Shown here: positions 1-64,000 of the stretch, piece by piece
Layout of the letters: every line of letters begins with the position of its first letter
How positions within the stretch are numbered: position 1 is the stretch's first letter
Origin: Malus domestica
Taxonomy: Eukaryota; Streptophyta; Magnoliopsida; Rosales; Rosaceae
NCBI RefSeq assembly: GCF_042453785.1
Contig: NC_091675.1
Location: 2,740,501 to 2,804,500 of the forward strand
DNA length: 64,000 nucleotides
Direction of reading: 5' to 3'
Notes under the pieces: generated by a model
Databases searched by the model: none
Told to the model about the DNA's origin: nothing
Seen by the model: only the letters and a program-made list of their open reading frames with translations
Position numbers and translations under genes: made by a program

Positions 1-359
1 ATATGTATATTTCGATTTTTTGTTTGTTTATTTCTTCAATTCAAAAATTAAAATAAACAAATAATATTTATAAAAAAAATAACGTATGAAAATCATTTTT
101 TAAAATGGAGCACTAAATTAGTAATAAAGTTAATTAGTGGCCGGGTGAATATATTACAAGAACGAATTATAAACAGACATATAAGAGAAACTATATATTT
201 TTTTCACCTGTATTATGACGTGTCATAAAATAAATAAAAGAATATGAAAAATATATAATTTTTTACACTTATATTTTGACATATAAAATACCGTTAATAT
301 TTGATACTTTTAAGAAAATATCTCGAGATATATAGTAAAGGAAGAGTGAAGAGAGTCGC
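1..359. other. AT-rich intergenic DNA
   Basis: Very AT-rich stretch with scattered short A and T runs. I see no gene, RNA or clear repeat boundary here before the Mutator-type element that follows. Confidence 0.5.
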
Positions 360-470
360 GTGGTGGAGGGCTTCCAGGTCTGCTGTCTTCTAAAATGTGT
401 CTCATTTGTGTCTTCTTACTAATATGTTGATATATGTCCTTTAACTTAACTTTGTCTACTTTATTTATAT

Positions 471-620
471 AGGGGTGTGATATCCACACATCTCTTTTTA
501 CTTCTTCCACACTTTTTTGGTTTTTGGCCGTCGGATCGGATGAATTGAAGAAGATCAACGAACAGAAATTAATAAGGAGTGTGTGAGAAGTAAAAACAAA
601 TGTGTGGATAGCACATCCCT
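471..620. mobile_element. MITE nested in the left arm of the Mutator-like element
   Basis: About 150 bp with terminal inverted repeats AGGGGTGTGATATCCACACAT (left end) and AGGGATGTGCTATCCACACAT (reverse complement of the right end). It interrupts the left arm of the surrounding element: the right arm, which is uninterrupted, continues across the equivalent site. The flanks share TTATTTA, but the exact target duplication is ambiguous. Confidence 0.7.
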
Positions 621-1165
621 TTATTTAATATTTAAATAAAAAAAAAATCCAAAATAATAAAAAAACTGTTGGGTTAACATGATGAGCAAACCCAAATAGG
701 ATTCTTTCACCTTCTTTTTTGGTTTGCTGCAAGAATCGCGAGGATCAGAAAGAACAAGTTTGAACCGCGATTGGTCCTGCCTATCTTCAACATCTCCACT
801 TCTTGCGTATCCAAATACAAACTCTAAGAACAGTGTTTCATTTTCATCTTTGTAGGTCAGTTTGCGAGAATCTCAAATCTGAAGAAATAAGAACTAATCA
901 AACTTTAGAGTGTGGAAGTCCGACCGGTTATTCGCATCATCTTCTTCCCACAGATCAATTACTCTAGAAATAGAGTTTGATTCTCGTTCTCTCTTCTTCT
1001 GATCCCAATACCCTAGCTAGAAAACCTTCACTCCATATTCTCCACTCATTTTACTCTATTTTTTTGTGTGCATTATTTAAATTCAGTAAGATTAATTAAC
1101 TAATGGATTGATGAGTTGCTGGAATAGAGGCACAAGGGACTACTCAACAGTGATTGGAGCAAAGG

Positions 1166-1345
1166 CTCACTTGCCTCAACTCCATCAATCCAAGTTTGAA
1201 CTTTTACCCAAACGAAATTGTTCTCGCACCCGGGTTTCTTCGGAGCAGAATCGTCATCGTGCACTATATCCCCCACAGTGACAGAGCTCGGATAACCGAC
1301 CAGTAGAATAGTCAAAGCTGAAACAAAAAACCAACCCACAAAGCC
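1166..1345 (-). pseudogene. captured signal peptide peptidase-like (SPPL) 5' exon fragment
   Basis: The minus strand encodes a hydrophobic stretch followed by VTVGDIVHDDDSAPKKPGCE and then FVWVKVQTWIDGVE. This closely resembles the N-terminus of plant SPPL2/3/4/5-type intramembrane aspartyl proteases: signal peptide, then the start of the luminal PA domain, where GDIVH...APK.PGC.N.FVLVKVQTW..G is conserved. Only this part is present. The similarity stops after about residue 97 of the 118-residue open frame, and the PA domain, transmembrane helices and YD/GLGD aspartates are absent. The frame starts in the element's own inverted repeat, upstream of the likely original start. It lies wholly within the Pack-type element, so it is best read as a captured exon rather than a gene; a short chimeric transcript is possible. 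Confidence 0.7.
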
Positions 1346-1731
1346 CCTTTCTTTCTCTCTCTTTCTTCCATGGCTACAATCTCTGCAAATCTGTGATGCA
1401 GAGGAGGAAGAAGCAAAAGGGTTGTTCCTTCTGATCGATTGTTGCAGCAAACCCAAAAAGAAGTGAAGAATCCTATTTGGGTTTGCTCATCTCGTTAACC
1501 CAATAGTTTTTTATTATTTTGGATTTTTTTTTTAAATTTAAATGTTAAATAAATAAAGTTAACCGACGCAAGTTTTAAGTTTAGTTAAAGGACACGTGTC
1601 AACGTATTAGTAAGAAGACATAAATGAAAGGTAAATTTTAAGTTAAGTTAAAGAACACGTGTCGACGTATTAGTAAGAAGACATAAATGAGACATATTTT
1701 AGGGGACAGTAGACCTGGAGCCGTGGTGAAG

Positions 1732-2016
1732 AGGGTGGTACCGTACGTGGTGGGGAAGTTTCGTGCATGAACTGGTCCCTGGCCAGCTTCTCCTTCGTTG
1801 GTTAATTTGTCACTTTCGTCTGTATACGTTTAGACTTCAACGACCATTGACCGATGAATATGTGAAAAAACAACGACTTTTGGGTTTCTCTGAGGTGGCT
1901 TGCTGCAACCTTACATTCTTAAATTGTTTACTAATTTGTGGGCTGTTACTATGTTCCCATTGCCACTTAGCAAATATTACTCTTCTTCCAATTCCATTTT
2001 TAATTACCACAATGAA
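1732..2016. other. intergenic spacer
   Basis: Between the Mutator-like element and the next MITE. A chance 85-codon open frame is present but shows no recognisable family. TTGACC near 1846 is a possible W-box, far upstream of the WRKY gene. Confidence 0.35.
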
Positions 2017-2019
2017 CTA

Positions 2020-2460
2020 GGGGGGCGTTTGTTGCGCTGGACTATCTCGGACTGGACTAGCTTCAAGGACTAAGCTGGACTGGCTTAGACTAGACTAAGC
2101 TGGACTAACTTAGTGAAGCGTTTGGTGCAGTGTTGGACTAAGAAGCGGATAATAACAAATTCTAATATTATATTATTTAATATATAAATTATTAATATTT
2201 TATTATAATCTCGGTGACCGGAGATGACGAGGAGTCTATCGGGAGTGGTTGTTGAGCCTGACGAGGACGAGAGAGGATAGTCTTAGCTAGTCCCATGGTT
2301 ATTGGGGGGTCTCGCTAAGACCTCTTAGTGAAGGGTTTTGTCCATGCTAGTCCCCTTTAGTCTCATTAATGTTAGTCCCAGCATGAAACAAACACAGTAT
2401 TGGACTAACAGCTAGTCCAGTCCAGTCCAGTCCCACTTAGTGAGGGCAAACAAACGCCCC
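2020..2460. mobile_element. MITE with GGGGGCGTTTGTT ends (Harbinger-like)
   Basis: The left end GGGGGGCGTTTGTTGCG is matched by the right end, whose reverse complement reads GGGGCGTTTGTTTGCCC. The flanks carry CTA on both sides (2017-2019 and 2461-2463), which fits the 3-bp duplication of PIF/Harbinger elements. The interior has many short repeats of the type GGACTA and TCCAG, on both strands, and no coding potential. Confidence 0.65.
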
Positions 2461-3514
2461 CTAGGGGATTAGATAAGACTCATTTAAAATGAATGAAAAC
2501 TATTTTCCAAGATGTTTTATGCAGTGTTAAGTTGAAATATACAGTCAAGGACATTCATGAGCTTGACATGTGCCTTACAATCTACACCTTGAGATGGAAA
2601 AGCTCTTTGCCTTCTGCCATTAACATCAAAAAAAGAAACCATAGATGATTGGCTCTTGTTTCAAGCCTATTGCGAGGAAGACAACTTTGATGCCTACATG
2701 TTATATATATTTTTCTCTTTTAATTGGTAAAATACAACCAAAACTCCAAGGAAATTAAATTCCAAATATAACATCATCAATTCACCAAAATTTGGGTTCG
2801 TAACCTTTTCCTATAGGGTATCTTTGTTCAGACCCCGCTATTTGAAGGTCTTGATTCCGTTGCTGCCAACTAGCTTTTAGTCTGGTCGTATTTTTCTTTC
2901 TAAAGTTCGAATCTTCATTTCTGTTGATAAAAAGATACGTTTTTAAAAGTCTTTGAAAAAGTTGTTAGAAGATGAATATATAAACAAAATACGCATTTAA
3001 GTAATAAAATCATTTTTATGGTAATTAGGTACTTACAACAACAATACGTTTACACCATGAAAGCAAATCTAAAGAAGCCACGTTTCTTTTTCTGTCCTTG
3101 CTGCCCATCGCCAGCCAAAAAGAAATATTAGCAGCACTACTTACGTACAAGTCTCCAATGAATGACGTTGAATGTGCTGACGTTGCAGGTTACGTGTTTT
3201 ATCAGAACGTCAGTCGTGATCATATCATACATCTTTTTTCAACACACGGATTTGATTTCAATATTATTCAATTTCAATTCTCCATGTATGTTCAGCCATG
3301 ACGGCAATTAAAGCCATTAACATCTGCGTTGAATCAATTGTGAAATTTCCTTGAATTTCCTCTATATATAGAGAGGTTAAGGACCTCTGGTTTTATATAC
3401 CCGTCTGCAGATAGCATATTGTTTTCCTCCCTAGCTAGCAGAGCAGTCTAGTTAATTATATCAGCAACCTGCAGGCTTTTGAATCTTTACATCAACTTAT
3501 CTGTATTTATAAAC
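2461..3514 (+). other. upstream region of the WRKY gene
   Basis: No separate gene seen. It holds the likely WRKY promoter and 5' leader. An AGTCAA at 2543-2548 is an inverted W-box core (TTGACT), which could allow self-regulation of the kind known for group IIa WRKY genes. That link is inference. Confidence 0.35.
3363..3371 (+). promoter_or_regulatory. TATA box of the WRKY gene
   Basis: TATATATAG lies about 145 bases before the start codon at 3515, a plausible distance for a leader of roughly 110 bases. No other strong TATA candidate lies closer. Confidence 0.5.
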
Positions 3515-5022
3515 ATGGATGCTCGTACGCCTAACAAACAAAAGGTACTGAATTTGATTCTATATTGGTTCATTTCTGGGTAATAACCGAGCGAATAAAA
3601 ACTTGAACCCCGGACATAGTGATTTTCACACATTTTTTTAGCTTCTAACACACTCTTCTTTGTTTAAAATCATCGAATTGAATAAATCAAGTAAAATTAA
3701 CAACCAGAATTAAAGGGGTGTGTGAAAATCACGTATCTGTATATAGACGTTTTTTTATTTTGTAAGCCTAAAAAGCATAATCTTAACTCATTTACCCACG
3801 GACTTTCATCCATGCTTCGCACGACTAGGGTTGATTAATTATGATAATTTGAATGATTTTGCCTTTGTATTATTGTTGATGATCATGATCAGGTTGTAGA
3901 TAGTGTTCAAGAAGACTTACAACGTTTGAGGAATGAGAATGCAACCCTAAGATTCCTGCTTCAAGCTATGACCACCAGATGCTCTACACTTGAGCAGAAG
4001 CACCACCACCACCACCACCAAATGCATATCCAACAACAACCGTGTGATCATCAGCATATCATGACCACGAATATCAACAGTGCGATTACGAGCAAGAGAC
4101 CGAGAACTGAAGATCATTGCGATCCGTTTCCGGCATCCCACCATAAGACATCACAGTTCCTAGTAAAAACCGACTCTAAAGACAACAGCCTTGTAAGTCA
4201 AGTCCTCCCTTTATACATAATATTGAAATTAGATATAAACCTAAAAGCATTAGGGTTCATTTATTAATATTAATTGTGATTTTGTGAATTCAATTGGACT
4301 AAATTATAGATTGTGAAAGATGGATATCAATGGAGGAAATATGGACAGAAGGTCACCAAAGACAACCCTTCATCCCCTCGAGCTTATTTCAGGTGTTCCT
4401 TCGCTCCTCGATGCCCTGTCAAAAAGAAGGTACCAATAAATGAATCATTTTTCCAAAGAATTTAAGATTTTTATTGATTTATTTACCAATCATACACACA
4501 CACACACACACTTCAGTGAACACAAGGCAATTACAAATGAATCCACGTACTAATGTTTTGTTCTTTAAGCTAAACTTGTTTATCCTGTGTTTTCCGCTGC
4601 GTCAATTTTAGGTACAGAGATCCATGGAGGATAAGTCCTTCCTCATGGTGACATACGAAGGAGAGCACAACCACGACACCATCAATGATTCACTACTATT
4701 TGGACAATTTTCATGTTCAGTAGCTGCAGCTGCCGATCTTAAGAACATTATTATGCCCATTAGTGTTCCTTCAAGTAGTATCGGGCCTGATAATGACGTG
4801 ATTAATATAAGTCCCTCTCCGCCGGAGCCTGTAACCCTTGATCTTAATCTCTCGGGCTTGACTAATCAAGAAAATGGAGGATTTGGAAGCCCTCAAAGCA
4901 TGAATTGCGACAGAAGAGTTGAGGATTACGTTGCTTCGTTAACCAAGGATCCCAATTTCACACAGGCTTTAGCTGCGGCAGTTGCACGCTCGATTACAGG
5001 ACCTGCAGACAGGCCAAATTAA
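3515..5022 (+). CDS. WRKY transcription factor, group IIa (WRKY40/18/60-like)
   Basis: A nuclear DNA-binding protein expected to recognise W-boxes (TTGAC). Four exons, 3515-3544, 3893-4192, 4310-4429 and 4612-5022, all in phase 0, give 286 residues. Near the N-terminus a short heptad-rich stretch ([19 protein letters not shown]) looks like the leucine zipper used for dimerisation in group IIa. It is followed by a histidine run. The WRKY domain has WRKYGQK at residues 118-124 and a C2H2 zinc site C139, C145, H169, H171 (C-X5-C-X23-H-X-H). The last intron falls between KKK and VQRS, the position typical of groups IIa and IIb. LDLNL at about 226-230 is an EAR-type repression motif, so a repressor role is likely. 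Group IIa members act in defence and ABA signalling. The zipper region is shorter than in WRKY40, so the exact orthologue is uncertain. Confidence 0.9.
3619..3732. mobile_element. small MITE in WRKY intron 1
   Basis: GTGATTTTCACACA at the left end is matched by TGTGTGAAAATCAC at the right end, giving an element of about 114 bp inside the first intron of the WRKY gene. The interior is AT-rich and non-coding. Confidence 0.6.
4496..4512. repeat. (CA)n microsatellite in WRKY intron 3
   Basis: Short run of CA repeats between the two WRKY-domain exons. Confidence 0.7.
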
Positions 5023-5579
5023 TAACCGATTAGGAACTTAATCCATGGATTAATGATGATTTATGTAATTATAGTCGTAGGCTATGGTACTTTCTCAAAA
5101 AATGAGGAAATCAATGAGAATGAGATCGATCGTTCGTTTAAGTTTTACTTAACACTGTCATGTCCATTAACGAAAACCTAGTACTGTCAAGTGTCAAGTA
5201 CAAGAGGAGGATTAAAGTTTTTGATGAACCAAGGCATAATTAAAGTTGGTCTCTCCTAATCATCTGATGACATGAGGAGCACGTATTAAGTTATTATGAC
5301 ATGATTAAATTGATTCAGATAACTCTTTATATTCAATATTGAGGAATGATATGAAAATTTATCGAACTTGAAAGTAAAAGATGAATTACATATTAAGAAA
5401 ATTTACTATTTTCAATACAAAAATCTGATAAATAAGATTATAAATTAAAAGACTGTCAACTCCCGAGACATAAAAGAACTCTGCCTGGCAAAAATTCCAT
5501 AAACAAATTACTGTTTTTAAGGACTTTTCCACCTCCATTACACAAAATTATAATCAATTAGTCGTCACATTTTTCGGAC

Positions 5580-5733
5580 TAGAATTCTCTTCTCTTCTCT
5601 TTTCATCATTTCCTCTCACATTCTCTTATTTTGTCTTTTTTCTTGCCATAAAAAACTAATATAAGATATTGACGTGACTTAACCGTGACCATTCAAATAG
5701 AAGGAGAGAGAAGGGGAGAGAATCCTACTCCAC
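5580..5733. mobile_element. MITE related to the 5880-6099 element
   Basis: Pyrimidine-rich left end (GAATTCTCTTCTC) and purine-rich right end (GAGAGAATCC) form an inverted repeat. The interior has TTGACGTGACTTAACCGTGA, nearly the same as a block in the neighbouring element. Boundaries are approximate. Confidence 0.45.
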
Positions 5734-5879
5734 ATTTTTCTGCGATGAATTTGATTGGGCGTCCTTCCACTGTCAGCAGCTTTAAAGGTTTACATCTTTT
5801 AAGGTTTACAAGCAAATGACAACGTCATAAATAAGATTGTAAAAGGATTAGGGTGTTGATTATATCACATTATTAATAA

Positions 5880-6099
5880 GGACAAAGATTGTCTGCCCTC
5901 CACTTCCGGTGCCCTTTCCGTGCCCTCTTATTTGTGTGGTCACGGTTAAATCACGTCAACATTTTATATTACTATTCATTTTTGTCTTATTATATCTATA
6001 AAAAAATAATATAGAATGTTGACGTGTCTTAACCGTGACCACACAAAACAGAAAGACACGGGAATGACACCGGAAGTGGAGGGCAGACAATCCTTGTTC
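5880..6099. mobile_element. foldback MITE with about 85-bp arms
   Basis: AAAGATTGTCTGCCCTCCAC on the left is mirrored by CCGGAAGTGGAGGGCAGACA on the right. The arms stay complementary inward through CGTGTCTTAACCGTGACC and its reverse complement, so nearly the whole element can fold on itself. No coding content. Confidence 0.75.
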
Positions 6100-6758
6100 T
6101 ATTGATAATGGTTACCATGTCATTATCCATTTAGTTAAATAATGGTACGGGTGCCAACCTAAAGTTGTGGAGCACAAGCGATTGACTCGAGCATCAACGA
6201 CCAACACCTACCTAAAAAAGCATAGCTCTGGTCGTTGTCCTTTTCTCAAATTTTTATTTATTATATTGCCTTTTTCTGTTCTCTTGTATCAAAGATTTAC
6301 ATCCCTACAACTAAAACAAAATATACATAAGAAATAATACAACTAAAATTAGTGACGGGAAAATCCGAAAAGGAAACCTAAAAGGCTAGCTACTGCGTAT
6401 ATTTATACAGCAAAATTCTTCAGTCGTATCGTACAAGTGGCTTGTCGAACCGGACTCCGTAAGGCCTCCAGCATCTCTGCTCCAGAAAACATTAAACCGT
6501 GTTAACAAAAACAATGAAATCACAAGAGACTGATCAGAAGTTCCTAAAACAAAATTAGAGGACGAAATGGGCTTACTACTTAAGGTGGATCTCTGCCTTC
6601 TGTATACCACCAGCTTTACTTTAAAATGATGAGGAAAACATTCTTCTGCACGTCACCAGAATCGGATGATCCTTTGAACCGATTTCATCCATGAGTGAAG
6701 AAATATATCCACTGGTGAACAGCTTTGGTTGCTGAAGGGAATATGGTGATATATATCA

Positions 6759-9700
6759 CTATGACTTAATGTTGGCACTCTTAAACTGAGTCCGTATCAA
6801 GCGCTGGGACCCCTTTTTGGAAAGATTTCCCGCTTTCATCTTCTCGTTTTCAGCCTCCTTGAGTGCTTTCTTCTTTTCAAATTCAAGCTGCTTACAGTTT
6901 TCCCCGTGTGCTCGGACAAACAACTTCACAAAGTTGAGCAGCGTAGATACAACTGCATGACAAATTTCAAAACTCAATTAGAAAATGCGATAATGCAGTT
7001 GAAGAGTAAATATTGTCAGAGAAATCACATTACTTCATTCTTAGCATCTAGTAAGAGGATCAATAAACAGTTTGCACGTTCCAAAGAATGCCCAACACTC
7101 AAAGCAGAGGGTATAGACCAGGACTACTTCTGAATCATCAGAGAGTATTTATGGATGATAGAATTACTTATGATTCATAGAGAACCGGAAGCACAACAAA
7201 GTTGGAAAAAATGTACCTTGCTCAAATGGGCAACGAGCAGGATCTTCCCCAAAATAAAGAGCCAACGCATCCGCGTTTCTCCCCTGAAGACAACCGCATT
7301 GAAAGTAAGTTTAACAATGGTTTCTTAGATGTCACAAGCAAACCCAACAGTTTAAAAAAAGTTGATACATACCACACTAGAATAAAGTGATGCCAACGAC
7401 CTCACTTCAGCTTCAGCATGACCGAGGAACTCCTTTAGTGTCTGAAATTTCTCAGTAGATAAAATAAATTAGCATCAAAATAGATTTACAAGAAACAGGT
7501 TGAAATCACAAGCAACAAATGACCTTGGTAAAACAACTTGAATGAGAGGCAGTTGATGAACTTCGCTATCAGTGGTCAAGTGTTTATTATCAAAACCTTT
7601 AGGGTATTCATTTATGATGGTCTATAAATTTTACATGTGAGCCAATTATGTCATCTAATTTAGTTTCTTCAAGCCAAATATGCCCAAAACTTTATGCATG
7701 TCACCTTGCAAAACGTTTCTGACACAGGACCATCATTTTCTGAGGCAGTCAACTCTTGCACAACCTTCTCTAGCCCTTTACTAATGGCTTGCATTTCCTC
7801 TGCCAAATATTTCAATTGTACCTACATCATAATTAAAATTTAGCTCAGTCACACCAAATGTATAAGTGTTCACTGTACCTACAAGAATTAGGATAAAAAA
7901 AGAGAGATTCTACCTTTGTTGAAGCCTCCAAACTTACAAGGTCTTTCGGAAAATCAAGGAGTTCTGGGAGCTTCTCCGCAAGCACCTGTAGTTTGTTGGA
8001 GATGAATAGAATTGTCAAAGTTCAAAATTCTACACTTACAGAACAACTCTATAAGAGTTTGGGACTTAATCAAATAAATGTTTTCTATATGCTTAAACTT
8101 CTCCAGCTCAAAATGCACAAAGGGAAGGAGAAGAAGTTCCACAAAAGATTAAAACAATGGACTAAGGGGCTTAAAGAAATCACCTTACAGAGGTAATGCA
8201 TGAGAGTCATCTTGCTATTCCGGGCTCGTGTATCAGTGAGCTTAAGGAGACTATCCAATCGAAATCCGATAGCAGAACCTACAGGTATAATTAAAAAAAA
8301 AAAAAAAAAACTAACTGCAAGCACAAAGAAAGAATACAAGATACTGGAGCTTCTAGTAAAAAGATTAAGAACAAAATAATCACCACAAAACAAGGAATGC
8401 AGTGTTCAAACAATATACATCAAGATGATGTATTAACACAAAATGGTAACCAACAAAATCCACTCACCTCTTGCGGTCCCATGATTCAGGGCATTACCCA
8501 AAGAAAGAATGGTTTGCATGATCCTTTTCAGCTTTTCCGAACTTCTGATCTGATAAGCACATTAGTGGAAATAGATTAAGAGGTGAATATTGCAAACACA
8601 AATGAAAACATACGTACTAAAAAATGAAAAATGCTTGCCTCATCAGCCACTGAATTGATGGTGTTCAAATTCTTTCTGAGGTCGGAAACCTGACAAATTG
8701 CATCACCATAGACAAGTGAATAACACAAAGCACAACAGAAACAGAGAGCATTGGGAATAAAATGATTAGAAATACAGTCCCCTCACCTGGGTGTGGAATT
8801 GTATTTTAAATGAGAAAACTCTGAGCTTGGGCTCTACCCGTGGCACTTTCATTAATTCAAGGAAAAACTGTCATAAAGTGCACAAAGCAATTAATTAAAG
8901 CATAAAATGTAGAGAGAGACAATGGGGGATGGGTGAAGAAGAGTTAGGATGCTTATCAAAGTGATTTCTCCCAAACAGTTAAATACTAATACAAAACTAA
9001 GACTCTAAATAGAAAGAGCAGCTTAAGAGTTATGCAGTTGACACCAAAATATATTTTATTTCAGCTGAACGATAAGCAACAGCAAGCTATGCATATAATT
9101 AAAATGCACAGAGTTACAAATTATTAAGTCAGCACTTGCCTTGCTGTCAACAAAATGAATTCTCAATTGAAAAGAAAGTAGATGTAAGGGAAAGAGGGAA
9201 AACGTGAAATCCACTCACCTGTTCACATTTTCCCAAATTTTCCTTGTCTCCATTGTAACCCTGAGCATCAAAGCATGATTTGTTACTCAGAAAACAGAAG
9301 CCTTATATACTATTGTAAGCAATTTCAAGTAAAAAGTAACAAGGGCATATTTATAGAACCTCCCAGAGTGGCATGGAGTAGAAGATTACAACTAGATATA
9401 AGTACCTTGAGTAATTCCATCTCTTCTTTTGTTGGACAAAATTTTATGAGGTTCTCAACCTGATCAATATCTAATGCAGAATCGTCCAAGGCAAGCACTG
9501 AACTCTGAAAGATGTCGGTTGAAAAGGAACAAATTAGAAAAGCTACATTAAAGTAGGAACTTTTGTACTAAGACCATTGCACCCAACATCCAAAAATCAG
9601 AACAAAAGTTGATATCATGCATCTTTTCAGCAAAGAAACAGCCACTACTTAGTTGCTACTATGTGAAGTTTTGAATTGTAACATTAATCAGCATTTAACT

Positions 9701-12700
9701 CTCATCTATTTGTTTACAGAACCACAGACTCAACTCAACCTGTTGAGAATATACAAGAAAACGTGTGCATTTAGGTTTAGCTTACCGTCAAATCAGGCAA
9801 AGGGATTTTAACTTTAGTAAGCATTATTTCGCAATTATATGCCCGCCTTATCTCAATCTGCAAGAACCAGTAAATTTCTCATTAGAACTGAGGTGGCAAA
9901 GGAAGACTATATTCAATTAATTCAATAAAACAAAATAAGGTACAATAGGCAACATGCTAGATAGATCCTCACTTCAAGCCAGTTAACTAGCAATAACATA
10001 TTTACCAGATTTTTTCCAATATGCAAAAAAATGACAAAAAGGAGAGCTCCTGCGAGCAATAATAGACTTTATGACCAAGCACAATTGCTATTGGTGCTGT
10101 ACATACTATGAAGCTCCACTTTGCACATACTGCTGAATTAATAATTTGCTCCATAATATACAAGTTACATCAAAAGTGTCCTTGAGGGACCAGGTGAGGA
10201 ACATTACTGATGTAAGCTAGGTCAGGGAAGCCCACCCTGTATTAACAGATCGACACAACTCTAGTTATCCACAAATGAAGTAAAACCAGTATGCAATGCA
10301 AATTACCAGTTGAACTTTTTCAGATTTAGGTCCCTTGGTACGACCACCAGATTTTCCTCCTGTATTCCCATGGTCTGAATTTGTAGTAGCCGCAGAAAAA
10401 AGACTCTCAAGTTCTTTCATGTCAAACTCTGGAGGCCTGGAGCAGAGTAAACAGATTCAGAATAGGGTGCAAACTGTACGAATTTATAAAAACTAATAAA
10501 TTATTTACAGAAGTGGCATACTTGGTTGCTTCATCAGCTTTTTGTGCTTCAGCCCATAAGCTTCCGTGCATCGCTCTTGTTAATTTTAGCCAATGATATG
10601 GCTTCAGATTGGCCTTTTTGGGTTGAGGCTGATTTCTGGAACGTGGATTCATTAGGGCCCTTCCCTTCAGACTAAACGGAACCCCAGAAGGTGGTCCAGG
10701 AATTGAAGGAATATTACCATTACTATCGCTGGAGTTGGATGTGGGGGAACCACCAGATTTTGATACACCATTAGGAAGAGGAGGAGGTGGAACAGGTGGC
10801 ACGGGTGCAGCATTCTGGAATAAAGATTCCTTTGGTGCCAAAGCTGGAGGAGGGGGTGGTGGTGGTGCAGAAGGTGTTACATTCGAAGTTGAGGCAGGGC
10901 CTGGACGTAGAGGAGGTAGAGGAGGTGGAGGGGGACCATACAAGACTGCTGAAGAAGCAGTACCACGGGGTGGAGGTGGAGGGGGAGGGGAAGCTGCAAT
11001 GGAGGGGGCCTTGACTGTGGATGATGGTGGTCTTCCTGAAAAAGGAGGTGGAGGAGGGGGAGATGGGGTTGAAACTGAGTTCTTGACAGAGGATGACATT
11101 CCCTGGGAGGAAGGGGGAGGTGGAGTGGGAGTGGGGGGTGAGACTGAGTCCTTGAGAGAGGATGATGGTCCTGGAAAGGATGGAGGAGGAGGAGGAGCAA
11201 GGGGAGCTGAACTTGAGTTCTTGAGAGAGGATGATGGAGATTCCTCCAAGAAAGAACGGAGCAGAGGAAGAGGAGGGGGAGATGAAATTAGAATTTTGAC
11301 AGGGAGAGATGGAGATGACCCTGAAAAAGATGGGGGTGGAGGAGGGGGAGGGGGAGCGGAAATTAAGTTCTTGACCGGGGAAGATGGAGATGCCCCTGAA
11401 AAATGAGGAGGTGCAGGGGGAGGAGGAATTGAAACTGAGCCCTTGCTATCAGAGGATGAAGATGTCACTAACTGATTACGAGGTCGAGGTCGAGGTGGAG
11501 GTGGAGGGTGGAGAGGAAAAGATGCTGACTGACCTCTACCCTGTAATGTACTTTTAGTGTGTTCGGTAAGCCAATACTCTGGGGAATTTGAAGTTTGTTG
11601 TGGAAGTTCTGGTGGCAGAGGCGAAGGTGGAGTAGCAACAGAAATCTTTTCTACAGTTGCATGCCCAGAAAATTGCAACGAGGAAGGTGGTGGTGCGGGA
11701 AAAGACAACTTACCAGGCTGCAGAGGCTTAGGTAGAGAATCAGGAGCTGATGGGGCATGTGATACGGGAGATACAGTTTCAGGCTGTCGGATTTCTTCTT
11801 CCTTATGATCCTGCAACAGAGCTGTAATGCCGAGGGCTGAGGGTGCACTTTGATATCTTGATATCGGCACAGGCGATCCTTGCAAGGAATTACAATATGA
11901 AACTGGTGCAGATAGGGAACCTTGACGTGCACGCTGAGATATGATTTTAGAATGGGTAGGGCGTAGGAGAGCAGCTTGTAGGTCTTGGGGTTCAATCTTT
12001 TTTCTGATTATACCGCTGTCTAGAGACGGTTGAATGTTGGAGATAGATAGTTTCCCAAGAGCCATATATGGTGGACTCTGGATACTATTTTCTGATGCCC
12101 TTGGTTCTGTTTTACGGCATTCGGGAAGTGATTCTACCAGCAAGTTCGCTGTCTCTGTAGCATGAGCAAAAGCAGTATCATGTTTCCCCTGAGCCACAGA
12201 TACGGTACTCTTGATATCAGTTGCTGATGAGTTCATTTCTGATTTAATAATATTTTCTGTTGCCTTTGGTTCTGATTTAACTCTTCCAGGAAGTGATTCT
12301 ACCAATAAGTTGCCTGCCTCTGTGGTATGAGCAGAAGCACCATCATGCTTCCCCTGAGCCACAGATGTGAGACTCCGGACATCATTTTCTATTGATTTAA
12401 CTTCTGAACTAAGTGTTTCAGGAATTGATTCCAGCAAAAAGCTCCCTGTCTCTGTAGTATAACCAGAAGCACTATCATGTTTCCCCTGAGGCACGAATGT
12501 GAGACTCTTGATATCATTTTCTGAGGACTTCACTTCTGATTTAAGTATTTCAGGAGTTGATTGCAGCAACAAGCTGCCTGTTTCTATGTTATGCAAAGAA
12601 GTACTATCCAGTTTACGAAGAGCACCTGACGAGGCAATCTTCTGGAGTACATGTGTTACATCTGACTTTGGATCTAGCCAATCCACGCTGCTAAACATCT

Positions 12701-14978
12701 CCTGAACCTTTGCAAAAGCTTCCGCAGGAAGGCCATCTTTCTCCTCCATACCAGGCAAATCAATATCTATAAGAGAAGAAGCAGCATCCATCTCCGAGAA
12801 AAGAACCTTCATCCAGATAAAATTATTAACAGTTGTGTTAATGATTTAATTTGTTCCTGAACATGAAGTTGAAATTTCACTAAACAAAAAGATAAAGGAG
12901 AACGCAAAGGGTAGATGAGTACCTCTGCTCTGAAATCCTTGGGAAATTGATCCTTAACATTCCATAAGATGTCTATGTCCTCACGATTAAGCATCAAAAT
13001 ATTGGACCTTATAAAGGCCGTATTGAACATGATCCGAAACATCATCTCTTCGCGTTCCAGATCGCTATCCAGACTAATACACTCTAGAACCACATCACCT
13101 TGGATATGGCAATGTATATCAATTTTAACTAGTTCACAATCTGCCTGCACCAAGAAGTTAAGAATTAAAATGAAGTTCAAGGCAAAGCATCAACATATAG
13201 ATAAATGAAACCATGATTTGCAAATATCCTACTTAAGCTAATAGCACACGAGAACAGACTTCCAGCAACTTCCAATAGTACAATTAAGAACTTAAGAGTA
13301 CAATTGTGGGAAGAGTAAACAATCCAAGTACGCGAGAATAAATTACCAACAAAAAACTCTTTCTTGTTCAGGAAGAGAAAACTACAATCTACAATTACCA
13401 AAGGAAAAAACATATAAATGAGAGTAAAATGACTTAAACCACCTGCTTGTAATGTCGTACTAGTTTGCTCCTTTTTGGTGTTGAGAACAAAACTTTAGGA
13501 GTTCGATCAGCAGCCATAAAAGGGTCCTGCCCATATATTCTAAATATTGGACGGCAACCTCCCTCTCTGTCCATATTCGGAATGAATCTAATGATGATGC
13601 AGTCCAACGTAAGCGCCCTATCCAGTGGAGGCCATTCTGATCCCACATTTCTTCTTGTTATATACTGCAAATACCTCTGTTGCGAAGGCATTGGATTCAA
13701 CGGTGACATTAACTGCAAAAGTTCCCTAGGTGCTTGCTTGTAAATCATGTCCAACGTCTTGTGCTCCTCAGTGTACTGTTTCCTGTAAATCAAGAGTGCA
13801 GCCAGCATGAATGCCAATACCAACCACCCACCTCGTTCACAATGCATCAAGAGCACATTCTGTTGCCCGAGTGAAAGCCAGCTTTCACTTGATCTCAGGC
13901 AGTGGTGGATCGCTTCCATTGTAAGAAGTGGGCAACCTTCATAGTGGCGAGGATAGTCCATTACTGTCATGTCATGCTCAGACAATATGTTGGAAAGCAG
14001 GCTTTGGTGTTCTCCATCTCGAAAGTTAAAGACCATGAATGAAGCATCAGGAAACTGGTCACGCAGTTGACCTGCTATGCCTCCTATGTAGACTTTATAT
14101 TCATCTTCTTCCATAACGTCAGTGGTAAAACAGCAATCAAAAACTACATGTGCAGAGAAACAATTACCAACATGTAAATACACATAGTTTAAATTCTTCT
14201 GCAGCGTAAGTGCATAACGACACACAGAACTCGAGAACAAGCCAGCAAATACAAAACAAATTGTTTCCTTCTGAAACAGTCATCAGCGTTCAATTGTTGA
14301 AGGATATACATATTAGCATGTATATACAGAGCATAAAAAATGGATAAATTCCACATTAGTGCCCACATTGTATTGAGCAAAATTTGTCTATCACCACACC
14401 AAAATAAAAAATTTCATAATTTGTGACTGAGTGGAAATGAAGTACTGACTTTAGATTCATTTCTTCTATCAACTTTAGAGCACAATAGTTAATTGCCAGT
14501 AAAAAAGTTTCTAGGCATACACGGGAACTTTAAACGTGTCCGGCGTGTGCCCACAAATCAACCCTGAACCCTACTATTCCCAGGACATATTAACGGAGCC
14601 TCCCCAAAGTTTGTATCGGTCAAATTAGTGCAGTTCCATTCATGCATACTCTGTCCAACTAATGCAGTTCACTTCATTCTTAGGAATCCCAAAAGACACA
14701 GTAAATATGCATCTCCAAATATAGACATCCTCAAATTGCAAACAATCAGCTCTTAGTTGAGATTCTAATATCAAAACACGAAAAAACGAACAAAAAGAAG
14801 GAAAAGTCCCAGTAACACCAACCACATTCAAGCCTTACGCAAATTTAACAAACATCATCTTCAATAAACCAAATTTGAAAGAAATTAAAGCCCAGAAAAG
14901 CATACCATAAACGCTCTCAGATATCTCCAAAAGCCCGTCCGGCGGCTTCCGGTAGAAGAACTTCCTAAACAACGCCAT
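6759..14978 (-). CDS. class II formin-like protein (PTEN-like, FH1 and FH2 domains; FH18/FH20 type)
   Basis: Nucleates and bundles actin; class II plant formins also touch microtubules and membranes. Seventeen exons give 1483 residues: 14906-14978, 13443-14143, 12923-13144, 10522-12806, 10307-10436, 9786-9857, 9406-9504, 9219-9260, 8787-8867, 8639-8689, 8468-8549, 8184-8278, 7914-7985, 7705-7821, 7373-7441, 7217-7283 and 6759-6952. The start MALFRKFFYRKPPDG is the standard class II N-terminus. A PTEN-like phosphatase and C2 region fills about residues 10-410. Its P-loop reads HCERGGW (125-131) and lacks the catalytic arginine, so it is probably a lipid-binding, inactive phosphatase fold, as in other class II formins. 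A long polyproline FH1 (about 700-1040) leads to FH2, starting at LKPYHWLKL (about 1066). Intron 10 has a GC donor. The leader and upstream DNA hold GA repeats. Confidence 0.92.
8301..8318. repeat. poly(A) run in a formin intron
   Basis: A run of about 20 A on the + strand (T on the gene strand) near the 3' end of a formin intron. Probably a simple repeat or part of the polypyrimidine tract. Confidence 0.4.
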
Positions 14979-15247
14979 TGTTCCTCAAGATCCGAAAACA
15001 CCCCACGAAAAACCAACACCCAAAACCCCTCCAATTCAACCCGCATTGCTCCGAAACGTAAAGCCCATCTCAGCTCGAATACCCATATCACGAAATCCCC
15101 AGAGGAATTAAATAACCAAGCCCCATGAGAGAGAGAGAGAGAGAGAGAGTGAATGTTGAGGAACCAGAAGGAATGGATTTTGCTGGGTTTCTACGGAAAG
15201 TGCTTCTGAGAGACTTAGCTTTCACATTCACACTTATTTGTTGTGTG

Positions 15248-15286
<39 letters not shown>

Positions 15287-15775
15287 GCTTTCAATCAACC
15301 ATGGGGTATCTTCTTCCTACGTTGTATCAGAAAAAATGTAGAGAGAGAAAGAGAGAAAGATGTGAGAGAGAGAAAGAAAGAGGGGGATCTGGGGTTTGTC
15401 TCTCTCTCTGTTTGCGTCTAACGGGTTTAGGAGAGAGAAAGGATGGAATTAGAAAAGAATGATGATTATGACGTGTCTGTCTTTGAATTTTATTTATTTT
15501 CTGTTTTTTTTCTTCTGACTTTTTAAATAATTATTTTACTTGCTTTGGTGGCACATCATCGCACGTGTGTTGTCATGAAGTAATAAAACTATGAAATGAC
15601 GACGCAAGTCATATTGCTGGTCGCATGTTTGTAACAAACAACGGTCACACGTAGAGGGTAGTTTGGTCATTTTATAGGTGATTTAATTCATGCCTTAAAA
15701 TTACATACTACTTTTAAATTCATACATTAACTAAAGTCGCGCACCCAACACTGCCTAACTTGTGAACTCCTACAC
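14979..15775 (-). promoter_or_regulatory. formin 5' leader and promoter region with GA repeats
   Basis: No gene seen. Two (GA)n tracts lie at 15127-15149 and 15252-15281, with looser GA-rich DNA to about 15440. On the formin strand these are CT repeats, common in plant 5' leaders. The sequence GAGACTTAGCTTTCA occurs on either side of the second tract (about 15210 and 15278), so the tract grew with a local duplication. A CACGTG at 15563-15568 is a possible G-box. Confidence 0.45.
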
Positions 15776-16663
15776 AACACGTGAAATTAGCGCTCTCTCC
15801 CTCAACAAAATCCTAGCCGGCTACCTTTATCACTGACGGCCTTTGGCTATGGTTGGGGGCCGGTGGCAGCTTCCCTCCTAACCTTTTCTCCCTTCCTCTT
15901 CCCCCCTCTTTCCTCCTCTTTCCCATCCCAACCTTCCCCCCTCGCCATGCACTACTTTCTTTCCTTCGACACCACATCAACTTCTTCTTTTCGGCCTTCA
16001 CCTACCTCATCTCCCCTCCCTTGCTTCTCTCCCACCATTTTGTATGCAACATTCCTCGGATTTATGCCTTGGATCTAGGCCATGCCCTTTCAAGATTTTT
16101 TTTTTTTTTTTTTGGTTTGGCGTTGGCTTTTCTTGGTGTGGGGTGAATTTGGGTTGCAGGTGGGTTGGATCCACCTTCGTCAACTCTTTTACGAGGTGGT
16201 ATCACCTTCCTCATCTAGTTCTGGTGGCTACATTGACGTGTGCATTCAAATCTAGCGGCTTGGCTTATTCTGCCAGCTCGGTTTGATATGGTGGCTAGGC
16301 TTGTGCAGCTCGGATCTGGTGGCTCCGCTACCTGTTACAGCCAACCCTTTTGGTGCTCGATGTGTGGATGCCAGAACCTCACTCTGGCAAATTTGTAGGT
16401 AATCTTGGCATGTGTGCCTCGTCCCTGTGATGAGCAGACCAACGGATCCCTTCTCGGATTAGTGTAGTTGTTTTCACTCATCTTATGTGCACTGTGGTGG
16501 TGCTGTTGTTTTGGCTAGATTGGTCTTTGCCTTTGTGCGATGCATTTTGTAGTCTCGTCTGTCAACGGTGACTTGATGTGGTCTCGCTCTACCGCGATGA
16601 CTTTATGTGGCCTCGTTATTCAACGATGACCATTGTAGCTGTTGGTATTGCTTTGTTGTGACT

Positions 16664-17570
16664 AGTGGCGGATCTAGGATTCTCACATTGGGTGGTCCTA
16701 ACCACCCAATGTGTCCAAAAAAAGAAATAAACGATAAACTTACAAAAACTAAATAATAGTATTTTTCATTCATAAATCATGGTAAAAACAAAGCTAGGTC
16801 ATCATGAATAAAATCCCTTCTTCTAATTTGTAAATACTTGTCACTTAGTACTACGGTCTAGTGGCATTCTTCTTCACTTGTAAGTGAGAGGTTTTAGGTT
16901 TAATTCTCGCCAAAGGCGAATTTGAACCACATTATTGCTATTCCATTATGAGGCTAAGCCCACCTCTTCTCTCTTAGTGTAGATAATATCAATTGTTAAA
17001 AAAAAAAATTGTAAATACTTTGATAACGTTTCACAATTTTACGAAAAAATTAAAAAAAATGATTTAGATGTAATTTACAAAATACGGGATTTTTGGCACA
17101 TAAAATAGGATTCACAATAAAAACTGCGCCTTTGACCATTTCACCCAATAGAGATTTAACCAAAAAAAAAACCAAATAGAGATTATAAAAATTAAAAATA
17201 AAATAATAAGAAATAGAATAGTAGATGAGAAAGTGCTTTTTAAAAGCAATATTTTAGTAGCAATGGTAGGCCCATGTAGCAGATAAAAGAAGAAGAAAAA
17301 AGAGTTTCAGCCTTCTTCCTCGCGGGAAAGCTGCAACTCCTCTACCTCCTCCATGGATGCACTGCACCAGAATTTTGATTGTACCACGGTCCATCCATAA
17401 CTATGTCATTTAACAAAATAAATTTCCTAGGCAGAGCCCATATAGTCCTAGGCGTGAATATGTCCTCCCTATTGTAATATTTGGAGGGTTCCAGAAGGAT
17501 CTTCATAGGCGTTTTTCTAGCATCCAGGTGGTCCTAGGACCACCTTAGTCCCTATATGGATCCACCCTTG
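16664..17570. mobile_element. Mutator-type MITE nested in the LINE-like copy
   Basis: A perfect 9-bp duplication GTTGTGACT flanks it (16655-16663 and 17571-17579). The ends are inverted repeats: AGTGGCGGATCTAGGATT on the left, and TGGATCCACCCTTG on the right, with GGTGGTCCTA blocks mirrored just inside both ends. It is 907 bp and non-coding, and carries a SINE at 16840-17008. Confidence 0.75.
16840..17008 (+). mobile_element. tRNA-derived SINE inside the Mutator-type MITE
   Basis: The 12-bp duplication TTGTAAATACTT lies at 16828-16839 and 17009-17020. The body begins with a tRNA-like part: GTCTAGTGGCATTC resembles an A box and GGTTTAATTCT a B box. It ends in a short poly(A). The body is about 170 bp, the usual SINE size. 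Confidence 0.7.
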
Positions 17571-19081
17571 GTTGTGACTATCGTTTATTGTGACAGATTT
17601 GTACTAGTGACACTTCACTAGAAGAAAAAAGCTCATCTACCACGGTGGATGCCCGTGGTAGATTGCAATCTACCACGGACAATGTGCCCGTTATTAATCT
17701 GGATGTGATAAAAAGTCACAATTTCAACCACGAGCTATGGCCGTTGTCTAATATGATGCAACCACGGATTGTGCCCATGATAGATTGGAATCTAACACCA
17801 CGTGCACTATAGCCATTGTGGATTCCAAATTGACCACAAACCATGCCCGTTATAAAACAATTCCCAAAAATAAAAAATAAAAAATATTCAATAAAAATTA
17901 TATATAATATTTATATACAAATTGCATATTTACTACAATATAATGATTACATAAAAAACCACATATTCAAAATACAAATATTACAAGTTGTACACTAAAA
18001 CTAACAACAAAACCAATGAGTTATACTAAGTGCCAAATAGGCCTCTAATAGCAAAGACATTGTTAATTGAAGACTACACATTTCTTTGAACACCTCCGAA
18101 CAAAAGACTTGAGAGTGAAATACTGCCTCTAATGCTTGAGCTTCAGAAATTGATGCCTCTCTCTATCCATCTGTATAGACATAAGCCTATGGATGAAAAT
18201 AGTAAATAGATAAACAAAACTTGAAGCTAAATTAACAAGTAAAAATTTAAATAGACGAATCTCTAATGGTCCACACATGACACCAAAAAATTAATCAATA
18301 AAAACTTGAACATTTATACAGAACTAATCTCAACAAGATTATGTAGTGCAAAACTAGCATTGCATTACAGAGAATGGATCAAATGTAGCCAAGAACTTAA
18401 ATTACAATCATCAAATTTCTAAGATATTATTCCTATCCGCTCCACCTCTAAAGCTAGCATTTCTTCATTGCTTCGTTCCATCTCCCAATTGACCAAAGTC
18501 ACTAGCTCATGATCAATTGCTTACACATTCAGGTTATCTAATGCACATAAACCAAACACAATATATAATTACCTGATTAAATTTAAAAAAAAATGGAAGA
18601 ATTGAAATTTATAAACATTAAAACAATAAAATAAAAAAGATGAAGCTTAATTACCCCAAGTGAAAAGCAACCCATTTGATGCAGCAGAGGCGGTGTGCTC
18701 GCGGTCGCAAGCAATGTCCAGCTACGGCCAATTAGCCCTCGCTGTGCACCCAAAAAGCTCCAGAGAATTGCTTCGGGATCCTCAACCATTGCTCCTTCCC
18801 ATTCCGACCGGTCTGCTCGAACTTGCAATATCCCCACACGTAAATCGTCTTCTTCATCGGAATGCTCACCGGCCGGTTGCGACCTAGAAGCTCATCAATG
18901 TCAATTTCCATAAATTCCCTTCACATACTGAACCACAAAGTTGCAAGTCAACAAATCTGACAAAAAATTAACAAATCTTAATCCAATTGAAGGAGAAAGT
19001 TGGGAGCTTCACAAAATGGCTTCTCTGTTTGGTTACCTGGGAAATGGAATAGTGGTGAATTGGGATTTTGTCGGTAGCCAA

Positions 19082-19084
<3 letters not shown>

Positions 19085-19114
<30 letters not shown>

Positions 19115-19263
19115 AGGACTCAAAGTGGACGAGGAAGAAAACTGAAAAATGGTTGTCGTTGGTGAAATATTAAGAGAGAGAGAGATCTCCTGAGGACTCA
19201 AAGTGGACGAGGAAGAAAACTGAAAAATGGTTGTCGTTGGTGAAATGTTAAGAGAGAGAGAGA
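19085..19263. repeat. GA tract plus 78-bp tandem duplication
   Basis: A (GA)n run at 19085-19110 is followed by two near-identical 78-bp units, at 19111-19188 and from 19189. Each begins CCTGAGGACTCAAAGTGG and ends in its own GA run. Lies inside the CACTA element. Confidence 0.75.
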
Positions 19264-19544
19264 GGAGAATGACAAAGGTCGGTTTAATTTCTCACGATTT
19301 GAGGAAGGGGAGTTTTGCAGTTAGCTGATGGGATGAGATAAACCAAAAAATGAAATTTGAATCTCCTTTATATTTTGAAAAGCGGACGGGAGTGTTGTGA
19401 AATTTTCAAATTTCAAAGATGTTTGAAATTTTGCAAAATTCTTGTTCAGCCTCCTCTAGATTTTTTAGTTAAGTGTGTGTGATTCCATCACATATTATGT
19501 CCATGATAGATAACAAAAAGATGATGTAGATGTTAAGCATTGTC

Positions 19545-22221
19545 TGTCACAGCCCGTCCCGGAATTTTTAATTCCGAGGACATGAAATTACGGAAATGTC
19601 CCTAATACGTGACTAAGGTATAATTTTCACTTTGGTAATTAGAGTGGAGACTTAGACTTAAATTTTATGATGGAATTTTATGAAATTGGGATTGGATTGA
19701 ACATGTGGGATCCCCACACCTCAAAACCCTCCCCAATTCCCGTATACTGTCATTCACTTTCTCTCTTCCTCAGACCTCACTCTCTCTCTCTCTCTCTTCC
19801 TCTCCGACGCTCAACCTCACCCAAAACCACCTAAAACATAAACAAACGTCCAAGATAAGACCACATTTGGACTCCTGGAACTTCCACGATCACGTAGACA
19901 TCAATTTCAGGTAAGTTCTACTTCGGAAAACCCTAGTTTTCAAAGTACCCGTGAAATGGCACTGTTCATAAACTCTTAAATGGTGGTGTTTTAGCTTAAA
20001 ACAAGATCACAGTGAGCTTTAGGATGTCCCAAGGAAGCTCGGAGTGCTTCGTTGGAAGTTTTTGGACGTAAGAACACGGAGATCGATAAGTTCAAAGTTT
20101 GGCCGGAGCTTTCGAGGCGTTTTCCGGCGAATCCCCGGCGAGTTAGGAGTTGAGGTAGGTATCAATCTCTTCGTCTCTTCAAGTACTACAACTTTCCTTT
20201 TTGTTTCACTCAATTTCGTTGAGTATTGAAGAAGTTATACTCATTTGAAAAATACTCAGTTTCCGGCAACCTCCGAGGCTTTCGAGGCAGTTTCCGGCCA
20301 AACCACGGAGAACTAGGTGTTGTGCAAGGTACCATTCTTTTTGTCTCTTCAAGGGCTACAACTTTCATTTTTGAATCACTTGATTTCGTTGAGAAATGAC
20401 AAAGTTATGGCAATTTGAAAAACTGTCCAGAAAACAGCCGCCGGAAAAACCAGTCCGGCGACCCAAGGAAGAAGAAGGTGCTACAGTAAAAATAAAAAAT
20501 AAAAATAAAATTATTTTAAAAATATGTCGACGTCCGTGACGTCGAGTAGATCACTGTGGTATATTCATATACCTAAATTGAACACCGTATGAGAAAGTTA
20601 TTGAGGATTGTTGGTTAGGTGTTCAAATAACGTTTTATAGTTTTCACATTTAGGTGAAAATGTGAATTGATGATCCGACCGTTGGATCGTCACCAAACTT
20701 TGATACGTTGTAATACGTAATATTTGAGGATTATTGGAACTTACGGATTGGGAATCCGAGTTACGGATCTTCCGGAATTGGAATTGTAAGTCCATAATAT
20801 AAAATGTTAACCGTCACTTAGTTTTGGAAATTGACGGAGATCCGACCGTTGGATGGTAATGAAATTTTAGGATGTTGTCCTAGAGGTATAATGTGGACCT
20901 CTGGAAGTTATGGATTTAAAATCTGAGTGGCAGATCTTCCGGATCGATCAACGTAGTGACGTATTTTATATAAGTTATATATTTTATCGATATGAATTCT
21001 GAGCCTGGATTTGATTACTATTCTAGGCGGCGATCGTCATGACGCCTTGATGTGTGGTGCTAGGGAGTTGTTGGACGAACTCCAGGTGAGTGGGCAGTTT
21101 TGTTTTCCGTATATATATATTTTTGACGTTTCCCAGAAATTGAATTGAAATGAAAATATGTTTAAAATGAAATGCATATGAGTTATGTGGAAAAACGGGA
21201 AGTGAAATACCATGCATAGAATTGATATGAAAAGTATATAGAAATGTGAGTTGAAATGCCATGCATGAATTAATATATGATGCATATGTATGAATTGGTG
21301 CGGTGGACGCACAGGTAAGAATTGATTTATGATGCATATGTATGAATTGGTGCGGTGGACGCACAGGTAAGAATTGATTTATGATGCATATGTATGAAAT
21401 GGTGCGGTGGACGCACAGGTGAGTATTTATTTCTGTTATGATGATGTTGATGTATATTGAGCTCAAATCCTGCACCATAGTTTAGTGCTTATAGTATTCA
21501 CCGCATCGCACGCTCGCCTTGGATCCAAGTAGATGCTAGTCGTACAGTCCACGCGGAGTGGGTACGACAGGCCAGTCGCGAGAGTGTTAGTGAGATTCCG
21601 ACTGGTGGGTGACCTTAGATTATGTGCACAGATGATTTATGAGAAGCACTAGAGCGTAACTTGTGTGCAGAAGGCCGGACGGGTCACAGAGGTGACTCCG
21701 GCAGAGTGAGAGTGATAGATTTTGAGCTCTAGGTTCAACCGTACAGGGCCATTAGTAGAGGGCCTCCGGTTGATTACTTTCTTGCACCTGATATGATTAT
21801 TGTTGATGCATCCATACTTAACTGTTGAATTAGACATGGCATGGCATGATTGATAAAGAAAAATGTTGAGATAGTAGTTATGAAGTTTTGAGAATATATA
21901 TGTATATTTATATTTTACATTTATGGGAAAGTATACAGGTTTTACGGAGAGGGGTTACAACGTTTTGAGAAATGTTTGGATTTGGAAAAGAATTGTTTTA
22001 CTGACCCACTCAATTTTGGTTTTGCGCCCCTCCAGGTTCAGGAATCACAAATGTGTGGTGACTACGAGGAATTCGACGGTGTTCTGACAGATTGGACAAA
22101 ATTAGGACTCATCTTCGGGTGTATCAACTTAAATTGTATCTTAAAGCTTCCGTACTGTGCAAATGGTTACGTCACTCTCACGTGACGGCCAGCATGCCCT
22201 TCTTCAGGACGGGGTGTGTCA
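19545..22221 (+). mobile_element. solo LTR of an LTR retrotransposon (2.7 kb)
   Basis: Begins TGTCACAGCCCGTCCC and ends GGGGTGTGTCA, so it has the TG...CA ends of an LTR. It is flanked by a perfect 5-bp duplication TTGTC (19540-19544 and 22222-22226). No internal coding region, second LTR or primer-binding site is attached, so it looks like the product of LTR-LTR recombination. A 52-bp unit is tandemly repeated three times inside. A relative in the opposite orientation lies at 61025-63229. Superfamily is not certain; Ty3-type is a guess. Confidence 0.75.
21268..21421 (+). repeat. 52-bp tandem repeat, three copies
   Basis: Three consecutive 52-bp units, each with GATGCATATGTATGAA followed by GGTGCGGTGGACGCACAGGT. 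They begin near 21268, 21320 and 21372 and differ very little, so the expansion is recent compared with the LTR that carries it. Confidence 0.85.
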
Positions 22222-22635
22222 TTGTCCATGATGGTTTTAGTATATTTATAACATTCAATTTTGCGCGTAGTCATTTACTGTTATTTTACAACGAGCTAAG
22301 ATTTGTCCGTGATAAAAACTTGTTATTACTACGTGCTTATTATGCCCGTGGTAAATTTGTACTTTTTATAACGAGCTCATAAAGTTCGTGGTAAAATTGT
22401 CGTGGTAGATGAACTATTATGTTGTGCTTGTGAGCTTGGCGATTGTGTGTTCGTGCTTATGGTAGTCTACTAGGGGTTTACTCTTATTTGTGTGTTTGCG
22501 CAAATTCACTCCAGATCAATTTATTAGTCATTGAAGCATTGTACCTAATGTCACTCTTGTATTTGTTTGTATTGATTAATGAAATACCACACACTATCAT
22601 TTCTTTTCAACGAAAAAAAAAAAACACGTGAAATT

Positions 22636-24724
22636 GAGATTACAACAACGTTCAAAATCACGACGGCTTACAGCGATGGTGGTGCTAGAGGTCGAATTCG
22701 TGTTCTTGGGCTGGTTTGTCCGTAATACTATGATTCGTGATGCAATACTTTGTAATGCAAACCCCACTATCTAGATTGCAATGTTTCTAACTTAAATCGT
22801 TAAATATACAAGGAAAATTTGTTGAAATGGTGAAATTATAAATCTAGTTACTTAAATTTTTTAATATTTAATCGATATGTAGTAAGTATTTGATTATGAT
22901 CAATACAAAAGTTAGACTTCGTATATTATTATTTTCAACGTCAGAATGCACTATGCCTCAAACTTTCGAATGACGTCATTGAGCTTAACAAACTAATATA
23001 TAATGCCTTTATTTTATTTTGCTAATGGATGAATATCTTATATTCGTTAGTAAACAAAGTACTTATAATGTAGATATAATTTATATGGCACTATAGATGA
23101 GTATTATCAATTTGGATTGGTTTACTTTTTTAGTTCAAGTCACACAAATGTAAAGTAATGTAGCAATCTTCTCGTTTGAGATATTTCGTTATATCTTATT
23201 GACTCTCATTCCCATCTTGTAATGTTGTTTGATGATCAAAATCGTCTACTTTATAGATTACTTTTCATCTAAATGAACTAAATTCTAAATCGTTTGGTCA
23301 TCTAATTATTATCCAATAAATAGACGAACCATGTTTTCACTTAAACACTGAAGTTTTGACAATGTCAATTGAACAATTAAATGATTTTGCTTTGGTTGAT
23401 TTTTTGCATAGTGGAAAGGTTATACAAATAATGGACAATTCTGGTCATCAAGCAACATTGCAAGATGATTAATAGAGCCGAGAAGGTTTAAGTTAGAAAG
23501 TTGCTAGCATTCCCCCAAGATGAATGCCTAACGATAGAGATCATACATTCTAAATCTGCAGTTAACAAAAACTAAAGTATAAAATATAAATATTCATACA
23601 ATTTGAAAACAAAGAATATAAATATTCATACAATTTGAAAACAAAGTATTTACATTAGCTTAATGTTCATATTGCATAGTTAATGAGGCATTAAAAAAAA
23701 AGAGTCAGCTGGTGACTTCGCTACGCTAGTCCATCATTTTGGGGTCCGGGATCAACCAAAAAGTCTACGTTGTTCCACACTGCCTGGACAAATGTGATAA
23801 TACAACTTGTCATTTTGCTTCATTTTTTTAATTACTGTTTAAAGATGTTGGATTTTGTAATATTTGTCAACGTCAGTGACTTGTTACCGTTAAATCCAAT
23901 CACCATAAAACAAAACTGAGTGACGCCATGGAAATTATTTAGTTAAGAGGAACTGTAATACTACAAAAATTTAACCTGAAGAATGAGAGGAAGCATACCA
24001 GATTGGTCAAACATAAACATTTTTCCAACTAATATTCATTGACCAACAAAAAAAGCACGGATTATATTTTTTAAACGGAACATAATTACGGATTTTCAAT
24101 CATTTGGATGTCCACAATTCCGACCAAAATCCGTAAATTTGTACATGGATATAAGATAATTAAAATTAAGACAACTAATCAAATAATTGAGGAGCACTCT
24201 AATAGATTTTCATTATTTGGTTGGCCGTATGTCGTTATCACGACGAACATGTTGCACAAAACTTGGGGCGACAAAGCAATAGCTCAAAACCTAAAAAGTA
24301 AACCAATTATTTGTATTTTTCAAGACTTTAATATGAAATGGAGACGTTAAAGTAGCGGTGTTCAAAATTATTCGTGCAATGCTTTATGAATGTAGGTTCA
24401 TGGTACTTGAATATCTTAGAATATATGGTGTTGAGTTTCTACCTATACGTTTCAAGTTTGAAACTTTCGCTTCCTCTCAATAATAATAATAAAATAAATA
24501 AAAATGGTAATTGAATTTTTAATAAAAATTTTGACGTACTTCTAATAAATTGCTTATAAGAAAAAACGCTTTATTGAAGAAAATTGCTTCTAAATCAAGC
24601 ATGTAACGTGAGTCCATGGTGATATATATAGGGTATTGCTTTTTCATTTATGGTCGTAAGATCAAATAAATTAAAAAGAATCAAATAACAAAAATTAATA
24701 AAGGTTGTGTGGAAGTAGCATCCA

Positions 24725-24725
<1 letters not shown>
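22636..24725. other. AT-rich intergenic region
   Basis: No gene, RNA or clear element ends recognised. A stretch near 23580-23640 repeats AATATTCATACAATTTGAAA in tandem. A chance 80-codon frame near 24108 has no recognisable family. Confidence 0.4.

Positions 24726-24772
<47 letters not shown>
24726..24772. repeat. compound (TA)n(TG)n microsatellite
   Basis: About 12 TA units followed by about 12 TG units. Confidence 0.9.
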
Positions 24773-25010
24773 AGGGGCGCAACTTGGGTTGGGCCAATCA
24801 AAACCCGTCCATGTCCAATCAGATTTTAAACCCGAACAAGTGGATTTTTTTTTAGTTATAACCCGTCCGAATCCAACCGAATTTTAACTCGTGCATTAAT
24901 TGAGTTAAGTTGGGTTGATCATTTGCCTGTCCATCCTCAACTTAACCCAACCCGACTAACCAAACCTAATATAACCAGATTGTAACTCATATCAATTAAT
25001 GCTCATACTG
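24773..25010 (+). repeat. GGGCGCAACTTGGGTTGGG repeat, left arm of a possible foldback pair
   Basis: The sequence starting GGGGCGCAACTTGGGTTGG is rich in CAACCC and GGGTTG motifs. A related sequence in inverted orientation lies at 28500-28672, on the other side of the Helitron-like element. Confidence 0.4.
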
Positions 25011-25049
25011 CACCTAAGTGAGCTAAGTCCAAAAACCAATGCACTTTCC

Positions 25050-25190
25050 AATATTTTTTTGGGAGTTTTAACAAAACACTTCCAGTACTGTTCACTTTTA
25101 ACGAAAAACCACATTTATACATTTCCCTGGTACTATTCACTATACTTATAAAAATGACTTTTCATTAAAAGAGAATTTTTTTTGGATTTT
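25050..25190 (-). repeat. partial copy of an AACGAAAAACCAC repeat family
   Basis: Contains TTTTAACGAAAAACCACAT and GGTACTATTCACT. These match, in inverted orientation, blocks of the MITE at 49979-50192 and of the partial copy at 34187-34320. Confidence 0.5.
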
Positions 25191-25303
25191 TCGTTAGTTT
25201 TTTTTAAAAAATAAATTATCCTTTATAATTACTTAAGCTTTTTAGGAATAAGAGACTTTGATTAGTCTTCCCATATTTGTAGTCTCTAAATTCTAAAGCT
25301 TTA

Positions 25304-28300
25304 TCTATATATATAAAGGGAGAGCCCCAATTTGGTGAAACATTCCAAAATACCAAGAATATCCCTATGTTTCCTTCACAATCAAAAACCAAAAATCTAA
25401 AAAAGGAGGACAAACTGGTAAAAAACTTATAACCGAACATAAAACTGTATTGAAGGAAAAAACTAAATTTTTACTAAAAATTGAGAGCAAGAAATACAAA
25501 AAAAAAAAAAAAAAAAAGGAAATTAAACCGAATACTGGTAAAACAAGTCCACGTAATTGATAATTGACGAATGCAATGTTGGTAACTGGTCTTGATTTAA
25601 AAGAAAAGGTTGAAAACACAAAGAGACAGATGCAGTAAAAACACCAATAAAAAACAAAATAAAATTAAAAAATAGTGGAAACTGAGGAAAGAAACGTGGG
25701 AGAGAGACTGCTTTTTTCAAACTGCTTTCAGTTTTGCTCTCATGTTATTGCTAATGGAATAAAACAAAAAAGAAAATAAAAAGAGACCTAATACGTTTAG
25801 AATAGAACTGCTATTCAGCAGTTGCAGGCTTGAAGTGTGTGAAGGAAACAGTTTTGAAGAACGATAAACGCGAACGTGCATGAAAATAAAGCAAACGTGG
25901 GAGAGGAACCGGTTTTGCGGGACATGTAAATAAAACACGAAATAAAATAACCTCAAGATAACAAATTCAAAATGTTATGCTAGAGCCTGAAGGAGAAGAT
26001 CAAATTGGCCAAAAACCAATAAGAACTGGTAGTTCTGTAGTTCTCAATTATTAAATTTGTGTGTTTTGTTCTCTATCAAAATGCTTCTTATTCCTTATTC
26101 TTCTCATGCATTTTCACAGGATTATTGAAAATTCTGCACGTTAATTGTAGTGGTTTGATTGTGGTTTTTGTTCTCTGCAGGTTTTTCTTCCCTTATCTTA
26201 TCAAATAAATCAATTGATAGGTTAGGCTTTCATTTTTTTTATTTTTCTTCACGGGTTTTTGAAACGTATGTGCTATAGCTTTTGTGGTTAAAATCTTGGT
26301 GCTTTTTATTTCAATTTTCTTATTCTTTCTCTCTCCTTTTTGTTATAGGGTCAAGACGATTCTTTTAGGCTCCAAAGTTCAAAGGTTTGAGTAACATTGG
26401 GTAAATCTCAATCTAAATTTACCTTTTCAGTTTTTAGGTTTTTTTTATGGTTTATCTTTTAGGTGATGAATTTGATGCGGTCTACTGCAGCTTTCAGGAT
26501 GTATATATGAGTTTGTATTTAGTATTTCTAAGTCAATTTTAGTTTTTTAAACTTCTTCCTTTGAAATTTTCATTGTGCGATTTTTTAATTTTGGTCAGAT
26601 TATGAGTTTCAATTTTGATTATCTTGATGTCCTATACATGTGCTATGGAAATTAAAAAAATTATTTGTTTTCATTCTCAGGATATTTACAAGAATACCCA
26701 CAAAAAAATGGAGAAGAAACTACCTATTGATAAGATCTCAAACAGACGTGTCTCTATTTTTACACCTGGTTGGGAGATATATGTCGAAGTAAAAACTATT
26801 GATCTAAGCCAACTGATTCTCAAAGATTGGAAAAAAAAGAAGCATGAGCAGTATGTATTCTAAATTCTTTATTAAATTTGTTACAAGAAATTCTAACATT
26901 ATATGTACCTTCAATGTATAGGTGGCGCATGAAAAAGGCTGTAGAAGAATTAAAACCTTCAACAACTCCTCGCATCATACGAATTTGGAATAAAGTCCAA
27001 CAAATTAGGTACAACACAATTTCTTACCTATTTATTTTTAATGGCATTGTCTATATCATTCTACAAATTAATTATCTCAAATTAAAAAATAAAAAAAAAT
27101 CTACAAATTAATTATCTCGAATTATAAAAAAAACAATTTATGGGTGCAGGAAAAAGATTAATAGTGACCAAACAACTTTTCTAAATACGGTAAGTATTCT
27201 CTTATTTTCATACGGAAGTATACTATAAATTCAAATTGCATTCAATTTTCAAATAGAAATAAAATTGCATTTTTTTGTCAGTTTTATAAGCATCACACCC
27301 GTTTCAAAGTACAAAGGTTGAAGTACAAGATTAAGGTAACATTTCTTACTATTTAATTTTGTAAACATGATTACAATTTGTTACCTCAAACTTGACAAAT
27401 TATATATCTTTCAGTATTCTAAAAGTAACTGGAGTAAAAGTATTGCCATCCGAAAATTGTCAAAGTTAAAGGTATTTAGGTTAAATTGCTTACAACCTTT
27501 ATATTTGGGATTGTGCATTATAGTTAGACTTCTTATTTTATCATCATTGTTTGCAGATTAACCATGAAAATCTAAAGCATCAAGTGCAAGCAAATGGGTG
27601 GCAAGCATGGCTTTGATTTCACACGTATTTGATGCCAATGTATTTCTGTTTGGAAGTAATTCGTCTATATTTTCAAGCAGGGAAGAACCATTTGCACAAT
27701 TATTGCCTTATATGTTGTTCATTACTATGATAGAACTCATTATATTCATGTTCTTTGTAATTCATATCATTTGATGTGTTAGAGATCAACGTGTTTGTGG
27801 ACAGATGTATTCTAAATTTATTCATTAAAAGAACACAGAAGAACACAAAAGAAAAATGCAGAAATCAGGTTGTTCAAAATTTAAATTAATGTTGTTTTTT
27901 GCTTTAATAGTTTTAGTAAGCCTTTTAATACTTTTTGTTTACATTTAAAGCTATAATAGATACTCAATTTGATTTCTTATTCGCATGGGAAGAAGGATCA
28001 ATGAAATTGGCAGTGTTCCAATTAATCCAACCAGTTCTCTTCAGTTTTGCTTCTTCATTGTTTATACAAATAGATGGTGATGAATTTTAGGGTGAAAATC
28101 TTTTTCAAAACAGATTCTTTTCCTACAATCGAATTTTTTATTGGGTTAGTAATTCATGTTTTCAATTTTCATTCTCTCTCCATTTTCAGTTTTAATCACA
28201 TATTTGCATTCAATTAATTTTTAAATAATATTTAGGAATTCTTTGGAGATGATTGAAAATAATAAGAAATTGTTGTGAATGACCCACACCCACAATTTAT

Positions 28301-28415
28301 AAAGTAACCACTTAAGAAATATAAGAATATTTAAAATAACACATTTGTGGGGCGCGTAGCGCCCGTGATGCAAAAATGCCTCTCGCACGCACGTTAGTAC
28401 GTGCAGAGAGGCTAG
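25304..28415 (+). mobile_element. Helitron-like element, non-autonomous
   Basis: Begins TCTATATATATAAAGGGAGA directly after an A, and ends in CTAG directly before a T: the A|TC...CTAG|T layout of Helitrons, which make no target duplication. Just before the end lies a hairpin, GCACGTTAGTACGTGC (inside a longer imperfect palindrome, about 28377-28411), seven bases ahead of CTAG. A second hairpin, GGGGCGCGTAGCGCCC, lies near 28351-28366. No RepHel helicase frame is visible. It carries the six-exon gene described next, so it may be a gene-carrying Helitron. The exact 3' end is less certain than the 5' end. Confidence 0.55.
26708..27616 (+). CDS. unrecognised six-exon gene for a small basic protein
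   Basis: I do not recognise this family. Six exons, 26708-26850, 26922-27008, 27150-27189, 27282-27335, 27415-27471 and 27557-27616, join through five GT-AG introns of 71-141 bases and keep one open frame to a TGA. The product is 146 residues, lysine- and arginine-rich, with tryptophans spread along it (PGWEIYVEVK, KDWKKKKHEQW, RIIRIWNKV, KSNWSKS, NGWQAWL). No signal peptide or membrane segment is seen. The start is the first ATG after an acceptor-like CAG (26680-26682), and further non-coding leader exons upstream are plausible. It lies within the Helitron-like element, so it may be a captured host gene or the element's own cargo. A chance run of five frame-preserving introns is unlikely, but no homologue is claimed. 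Confidence 0.5.
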
Positions 28416-28499
28416 TAGTAGATGAATTTATGAAATTAAAGTTAGCTAGCTTTGATGCTACTTGGCTTAATTTTTTTAGGGCTTATTGGAAACTAAGTT

Positions 28500-28672
28500 G
28501 TTACAAGATTAAACTTAAAAAATTGTGCAACCCGAAATCAACCCAAGTAAACCATAACCCAATTAAACATGAGCCCAAATAAACCATAATGAAACTCAAC
28601 CCGAACTGAATTGTAAAAGTTGAGTTAGGATTGTGTTTACCTTCCAACCCACCTGAGTTGCACCCTATATAT
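28500..28672 (-). repeat. inverted relative of the 24773 repeat
   Basis: Reverse complement reads GGGTGCAACTCAGGTGGGTT and continues with several GGGTTGA and GGGTTATGG motifs, like the repeat at 24773-25010. Both copies lie next to TA/TG simple sequence. They may be the two arms of one older element that the Helitron split. Confidence 0.4.
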
Positions 28673-29235
28673 GTGTATGTATCGATCAAATTGGAGTAGT
28701 GTTTAACTTTTTTCTCCAACCATGTGGATGGAATAGTTGTGATTTGTGAAGGTTGTATCAATTCATATGGTTTAGTTTTCTATTAATTTTATTCATTTAG
28801 AAATAGTTTTTGTTTGTTTGTTGGATTTGTAATAAATTAATTAGCTAATGACCAGGAATTATCATGACGTGAATTTTGTACTTGTGGAATTGTTGTCAAA
28901 CGCGGCAACCATCATTTCATATACTTTAATCAAAATAATTCCTAATAATTAAAAAAAAAAAAAAACACACACACACACACACATTTCAAATCTTAAAAGT
29001 TTTATTTTAAATTTTTGGGTATGAAATCCGTCCCTGATAATCATAATTTTCAAAATTACCAATTTTATTATCAGAATTGGAAATCTTATAAACCCTAGGG
29101 ACGTTTGCAGCCTCCTGACGCCATGGATGAGCTTCCCTCCATTTTTCACCACATTTGAATCTCTCTCTCTCTCTCTTTCTCTCTCCTCACTTTCTCTCTC
29201 TACACACTGTTACTGGTTCGTCGCATTTAATTCAG
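28673..29235. other. intergenic DNA and leader of the POLAR-like gene
   Basis: AT-rich, with an A/CA microsatellite at about 28950-28982. A CT-rich leader (29158-29190) lies just before the POLAR-like start codon. No separate gene seen. Confidence 0.4.
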
Positions 29236-30671
29236 ATGAGGAAGAAGAAGAAGGACGACCACGATCCCTTCTTTAAAACCCTAAACATTCTCCCGCCTTT
29301 CCGTTACTCCAAGACCCGCCACATCCGCATCGCCGACATTCTCGTTGATGAAGAATTGGGATCCGAAACCGACGGCTACGATTGCTCCGGAGACTGCAAT
29401 ATGGTTGGACACCCGCCCCACCTCCCCGAGGACAACGACGACGACGACGACGGATTCATGGCCTTACAGTGGTCCTCCCCGCGCCGTATCATTTCCCGAT
29501 GGTTGTCGACTCTGAAGCAAGGCAAACGGAGGCGATGCGAGGCCGTACGGAGCCAGAAGAGACCGAAAGAGGTTGCAACGACGGAGAGGGAGACTGGAGA
29601 CGAGTCAACGCACGCCACCTGTTCGACGAATGGATTGAACGGCGGTGGCGAGGAAACAGAACCAAGTAAGCAAATCAGAATTTGAGTTTCTTGATATAAT
29701 TGTCGAGTTTTTGAAGATTTTAGTACTAATTATTGAATTTTGTAAAATCCAGGACAGATTGTGAAAGATGTGAGCTCAGTCAATTTGGGAGTTGCGTGCG
29801 GTTTGGTGTATCTGATCGTCGCCAGTAAAAATGAGCTTGCAAAGACGGCGGAGTTGAGGGCGGAGATGGAGCAGTTGCTTCAAAATGCAAAAGAGGAATT
29901 GCAGAGCACGAATTCGCGTTTCGATTCCAGGCCGGTGGAGTCGAATGAGATGAATTTTGCTTCTTCCACAACCGATCTCCAACAGGCTTCGAGTTCGAGC
30001 TCTGAGAGCCAGTTTTCGCTTCAATCTGGCATGGTCCGGGAAGTGTGCTCGGAATATGTTAGAAATGGAGAAGGAGAAGTAGAAAGGGATAAATGCGTGA
30101 AGGGAATGGATCAACTCGAGGCAGAGCTTGAAGCGGAGTTGGAACGATTGCAGCTCCGTTTAGAATTGGATTCGGATAATCATTCATCCATTTCAAACTA
30201 CACGCAGCAGCGAAGATTAAAGGTACGGAGTGATTTATCATTGATTGAATTCAACTGATGTTTTGATTGATTAATCTTATGAAACAAATGCTTGAATGTG
30301 AAAAATTACAGCCTGTTCAAGACACAGCTCATGGAACAGGCGATGATGGTACCTCAGATTTTGGAGAAGAAATGGACACTCATGAAGCAGAACCAGCAGA
30401 TTATAACGAAATGCCCTGCGACTTCGGAGTACCTGCACTCGAACTCGAGAGAAGGCTGCACGAACTGCTGGAAGCGAGTCAGGAAGAAAGGATAAAGGAA
30501 CTCGAAGTTGCATTAGAGTACATGAAGGGCAAGCTTCAGGAGAAGGAAATGGAGGTTTCGTGGTGGAGACAAAATGCGTCTGCAGCACTAACATCGCACC
30601 ACCATCTAGATCCTTCATCGTCGGGTGCTTCCCAGCACAGTTCGGAGAGTACATTTCACTTGTTTAGGTGA
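29236..30671 (+). CDS. POLAR-like protein (polar localization during asymmetric division)
   Basis: Three exons, 29236-29665, 29753-30222 and 30312-30671, give 419 residues. The diagnostic block is in exon 2: SSVNLGVACGLVYLIVASKN followed by ELAKTAELRAEMEQLLQN, a hydrophobic segment and then a coiled coil, as in the plant POLAR family. The C-terminal exon has a second coiled coil (LERRLHELLEASQEERIKEL) ending in KEMEVSWWRQNA, also typical. The N-terminal part is basic and then acidic, with a run of Asp. In Arabidopsis, POLAR marks one side of stomatal lineage cells and scaffolds GSK3-type kinases. The same role here is inference. The open frame continues 27 codons upstream of 29236 but without an ATG, in a CT-rich leader, so 29236 is the preferred start. 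Confidence 0.75.
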
Positions 30672-31262
30672 GAAAACCAAACTGTACAGTTGCTTTTGAA
30701 TTCTGTTACCAATTGGCATTGTTAAAAAGTGTTGTCTATGTTTTGGTTCTGCTTTTTACATATCTTGTGCATCCTTGTTCTCTCAATCAAAACTCCAGAG
30801 CTTGCAAAATTGTATATTGAAAAACCATTGGGAAATTGATTGTTTTCGGTTTAACCGTTTAAGTTGCTATTTGACTCGTGTTAGATTTTTCATGTCACCC
30901 GAAAAAATGTGGTGATTCAGCTAGAGACGGGCTTCGCGAATGTAATGTCACTTTTATTTTATGCGTATCTTGTACAGGGTAATTATCGCATAATGCGAAG
31001 GTATTTCTGCTTCGAAGCCATAAACCCAATTAATAGCATAGCATCCAGAAAGAGTAAGGATACCAGAGCCACCAGTAGCAAAGGGTGAGGTTGAATAAAC
31101 TGGTTTGTGGTTACTATCATAGGTGAGTCTTCTTACCGACGGCAGTAACACCAAAGGACGATTTGAGGCATCCTACGGATGAAGGATGAAAATTTGCTCA
31201 GCCAGGTGATACCAAGAGGCTGTTTAGAGTAGTTTCTGAAGTCTTTAGTTTGCCCTGAAAAC

Positions 31263-31342
31263 TGTGTTTTCTCGAGGCGTTTTCTTCGAACACAAGCAAT
31301 TCATGTGTTTTCCTGAGGCCTTTTCTTCGAACACAAGCAATC
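31263..31342. repeat. imperfect tandem duplication, about 41 bp twice
   Basis: TGTGTTTTC...GAGGC.TTTTCTTCGAACACAAGCAAT occurs twice in direct succession. Confidence 0.7.
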
Positions 31343-32358
31343 AATTTTGTCTTCTCTACACGCTGCTGCTGCAAGTAATGCAATTGGATGTGAAAGGACG
31401 CATATGTTGTTTGGGCTTTGGACACTACTGTTTTTTTATTTATTTTTTTTTTTGTCAGAAGGTATTAGGGACGGTGGTATGAAGTACAAAATTTCGGTGC
31501 AAGTATATACGATATGAACTATTTGAGCTACAAACTCTTTAAAAACACTATAATATTTGAACCGGTGTTCATCCAATTGGGAATAACATTTGTTATGAGT
31601 AGTTGGTGGATTGTACAGTCGGTTAACTGACCATTCCCATCAAACAACTATGAAGATTTATTCCACATTGAAAATTTGTTTGAAAGTAAATTTTAAAAAT
31701 TAGAGACCAGTTGATGTCACACATGCTGTGACATAGACATCGTCTTAGTTTCAAATCTGAGATTTCAGTTTCACACTACATCATCTTTAGCAGTTGGGAA
31801 GTAAATGGATTTAAAATGTGACTTAGCTTACAAACAACACATGTAATATAATTTGGGTCTATAATATTAAGGTTTATGGTGGTACAATAATTGGATGATT
31901 TCGTTTAGAAGCTTCCCCCAATATATAATTTCTATGACACCGTCATATCGTCATTTTAATGTCTTGTGCAATGATAAAATTATGTACATGAATTTCTCTT
32001 TACGTTACGTGGTGATATTATGTCAACTACATAGTGATATATGTGTCAAGAGTATTTTTAAAAAGAGTTAGTAAAATTTTTCTTTAAAATTGTCCTTTGC
32101 TAACTCATTTGGTGTTTTTTTTGTTTCCTTAAAATTTTGTAACTCCAACCTGCTATTCAACTAATTCTTCAAGTTTTATCGTTCACTTTACAATATCTTA
32201 ACTTTGTTTTATTTTGCGGTGTCTAAATTTTATTTTGAAACACTTTATTAAAATCTCTCCCCCATATTTGATTACATTAAAAAATCTCTCGATAGTGTTC
32301 TGATCATTGTGTTCCACGTTTTTATTTTATTTTTGAGTTTTTATCACAAGTAATATCC

Positions 32359-32705
32359 GAAGTTGACTTATACCATCATGATGATCCTTGAAAATAAAAA
32401 TTAGTCAATGTAGTATCTAAATATGAGTCTCGCAAATTAATGTAGTATTTTCGAATTTCGTTAAACTATCTGTTAATATGCTGATATGACACATATGTGG
32501 ACTTATAAGTTTATTAAATGTTGCCATATGTATGCAATATTTAATAGACTGGTAAGTACACATATGTGCCATATCAACATATTAACATATATTTTGATGA
32601 AATTTTAACGAAAATACTACATTAATTTGCGACAATCATATTCAAAGACTACCTTAATTGGTTTTCATTTTTAAAGATCATCATCATGATAATATGAGTC
32701 GATTT
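32359..32705. mobile_element. foldback MITE with long arms
   Basis: ATGATGATCCTTGAAAAT with AAATTAATGTAGTATTTTCG on the left is mirrored on the right by CGAAAATACTACATTAATTT and then AAAGATCATCATCATGATAA. The arms are about 170 bases, so the element folds along most of its length. No coding content. Confidence 0.65.
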
Positions 32706-33104
32706 AGATTACGGGAAGAATTCTTTTTTATTTTGTTATGGATTGAATATCTGACTTCTTGCTGACTCTACATATCCGTTGGTTGGAGAGATTTTTCAGT
32801 GTGACTGGTACATAGGGTGGTATACTAAGTGTCACTAAACAAATAGTGAGATATTTATGCTAAAAAGTTAATAACTTAAAAAATAAAATTTCTTATAATT
32901 CATATTAAAATATGCGGTGTACCACCTGGTTCCATTATAACTAAAACTTTCTTCAATGATTGACGTCGACGGTTAAAATTCGGTGAACCCGCGTGAGACC
33001 TTTGCAGCTGGCCCCCACTAACCGAGAAATCCGCCGTGCAATCACGTCGCGACACGTTATGGCTGGATTCCCACGCCGAGCCTAAACACGTCACCGTGTT
33101 TACG

Positions 33105-33110
33105 CACGTG
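33105..33110. promoter_or_regulatory. G-box upstream of chorismate mutase
   Basis: CACGTG about 210 bases before the start codon, in GC-richer promoter DNA with two more ACGT cores nearby. Binding by bZIP or bHLH factors is inference. Confidence 0.35.
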
Positions 33111-33317
33111 GTCCCCCACCCCCTCCCGCTCTGTTATTCCGTCCGCTTAAAAAACCCTCCACCACCACCTCCTCCCTCTCATTCCCACTAAGCAAAGATT
33201 CCAAATTTTCCTTTCTTTCCGCTCTTTCTAACTTTCTGTTTGTTTCCCGAGAAAATCACCCTAGAAAAAAAAAAAAGTGTGCTGTCCACAGTTTCCCTAC
33301 ATTTTATACACATTGAA

Positions 33318-35364
33318 ATGGCCGCTGAATCGAACTCCAAGAGTGATATTTTGACGCTCGAGAAAGTGAGAGAGGCATTGATTAAACAAGAAGACACCAT
33401 AATTTCCCGGCTGATTCAGAGAGCAAACTTCCCTTTGAATTCTCCGGCGTACGACGAAGGAAAGTTTCCATCTTTTCCTGGTTCTCTCCTTCAATTCGTT
33501 GTCAAGGAGACAGAAGCCCTCCAATCCAAGGTAATTATACTCATTTTGCATTTCGATAATCTCCGTCTCGAGATTAGTTTCCGAGAAACTGGGATATCAC
33601 GGTGACGGTATTTTTAATTCAATTTCAATCGTGCATTGTCGTGCGATTAAAACAATGATAGTACCTAATTGGCTTGAATATCACTTTGTGACGTGATATC
33701 CCGCAAGTTTCTCTCTCGGATTCTTCGTAATCACGTGGATTGTTTTGTTTTGTCCGATCTTGTTCTGTACATTTTGGGAACATCCGAGCTCACAATGATT
33801 ATTTATGTCTGTCACTAACGTTATCTCTTGATTAACAGGTTGGTCGGTATGAAAATCCAGAAGAACATCCGTTTTTCCCGAAAAGTTTACCCCTTTCGTT
33901 GCTACCGCCTCCGGCAAATCCACCGGTGATTGGATTTACCCAGAAAGTTTAATTCTTTCGTTTGAATGTTATAATTTTTGGGAAAATAATTGGGTTAAAT
34001 TTTGTATAGGTATTGCATCCTGCTGCAGGTTCGATTAACATAAACGAAAAGATTTGGGAGTTCTATTTCGACGAATTGCTTCCTCTGTTTGCTGCCCCCG
34101 GCGACGATGGAAGCTATGCATCAGCTGCTTCTAGTGATCTTGACTGCTTACAGGTACATTTGATTTTTAATTATTTTTTGTGTAGGAATAATATAAGGAA
34201 AATTAAAGAAAATTGTTAGAAAATTTTGAATTTTAACGAAAAAGACAAAATAAAGGTAAATTGAATAGTATCAAGATTGACTTTTTAGTGTTAAAATGTG
34301 ATTTTTCGTTAAAGCTTTTAATAATATAATGCTATTGCGGTTGGTGAAGTGTTTGTGCCACTAATGTTTAGTTTGTAAAGTGATTCTCAAGTACGGAAGC
34401 ACTTATGTTCATGTTTATAAGCTCGAATTAGATTCCATCCGGATCCACTTTGTGGGTATTCTAAGAATCTTCACATTTTAGTCATTTATTATGTATCGTG
34501 CGGTTAAAAATTATCTAATTTTTTATTTTAAATTAAACACAAATAGTATCTGATAAAAACTAATCGTACGATGTACAACTATAATACGAGGATCTCTAGA
34601 ATCTCTACAAAGTGGATTCGGAGATGATCATTTTCCCTTATGTAAAAGCACTTGTACTTTTGTAAAAGTACATCTCGGTTGTTATCTAAAAAAACAATCA
34701 TACTTTTCATGCCTAACTCATGAGTGCTTTGTAAAAGCACTTTTCAAACTCACATGTTACATATTGTAAGATTTGTTTAAGAATGCATCTAGAAAGAAGC
34801 AGTTACTGCTTCAAATTCTCAATTCAAATTAACTGACCGCATATGTATTTCCATTGAACTGAATGTCATTTCACCTGCAGGCCATCTCTAGACGGATTCA
34901 TTACGGATACTATGTAGCCGAGGTTAAATTCAAGGGTTCCCCTCAAGACTACGAACCAGCAATTCGCGATCAGGTTAGTTGGTTGATTGTAATTTAACAA
35001 GTGGAAGTTGAGCTTGGCGTATTTTACACATTGACCGCTTGTGAATTACCTTTTGGGAAGTGTTTTGTTGAGCAGAAAATTAAATGAAATTAGGGTTTGA
35101 ATTTTTCAGGATAGGGACGGTTTGATGAAATTGTTGACATTTGTGGATGTGGAAGAGATGGTGAAGAAACGAGTTGCGAAGAAGGCAAAGGTGTTAGGGC
35201 AAGAAGTAAGCCTAGTTGACAATGCCAATGCTAAAACCGACAAACACAACGCAAGTGAAAAATACAAGGTTGATCCGTCGGTAGTTTCTCGCCTCTACGA
35301 AGAATGGATAATGCCGCTCACGAAGCTTGTTCAAGTTGAGTATCTCCTTCGCCGCCTAGACTAG
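33318..35364 (+). CDS. chorismate mutase, cytosolic type (CM2-like)
   Basis: Converts chorismate to prephenate, the first step towards phenylalanine and tyrosine. Five exons, 33318-33530, 33839-33925, 34010-34153, 34881-34973 and 35110-35364, all in phase 0, give 263 residues, close to Arabidopsis CM2 (265). The all-helical AroQ fold of plants and yeast is recognisable: LEKVREALIKQEDTIISRLI at the start, then FPGSLLQFVVKETEALQSKV, HPFFP, NINEKIWEFYFDELLPLF, CLQAISRRIHYGYYVAEVKF and the C-terminal YKVDPSVVSRLYEEWIMPLT. There is no chloroplast transit peptide: the conserved core begins within 15 residues of the start. That fits the cytosolic isoform, which in Arabidopsis is not feedback-regulated. 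Intron 3 (727 bases) holds repeat insertions. Confidence 0.93.
34187..34320 (+). repeat. partial MITE copy in chorismate mutase intron 3
   Basis: Contains GACAAAATAAAGGTAAA, GATTGACTTTTTAGTGTTAA and GTGATTTTTCGTTAAAG, which match the MITE at 49979-50192 in the same orientation. Confidence 0.6.
34430..34636. mobile_element. MITE in chorismate mutase intron 3
   Basis: The left end, with GGATCCACTTTGTGGG..TTCTAAGAATC, is mirrored on the right by TAGAATCTCTACAAAGTGGA. About 207 bp, non-coding. Confidence 0.6.
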
Positions 35365-36300
35365 ATTCAAAGTGTGATGAATTTTTTTTGTGTTCAAAAT
35401 CTTGTAGTGATGAAGGGTTCAGGTTTGAACTTTTTATTGTCTTACGGCGTCATTCATTCTCGGACTGATGACATGGTTAAATAATAATACTAAGTCCGTA
35501 ATGTATCCTTGTGTGTTTGGAGATGTGTATTTACCATTTTAACTAGCAAGAATTACAGAAGGAATCATACCCGTATTTTACCAATGAAACGTTCTAAAGA
35601 GACTAAATTTTAGATCAATCTTTTATAGACTACATGATGTAGTAGTTGATGATTGAGTTTCATTTTATATAATTAAAAAAAAAGAGGCCCAACAACATGA
35701 TGTGGCAAATTTAACCAGGATTTTAAGGGAACGAATCATGAATTTTACACTATGTTTGGATGAAAAAATTTAAGATTACTAAGAAATTTTAAAATGATGG
35801 TAATTGAAATGACGAGATTTTATTCTCTAGAATTTGTGAATTTTCTTGTTTGGTTAACCTAAAAGAACAATGAAATTGAATACAGAATTTGTTATTTTTA
35901 AACTCTCAATCATAAAAATTGGGAAATGACACCTATTTACATGAAATTTAAACTTGAGAATCGGAGGTCTCAAATTCCAAGTTTTTTTCCACGCGAAAAT
36001 TCTAAATTTTTATGTTTATGAATCCAAACAAAAGAATTGGTGCATGTCAATTTATAAATTCCGACTTTTATTCAAATTTCAAATTTATTTCCTTTATCCA
36101 AATATAATGTTAGAATGCAAAACGAAAATATTTTTGTTTCAGAAAAAGGCATTACCCAAAAATAAGGCTAATTAATAGGGTTGCTACTTTTTCCAAACTT
36201 GGCTCATTTTCCACGGCCCGTTATAAGAAAGCCCAAACCATTTCCCCAGTACGTCGTCGTCGTGACTCGGAAGCGGAAAAATAATAATTAATACTACGAA
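35365..36300. other. intergenic region
   Basis: Chorismate mutase 3' UTR, then AT-rich DNA. CACTATGTTTGGATGAAA near 35748 and TTTATCCAAATATAATGTTA near 36093 are roughly inverted, so a degraded MITE may fill about 35748-36112. No gene seen. Confidence 0.35.
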
Positions 36301-36523
36301 AATGGAGGAGCTGAGAGCTCAGTAGTCACTACTGCTGACTGGTACGTTACAACAATCCAAAACTCTCCTCTCTTTCTTCTCAACGCAGCGAGTGAGAGAT
36401 TGAAAAAAAATCCCCAAAAATCTGACATGCATTGCTTGTAAACCCTAATTTTGGAGAGTTCGAAGCCAACACTTCTACTGTCAGGGGTTTTAGGGTTCAT
36501 TTTTCACTCCGATCGAGCTCACT

Positions 36524-36794
36524 GTAAGTACGTATTCATCTCTCTGTTTACAATTATATAATATAATTAATTTTCTCTTTGTTATTTTTCCGGCCATGAG
36601 TTTCTTCTAGAAGCAGAGCTGTTTGATGATAAATTTGTGAATTTATCTGTTTTATTTTTGAATTTTTGAGCATTTCTGGAGGAATTCACGTTTTTTTTTT
36701 ATGTGTTTAGTGAGGTAGGGTTTAAGCTTTTTTAAGTTTGCTAATTTGATATTATATAACTTGTTCATCATATTATGCTTTGCTTAATTGACAG
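36524..36794 (+). other. 5' UTR intron of NRPD2/NRPE2
   Basis: GAGCTCACT is followed by GTAAGTAC at 36524, and TTGACAG ends at 36794, twelve bases before the start codon. Leader introns are common in plant housekeeping genes. Confidence 0.55.
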
Positions 36795-36806
36795 ATTTTG
36801 GATCCA

Positions 36807-39800
36807 ATGGGGGCGTCGTCGGATGCCAAGGGAGATATCGGTATGAGCAGCAAGGGAGAAAGTTTTACAAATGGTGTTGACATGGACATCGACGATAGTG
36901 ACTATGATGATGAACACGATTACTCGACTAGCCTTAACGACCTGGGGGAAGGACTTCTGAAGAATTTCTGCAAGGAGGCAGCAACATCATTCTTCAACGA
37001 GTATGGCCTCATTAGTCATCAAATCAACTCATACAACGACTTCATAAAAAATGGCATACAAAGGGTCTTCAGTTCTTTTGGTGAGATTGTAGTTGAGCCT
37101 GGCTATGACCCGTCGAAGAAGGGAGATAACGAATGGCGCTATGCTTTAGTGAAGTTTGGGACTGTTACCCTTGGCAGGCCAAGTTTTTGGGGTGGTTCTG
37201 ACAATGATAAGGAGTATAATATGTTGCCTAGGCATGCTCGACTTCAGAACATGACGTACTGCTCTAAGATGAAAGTGAATATCACCGTCGAGGTAAATGA
37301 ATTTGATAATTAAGTTAAGTAGATGCATGAAATTAATTTTAGTGCAGTTCTGATGTCTCATTTTGACATTTTTTCATGATGTGGATGGTCCAACTTATCT
37401 AGTTATGATTTCGAGCTCTAATTCGCAAAAGTATTGAATTTTACTTGACATACTATAATTACAAATCATGATACCATAGTTTGATTTATCATGCAGCTGT
37501 ATCATATAATATGGCGGGTGTCCTTTTTGTGTAGTTTCTATCTTGACAACCAATTTGGAAGATAATAATCTTAAAATATTTCTTTTTTTCTCCCCATTTC
37601 ATAATGTCTCATAATATATGGAATATTTGTAATCTGTCAGGTATATAATCAACGACTTGTCAGTAGCGATAAGTTTAAGACTGGAAAAGAACGATTTCTT
37701 GACAAGGAAATTTTAAGTACAGATACCAGAGACATTACAGTTGGTAGTGTCCCTGTGATGGTGAAGTCCGACTTATGCTGGATGAAGGACGTTGAGAAAG
37801 GTGACTGTGATTTTGATCATGGAGGCTATTTTATAATCAAGGGTGCAGAGAAGGTGAGCCCAATAATTACTTTAATTTCTGACATGCAGATGACTCATTA
37901 TTTCTGATTGCATATGAAGTTTGCAGATGATCTAAGTGTAGAAATGACAGTTTATCACTTTTCTGGATTTTTGTTTGTTCAATGCTACTTAGTGGATTTA
38001 AAATTGTTTAATGGGACCCTGCTATGCAATGTAATGTTTCTTTTCTTACGCAGTTTTAGTGACATTTGTATGATGTAAATGCAGACCTTTATTGCACAAG
38101 AACAGAGTTGTCTGAAGAAACTTCTCATCACAAATAATCAGGGTCTGACGGTAGCATATAGGTCAGAGGTGAAGAGGCATAGGTTAATAATTAGACTAGT
38201 CGGAATTTCTAAACTTGAAAACATTGAAGGAGTAGAGAAAGTCCTTACCGTTTACTTCATGTCGACAGAAATCCCTGTGTGGGTGTGGTTTTTTGCGCTT
38301 GGCGTTTCATCGGATAGAGAAGTTATTGATCTGATTGATTATGGTAGTGAAGATGCCAGCATTTTGAACATACTTTTTGCCTCAATTCGCGATGCCGATA
38401 AAGCTACTGAAAAAGTGGATGGGGGCTTCCGTAGGGGGAAGAATGCCCTCAAATATGTGGATGATGTGATAAAGAAAACTGCATTTCCACCTGGGGAAAG
38501 CATCGAAGAGTGCATTAGCTTGTATCTTTTTCCCAATCTCAGAGGCCTAAAGCAAAAGGCTCGCTTTCTTGGGTATATGGTGAAGTCCCTGTTACAAGCC
38601 TCCGCTGGTCGCAGGAAATGCGACAATAGGGATGACTTTAGGAACAAGAGGTTGGACTTGGCAGGTGAGCTTCTCGAACGAGAGCTAAAGGCGCATATTG
38701 GACATGCAAGGCGGCGCATGGCAAAGGCCTTGCAGAGAGACCTCTACGGTGATCGGGTTGTGCGGCCAATTGAACACTACCTAGATGCCTCCATAGTTAC
38801 TAATGGCATCTCGAGAGCATTCTCAACTGGAGCATGGTGTCATCCCTTCAAGAGAATGGAGAGGATGTCTGGTGTAGTGGCTAATGTTGGGCGAGCGAAT
38901 CCGCTGCAGACAATGATTGATATGCGGAAGACAAGGCAGCAGGTTCAATATACAGGGAAGGTTGGAGATGCAAGATACCCGTGAGTAACTTTGAACTTCT
39001 CTCAACTTTTGTCTCCTGCTGTCGTGCAATAGCTTTATCCTAGTCGGCGGTTCAAAGAATATAGCTTTAGCTTAAAAATGCTCTGCTCATAGATATTTGT
39101 TTCTTTCTTTTTTTTCAGCTTAAAGTTCTTCTTTACATTATTAGAACCTTTGTTATTCCATTCTATACATCAACACCAAAAACACATTTAGTTCTTTTTT
39201 GTTGTAAATGAGTTTAGATTTCATTGGGATGAAATTATTTACTGTAAGCTGTTTGCCATTCTCTTACTAACTACATGCTCTAATAAATATCTGCTGCACT
39301 AAATCCTTGGGGGCTTTACTGCTTTTTTGTTTGTGAGATATTTGGACAAATTGAAATTGTGGCTTACTGAACCTTGTGGATGCAGGCATCCTTCTCACTG
39401 GGGGAAAGTTTGCTTTCTCTCAACCCCAGATGGTGAGAATTGTGGGCTTGTAAAAAATTTGGCCACCACTGGATTAGTAAGTACGAATGTATTGGAATCT
39501 CTACTACCTGAATTGTCTCTCTGTGGAATGGAGAAATTGGTGGATGATACTTCTACCTCACTGCAAGGGAAGCTCAAAGTTTTTCTGAATGGGGACTGGG
39601 TTGGAGTTTGTGAAGATTCCCTCTCATTTGTCTCGGAACTCAGGAGGATGCGACGTAGGAAAAAGTTGCCACCTCAGGTTTTCTCTTGTTCAATCCCATT
39701 GATGAGTTTCAAATTTCAAATTGCTTTGGTCTTGTTATGATGGCCATAATTTCTTTTTGCTTCAGTTTAGGCAGACATTTGAATTACACTGTAAAGATGA

Positions 39801-42703
39801 CCTTCAGACAATAATCTTGTACTACAACTTTAGGAGCATTGTTGATCACAGTATTTTGTGTTTTAGTATAACCTTTTTCATTTTTTGGTTGGTCTCTTGA
39901 GTACAAGTTTATACATCATAATTGTATATTATTTGATTCCCAAGAAGCTAGCCGGTGTTGAATGCTTTCCTGATCTATTTGCACTTGCTTTATTAAGTTG
40001 GTTGTTATTTCCTTCCTGTTTGATACTTCTGTCCTTTAATTAGGGATTTTAATTTGCTCATTCTTTGCTTATAAGTAGTCAATCTTTATGTAATTCTCAA
40101 AGTTTTAGTTTACCTGCTAATTCTGTAATAGTTTTAATTAGTAGTAAGCAGATAGATGATGGATGTCTGCGTTATTGGAAAAAATTTAGTTTAACTGCTC
40201 TTCATACAACGGGTTTTTTTTTTTTTTTTTTTTTCACTAGTAAGCAACATGCACTTTTGATGCATATCTCAGTTATTAGAATCAGTTCATATCACCCGCT
40301 ATTTATACAGTTATTTTCCTTCACTAATAAGAAATTAGCATGCATTTTTATGATGGATACCTAACACTGGTCGATTTTGTCTTAGGTGGAAATCAAAAGA
40401 GATGAAAAGCAAGGAGAAGTACGAGTATATTCTGATGCTGGAAGGATCCTACGCCCTCTCTTGGTAGTTGAGAATTTGAACAAGATAAAAGCATTTAAAG
40501 GGGGAAAGTATCCGTTCCAGTATTTTCTTGACAAAGGAATAATCGATCTTATTGGAGCTGAAGAAGAGGAAGACTGTAGTACTGCATGGGGCATTAAATA
40601 TCTGTTTATGGAAGAAAAGGGAAAATCAGCTGTAAAGTACACACACTGTGAGCTGGACATGTCATTCCTGTTGGGTTTAAGCTGTAGCATTATCCCATTT
40701 GCGAATCATGACCATGCAAGGAGGGTCCTCTACCAGGCCCAGAAGCACTCGGCGCAGGCTATTGGGTTTTCTACCACAAATCCTAACCTTCGAGTGGATA
40801 CGCTGTCTCACCAACTGCACTATCCCCAGAGGCCACTTTTTCAGACAATGACGTCGGACTGCCTTGGCAAACCAGGACACCAACTGGGTCAAAACAGAGT
40901 TTTGCCAAAGCCCGAATTGCACAATGGTCAGAATGCGATTGTGGCAGTCAATGTTCACTTGGGATTCAACCAAGAGGATAGCATAGTAATGAACCGGGCA
41001 TCATTGGAACGTGGTATGTTCCGATCTGAGCATATCAGAAGTTACAAGGCTGAGGTTGACAACAAGGACTCCCTGGAAAAAAGGCGGAAGCCTGATGATT
41101 GTGTCAATTTTGGCAAGATGCAGAGCAAGTTTGGCCGTGTTGACAATCTCGATGAGGACGGCTTTCCATATGTCGGTGCAAACTTGCAGAGTGGTGATAT
41201 CATCATCGGGAGGTGCAGTGAATCAGGAGCTGATCATAGCATCAAACTGAAGCACACCGAAAGGGGAATGGTTCAGAAGGTTGTGCTTTCTTCTAATGAT
41301 GACGGAAAGAACTTTGCTGTTGTTTCAATGAGACAGGTAAATCTGACAGTGAAATAATTTCTTTTAAGGCGGCATGCCTATTGTTTCTATTAAGTCCAGT
41401 TTAAGAATTTCCATTCACTAATTATATTGTAACTTTTTGAATAGGTTCGCTCACCGTGTCTTGGAGACAAGTTCTCGAGCATGCATGGGCAAAAGGGGGT
41501 TCTAGGTTTTCTGGAGTCCCAAGAGAACTTCCCTTTCACAGTACAGGGGATAGTTCCAGATATTGTTATAAATCCCCATGCATTTCCGTCAAGACAAACT
41601 CCTGGTCAACTCTTAGAAGCTGCTTTAGGGAAGGGAATCGCCTCTGGTGGTCAGAAGAGATATGCCACCCCGTTCTCTACTCTCTCTGTCGATGACATCG
41701 CAAAACAACTGCATAGGTAACCGTGTCGTTCTATTTCATGACTTATATACTTCCACTTCACTGTAAAACAGTCCATTTTAATTTCACATTCCACCCTGAC
41801 ATCTTTTTACTTCTCAGACTCTCAGCCCTGGCATTTTCTGTTGAAATTTCTCTCTCTGGACATTCAACGGGCAATTTAAGTGGCTTGCTAAAATTAGTCT
41901 GAGTTTTTACCGAATGTCTGTTGCTATATAAAAGAATGTTAAAATCTCTCTTCACTGGGTTGTCCTGAGTATGTGCCAGGGTACCCTGCATAACTTCACT
42001 CCCATGCTTTCCCTAAATGTTTCTGAGTACAATCATTTTGACCCTTCGTTTTTCAGTTATCGGTTCCATTTAAACTTTAGATGTTATTAGTTGGTAGGTC
42101 ACATGTCTATGAATTGTTCTCGCATACAAGCAGATGGTCTTTCCTATTTTCCCCGTAGAATGGATTAGAGTTGTTAATGTGTCGTTTAATATCTATGTCA
42201 GGGCTGGATTTTCAAGATGCGGAAAAGAGAGAGTATACAGTGGTGGCACCGGTCAGATGGTTCGTTCCCTCATATTCATGGGCCCCACCTTTTATCAGCG
42301 TCTGATTCACATGTCTGAAGACAAAGTAAAGTTCCGGAACACTGGGCCAGTCCACCCTCTCACCCGTCAGCCAGTGGCAGATCGGAAGCGATTTGGAGGG
42401 ATCAAGTTTGGAGAAATGGAACGTGACTGCCTAATAGCACACGGAGCTTCAGCAAACTTACATGAGCGCCTCTTCACTCTCAGTGACTCCTCCCAGGTGT
42501 ATATCTGCCAGAAATGCGAACACGTAGCTAATGTGATCCAACGGTCAGTTGAAGGTGGACGTAAGATCAGGGGTCCGTACTGCCGGAATTGCAATTCTGC
42601 AGATGATCTTGTGAAGGCAAACGTCCCGTATGGAGCGAAGTTACTGTGCCAGGAGCTGTTCAGCATGGGGATCAGTTTGAAATACGAGACCCGGTTTTCT
42701 TAA
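36807..42703 (+). CDS. NRPD2: RNA polymerase IV/V second-largest subunit
   Basis: The shared second-largest subunit of Pol IV and Pol V, the nuclear polymerases that drive RNA-directed DNA methylation. Coding exons 36807-37292, 37641-37853, 38085-38980, 39386-39677, 40386-41336, 41445-41716 and 42202-42703 give 1203 residues (Arabidopsis NRPD2: 1172). RPB2-type landmarks occur in order: GLISHQINSYNDFI near the N-terminus, GYFIIKGAEK, the fork and lobe region, HPSHWGKVCFLSTPDGENCG, then GFNQEDS at about 822-828, whose acidic residues help bind the catalytic metal. After this come LGDKFSSMHGQKGV and the C-terminal zinc ribbon with cysteines near 1139, 1142, 1164 and 1167. It is the Pol IV/V form rather than RPB2, because the acidic N-terminal extension and the sequence around the lobe differ from RPB2. 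NRPE2 is a synonym. All frames are intact. Confidence 0.93.
40210..40235. repeat. poly(T) run in an NRPD2 intron
   Basis: A T run of about 23 bases in intron 4 of the coding part, possibly the tail of an old minus-strand retroposon. No duplication was found around it. Confidence 0.4.
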
Positions 42704-43442
42704 GAGTGAAGGAGTAATTGTGGAATGGGGGAACCCTAAATCTGACTCATGAATATTTTGATTAGTATCAATCGGCAGCTTTAGTATATTTTGTTGCTAC
42801 AACTTATTATTAGGACATTTGAAATTCTAAGGGTCTCTTTAGAGAATCTGAAAATGTGGGCTAGTCCACTTGATAAGGGCAATGTGCTTGCCCTCTTGCA
42901 TTCAGGTTCAAATCTTCCGCCCCAAAAAATTTGATGGATCACTTGTTTGTTTGGATCACTTTACATTTGTATTTGAACAATCCAAACTTATTCTTTAGGT
43001 CCCAAAAATCATTTTTACGAAAAATCACTAAAATCGAAAATTATACGATCGTTAAATCAAATGGTGTTCATTTTAGTTTCTTTGAATGACTGTATTCGTC
43101 AGTACTTATCATTAGAATTGGATGCCTTAATGGTTTCAGATTTATTTAATTTCTTGCGAGTACGATCGGAATGAATTCGGGAGTAATCCTCAAAGTGTTC
43201 TTCAAATAAGATTATTTGAAGAATCACTCAATGGAAGGGGACTTTATGCAAAACTTATTGAGAAGAAAAACAAGAAGTGGTAAATATAGAACTCATCTGG
43301 ATGTGAACCAATAAGGCAAAAACCACATAAGGACAAGTTCATGGTGGTCTGAGAAAGTGAAGACAACGCTTTGTATTCATATCCTCCAGAAGCTCTTGGC
43401 AACTAAAAGCCTCTACTTTCAGATGATACAACTCTTTCCGTA
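42704..43442. other. intergenic region between NRPD2 and the hydrolase pseudogene
   Basis: NRPD2 3' UTR and AT-rich DNA. Around 42860-42940, GGGCAATGTGCTTGCCC followed by AGGTTCAAATCTTCC looks like a worn tRNA-derived SINE head. No gene seen. Confidence 0.35.
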
Positions 43443-46184
43443 TCATTTTTTGGGTGAATCCGTCTCTTGCATAAATGGCTCTCGCATAGCTGTCGGCAGC
43501 TCCGGCTCCGGCTCAACTTCGGGAAGTGGCGAGAAATAGCAATCAACCATGTCTTTGGACACATCTTTGAAACTACGAGGGTTCCACTGCAGAATTGGAT
43601 GAAAATCAATTATATGATCACAGCTTGAGGGAATTTTTTTTTCAAAAAGGCTGTAATTTTCTCCGACTAGAAGTAAACTAGGTACCTTGGGTGCGAAGTC
43701 CTTGTCTACCAATCTTGCTCAAACGCCCTATAGATAGATATAAACGGGGCAATGTAATAGCAGATTAACCAAAAAACGAAAGAAGAGATTCACTCCATTG
43801 AACTTGGAGAATCACATACCTCAGAGAAATCACTAGAGACCAGGTTGGAAATTGCAGCAAGAGATGTACGATATTCACGAGCCAGACACTGATCAAGAGG
43901 TTGAAATCTGCCCTCACGTATCTGGATGCACGAATGAAAGTCAGGCATAGAGAATAAAATCAATACAGGTCCAACTCCATAACCTGCTAACTCACCGATA
44001 GTAAAGAAACTATCAAACTCAAAGGGAGGCTTCGTTTATTCTCTGGCAGGAAGAGTTTGGGTGACTGTCAGATGCAGATTAATGATGAAATATTGAAACA
44101 AGGAAACAGAAGAATAAAGTGCAGTTTAAACAAACCGCAATTAACGTTTAGTGCGTAGCAAGGCGACAGGCGATCATCTCTACACCATTAAACTTGTCTC
44201 CTGTAAGAGCCAAGTATTCTCCTCTCAAATGTACAAAGTATATGATACCTAGGTAGCCAGGTAGACGAGACAGATAAAAGGAAGCCCCTGCATCAGGATG
44301 GAAAGCTATCTGAGCCTCTGGATTCGAAAAAATCTGCAAAAATCAAGCACAGTTGAAAAGAATTGACAGACTTCATTTGGAAGAGTTGTTTTCTTTTTCA
44401 GAATACTGGAAGCTGCTTCTCTCAAGGTGACAAAAAGCATACCTAGGAGAGTCTTTGACGCATAAGGTTTTCTCCAAACTTGAAAACGATTTCTTAGCAA
44501 AAAACGTTACTTTTCCTAGTATAGCAATAGTTCATCTTATTCACAGAATAATGTTGCACCATGTATGCATTGTAAAACTTGCACTTACGATGTTCAGTAG
44601 TTTAAACTCTCAAGTATATGTGAACCAATTAACCATCTCCTCCTCCCCCATATTCATATCTTCATCAAAGTTTAATGTTAAAACTTCAAATCACAACACC
44701 TAAAAAGTGGTGTGATCCAATCAGAAACAGAATAGGTGTCACATGATACATGGTTTTGCTAAAATCTTCTTCATGAATATATGAAATAATTCAGCCTTAA
44801 ACAAAAACCACAACACCAACATCTAGCAAAACTGATTTGCAAAATAAGCAGCAGCACATACAGTTTTATCAGTCACCACCCAAAACATTCCTGGGATTGC
44901 AATTCCAGCCCCAGCTCCCATGGTGGTACCATACATGATAGCTACCTGCACAAATATGATCAAGTGATTATCAAAAGTGACATGTAAGTATTGATAGGAA
45001 CCTGAAAAGGACATTTCTATGCATAACATATTTAACTTTGGTGTGCTACAAGCCTACAACTCAGGTTGTAAATTCTGTAATACGATTACACGACACTGAT
45101 TCACTGCTAGTATAGTACAAAGCACACTGGTTTAGAAAAGGTCAACACTCACATGCGGCTTCAGGTACGTTCCTTGAATATATACAAACTTATACAATGT
45201 CTCAAAAAACTTCTTACATTCATCAACATCCCCTGCACATAGTTAATGCATTTGATAAAACCAACAGTGCCGTGTAAGTATCAAACATTTAGGACCAGAA
45301 AGAGAACTATGCTCCAAACAGCGTGAAAATGTGCATGAAAAGTACCACAAAAAAAGGGTCTAATCACAGTGATGCATCTCAAATCAGCCCAAAAAACAAG
45401 CAAGAAATAAGCAGTGAAGAAAAGGTTCATTATTAGAAAGTAGAAATGGCATTCCCAAATCCGTTGAACGTTTATGATCGAATTTTAAAATACGTCATTA
45501 TGTATACTAAAAATACAGTATTGAAGAATTTGTTCTCATTATGTCAATGAAACTAGAAAACAATCAATCTTGAGTTGATACCCTGAACTACACGAGGTGT
45601 AGAGACGTAAACAAAACAAAAGATTGAGTTACCTTCATTAACTAGTTCATAGAGGCTAACAGCATCTGCGCCAGAGCAGAAGGCCCTCCCGCTTCCCTTC
45701 ACAAGGGAAAACATCAAGTATTCTTTCAAAATTAGTATTCTCAGCACATTGCAAGAAGTTAAATAATCCGATAAATGAAAAAAAAGCATGATGCCTTAAA
45801 CCCGAAAACCGTGTCCCGCAAGGGAACAACATACTACCTTCATCAAGACAAATCCAATGTCCGGGTTATCCTCCCATGATTCATACAGTCTCTTTAGTCG
45901 AGCTGCCTATAAAACCCAAGAGCAAAAACATCAAAAGATTCAAAATTTATCCGAAATAAGCAACACCATCATAACAAAAACTCTTAGGAAGCAACAAGAT
46001 TTAAGAAATAGAAACGACACTAACCATGGAATTGTTGAGAATTGCTGCTCTCGATTTAGCTCTTCCCTCCACCGTAACCTGAGTTTTTACATTCGTAAAC
46101 AAATTAACGGATGCTTTGCAACAAAACCCAAAAACCCAAATTGAATTAATAATAAGAAGAAAGATTTGTGCTTCTGTGGAAATG

Positions 46185-46217
<33 letters not shown>

Positions 46218-46308
46218 CCAGGTCCTGGACGTCGTCGTATTGGGCATAGCTTGGCTGAGCAGAAAAGGCTATGTGAGGAGAGAGAGAGCTTCTTCCTCTC
46301 CGACTCAC
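43443..46308 (-). pseudogene. 3-hydroxyisobutyryl-CoA hydrolase-like (CHY1 family) pseudogene
   Basis: Intact relatives hydrolyse 3-hydroxyisobutyryl-CoA in valine breakdown (crotonase fold). Recognisable exons, minus strand: about 46219-46308, 46025-46078 (VTVEGRAKSRAAILN), 45838-45906 (RLKRLYESWEDNPDIGFVLM), 45633-45696 (GSGRAFCSGADAVSLYELV), 45153-45232, 44862-44945, about 44160-44333 (NPEAQIAFHPDAGASFYLSR), 43820-43921 (IREGRFQPLDQCLAREYRTS), about 43683-43730 and 43445-43586. Several faults point to decay. The usual RPSSLNALN stretch after AILN is missing. Nine extra residues sit between LPGYLG and EYLALTGDK. A TAA follows CRLATH. A TGA replaces an arginine codon before ARLVDKDFAPK. The exons normally lying between LATHY and the SPLSLK region cannot be found. 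No convincing ATG precedes the first exon. A processed copy is excluded because introns remain. Confidence 0.75.
46192..46217. repeat. (GA)n microsatellite
   Basis: About 13 GA units at the exon 1/intron 1 edge of the hydrolase pseudogene (CT on its strand). Confidence 0.85.
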
Positions 46309-46722
46309 GTACTTCCTCGGAGACTAATAATTTCTCTTAAACCGTAAAATAGAAAAACTGAGTAAAATGATCATAAACCAGACATCAATTGATTAATGGA
46401 TCAAAATTAAATATCAATGACACGCTGAGAAGAAAATCGATTAGATATCGACAACATACTAAAAAATTATCCTTTCGGCAAATAAGACTTAAAGAATGAC
46501 TTTATTCAGATAAAATTACAAAGAACATCCAGTTTATTTCACCACGAGCTTGCTAAGCAACTGAATTACAATTTCCAATTGTATCCAAATCCAAAAGCAA
46601 TGTAAATTTCAGTAGTTTAGAATCTCGTCTTGTCGAATAAAAAGGAAGTCGAAAGCAATGTACATTTCAGCTCTTTCATGTACATTCTATCTTCATGGCA
46701 TAGTAACAAATTGAAGTGCTCA
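46309..46722. other. spacer between the hydrolase pseudogene and the PLD-like gene
   Basis: Former promoter of the pseudogene and the 3' UTR of the PLD-like gene (both lie on the minus strand). No other feature seen. Confidence 0.4.
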
Positions 46723-49700
46723 TCAACTTGGACAAGCCCTACCTTCTCCCAGCTCTTCAACTGGCACGGCATAGGGGGAATCCCAGTCGGCGTTGAAAAC
46801 TTCTTGAAGCTGAGAAACAATGGCAGGGTTGTATGTACCAAAGCTGACACCAGCTGTTGTATAAAAGTAATCCCAAATGAGATTGCTCGTGCCTATGTGA
46901 GCTCGAACGTCGCTGACTGCATACTTTCCGTGGTTGACCCTGGTGTAACCGGGGTATATGTTTCTGGTGTCAGTACCATTGGCAGTGGCAGGTCCGGTCA
47001 AATTGAAACCCGGGACTACATAGTACTTGATCTCAACTTTCCCAGCGCAATGGTTATACGTAGACGAAGAGCAAAGGACGTTGGAGTAGAGAAGAGATTT
47101 TAGGTACTGGTCTGTGCCGTTGATAAAATGTGCCCAGTATGCTACCAATATTTTCACTGTTGCTTTCTTTGAGAATACAACCTATCAATTACAATTTAGG
47201 CATTTTTGTAAGTGTTCTCTGAGAAGTGATTGTCACGCTCCACTTTTCTCTCCAGCACTTCTCCCTCGTTCTTTCTAGTCTTAAGATTGAATAATAAAAC
47301 GAGAAGGAAGAGACAAGTAGCTATCCTTGTTTTAAGAAGTCGGAGAAGCATGAGTGCAAGAGCAGAAGTAATGACAGTGGAAGGTACCTCAGATATTGCA
47401 GAGGAGAGGGATGACCAGTAAACCGTTGGTTTCGTATACTGGGACTGACCAAGCCAGTCCATGGTACTAATCCGAACCGTTCCTCCACTTCTTACAGAAT
47501 GAATAGTCTCTATCCAAGCCTGTTCATCAGCCTGGTACCTACCAAATGTCAACTGCAGATGACAATTTTCGTCAAGATAAAAAATGAAAACATGATGACG
47601 AAATTGAAAACTTGAGAAACCAAAATGGTAGATATTGTCTGGTTACCTCTGGTGGAGCAAAAGAGAGATAGCTGGACTGAGGCTGCAAGCTTGAAGCATT
47701 ATACCCAGGAGTCTGCAGCGGCAATTTGAACATGTAGGGATCGTTCAGTATAGGGTATCCTGCTACATGGTGAGTCTCCACCGATCGAGGAAGAGGTGAA
47801 CTGCAGTGACATAACTATACAAGTGTTAACTAAAGTTAACTGAAAAATTAACTGAAAGGGACTGTAGGAACCGCGTAACCATATATTTTGTTAGCACACT
47901 GTTGTTATACAACCTAACCAGGAATTGATAATTGCTCTTAAATGACGAAAACAACGAATTGATCAACTTCCAGATTATCATACTTGAAGCGCAAAGTATA
48001 CAGTGCCCTAGATGCATAAATGATCAGAACCAGGTCAATGTATGAATATCCAGACACTTGATGCAAAGATCTCGATATGTATACCCAGCAACGTAAACTA
48101 GAAATAAGCTTCATTTTATACCTACACCGCGCTTTAGAATCCAAGAAGTGTGACCAGCAAGGAACTTGTCTGTTAACCTGCCACTGCTTATCTGAAACAG
48201 TTGTCGTATGAGTTGTAGGATCAAGAGATGCAAGTGTCCATAGGTTTTCAAAGTAGGTCTCAACGTTTCTTGCTATTTTCGGACAACCAACGAGATAAAT
48301 TCCAAGTTCCTTCACCTGCAAACATTCAGTAGTAAGACGTTATAAGCTAAAACAGTACCCTATACAAAGTAACAGGACAAATCTGTAGAAGCAGCAAAGT
48401 TCCACAATTACTTGTGTAAGAGATTTCCAGTCATTGTTTGCGGATCCAATATACACGTCTCGGCGATCTGATATCCAGACTTTGGCATGGACTACGCCGG
48501 ACCCCCACCATTTACTAAACAACAAAGTCACATTCTTTACATTTGGCCTTCCTGAAGCAAGGTTGGATGGCTCTGTGGTATAGTCGGGATACACACCAGA
48601 GTGGGATAGTAGCCTATAAGGCTAAAACTTCATCAGTAACACAAACAATATAATCACTTTTAAATAAGTAAAACACATTCTATCTTTAAAACTTGGTACG
48701 AAAATCTTTAGAATGCCTAAAAACGTTTTTAGCCAACCAAAATCGCATCTGAAAATGCTTGGTATAAAAAGTGATTCTCGGCTATAAAGCACGCCCTTGG
48801 AAGTGCTATGTGCTTCTCTAGAAAGCACTCACAAGTACTTTTTCAAGAAACACTAAAAACTTCATCGAACTTCCAATCAAAACGTTTATGAGCCACAGTT
48901 CTTTCTAATAAGCGATTTCAGATGCAACGTCAACGGTGCTTTTCCAAAAGTTCTTCTACCATGTTTGTCAGAAGAAAGTTAAAAAGGTGATTCCCCAGCA
49001 GGGCCAGCACTTAGATTTTATTAAAATTTACAAGCAGCTTCTAATAAAAGCTTTTATGAACATACGTGCTTTCCATAGAAGCATTTTCAAATAAGCTGCT
49101 TATTTTGCCAAGTGCAAAGGTGTACATACCTGATGGAAACATTGCGATTAGCAGCATCGTCTATGGCGCCATAAACAGAAGCACCTTCCTGAGCTCCAAA
49201 CCTCTGCAAATCCTCTTTCGAGTACCCAAAATCCCCGGAACGAGGATCTTCAGGCTGCGCAATTAGCTGCCAGTACTGAGCAATTACGTCCAGTCTCTCC
49301 GTCGAGTTCTTCGCCAGCCATTCCAACACATCCGCTGCACAAATTACAATCACAAAACATTTTAAAATATAAATAAATGAAAAAGTGAAGATTTTGCTTC
49401 CCGGGCATGGACGGAAGCAGAGCATATGCCCCACTAAACTCTTTTTCCCACGAAAAATCTTCAGCCAAAATCATATCATGTTGTTGGAAAATAAGTTAAT
49501 AGAATTGTATCCAAATTTTAATTTAATTTCATCGTTCGAAGTTGCTCCACTAGAAAATGTTTCTGGATCCGTCCATGTTCCTGGATTTTGAATTTTGAGC
49601 GGTAAATGGATGTTTACCGGTGGAGAGGACGCCGGGGACGCGGTGGAGAGCCGGCATGTCGGTGGGGATGGATTGGACGAGCCACGCTTTGCATTGGGAT

Positions 49701-49798
49701 GAAGATTCAGTGGCGGGCAGCAGAGAGAGACTGAGTAACAAGACGAGTGAAATCACGGCGGCGGCGGTGATTCTTCTGTGACTGCGATCGACTTTCAT
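46723..49798 (-). CDS. phospholipase D family protein, PLD3/PLD4-like
   Basis: Seven exons, 49618-49798, 49130-49334, 48412-48613, 48122-48315, 47647-47800, 47388-47552 and 46723-47181, give 519 residues. Residues about 9-30 (ITAAAVISLVLLLSLSLLPA) form a signal anchor or signal peptide, so the protein should enter the secretory pathway. Both HKD half-sites are intact: HAKVWISD (H171, K173, D178) followed by GSANNDWKS, and HGKYAVSD (H451, K453, D458) followed by GTSNLIWDYF. There is no C2 or PX-PH domain, so it is not a classical plant PLD alpha-zeta. The closest known type is the animal PLD3/PLD4 group, which are lysosomal 5'-3' exonucleases. The substrate in plants is not established, and nuclease activity is inference. 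Several N-x-S/T sites fit a luminal protein. The intron at 48614-49129 contains repeat-like AAGCACTT/AAGTGCTT motifs. Confidence 0.88.
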
Positions 49799-50930
49799 CT
49801 TTTGATTCGGTTTAATCTGTGGCTATCGTTTCACGGATTATTGGGTAATCATTGAGTTGATGAGGTGAAGAGAAACGAGAGTCAAAGACTTGAACTTGAA
49901 AGATTATCCAATTAACGAAAAATTACATTTTCACATTAAAATGTCAATCTTCATACTATTTATTTTACCATTTATTTTAAGGAAAACTAATGAAAAGGGC
50001 TTGAAAACTTTGAGTTTTAATCATAAGGACAAAATAAAGGGTAAAGTGAATAGTACCAGGATTGACTTTTTAGTGTAAAAATGTGGTTTTTCGTTAAAGT
50101 GAACAGTACCGGGTGCTTTTCGTTAAAGTTCCCTTTATTTTATCCTTACCATTAAAATTCAAAATTTTCAAACTTTTTTCATTAATTTTCCTTCGTTATA
50201 TACTAGCAAAGTTTGAAATTACAAGATCATCCTTTTCGTTCTATATTTGACTAATACAAGGAATATATTTGATTAACAGGAGGAATATTCTCTTACTTGT
50301 TGCTAATTGTCAAGGGATTTGTAGGTAAAATGGATTTGTAGATGAAGCGGATTTGTAGCTTTAGCGGTTAAAAGTGTTCGTTTTAATGATATCCTGTATT
50401 CGAACTTTGCTAACCAAACTGACCAAGAGTATATATATTTGGCATCTCAAGTGAATTGTAGCTTCATTGGTTAAAATTGTGTAACCAATCCAACTTAAAA
50501 GATTTGTATTTCAAGTGATTCTATAGCTTCAAATTCAATGATTAAGAGTTTGGATGTGATGTGTTTGGAATCAGCTGATTTAACGAAAGTCTTTAGTTAG
50601 GATTTTGAAGAATTTTAATTCTATTAATAAATTTTGGGTATTCAATCAGTATTTTATGCAATTCTCGGAAATTCAAAATGTATTCAATCAAGAATTTATC
50701 TTAGAAATCAAGTGTATTCAATTAGGATTTTAAAAAAGTTTAAAGAACTTTAAAAGTTGAGAAATTCAAGAAAATTTAGAAATTTTATAATCTCTACTAA
50801 TTAATAAAACTCTATTTGTCAACTAAAAGAGAGTGAAAAGACAAATTAGTCTTCTATCACACAAAAAAATGATGGGCAATAATGTAATTTCACATGTTTA
50901 AATTTTACTGTTTTTTATTGAAGCCACACC
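49799..50930. other. intergenic region upstream of the PLD-like gene
   Basis: PLD-like promoter and AT-rich DNA with one clear MITE (49979-50192). No gene seen. Confidence 0.45.
49979..50192 (+). mobile_element. MITE with AAGGAAAA(C/T)TAATGAAAA ends
   Basis: The left end AAGGAAAACTAATGAAAAGG and the right end, whose reverse complement reads AAGGAAAATTAATGAAAAAA, form arms of about 50 bases. The interior has GATTGACTTTTTAGTGTAAA and GTGGTTTTTCGTTAAAGTG. Partial copies lie at 25050-25190 and 34187-34320, so this is a family with at least three members in the window. Confidence 0.7.
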
Positions 50931-51522
50931 TAAGGCCATCTCCAACCATTGGCCTAAAATCTAAACCTTTTAGCCCATAAAATTTAGGTTTTAACCCAGA
51001 AATAGTTTTTCTGCTCTAACCCTTCTAGCCTAAAACTTTAGCCCCAAATTATTTTTTTCTTAAAGTAACTTTTTTAAAAGAAAAAATTATGTAGATTATT
51101 CTAATTTAATTTTATGAACATTTTAACCTAAAAATATTTAGATTCTAACAAATATTGAAAAATCACTAACTAGCACCATGAAACTCGTTAAACACTAAGA
51201 AAAAAATATGAAACACATAAAAAAAAATATTAATTACTTTAGCCATTAGATTTAAATTTGGACCATTAACTCTTGTTTTACCATTGAATTTCATCAAATT
51301 AGATCTTAACTGTTGGATTCAATGAATTTATAAATATAAAACTAAATAAAATATACATATATGATGGCCTAATCCCACTAATCCTGGGCTAAATCTGGCT
51401 TTGTTTTCAGTTTTAGGTCCAATTTTAAGGTTGGTTGGGTTGGATTTTTGTGTGTTGGGGGGGGTGGGGAATAGAGGGGGGAAAATAGGTTATGGGCCAA
51501 AGTTGGAGATCTAAGATGATGT
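50931..51522. mobile_element. MITE with GGCCATCTCCAACC ends
   Basis: TAAGGCCATCTCCAACCATTGGCC on the left is roughly mirrored by GGGCCAAAGTTGGAGATCTA on the right. The interior holds several GCCTAAAA/TTTTAGGC-type motifs and is non-coding. Confidence 0.5.
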
Positions 51523-51759
51523 TAAAATACCTTCAATATTAAAAAAAAAAACAAAAACCTCCCACTCCCCCCCCCCAACGTTCTCTCTCTCCCTCTCTCC
51601 TTCTCATTTTCTAAAAAAAAATGTGTTTATACACCCAAAGTGTGTAGGCAAATCCTTATGTATTTTAAGTATTCACAAATCTAGATTTCAAGAAAATTGG
51701 ATCAAAATTTTACTTGAAATCATCAATTACACCCTATCAAACTCCATGGAAGGAAAATA

Positions 51760-51899
51760 TGAGCTCAACCATCTAACAATAATGTGGTTTAATTCTCGTT
51801 CTTTTTTTTTTAATAATCAACCATGAGCGGTAGGTCTCGGGTTAGACCATGAGCGGTTGGTTGGGTTGGATTTTTATGAGCTCAACCATCTAACAATAA
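51760..51899. repeat. direct repeat and SINE fragments next to a SINE
   Basis: GAGCTCAACCATCTAACAAT occurs at about 51762 and again at about 51878. Between them lie short pieces (CATGAGCGGTAGGTCTCGG, TTGGTTGGGTTGGATTTTT) that also occur in the SINE at 51900 and in the MITE before it, as if by local slippage or template switching. Confidence 0.5.
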
Positions 51900-52068
51900 G
51901 AGGTCGCACTTGGTGCGATGGCAAGTGCCTTCGCCCATGAGCGGTAGGTCTCGGGTTCGAGACTTGGGAGCAGCCTCTCCATAAATGAGGGTAAGGCTAG
52001 CCGACATTCACCTCTCCCAGACTCTGCGTAAAGCGGTAGCCTTGTGCACTGGGTACGACCTTTTTAGT
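51900..52068 (+). mobile_element. tRNA-derived SINE (Au-like)
   Basis: The head has an A-box-like GGTGCGATGGCAAGTGCC and a B box GGTTCGAGACT. The tail GCCTTGTGCACTGGGTACGA closely resembles the 3' end of Au-type plant SINEs and ends in a T run. The imperfect flanks CCATCTAACAATA and CAATCTAAAATA may be the worn target duplication. About 169 bp. It is not a tRNA gene, because no cloverleaf with a matching acceptor stem forms. Confidence 0.75.
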
Positions 52069-52455
52069 CAATCTAAAATAGGGATTCGAATTGATACCTC
52101 TTTTTGAGGTAAGAAAGAAGAATATCAATAGATCAATAACTAGTAACTTTTCGTACACTTGAAATTCAATTTGAAGACGATGAAAGAAATAACTGATCTG
52201 AGATCTTCCAACTCCAAAAGAACAAGCACTTAAACAGAAACACAGATCGATTTTCAAGTGGAACCAAAAGATGTTAGACAAGGCACTCGGATAAACTGAT
52301 TACATTGTAACTATAGTAAACTCCATTTGAGATAATACATGCTTGATAGATTGAAGGACAATATGATCATCAGCTACAACAAATCCTACTCCTTTGTACA
52401 CTTGCAGTGGAATTTTCTGAACTCGTTCAATTCCGTTCAGCCCTGAAATCCCCAT
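52069..52455. other. 3' flank of the NPY-like gene
   Basis: Probably the 3' UTR of the minus-strand NPY-like gene. No other feature seen. Confidence 0.4.
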
Positions 52456-55400
52456 TTACGAGATGGAATACCTCCTGTGTCTCGAAGATGAAACCGACTT
52501 TGAATCACCAGGAACATTTGAAGTTGGACTATGAGAACTCCCAGATGTCTCGGAGCTCTTGTTCTCTACATGCCCCTTCCCCACAGACCACAATTTATCG
52601 AAGATTCTCCTTGACCTAGATGGAAGCAATTGCGCACCACTTCGGCTGTTTTTGCTGTTGTTCTTTGCCAGTTTTGTGTTCTTCTGGAACTCTTCAGTTA
52701 CCTTCATTTGGCTCATCTGTTTTCCCAACGGCTTGCAGTTTTCTTCTGCTATCTTCTCACATTCCTCGTCCAAATTTGTTGTGGAAAGTGAAGTGTCACT
52801 GGGATGGTTGTTAAGGGCTTGAACGCTAGCTGCAGATCTTATCTGCTCAAAGAAGAGAACTTGAACAACGACTCGAAGTGGGAGCTGCTCGTTCTGTGCA
52901 GCATCCATCGATGCCTCCACTGTAAGTTTCTTGACGTCCATCAATGCGCATATTCTTTTCCTTTCAGCCTTTGTCAAATTAGGGTGCTCCTGGAGACGCG
53001 GGCTAATCAGTATTCATGCAAATAATTCACAAATCTGAAGGGCTGTATATGTTTCCCAGAAATCGACCAATCTGGTCGCATTCTAAGTCTCTCATTACAA
53101 TTTAGTATTTACAAAGACAAAATAAATAGCAGGGACTCGCATGATCGCATTCCTCGCTTATAGTACTTATTAGGCATAGAACATGGCACAGTTTTAAACA
53201 TACATAATTTGAATAATATCTTATTCACATCCTGACGGAAACAGAACAAAGTAAGATCCAAAAGTGTTTACAATGCTTGTAGCGACAAGAAAGTTTTTTG
53301 GCATCAAATAGTTTCACTTTCAGATCTAATGGTCAGCTAAGGTTTGAAAGAAAAAAGGTACATCCTAATAGATCAGAGCTTCCTGCAACCTCTTTACTTA
53401 AATCTCAGAAACATGACAAGGCAACTCTAGTGCGAAACAAAAAGCATGACGGAGAATAAATAAACATGTGGACATGGCTTAAACGCATACCTTCAGGTAG
53501 ATGTCAATGGCTTTGTACAACCCATCGTGAATTGGCCTGGCTGACTCGGGAACTGATTGTGACAACTCTACGAAACTACTGAGGTTAAGATTTGGGTCAT
53601 GTGCAATTTCCGCAAGATACCCATCGACCAGTCTACCAACACCCAACAACGAACCATGCCCTAATATAAAAGTATCAGTCCCCTTTTCATTCTTCTCGAC
53701 AACATCCAAATCCCACTTATACTTTTCATGCATCACATACTGTCTCACAACAGACTGAACCAACTCAACGTCATATATAGTAATTTGAGGAGATCGTGCG
53801 GGGATCAACAAATCACCTACACGAGCTTCATGCAACTTCAAACTGATCCTCTTCACCAACTCCTCCCTCAACGACTTGTCTGCTCCAACCAAAATAGAAA
53901 CTTTCAAAAGTTTCAGCAAGAAACTGGATGAACAACCCATACCTTTGTCAGACGGCAATAAGCAAATAATTGTTTCTACCAGAGATTTGTTCCTCAAGGC
54001 GTGTTCATCCGAAACCAGTGCATCAACAGAATCTGGCAACCATCTAACTGCATAAGTCTTCAGAGCCTCCCCAATAACACTGCCATCCATTCTTCCCTTC
54101 GATTTCACAGCAATAATAACTCGTTTGTAGAGATCAATATCCAGCTCACATATGTCTTCAACCCACCAATCCCTTGGAACTTTTTCAAATTTGTCTCGAT
54201 AATTCATCCCTTCTTCAATAATTTTATCAGGCTCTGCTAATTTTCTGTTATATGTGTAGGACCAAGTGATGTTGGCAGGATCTACAGATGTTTTAGAAGC
54301 AATTGAGTCTATGCATCTTCCAGCAATCTTCAGATCTTCAGACCACGACAGAAGAGGTTTAGTGGTTTGTAGCACAATAATGGAATCTTTCCAGCTACGG
54401 AAGATGCTTGAGTTAAGGAACACCTCAATTTTGTATATTAGGTTACTGTGATCAACACCCTCAGTCATTTCCAGATACTCAGCAGCACATCGAGCAGCCA
54501 CAACATTGTAAGCGTTGAGAGTAACAGTCATTCCATAGCAAAACTTTGCACAAATTTCAAAGGATTTTGGCCCACCAGGAAAATCAACCATGTCAATTTC
54601 TTCAGAATCCTCATTGGCTTTTGATACTAGTTTTTGCAGGCGATTGCTCTTGGACAAGAGAGGGAACTGGAAAAACAGATACGATCAACAATAAGAAACA
54701 GAGCACGCTTCAGCAGAGAAAGCAGCAGTAATTCGAGTAACAAATGTACCATTAAATAATAATCACGTACATTTTAGATTTGACCACCACTATTATGTTC
54801 ATACAAACATAAATCGTAAAAAACATTCATATGCTCCAAACAAATCTAACAATGCTATCATAGTAAAAAATTCATGTAAATTGATGAAAAAGGGTGGCAA
54901 GGAAAAAATACCTTGTGAAGGTAAAACTTCACTTCCCCAACATTAATAACGACATCCGTTTGCAGTTCAGACGACACATATCTGCATGAACATATGAAAA
55001 CCAGTTAATCACACAGACACAAGGATCATAGAAACTACAATAAGACATGCATTTACAAAATATCTCTATAATTGGATCCTTACGAGGCACGCAGTTGCAA
55101 AACATTCAAATATAACTGTCGGGCTTAAGCGCGTCAAGATTTTCGTTCTTCTTAGTTAAGATTTTACCATGAGGAGGTGGTTTTTGGTAAACTCCAACAC
55201 CGATGTCAGATTATAGACTTCAGATTCGAGTTGTAACTGAAACTAAAATGTCACAAGGAAACTAGACATACAAGAATTAAGCAAGTTTCAATCATTTGCA
55301 TATTTATTCAGATGACGCCGAAACAATCCACCGGAAGAAAAACACCTCCGGTAATTTGTTTAAATTCCTCGTTCACCGGAAGAATTTCGCTGGCGTGATG

Positions 55401-56202
55401 GCTACAGATCTTGGGGGTACTCCATACGACTTTTCCATATTTGGACCACAAAACTCAATAAAATAGTGACATTCCAAATGCAGGACCACATCCTGAAAGA
55501 CAGCTTCCACACCCCCACAACTCCCTTTAGCCCTACACTCTCCAAAATTAAAATAGCAATACTTTTAAAGGCAGAGAGAAAAACAATGATAAGAACAGCA
55601 CAAAAACGCCCATGTGCTTTCTTCTCTTGTTTATTATCTCCTCAAAAGTTTCTTGTAATTTTCCTATCACAAAAATAAAGGGTTCTCTTCTTGGAAGGTG
55701 GCAGCTAATATTTAACCTTTTCAGTATATAGGTATATAAATCACCATCTAATGGCAAATTTGTAATTTCACCCCCTTTCTATCACGATTCAGTGGCAGCA
55801 ATTCACCAGCTCTGTACAAAAACAGAGCATACTTGCAGAAAAAAACACAAACGCACATGTTCTGTCAAGCAAAAATGAACAATTTCACGGTTCTAGAGAG
55901 AGAAGGACCTCATTCATTTGAAATCTCACAATTCTAGAGAGAGAAAAAAAAAGACCCGTAATTCAGAATCTAAGAGAAGTTCATCAAGTTCATAGCATTG
56001 ACGGGGAGAGGCAAAAAAAAAATATTAAAAACAAAACATGAAAAATATGAAAAGGGATTTTAATGGGTTTTTAGAAAAAAAATTGGAGTTTGTGATGCAA
56101 AAAATTATGAGCACAGAGAAAAAGTGAAAACCCATTTTACCTGATAAACTTGCCATCAGCCTGAAATGCATCAGGCTTGGACCCCAGCTTCATAAACTTC
56201 AT
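52456..56202 (-). CDS. BTB/NPH3-domain protein, NPY type (NAKED PINS IN YUC-like)
   Basis: Four exons, 56141-56202, 54912-54981, 53491-54666 and 52456-52989, give 613 residues. The start MKFMKLGSKPDAFQADGKFI is characteristic of the NPY/ENP subfamily. The BTB domain (about 28-130) contains SSELQTDVVINVGEVKFYLH and FPLLSKSNRLQ, and is followed by the NPH3 domain (about 200-470) with DWWVEDICELDIDLYKRVI and SSFLLKLLKVSILVGA. After it come EHPNLTKAERKRICALMDVK and a serine-rich tail ending RRYSIS. NPY proteins work with AGC kinases (PID, D6PK) and PIN carriers in auxin-mediated organogenesis and root gravitropism. The serine-rich C-terminus with a basic end is the known site of kinase control in this family; such control here is inference. 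All frames are intact. A CT-rich leader lies upstream. Confidence 0.9.
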
Positions 56203-57180
56203 TTTTGTACCACAATACCCTTCGAAGCAACCAGAAATTACAGCACCAAACGCCTACAGACGAAGTCCTGCTCCTCCACAGAGATTATGGACTCCGTTTC
56301 CGTTTCTTCTCAATCTGCGGGCAATGCCAACTCTCTCTCTCCTGCCTCTCCCTCTCTAAAATGGCGGGCCCTGAGGAACACTCAGCCGAAAACAGAGACG
56401 AAAGCCCTCTCCGCCCTTGAGGACCAAACCAAATTCCAAGACTAGAAATGCCTTCTCCTTCTTCCTTTACTCTCTCTGTTTCTCTCTCTAAAGCACGCAA
56501 CCAGCAGACCATAAACGTTACAGCAAAATCGTCGACCCTTGCGCCCTCCCCATTCGCTTCCCAAGCCTTTATGATGACATTGATGACGCTTCTTACACAA
56601 AACCCACAACTATTTCCCCCCAATCGCAAAATCCCACAAGCCCAAAAATAAAAAAAAATGGAGAAAGTAATAAAATTTAAGAGGATATTTATGAACAAAC
56701 CCCACCCTCTATCTCCTTTTCTCTCTCTAACCCGCAACTATTTCCACCTAAGAGAAATGCTAATCACAAATCCCACAACCCAAAAAATAAAAAATAAAAA
56801 AATGCAGAAAGAATTGATTTTTCTCAGAGGATTTTTATGAACAAACCAAACCGCCCTCTCTCTACTTTCTCTCTCTAACAGTCTGCAACCAGAGGGGAAT
56901 AATAAATTCTCGCCGCCTTTGCTTTAAATCACTTCCTGATTCGCTGAAGATCTTCCCCTCTAGCTCGTTTCTTTATGATTTTTTTTCCAAGGCGCGAATC
57001 TCGACGACGAGTCGATGATGATATGTAATCTGACGCGGCTGTCTCCTCCTCCCTCCGAAACTTGCAGCGAAAGAGAAAAAGAGGAGAGAGAGAGAGAGAG
57101 AAAGTGATGGTGGTGTGAATTTTGGGTCTAGCGAGAGAGTGTGTGGGTGTGTATATAGAGTAGGGGACTGTGTAGACAGA
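56203..57180 (-). promoter_or_regulatory. leader and promoter region of the NPY-like gene
   Basis: CT-rich on both sides of an internal tandem duplication: ATTTATGAACAAACC with CTCTCTAAC occurs at about 56690-56732 and 56828-56880, and ATCCCACAA.CCCAAAAA before each. A (GA)n tract at 57081-57101 (CT on the gene strand) probably lies in the first leader exon or core promoter. No separate gene seen. Confidence 0.4.
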
Positions 57181-58654
57181 GTGGCTCAGAGGACATAGCT
57201 TTTGTGCCGCTAAAGCACGCCACCCTTTTATGGTCGATTTTGCCCTTCGTAATTTGCGGTTTTTGCCCGAGGTGTCCCTTCTCGTAGTCTTGGCTTCGCG
57301 GGAGATGTTGAATTACGCGCCGGGGAAGGAGAGTGGAAGGTGTTGGTGGGGCCCTTGTGCCGGGTGGATGTTCCTGCCATTTGACGCCTAGCTAAGATGA
57401 GCAACTTTTTGACTTTTGACGCCTTTGTCTATATTTAACTTAAGATTGGGAATTCGATCATAAAAAAATTTTGGAAAAAAAAAAGAACTTAAGAAGGGGA
57501 ATGCCTAGTTTAGGAGAGCAATTAGGACTTGTTTGAGCGTAATTTTAAAATGATTAAAAGTGTTTTTAATTAAATTATTTTTTATTTCAAATTATTTTAT
57601 AGAAATTTGTTTAAATATTATTTTATAATTCATTTGTATTTTTATTAAGAATTAGTTTTACAAAATATTGATCTAAAATGTTTTTGTCATTTAAAAATTA
57701 CTTTCAAAAAAACTATTATATGACAACGATATACTGACATTGTAACGTTCGTGTTAATAATACAGTGCTATTATTAGCAATGTACTTGTGTCACATTTTT
57801 ATTGGTTTAAAGTAAAATTTAAGTTAGCTATTATGTGATAAGAAAGTAACGAAAATACGTCAATCATTGTATGACAGAATTTATCTTGGTCTCCGTTTTT
57901 CTTCAATAGTAATCTTGATTTGCTAGTAAAAACCTTTTTTTTTTAATGAGATAATCAAAACTATAACTTCGTTACAATAGAGAAAATCAAAACCTGTCTT
58001 ATCATAATTCTAACTCATTAATTCATTTTCTTGAACCATATTAGTGATAACCGAGATCATGTCATGAACCTAAAATGTCAGATCAAGAAAGAAACTCGCA
58101 TGTTACAAATTTGTAACTACCACACTAAAACATCACTCATTAAGTAAATAATCAACCACATTTATTAAGTAAAACATGTGATTACATATTTATAATTGAT
58201 TTTTCAATTTGTTCAAATAACTATTTTATAATCTTCCCACAGTATAATAGTCGTCGGAAATTTAACCCACCAACCGTCACCCGTTCAAATTTATTATTAT
58301 GCATGACATCATTGGCATGGACCAGATCTATCTATCTATCTTAAGCAGTAAATTCCAAAGGGACATGCAGCCACGAGTCAATTGGTCAAATAAACCAATA
58401 TAGACACCTAATTTTTCCTTTGATTGATTCTGTTCTTTTAATAAGATAGGATTAGAGAAATGAGATTTCAAAATTTTAGGTTGAATAATATTGTACATAT
58501 GTGACATCAAAAGTCTCTCCAATTGAAGTGTTATTTGTTGATTGGATTTGAAGACTTAATGATTTGATGTTAAATTTGACATTAATATCAAATTTATTTT
58601 TAATTCATTTTAATAGTGGATCCCTTATTCCACTAACATTTCATTCAATAAAAA
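57181..58654. other. AT-rich intergenic region
   Basis: No gene, RNA or clear repeat boundary recognised. Confidence 0.4.
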
Positions 58655-58956
58655 TTGAGTAATGCAACTCATATCATGTTTTTGTACCATATTTTCATAT
58701 CACCTTAGGTAGTATTTGATGTGAATAGCTATATCATTTGAATTAATCAGATTTTTAAATTTAGTTCATTATTTAATAAACTAATAATTAAGAAAAACTA
58801 GTCAATTAAATGATGATTATAGTATACGAGAATGAGTCTTTCTCCTTCCTTTCATTGGGTTTTGCAAATTTTTCAAATGATGTGGACCACATCAAATGCC
58901 ACCTAAGGTGGTATAGAAATGTGGTATAAAAACATGGTATGAATAGTATTACTCAT
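58655..58956. mobile_element. foldback MITE, about 300 bp
   Basis: TGAGTAATGCAACTCATATC on the left is mirrored on the right by GGTATGAATAGTATTACTCA. Further in, TCACCTTAGGTAGTATTTGA is mirrored by CATCAAATGCCACCTAAGGT. Non-coding. Confidence 0.6.
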
Positions 58957-60955
58957 AAAAAATTATTTCAACATTTTTTTAATAATTACAATCATTTAAA
59001 GCTCTATTTAGATAATAAAATAACATTTGACAATTCGGTTAGAGAATTACAAAATTTGACATAAGGCTTCAGAATACCACATCAGTCATCAATTGTAATT
59101 TGACTCTTATAATTTAACATTTCCTTTAAAGATGATCTTAAAGCTTCGATTTTAAGCTTCCTATGCTTTTTGCACATGGTTGTACGTAGACATTTGTCCA
59201 TCCACTCTATTGACTTTTATTCGAGGATTTTACTATATTTTTACAATTAACATCGGGGCTGCTGGATCAAGTTTGGGCTAGCTTAAGAGTGATCAAGCTT
59301 GTTCTCACCCTATGATAGTGATCAAGATTAGCTTACTCACTCTTAAATTCTTATATATTATACACTGATGCATGTTAAAGAAAAAAACGCACTAATCTAC
59401 TTTGCTTCAAGTGAAAAGCCATTAATTATTTAGTGGGCAATAACTACTAATTAATTAACTTAACGAGCCAAAAGACTGTTAGTTGAATTACCTAACTTCC
59501 ACTATATTTGTCAATTAGACTAACGTGATACATGCATGAAACATAGGTGATAATTCGATGGTTGGCGGGCGCTACTATTCAACGTAAACCTAGTTATATT
59601 TACAGTATTAATTAGTTTGTACTGGTTTAAACTTGGAAAATGAAGGTTTAAAGTATGACAAAACCAACCTAAAATACTACTACTTCATAAGTGATTAAGG
59701 TTCGGATTAGGGGCTATGTTGACGGCCACCCCTACTGCTGTGCTAGTGATTAAGGTTCGTAAACCTAGTACTGAGATGCTTTTATAAAAAGTGAGTATAA
59801 AAAAATTGAGCTCAAAAAAATATTTGGTAAACATTTAAAAACAACTTATTTTCACAGTTTTTGGTGAAAAAAAACTGAAAAACGTGAAGCAGCAAAAATG
59901 AGCTTATTCTCGCAGCACAGCAGAAACAGTTTTTTTTTCAAAACACATCAATACCAAACCAGCCTTACTCTTGTATGCAATGTGAGTAGTGAAGCCTTAG
60001 CAGCAATAAGACTCTCCCAAAAATAGAGAAATGTTAGTAAGACTCTATCAAAAGTGGGATTCGTCGTGCACCTTGTGAAATCTTATGCTTTTTTGCACAA
60101 TATTTTTATAATATTAGCACATAAAATATCATTATAATAGAAAGTTCATGCAAAATATTACTTTTGAGACTAAAGTCTCCTTAGCATTGAAATTTGATAA
60201 AACAGCTATAAACAAGAATTCACTTTAATAATTATGATAACTTTAACCGTTTGATCAAATTTTAATGGTCCAAATTGATAGATCCCTAGGATGCATGTTG
60301 CATGTCCGATAACAATAAATTCGGTTCATAATCGTGTTTCTCCTTACAAAGGCAACTGGCAAGCACCCATGCAAAGTCAGATATAGGTGTGTTGATGGTG
60401 AAGTTGAACAATGTTTCCCCCGTCAACCTAATATTAATTGGTCCAATATTTTTAATATTTAGCTAAGCTACTATATATATGGTCCTTTCAGCCATAGGGT
60501 TTTTAAGTGTTTTGTACAAGTGTAATCAATCCGCGTAATGCTTCCTTATTTTCTTGGGCAAGAGAACCTTTCAGAAAACAAGTCCCCTCATTTCCCTCAC
60601 ATCTTTACAGCTGCAATTCATCATTGTCCCTTTCCTCAACCACTTCTGCAACTTTATCCCATAATGTCTTCATATTAAAAACATTTATTCTTAAGAATGG
60701 ATTGGATTCTTGATATTGAGATATTTTTTTCCATTTATAAATAAAAAAATATTCGGTTCGAATCTTATAGATTACAAATTTAATACTAAATTAAGTTACT
60801 CATTATGTAGCTTAACCGAAGTTCCCTTCATTATTAGTGTAAAATATATTTTTATACTAAAAATAAATAATTAGGTTACTAGCATGTTAGCGTATTTCTA
60901 TGTTAAAATAAAATAAAAATCTTAATAAAAGAAGGAAGAAGAATAAACTTACTTA

Positions 60956-60992
<37 letters not shown>

Positions 60993-61019
60993 AACGATTT
61001 TTACCTATATATTGAACTG
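58957..61019. other. AT-rich intergenic region
   Basis: No gene recognised. AGTGATTAAGGTTCG occurs twice (about 59690 and 59746). A (TA)n tract lies at 60958-60990, close to the solo LTR. Confidence 0.4.
60958..60990. repeat. (TA)n microsatellite
   Basis: About 16 TA units. Confidence 0.9.
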
Positions 61020-61024
61020 ATTAA

Positions 61025-62067
61025 TGACACACCCGATCGAGATCAAGGCATGCTGGCCGTCACGTGAGAGTGACGTAGCCATGTGCACAGTGCGGAAGCA
61101 ATAAATATAAGAAATATATGAATAATTAAAAACCAAATTACTAGAATGCAGTACTAAACAGAAAGTGATAGGAGTTAGTTACAACAGTAAACACTCATAA
61201 TCAAAGCATAAAAGTCTAAGTGCAGTCCAATAGGACAAGTACAGTACCAGGAATGTCCTACTATTATTTAGATAAGTAAGAATTGCCGACGTCCTCAAGC
61301 CACCAACAACAAGCTTCTTAAAACCTAGAGGGGCGCAAAACAGAAAACGTGAGTGGGCAAAAACAAATGTTTTACAAAATCATTTCATTTATCAACATAC
61401 TAACCCCCTTGCTGTAAAACATGTAAGATTTTCCCAGAATTAAGATATAAGTATATACATAGATATACATATACATACATATATATATATATATATATAT
61501 GAAATCATAACAATTCACTTCATACTTCACATAATCATATTCATATGTATGTCATGCCAAAATATAACAAAGTAAACAATCCAGGTAACAACGATTTCAT
61601 GGAAATATGATATGTTAGCCGAAACCCCTGAGGTGGTCTGTACAGCTGAATTCATAACTCAAAAGTCAATCTAGCCAGAGTCACTACAATGACATATACG
61701 GCAATATACTACACATAAGTCAGAACCACTAAAAAGGGGTCTGTACGACAAGATTAGGTGTAATATAGTTATGCTCAATTTTACTCTCTCATAATAGCCG
61801 GACGATAAATCGCTAGTCACCTACGAGTCGGAACCATAATTAAGGTCTGTATGACAAGACTGTGCACCTAAGTTGGATCCAATATGAGCATATAGTGCGG
61901 GAGGTGACGTAAATAAACAGGCATGTACTTCACATCTTTGGCTAAATTACAAACACCCTAGGTGCAGTTTTATGAGCTCAACATTAGTCAATCACATATC
62001 ATATCATCAATTATTCCTATAATCAAACATAACTTACATGAACTTACATGTGCCTCCACAGCACCAC

Positions 62068-62114
<47 letters not shown>

Positions 62115-63229
62115 ACCATGAAATGCATAATCAAATTATAAAAGCATTTGGCATATTATTTCAACGCATACTTTCCTTAAAAATGCATTTATGGGAAATA
62201 TATCAAGTATATAAGTATATACTGAAAACAAAAGCCTACTCATTGATATGTCGACTGGTCGTAACCCCTGAGTCGCCCCTGGATACGTTTATCCTCAAGA
62301 TAAGTCTCACATATATGCGAATTAACTATAAAAACGTTATTTTAAAGCACATGGGTAATACTAGCTAATAATTTTTCATACATTGCTCAATTTGGGTATA
62401 TGAATATACCACAGTGATCTACACAACCTTACGAATATCGTGATATTTTTAGAAAAAAATTTCTATGGCTCACGCGCCGAGGAGGGTACGGCCTCACACG
62501 CATCACCTTTAACCTCCAGACGCCGGAACTGTGTCACCGACGCCGAATTCTGGGCAGACCTGCAACTACCCATTTCTCACTCGTTTTTGCACCATTTTTC
62601 ACGTATTTTATACCAAAATGAAGCTCTTTACTTGTAGAACACAATCATACTAATTTAAAGTTCTAAAAGTCACGGAATCACACCGGAGAATTCCAAGAAA
62701 ACCGACCAAACTTCCTCCACACGATCCCAACGTCCAAAACCTTCAAACGAAGCACTCCGAGCTTCCTACAAGCTTCAAATTCCCGAAAACATCCATAATT
62801 ACGTGTGTATGAACAGTGCACAAATCGGGGGTTATGAAAAACTAGGGTTTTTGAAGGTATCCTTACTTGAAATGGGTACCAATCGACTCGTCCAAGCTTC
62901 ACAAACACAATGGTATCATTTTCTTCCTCGATCAGTGAGGTTTGAGAGGTCCTTGGTGTTTGTCCGTACAAGAAGAAGGATAGAGAGAGTCCGAGATATG
63001 ATAGAGCATGGGAAGAAGAGATAGAAGGGATAGGTGATGTGTGTGGTCCATAACTAGTCAACATTCAGTCATAACCAAGGTTTCTTAGTTCCTAATTGGT
63101 TCCAAAAACTTAGGGAAACTCAATTAATCCCATTTGAAAATAAATCACACACCACGCACTTTAACGTCTAAGGGCAAAATTGTCATTTCACATCAACGAA
63201 AAATTAGTTATTCGGGACGGGCTGTGACA
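61025..63229 (-). mobile_element. solo LTR, relative of the 19545-22221 copy, opposite orientation
   Basis: Read on the minus strand it starts TGTCACAGCCCGTCCCG and ends GATCGGGTGTGTCA. A perfect 5-bp duplication ATTAA flanks it (61020-61024 and 63230-63234). The last part, CGTCACTCTCACGTGACGG and CCAGCATGCC, is shared with the other copy, as is the inner GCGCCCCTC.AGGTT block. The middles have drifted far apart, so these are related subfamilies or old copies. It is 2.2 kb with two (TA)n runs and no internal retroviral region. Confidence 0.75.
62070..62111. repeat. (TA)n microsatellite in the solo LTR
   Basis: About 21 TA units, one of the longest simple repeats in the window. Confidence 0.9.
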
Positions 63230-63270
63230 ATTAACATTTGTAATTTTTACGGTACAATCAACACGCACTA

Positions 63271-63855
63271 GTGGCGTGTTTACCAACGGGGGTTGGAATG
63301 AAATGAAAGGAAATCATTCCTGATTGAAACGATTGCAGTGTTTACTTAACATTTTGGGAATGAAAATATGGTAGGGTCTACTAGAAAATAGGAATTCAAT
63401 TCCAGAATGTGGAGGAATTGGATTACTGAGATGGAGGTGGTAATCCCACTCCGGGTGAAAGCCTCCATCCGGAATCATACTTTCCTACCTAAAATACCCT
63501 TAAAATACTTCAGCATCCAGCCCGCCATATGTCCATCTCTCTCGCCGACTCCCTTACAACTTCAGCACCCGAACCTCTCCATTTGCACATGCACCGTACT
63601 AGATTAAACTTTGAAGTCGTTGTCAGAAGCTCGCCTGCGCTTGCACCATTGCAGGAATTCGAGGTTTTGACAAACTATTTTCGAATCTGACTTTCTAACC
63701 CACACTGAGATTTCCCTAAAACTTAACCCACACCGACGAAGGAGCATGAAATAGAGAGAGGAAAGAGGAGATGAAAAAAGGGAATCTGACGTTCTAACCA
63801 AATTCCTCATCAATTCAATTCCTCCAATTTTGATTACGGTTACGTAAACGCGCCA
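63271..63855. mobile_element. MITE with TGGCG(T/C)GTTTAC ends
   Basis: TGGCGTGTTTACCAACGGG on the left and TTACGTAAACGCGCCA on the right are inverted. Just inside, GGAATGAAATGAAAGGAAAT is loosely mirrored by AATTCCTCATCAATTCAATT. About 585 bp, non-coding. Confidence 0.55.
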
Positions 63856-64000
63856 TTGGTGTGGATACCATATTAGTAGATTCTTGAACTATTGATACAC
63901 GACTTAGCAGACCAAATGTGGCACTCGATAGTTGACCGCGATGATACTTTTAAGTGTTTGAATTGGATATGTATTCGTACTGCAACGAATCCTTTTGCGC
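63856..64000. other. window edge, nothing recognised
   Basis: Short stretch after the last MITE with no visible feature. Confidence 0.4.

Follow-up and report, generated by a model that had tools for sequence, protein, structure and literature searches.

The window, a 64-kb stretch of an apple-like genome, contains a nest of transposable elements (C15:2756276-2763135) upstream of a formin-type gene. The outermost layer is a poly(A) retroposon (15789..22622, on the plus strand like the other elements of the nest), which measures 1104 bp without its inserts. Two elements lie side by side within it: a putatively hAT-like MITE (16663..17570), itself holding a SINE (16840..17008), and a non-autonomous CACTA element (17616..22426), 2129 bp long when the LTR and one target-site duplication (TSD) are left out, which contains a 2677-bp solo LTR (19545..22221) and a fragment captured from an RCC1-family gene. 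Each of the five elements is flanked by a TSD, and all five pairs are internally identical. The description of this locus as a five-layer nest with real boundaries, given in an earlier sequence-only reading, stands: the five pairs are where that reading placed them, and the breaks between layers are supported by copies sought, and found, elsewhere in the same 651-Mb genome. Matches to relatives stop at the layer edges, and paralogous empty sites exist for the MITE, the CACTA and the LTR; a single contiguous repeat in place of separate layers was rejected on the ground that relatives' matches break at the proposed boundaries.

The duplications themselves differ in the weight that they can bear. 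AACACGTGAAATT (15776..15788 and 22623..22635), GTTGTGACT (from 16655 and from 17571) and TTGTAAATACTT (16828..16839 and 17009..17020) each occur exactly twice in the window. The CTT pair of the CACTA (17613..17615 and 22427..22429) and the TTGTC pair of the LTR (19540..19544 and 22222..22226) carry little weight alone because they are so short, a 3-mer being common to two window positions taken at random with p ~0.02 and a 5-mer with p ~0.0016; their standing as TSDs depends on the element ends and the empty sites in relatives. Nor is a 13-mer pair rare in itself, as the window contains 261 exact 13-mer pairs no more than 7 kb apart after a crude low-complexity filter. The unusual feature of the outer 13-bp pair is the position of its right copy directly after a poly(A) run. 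There are 19 A-runs of at least nine bases in the window, six of them followed by a 12-mer that is present elsewhere in it, and only the runs at 16998-17008 and 22613-22624 have that 12-mer at the opposite end of an element; for the remaining four, the partner is distant (three) or 40 bp off (one).

A genome search with the outer retroposon returned 42 matches, itself included. None of the 41 non-self matches starts inside the 13-bp TSD: 24 start at query positions 14-21, just past it, and 17 further in. Among 17 relatives examined, 14 align from near-start to near-end (10 in one piece, four in two pieces), and L002, L013 and L017 are partial matches only. The MITE and CACTA sites are both empty and read through in 14 of the 17, the indel across query positions 855-931 amounting to no more than two bases in 13 of these 14 and to a 32-base deletion in L016. 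The MITE target site is single-copy in the outer-retroposon relatives, and a single CACTT stands at the CACTA site. Exact TSDs flank four of the 17 relatives (L005, 10 bp; L009, 14 bp; L010, 16 bp; L011, 15 bp), the other 13 having none or a mismatched candidate. The starts of copies are mostly CT-rich, followed by AAAAGCTCTCTCC; the window copy is without the CT-rich leader present in its relatives.

The label "LINE-like", previously given to this element, holds for its mechanism, to which the poly(A) and the 13-bp TSD point, and not for its content, as no coding sequence was found in this family of about 1.1 kb. The longest stop-to-stop frame in the window copy is 134 aa, three frames gave no Pfam match above the cut-off, and a scan of L009-L018 found no open frame of at least 200 aa between the matched pieces. 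On these grounds, the proposal that its frames code for a LINE protein was rejected; the element does not contain the open reading frame with endonuclease and reverse transcriptase that marks an autonomous LINE. A parallel is offered by the Sadhu retroposons of Arabidopsis, described as non-coding, about 0.9 kb long, with TSDs of 7-18 bp, poly(A) at the 3' end and divergent subfamilies, and with a polypyrimidine patch after a 5' motif, CAATCGTTSC (PMC2848041). The outer retroposon conforms to the general Sadhu description of a non-coding element of about this size with poly(A) and a TSD in the 7-18 bp range, its family length being about 1.1 kb against about 0.9 kb, and it shares with the elements so described divergent subfamilies and a polypyrimidine patch next to a 5' motif; it differs in that CAATCGTTSC is absent, by eye, among the starts of its copies (PMC2848041). 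Because of the missing motif it is filed as Sadhu-like and not as Sadhu. It comes from another plant family, and the likeness is one of build.

Two questions of class have to be weighed at this point. The outer copy might be an internally deleted LINE, with a coding partner that has both of the same ends. The poly(A), the 13-bp TSD and a start a little internal to that of the relatives are all products of LINE machinery, and in L011 a frame whose motif resembles reverse transcriptase by eye is found about 1.4 kb downstream, outside the TSDs of the element; the near-full length of 14 of the 17 relatives and the empty result of the frame scan of L009-L018 argue against such a partner, and we regard a deleted LINE as possible but rather doubtful beside a non-coding, Sadhu-like family. 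The MITE, which runs from TAGTGGCGGATC to GGATCCACCCTTG, had been assigned to Mutator. Its duplication is present where it had been reported, with a length of 8 bp (GTTGTGAC; 16655..16662 and 17571..17578) in place of the 9 bp of GTTGTGACT, the ninth base matching by chance. The TSDs of Mutator elements (MULEs) are about 9 bp long, and three informative sister copies read 8 bp: L020 (TTCGTCAT), L022 (TGTCCCCT) and L061, at C15:18.19 Mb, where seven of the eight bases match; the ninth base differs in all three (read by eye). The 8-bp reading of L022 requires a right end two bases short of that of L021. By eye, the MITE ends are TAGTG or CAGTG on the left and CAAGG or CAGTG on the right, in agreement with the terminal bases of hAT elements, YARNG, although L061 starts with AAGTG, outside that pattern. 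The 8-bp TSD and the YAGTG-type ends thus fit a hAT-like element better than a Mutator one. A Mutator-type MITE with a 9-bp TSD would suit the window copy, L021 and the L056/L057 pair equally well, since the ninth base matches there, but the three informative copies (one of them with its mismatch in eight) and the YAGTG/CAAGG ends speak against it, and we consider it unlikely.

The SINE belongs to a high-copy family. The genome search gave 5616 first-look candidates, of which 40 were scored, and the 40 listed start at query positions 1-6; the 19 relatives inspected have A-rich tails, and some have clear TSDs of their own; for at least four no TSD was found. High copy number, a fixed 5' end, poly(A) and a TSD are the marks of a SINE and are all present here. 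Of the pol III A and B boxes of tRNA-derived plant SINEs, a B-box-like GTTTAATTCTC was seen, by eye only; the window gave no Rfam match at the gathering threshold and no tRNA.

The CACTA element combines CACTA ends with a 3-bp TSD, its right end in the window being degraded: it reads TTGTG and is 3 bp shorter than the TTGTAGTG of L040 and L041, sister copies with the TSDs ATA and AAT. CCACGG and GCCCGT motifs occur in its outer 260 bp and are absent from the middle, and the similarity between its two ends is moderate (local score 31; the internal control of 500 had a 99% point of 26 and a maximum of 46). Its genome search yielded 266 candidates, of which 40 were scored and five loci examined closely. 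The RCC1-family fragment lies within it on the minus strand (18458..19491) and probably comprises the 5' leader, exon 1, an intron and the start of exon 2; this gene-fragment cargo was missed in the earlier description. It is broken by a stop and a frameshift and includes a 78-bp tandem duplication at 19111-19263. The RCC1 reading was weak at first, a phmmer search giving E 0.0036 to HERC2 for the first cargo peptide, with no Pfam RCC1 match, and E 0.00049 to HERC1 for a second piece of 22 aa, with no Pfam match, and was settled by related RCC1 genes on C17 and C9. The closest relatives of the cargo outside CACTA elements, among the matches listed, are L044 (89%) and L047 (88%), both themselves broken. 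The cargo is shared whole by L040-L042, and most of it by L043. A host-gene fragment between the ends of a non-autonomous CACTA is the arrangement described for Pack-CACTA, or Pack-TYPE, elements (PMC8903248); the present case differs in that the reading frame of the cargo is already broken.

In the sequence-only reading, the LINE-like copy received the MITE first and the MITE then received the SINE here, an order that would produce the observed nesting and an intact 12-bp TSD. The sister copies of the MITE contradict this order. In L020, L021 and L022 the SINE sits at the identical position in the MITE, between copies of the same TSD (the left one in L021 has a single substitution), and L061 likewise continues from MITE into SINE, so that five SINE-bearing MITE copies were seen, that of the window included. 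Similarity between L020-L022 and the window goes no further than the MITE ends; beyond them, flanks and TSDs are different. As four other copies hold the SINE at the same site, we infer that the MITE arrived loaded; the reverse order could be rescued only by gene conversion of the SINE between MITE copies, and its probability is very small indeed. The nearest copy to that of the window is L020, by the MITE part and by the SINE part alike. In six of six pairs the MITE part is no more diverged than the SINE part (for L021-L022, 10/833 against 7/159 sites), which accords with a SINE no younger than the MITE copies; a SINE distance above the MITE distance is not predicted by simple joint travel, and we put the excess down to faster change in the SINE. 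The two SINE-less MITE copies (L056 and L057) are both also without the MITE sequence 17021-17309, and none of the MITE copies found shows the SINE target clean and single. The LTR might be thought to have travelled in the same way, inside the CACTA when the latter jumped to the locus. This would be compatible with the nesting, and an LTR-bearing sister may be missing from the assembly or be one of the unscored candidates (40 of 266 were scored). All three CACTA relatives that reach the LTR site, among the five loci examined, nevertheless cross it without an LTR (L040-L042; 91-94% identical), with a single TTGTC in L040 and L042 and TGTC in L041. A pre-loaded LTR is unlikely on this evidence, which together with the TTGTC pair upholds the nesting of the LTR in the CACTA and suggests that it inserted after this copy had moved. 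The 14-15 bases directly left of the site in L040-L042 are missing from the window copy.

A partial precedent for the loaded MITE is MER6, described as a mammalian MITE with a SINE V domain, its sources being a Mariner element and a V-SINE domain (PMC6887750). In both cases SINE-derived sequence has multiplied inside a DNA transposon; here the SINE has its poly(A) and both TSDs, and the carrier is a hAT-like MITE, unlike what is described there for MER6 (PMC6887750). We see an even chance that, in the apple lineage, the hAT-like MITE has the whole SINE as a standing passenger, multiplied with it as a unit by cut-and-paste transposition, and that the outer layer is a Sadhu-like non-coding family outside the Brassicaceae, maybe undescribed. 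A search of the literature found no account of the nest or of a SINE inside an apple MITE, from which we do not claim its absence from print.

As a whole, the nest upstream of the formin-type gene is very probably best explained with the SINE and the RCC1 piece pre-loaded. A non-coding poly(A) retroposon would have inserted by target-primed reverse transcription, leaving the 13-bp TSD; the hAT-like MITE with the SINE aboard and the non-autonomous CACTA with the RCC1 piece aboard would have landed in it, in either order; and an LTR retrotransposon would have inserted into the CACTA, to be reduced later to a solo LTR by LTR-LTR recombination. That would make about four insertions at the locus, with the SINE inserted and the gene piece captured earlier, elsewhere. 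The claim that the order of all five insertions can be read and dated is supported on neither count: the MITE lies beside the CACTA rather than nesting in it, so the order is partial, and identical TSD pairs with a single LTR leave no internal divergence from which to take a date. The empty sites compared are in paralogous copies in the same genome and in a duplicate of the locus on C8, none of them allelic or orthologous. The C8 duplicate, on a different chromosome from the nest, is without it (683 bp against 7428 bp in the window); what lies between its matched flanks does not align with the window (89/211 and 178/354 identities), and the exact target site is not visible there.

Transposon nests serve as clocks, the inner layer being taken as the younger. 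Here, the rule is wrong for one of five layers although all target duplications are perfect, an error that comes to light once each layer is compared with its sister copies. Nesting, in short, puts pre-loaded elements in the wrong order, and the same check also reveals cargo, in this instance a SINE and a gene piece, carried by DNA transposons near a gene. Each part of the nest belongs to a known kind, which makes it a clean worked example and no new system.

The solo LTR, a single TG...CA unit (TGTCACAGCCCGTCC...GGACGGGGTGTGTCA) with a 5-bp TSD, is ordinary in view of the high solo:intact ratios in apple, given as 11.32-11.46 in GDDH13 and Gala, and as 7.43-8.98 in several Maleae and Prunus mume assemblies (PMC11197308). 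A second single LTR lies in the window at 61025-63229 on the minus strand, with its own TSD, TTAAT; its first 17 bases are the same as those of the LTR in the nest, and the last 76 are 87% identical.

The nest at 15776-22635 is real and well preserved, as the sequence-only reading had it, and its parts are known kinds of elements: a poly(A) retroposon holds a MITE and a CACTA element, which in turn hold a SINE and a solo LTR, respectively. All five pairs of target-site duplications (TSDs) lie exactly where that reading had placed them, at 13 bp for the retroposon, 9 bp (by that reading) for the MITE, 12 bp for the SINE, CTT for the CACTA element, and TTGTC for the LTR. Each of the three long TSDs occurs only twice in the window. 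The 3- and 5-bp TSDs, with chance probabilities of ∼0.02 and 0.0016 per random pair, could alone be due to chance; they border recognizable element ends, and relatives support both.

Adjoining the nest is a minus-strand gene of formin type (10422-14279), with a PTEN_C2 match (1.6e-8) in one ORF and FH2 in the other at 0.026 only, below the cut-off. The nest starts ∼1.5 kb upstream of the first long ORF of this gene, and a GA-rich stretch (CT-rich on the gene's strand) lies nearby at 15340-15440. The genome searched comprises 651,096,769 bases in 19 contigs, the window being C15:2740501-2804500, and has duplicate places on C15/C8 and C9/C17. A duplicate locus on C8 (L049), presumably homeologous, is 85% identical to window 13800-15574 and 75% to 23003-23487. 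Between these flanks it has 683 bp versus 7428 bp in the window (581 bp without the nest), and the nest is therefore absent there; because the 683 bp are unalignable, the exact empty target is not visible.

A genome search with the first 525 bases of the retroposon gave 42 matches, or 41 excluding itself. None of the 41 begins inside the 13-bp TSD; 24 start directly after it, at query positions 14-21, and 17 further in. Of the 17 relatives examined (the seven best and ten picked from the other 34), 14 read through the MITE site and the CACTA site alike, with indels of at most 2 bases across both sites in 13 and a 32-base deletion in L016; the matches of L002, L013, and L017 do not extend past both sites. 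That of L002 (C7:29.30 Mb) ends at position 820 and is followed by sequence starting CACTACTACAAAAG, perhaps a different CACTA element. Exact TSDs were found for L005 (10 bp), L009 (14 bp), L010 (16 bp), and L011 (15 bp), the other 13 of the 17 having none or a mismatched candidate. The window copy looks slightly 5′-truncated because it is missing the CT-rich leader of most relatives.

The outer copy had been called LINE-like. No coding sequence was found in it, nor any frame of ≥200 amino acids between the matched parts of relatives L009-L018. According to PMC2848041, Sadhu retroposons are non-coding and have a polypyrimidine patch, poly(A), and a TSD, an anatomy found also in the family of the window copy, but this family lacks the Sadhu 5′ motif described there; it is thus Sadhu-like in mechanism and not a Sadhu member. 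Downstream of the retroposon in L011, and outside its TSDs, two frames of ∼310 amino acids (2720-4597) appear reverse-transcriptase-like by eye and are probably a neighboring LINE.

For the SINE, 19 of the 39 relatives listed besides the window copy were examined. Three of the 19 (L020, L021, and L022), also the most similar of those examined, share with the window SINE its TSD and the MITE sequence flanking it on either side, apart from one substitution in the left TSD of L021. Their match to the window spans 16663/16664 to 17566/17570 and ends at the MITE ends, beyond which the flanks and MITE TSDs differ from those of the window copy. That sister MITE copies carry the same SINE at the same site with the same TSD argues that the SINE preceded the jump of the MITE into the retroposon, and against its earlier placement as an insertion made at the nest. 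SINE sequence carried by a MITE has a precedent in MER6 (PMC6887750). A further copy at C15:18.19 Mb, more complexly arranged and with two partial 3′ ends, brings the SINE-bearing copies to five, the window's included. Measured from the window copy, the distances of L020, L021, and L022 are 0.023, 0.058, and 0.054 in the MITE part and 0.040, 0.068, and 0.075 in the SINE part. In each of the six pairs, at few sites, divergence is greater in the SINE part than in the MITE part, which is consistent with the SINE being at least as old as the MITE copies; the excess nevertheless requires the SINE to have changed faster. A pair of short MITE copies, L056 on C12 and L057 on C10, have a common insertion site and flanks ∼84% identical, which suggests that the insertion predates a duplication of that segment. 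Both lack the SINE and the MITE sequence up to 17309. Their junction is readable as a deletion in which a 3-base GCC match begins with the first bases of the SINE, so that they too may descend from a SINE-bearing copy.

The MITE had been called a Mutator element with a 9-bp TSD. Three copies have an informative ninth base (L020, L022, and the one at C15:18.19 Mb), and by eye their TSD is 8 bp long, allowing one mismatch at C15:18.19 Mb and a right end two bases short in L022; at this base, L021, L056/L057, and the window copy match by coincidence. The ends, YAGTG (AAGTG in one copy) and CAAGG/CAGTG, fit the terminal pattern of hAT elements. Because of the 8-bp TSD and these ends, the Mutator class is rejected with moderate confidence and the MITE regarded as hAT-like.

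Searching with the left part of the CACTA element gave at least 49 matches (40 of 266 candidates scored), and five loci were examined. L040, L041, and L042 cross the LTR site into the CACTA right part without an LTR, with a single TTGTC in L040 and L042 and TGTC in L041; all three have 14-15 bases directly left of the site that are missing in the window. L043 stops short of the site; the fifth locus, L044, is related to the captured gene piece. The TSDs are ATA in L040 and AAT in L041, and the right end of both is TTGTAGTG, of which the window element falls 3 bp short. Likeness between the two CACTA ends is moderate (score 31 versus an internal control with a 99% point of 26 and a maximum of 46).

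The CACTA cargo (18458-19491, minus strand) matches DNA at several places in the genome. L045 (C17) and L046 (C9) have open exons with RCC1 repeats (PF00415, 7.8e-11 for L045 exon 1 and 1.5e-12 for L046 exon 2), to which the cargo is 75-76% identical in and around exon 1 and 84-85% identical where exon 2 starts; the closer relatives, L044 and L047, are broken. Retention of the intron indicates capture at the DNA level, as in the Pack-TYPE elements of PMC8903248. The whole cargo region is common to L040-L042 and most of it is in L043, which indicates that it was captured before the window CACTA copy moved. A near-perfect 78-bp tandem duplication occupies 19111-19263, within the leader of the captured fragment; most of it is skipped in the matches of L044, C8:5.42 Mb, and C16:30.89 Mb.

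Judged from nesting and relatives, the retroposon preceded both the CACTA element and the MITE, which arrived with its SINE; gene capture preceded CACTA arrival, and the LTR insertion followed the split of the CACTA family and probably CACTA arrival as well. The nearest-sister distances (0.023 for the MITE, 94% identity for the CACTA element) are upper limits only and leave MITE and CACTA unordered, so that "datable" was too strong a word for the order. Of PMC6911290 and PMC3903597, one describes LTR retrotransposons as commonly nested, and nested insertions of Mutator-like elements are the subject of the other. The nest is of modest interest, which comes from the correction to its insertion order and from a MITE that arrived already loaded.

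The nest LTR is a single unit between its 5-bp repeats, and solo LTRs are described as common in apple in PMC11197308. A second, related single LTR of 2205 bp (61025-63229, minus strand, TSD TTAAT) is identical to it at 1170 of 1995 aligned positions, sharing its first 17 bases and 87% of its last 76. Inside the nest LTR are a 150-bp duplication at 20103-20422 and a repeat in three copies spaced by 52 bp at 21260-21435.
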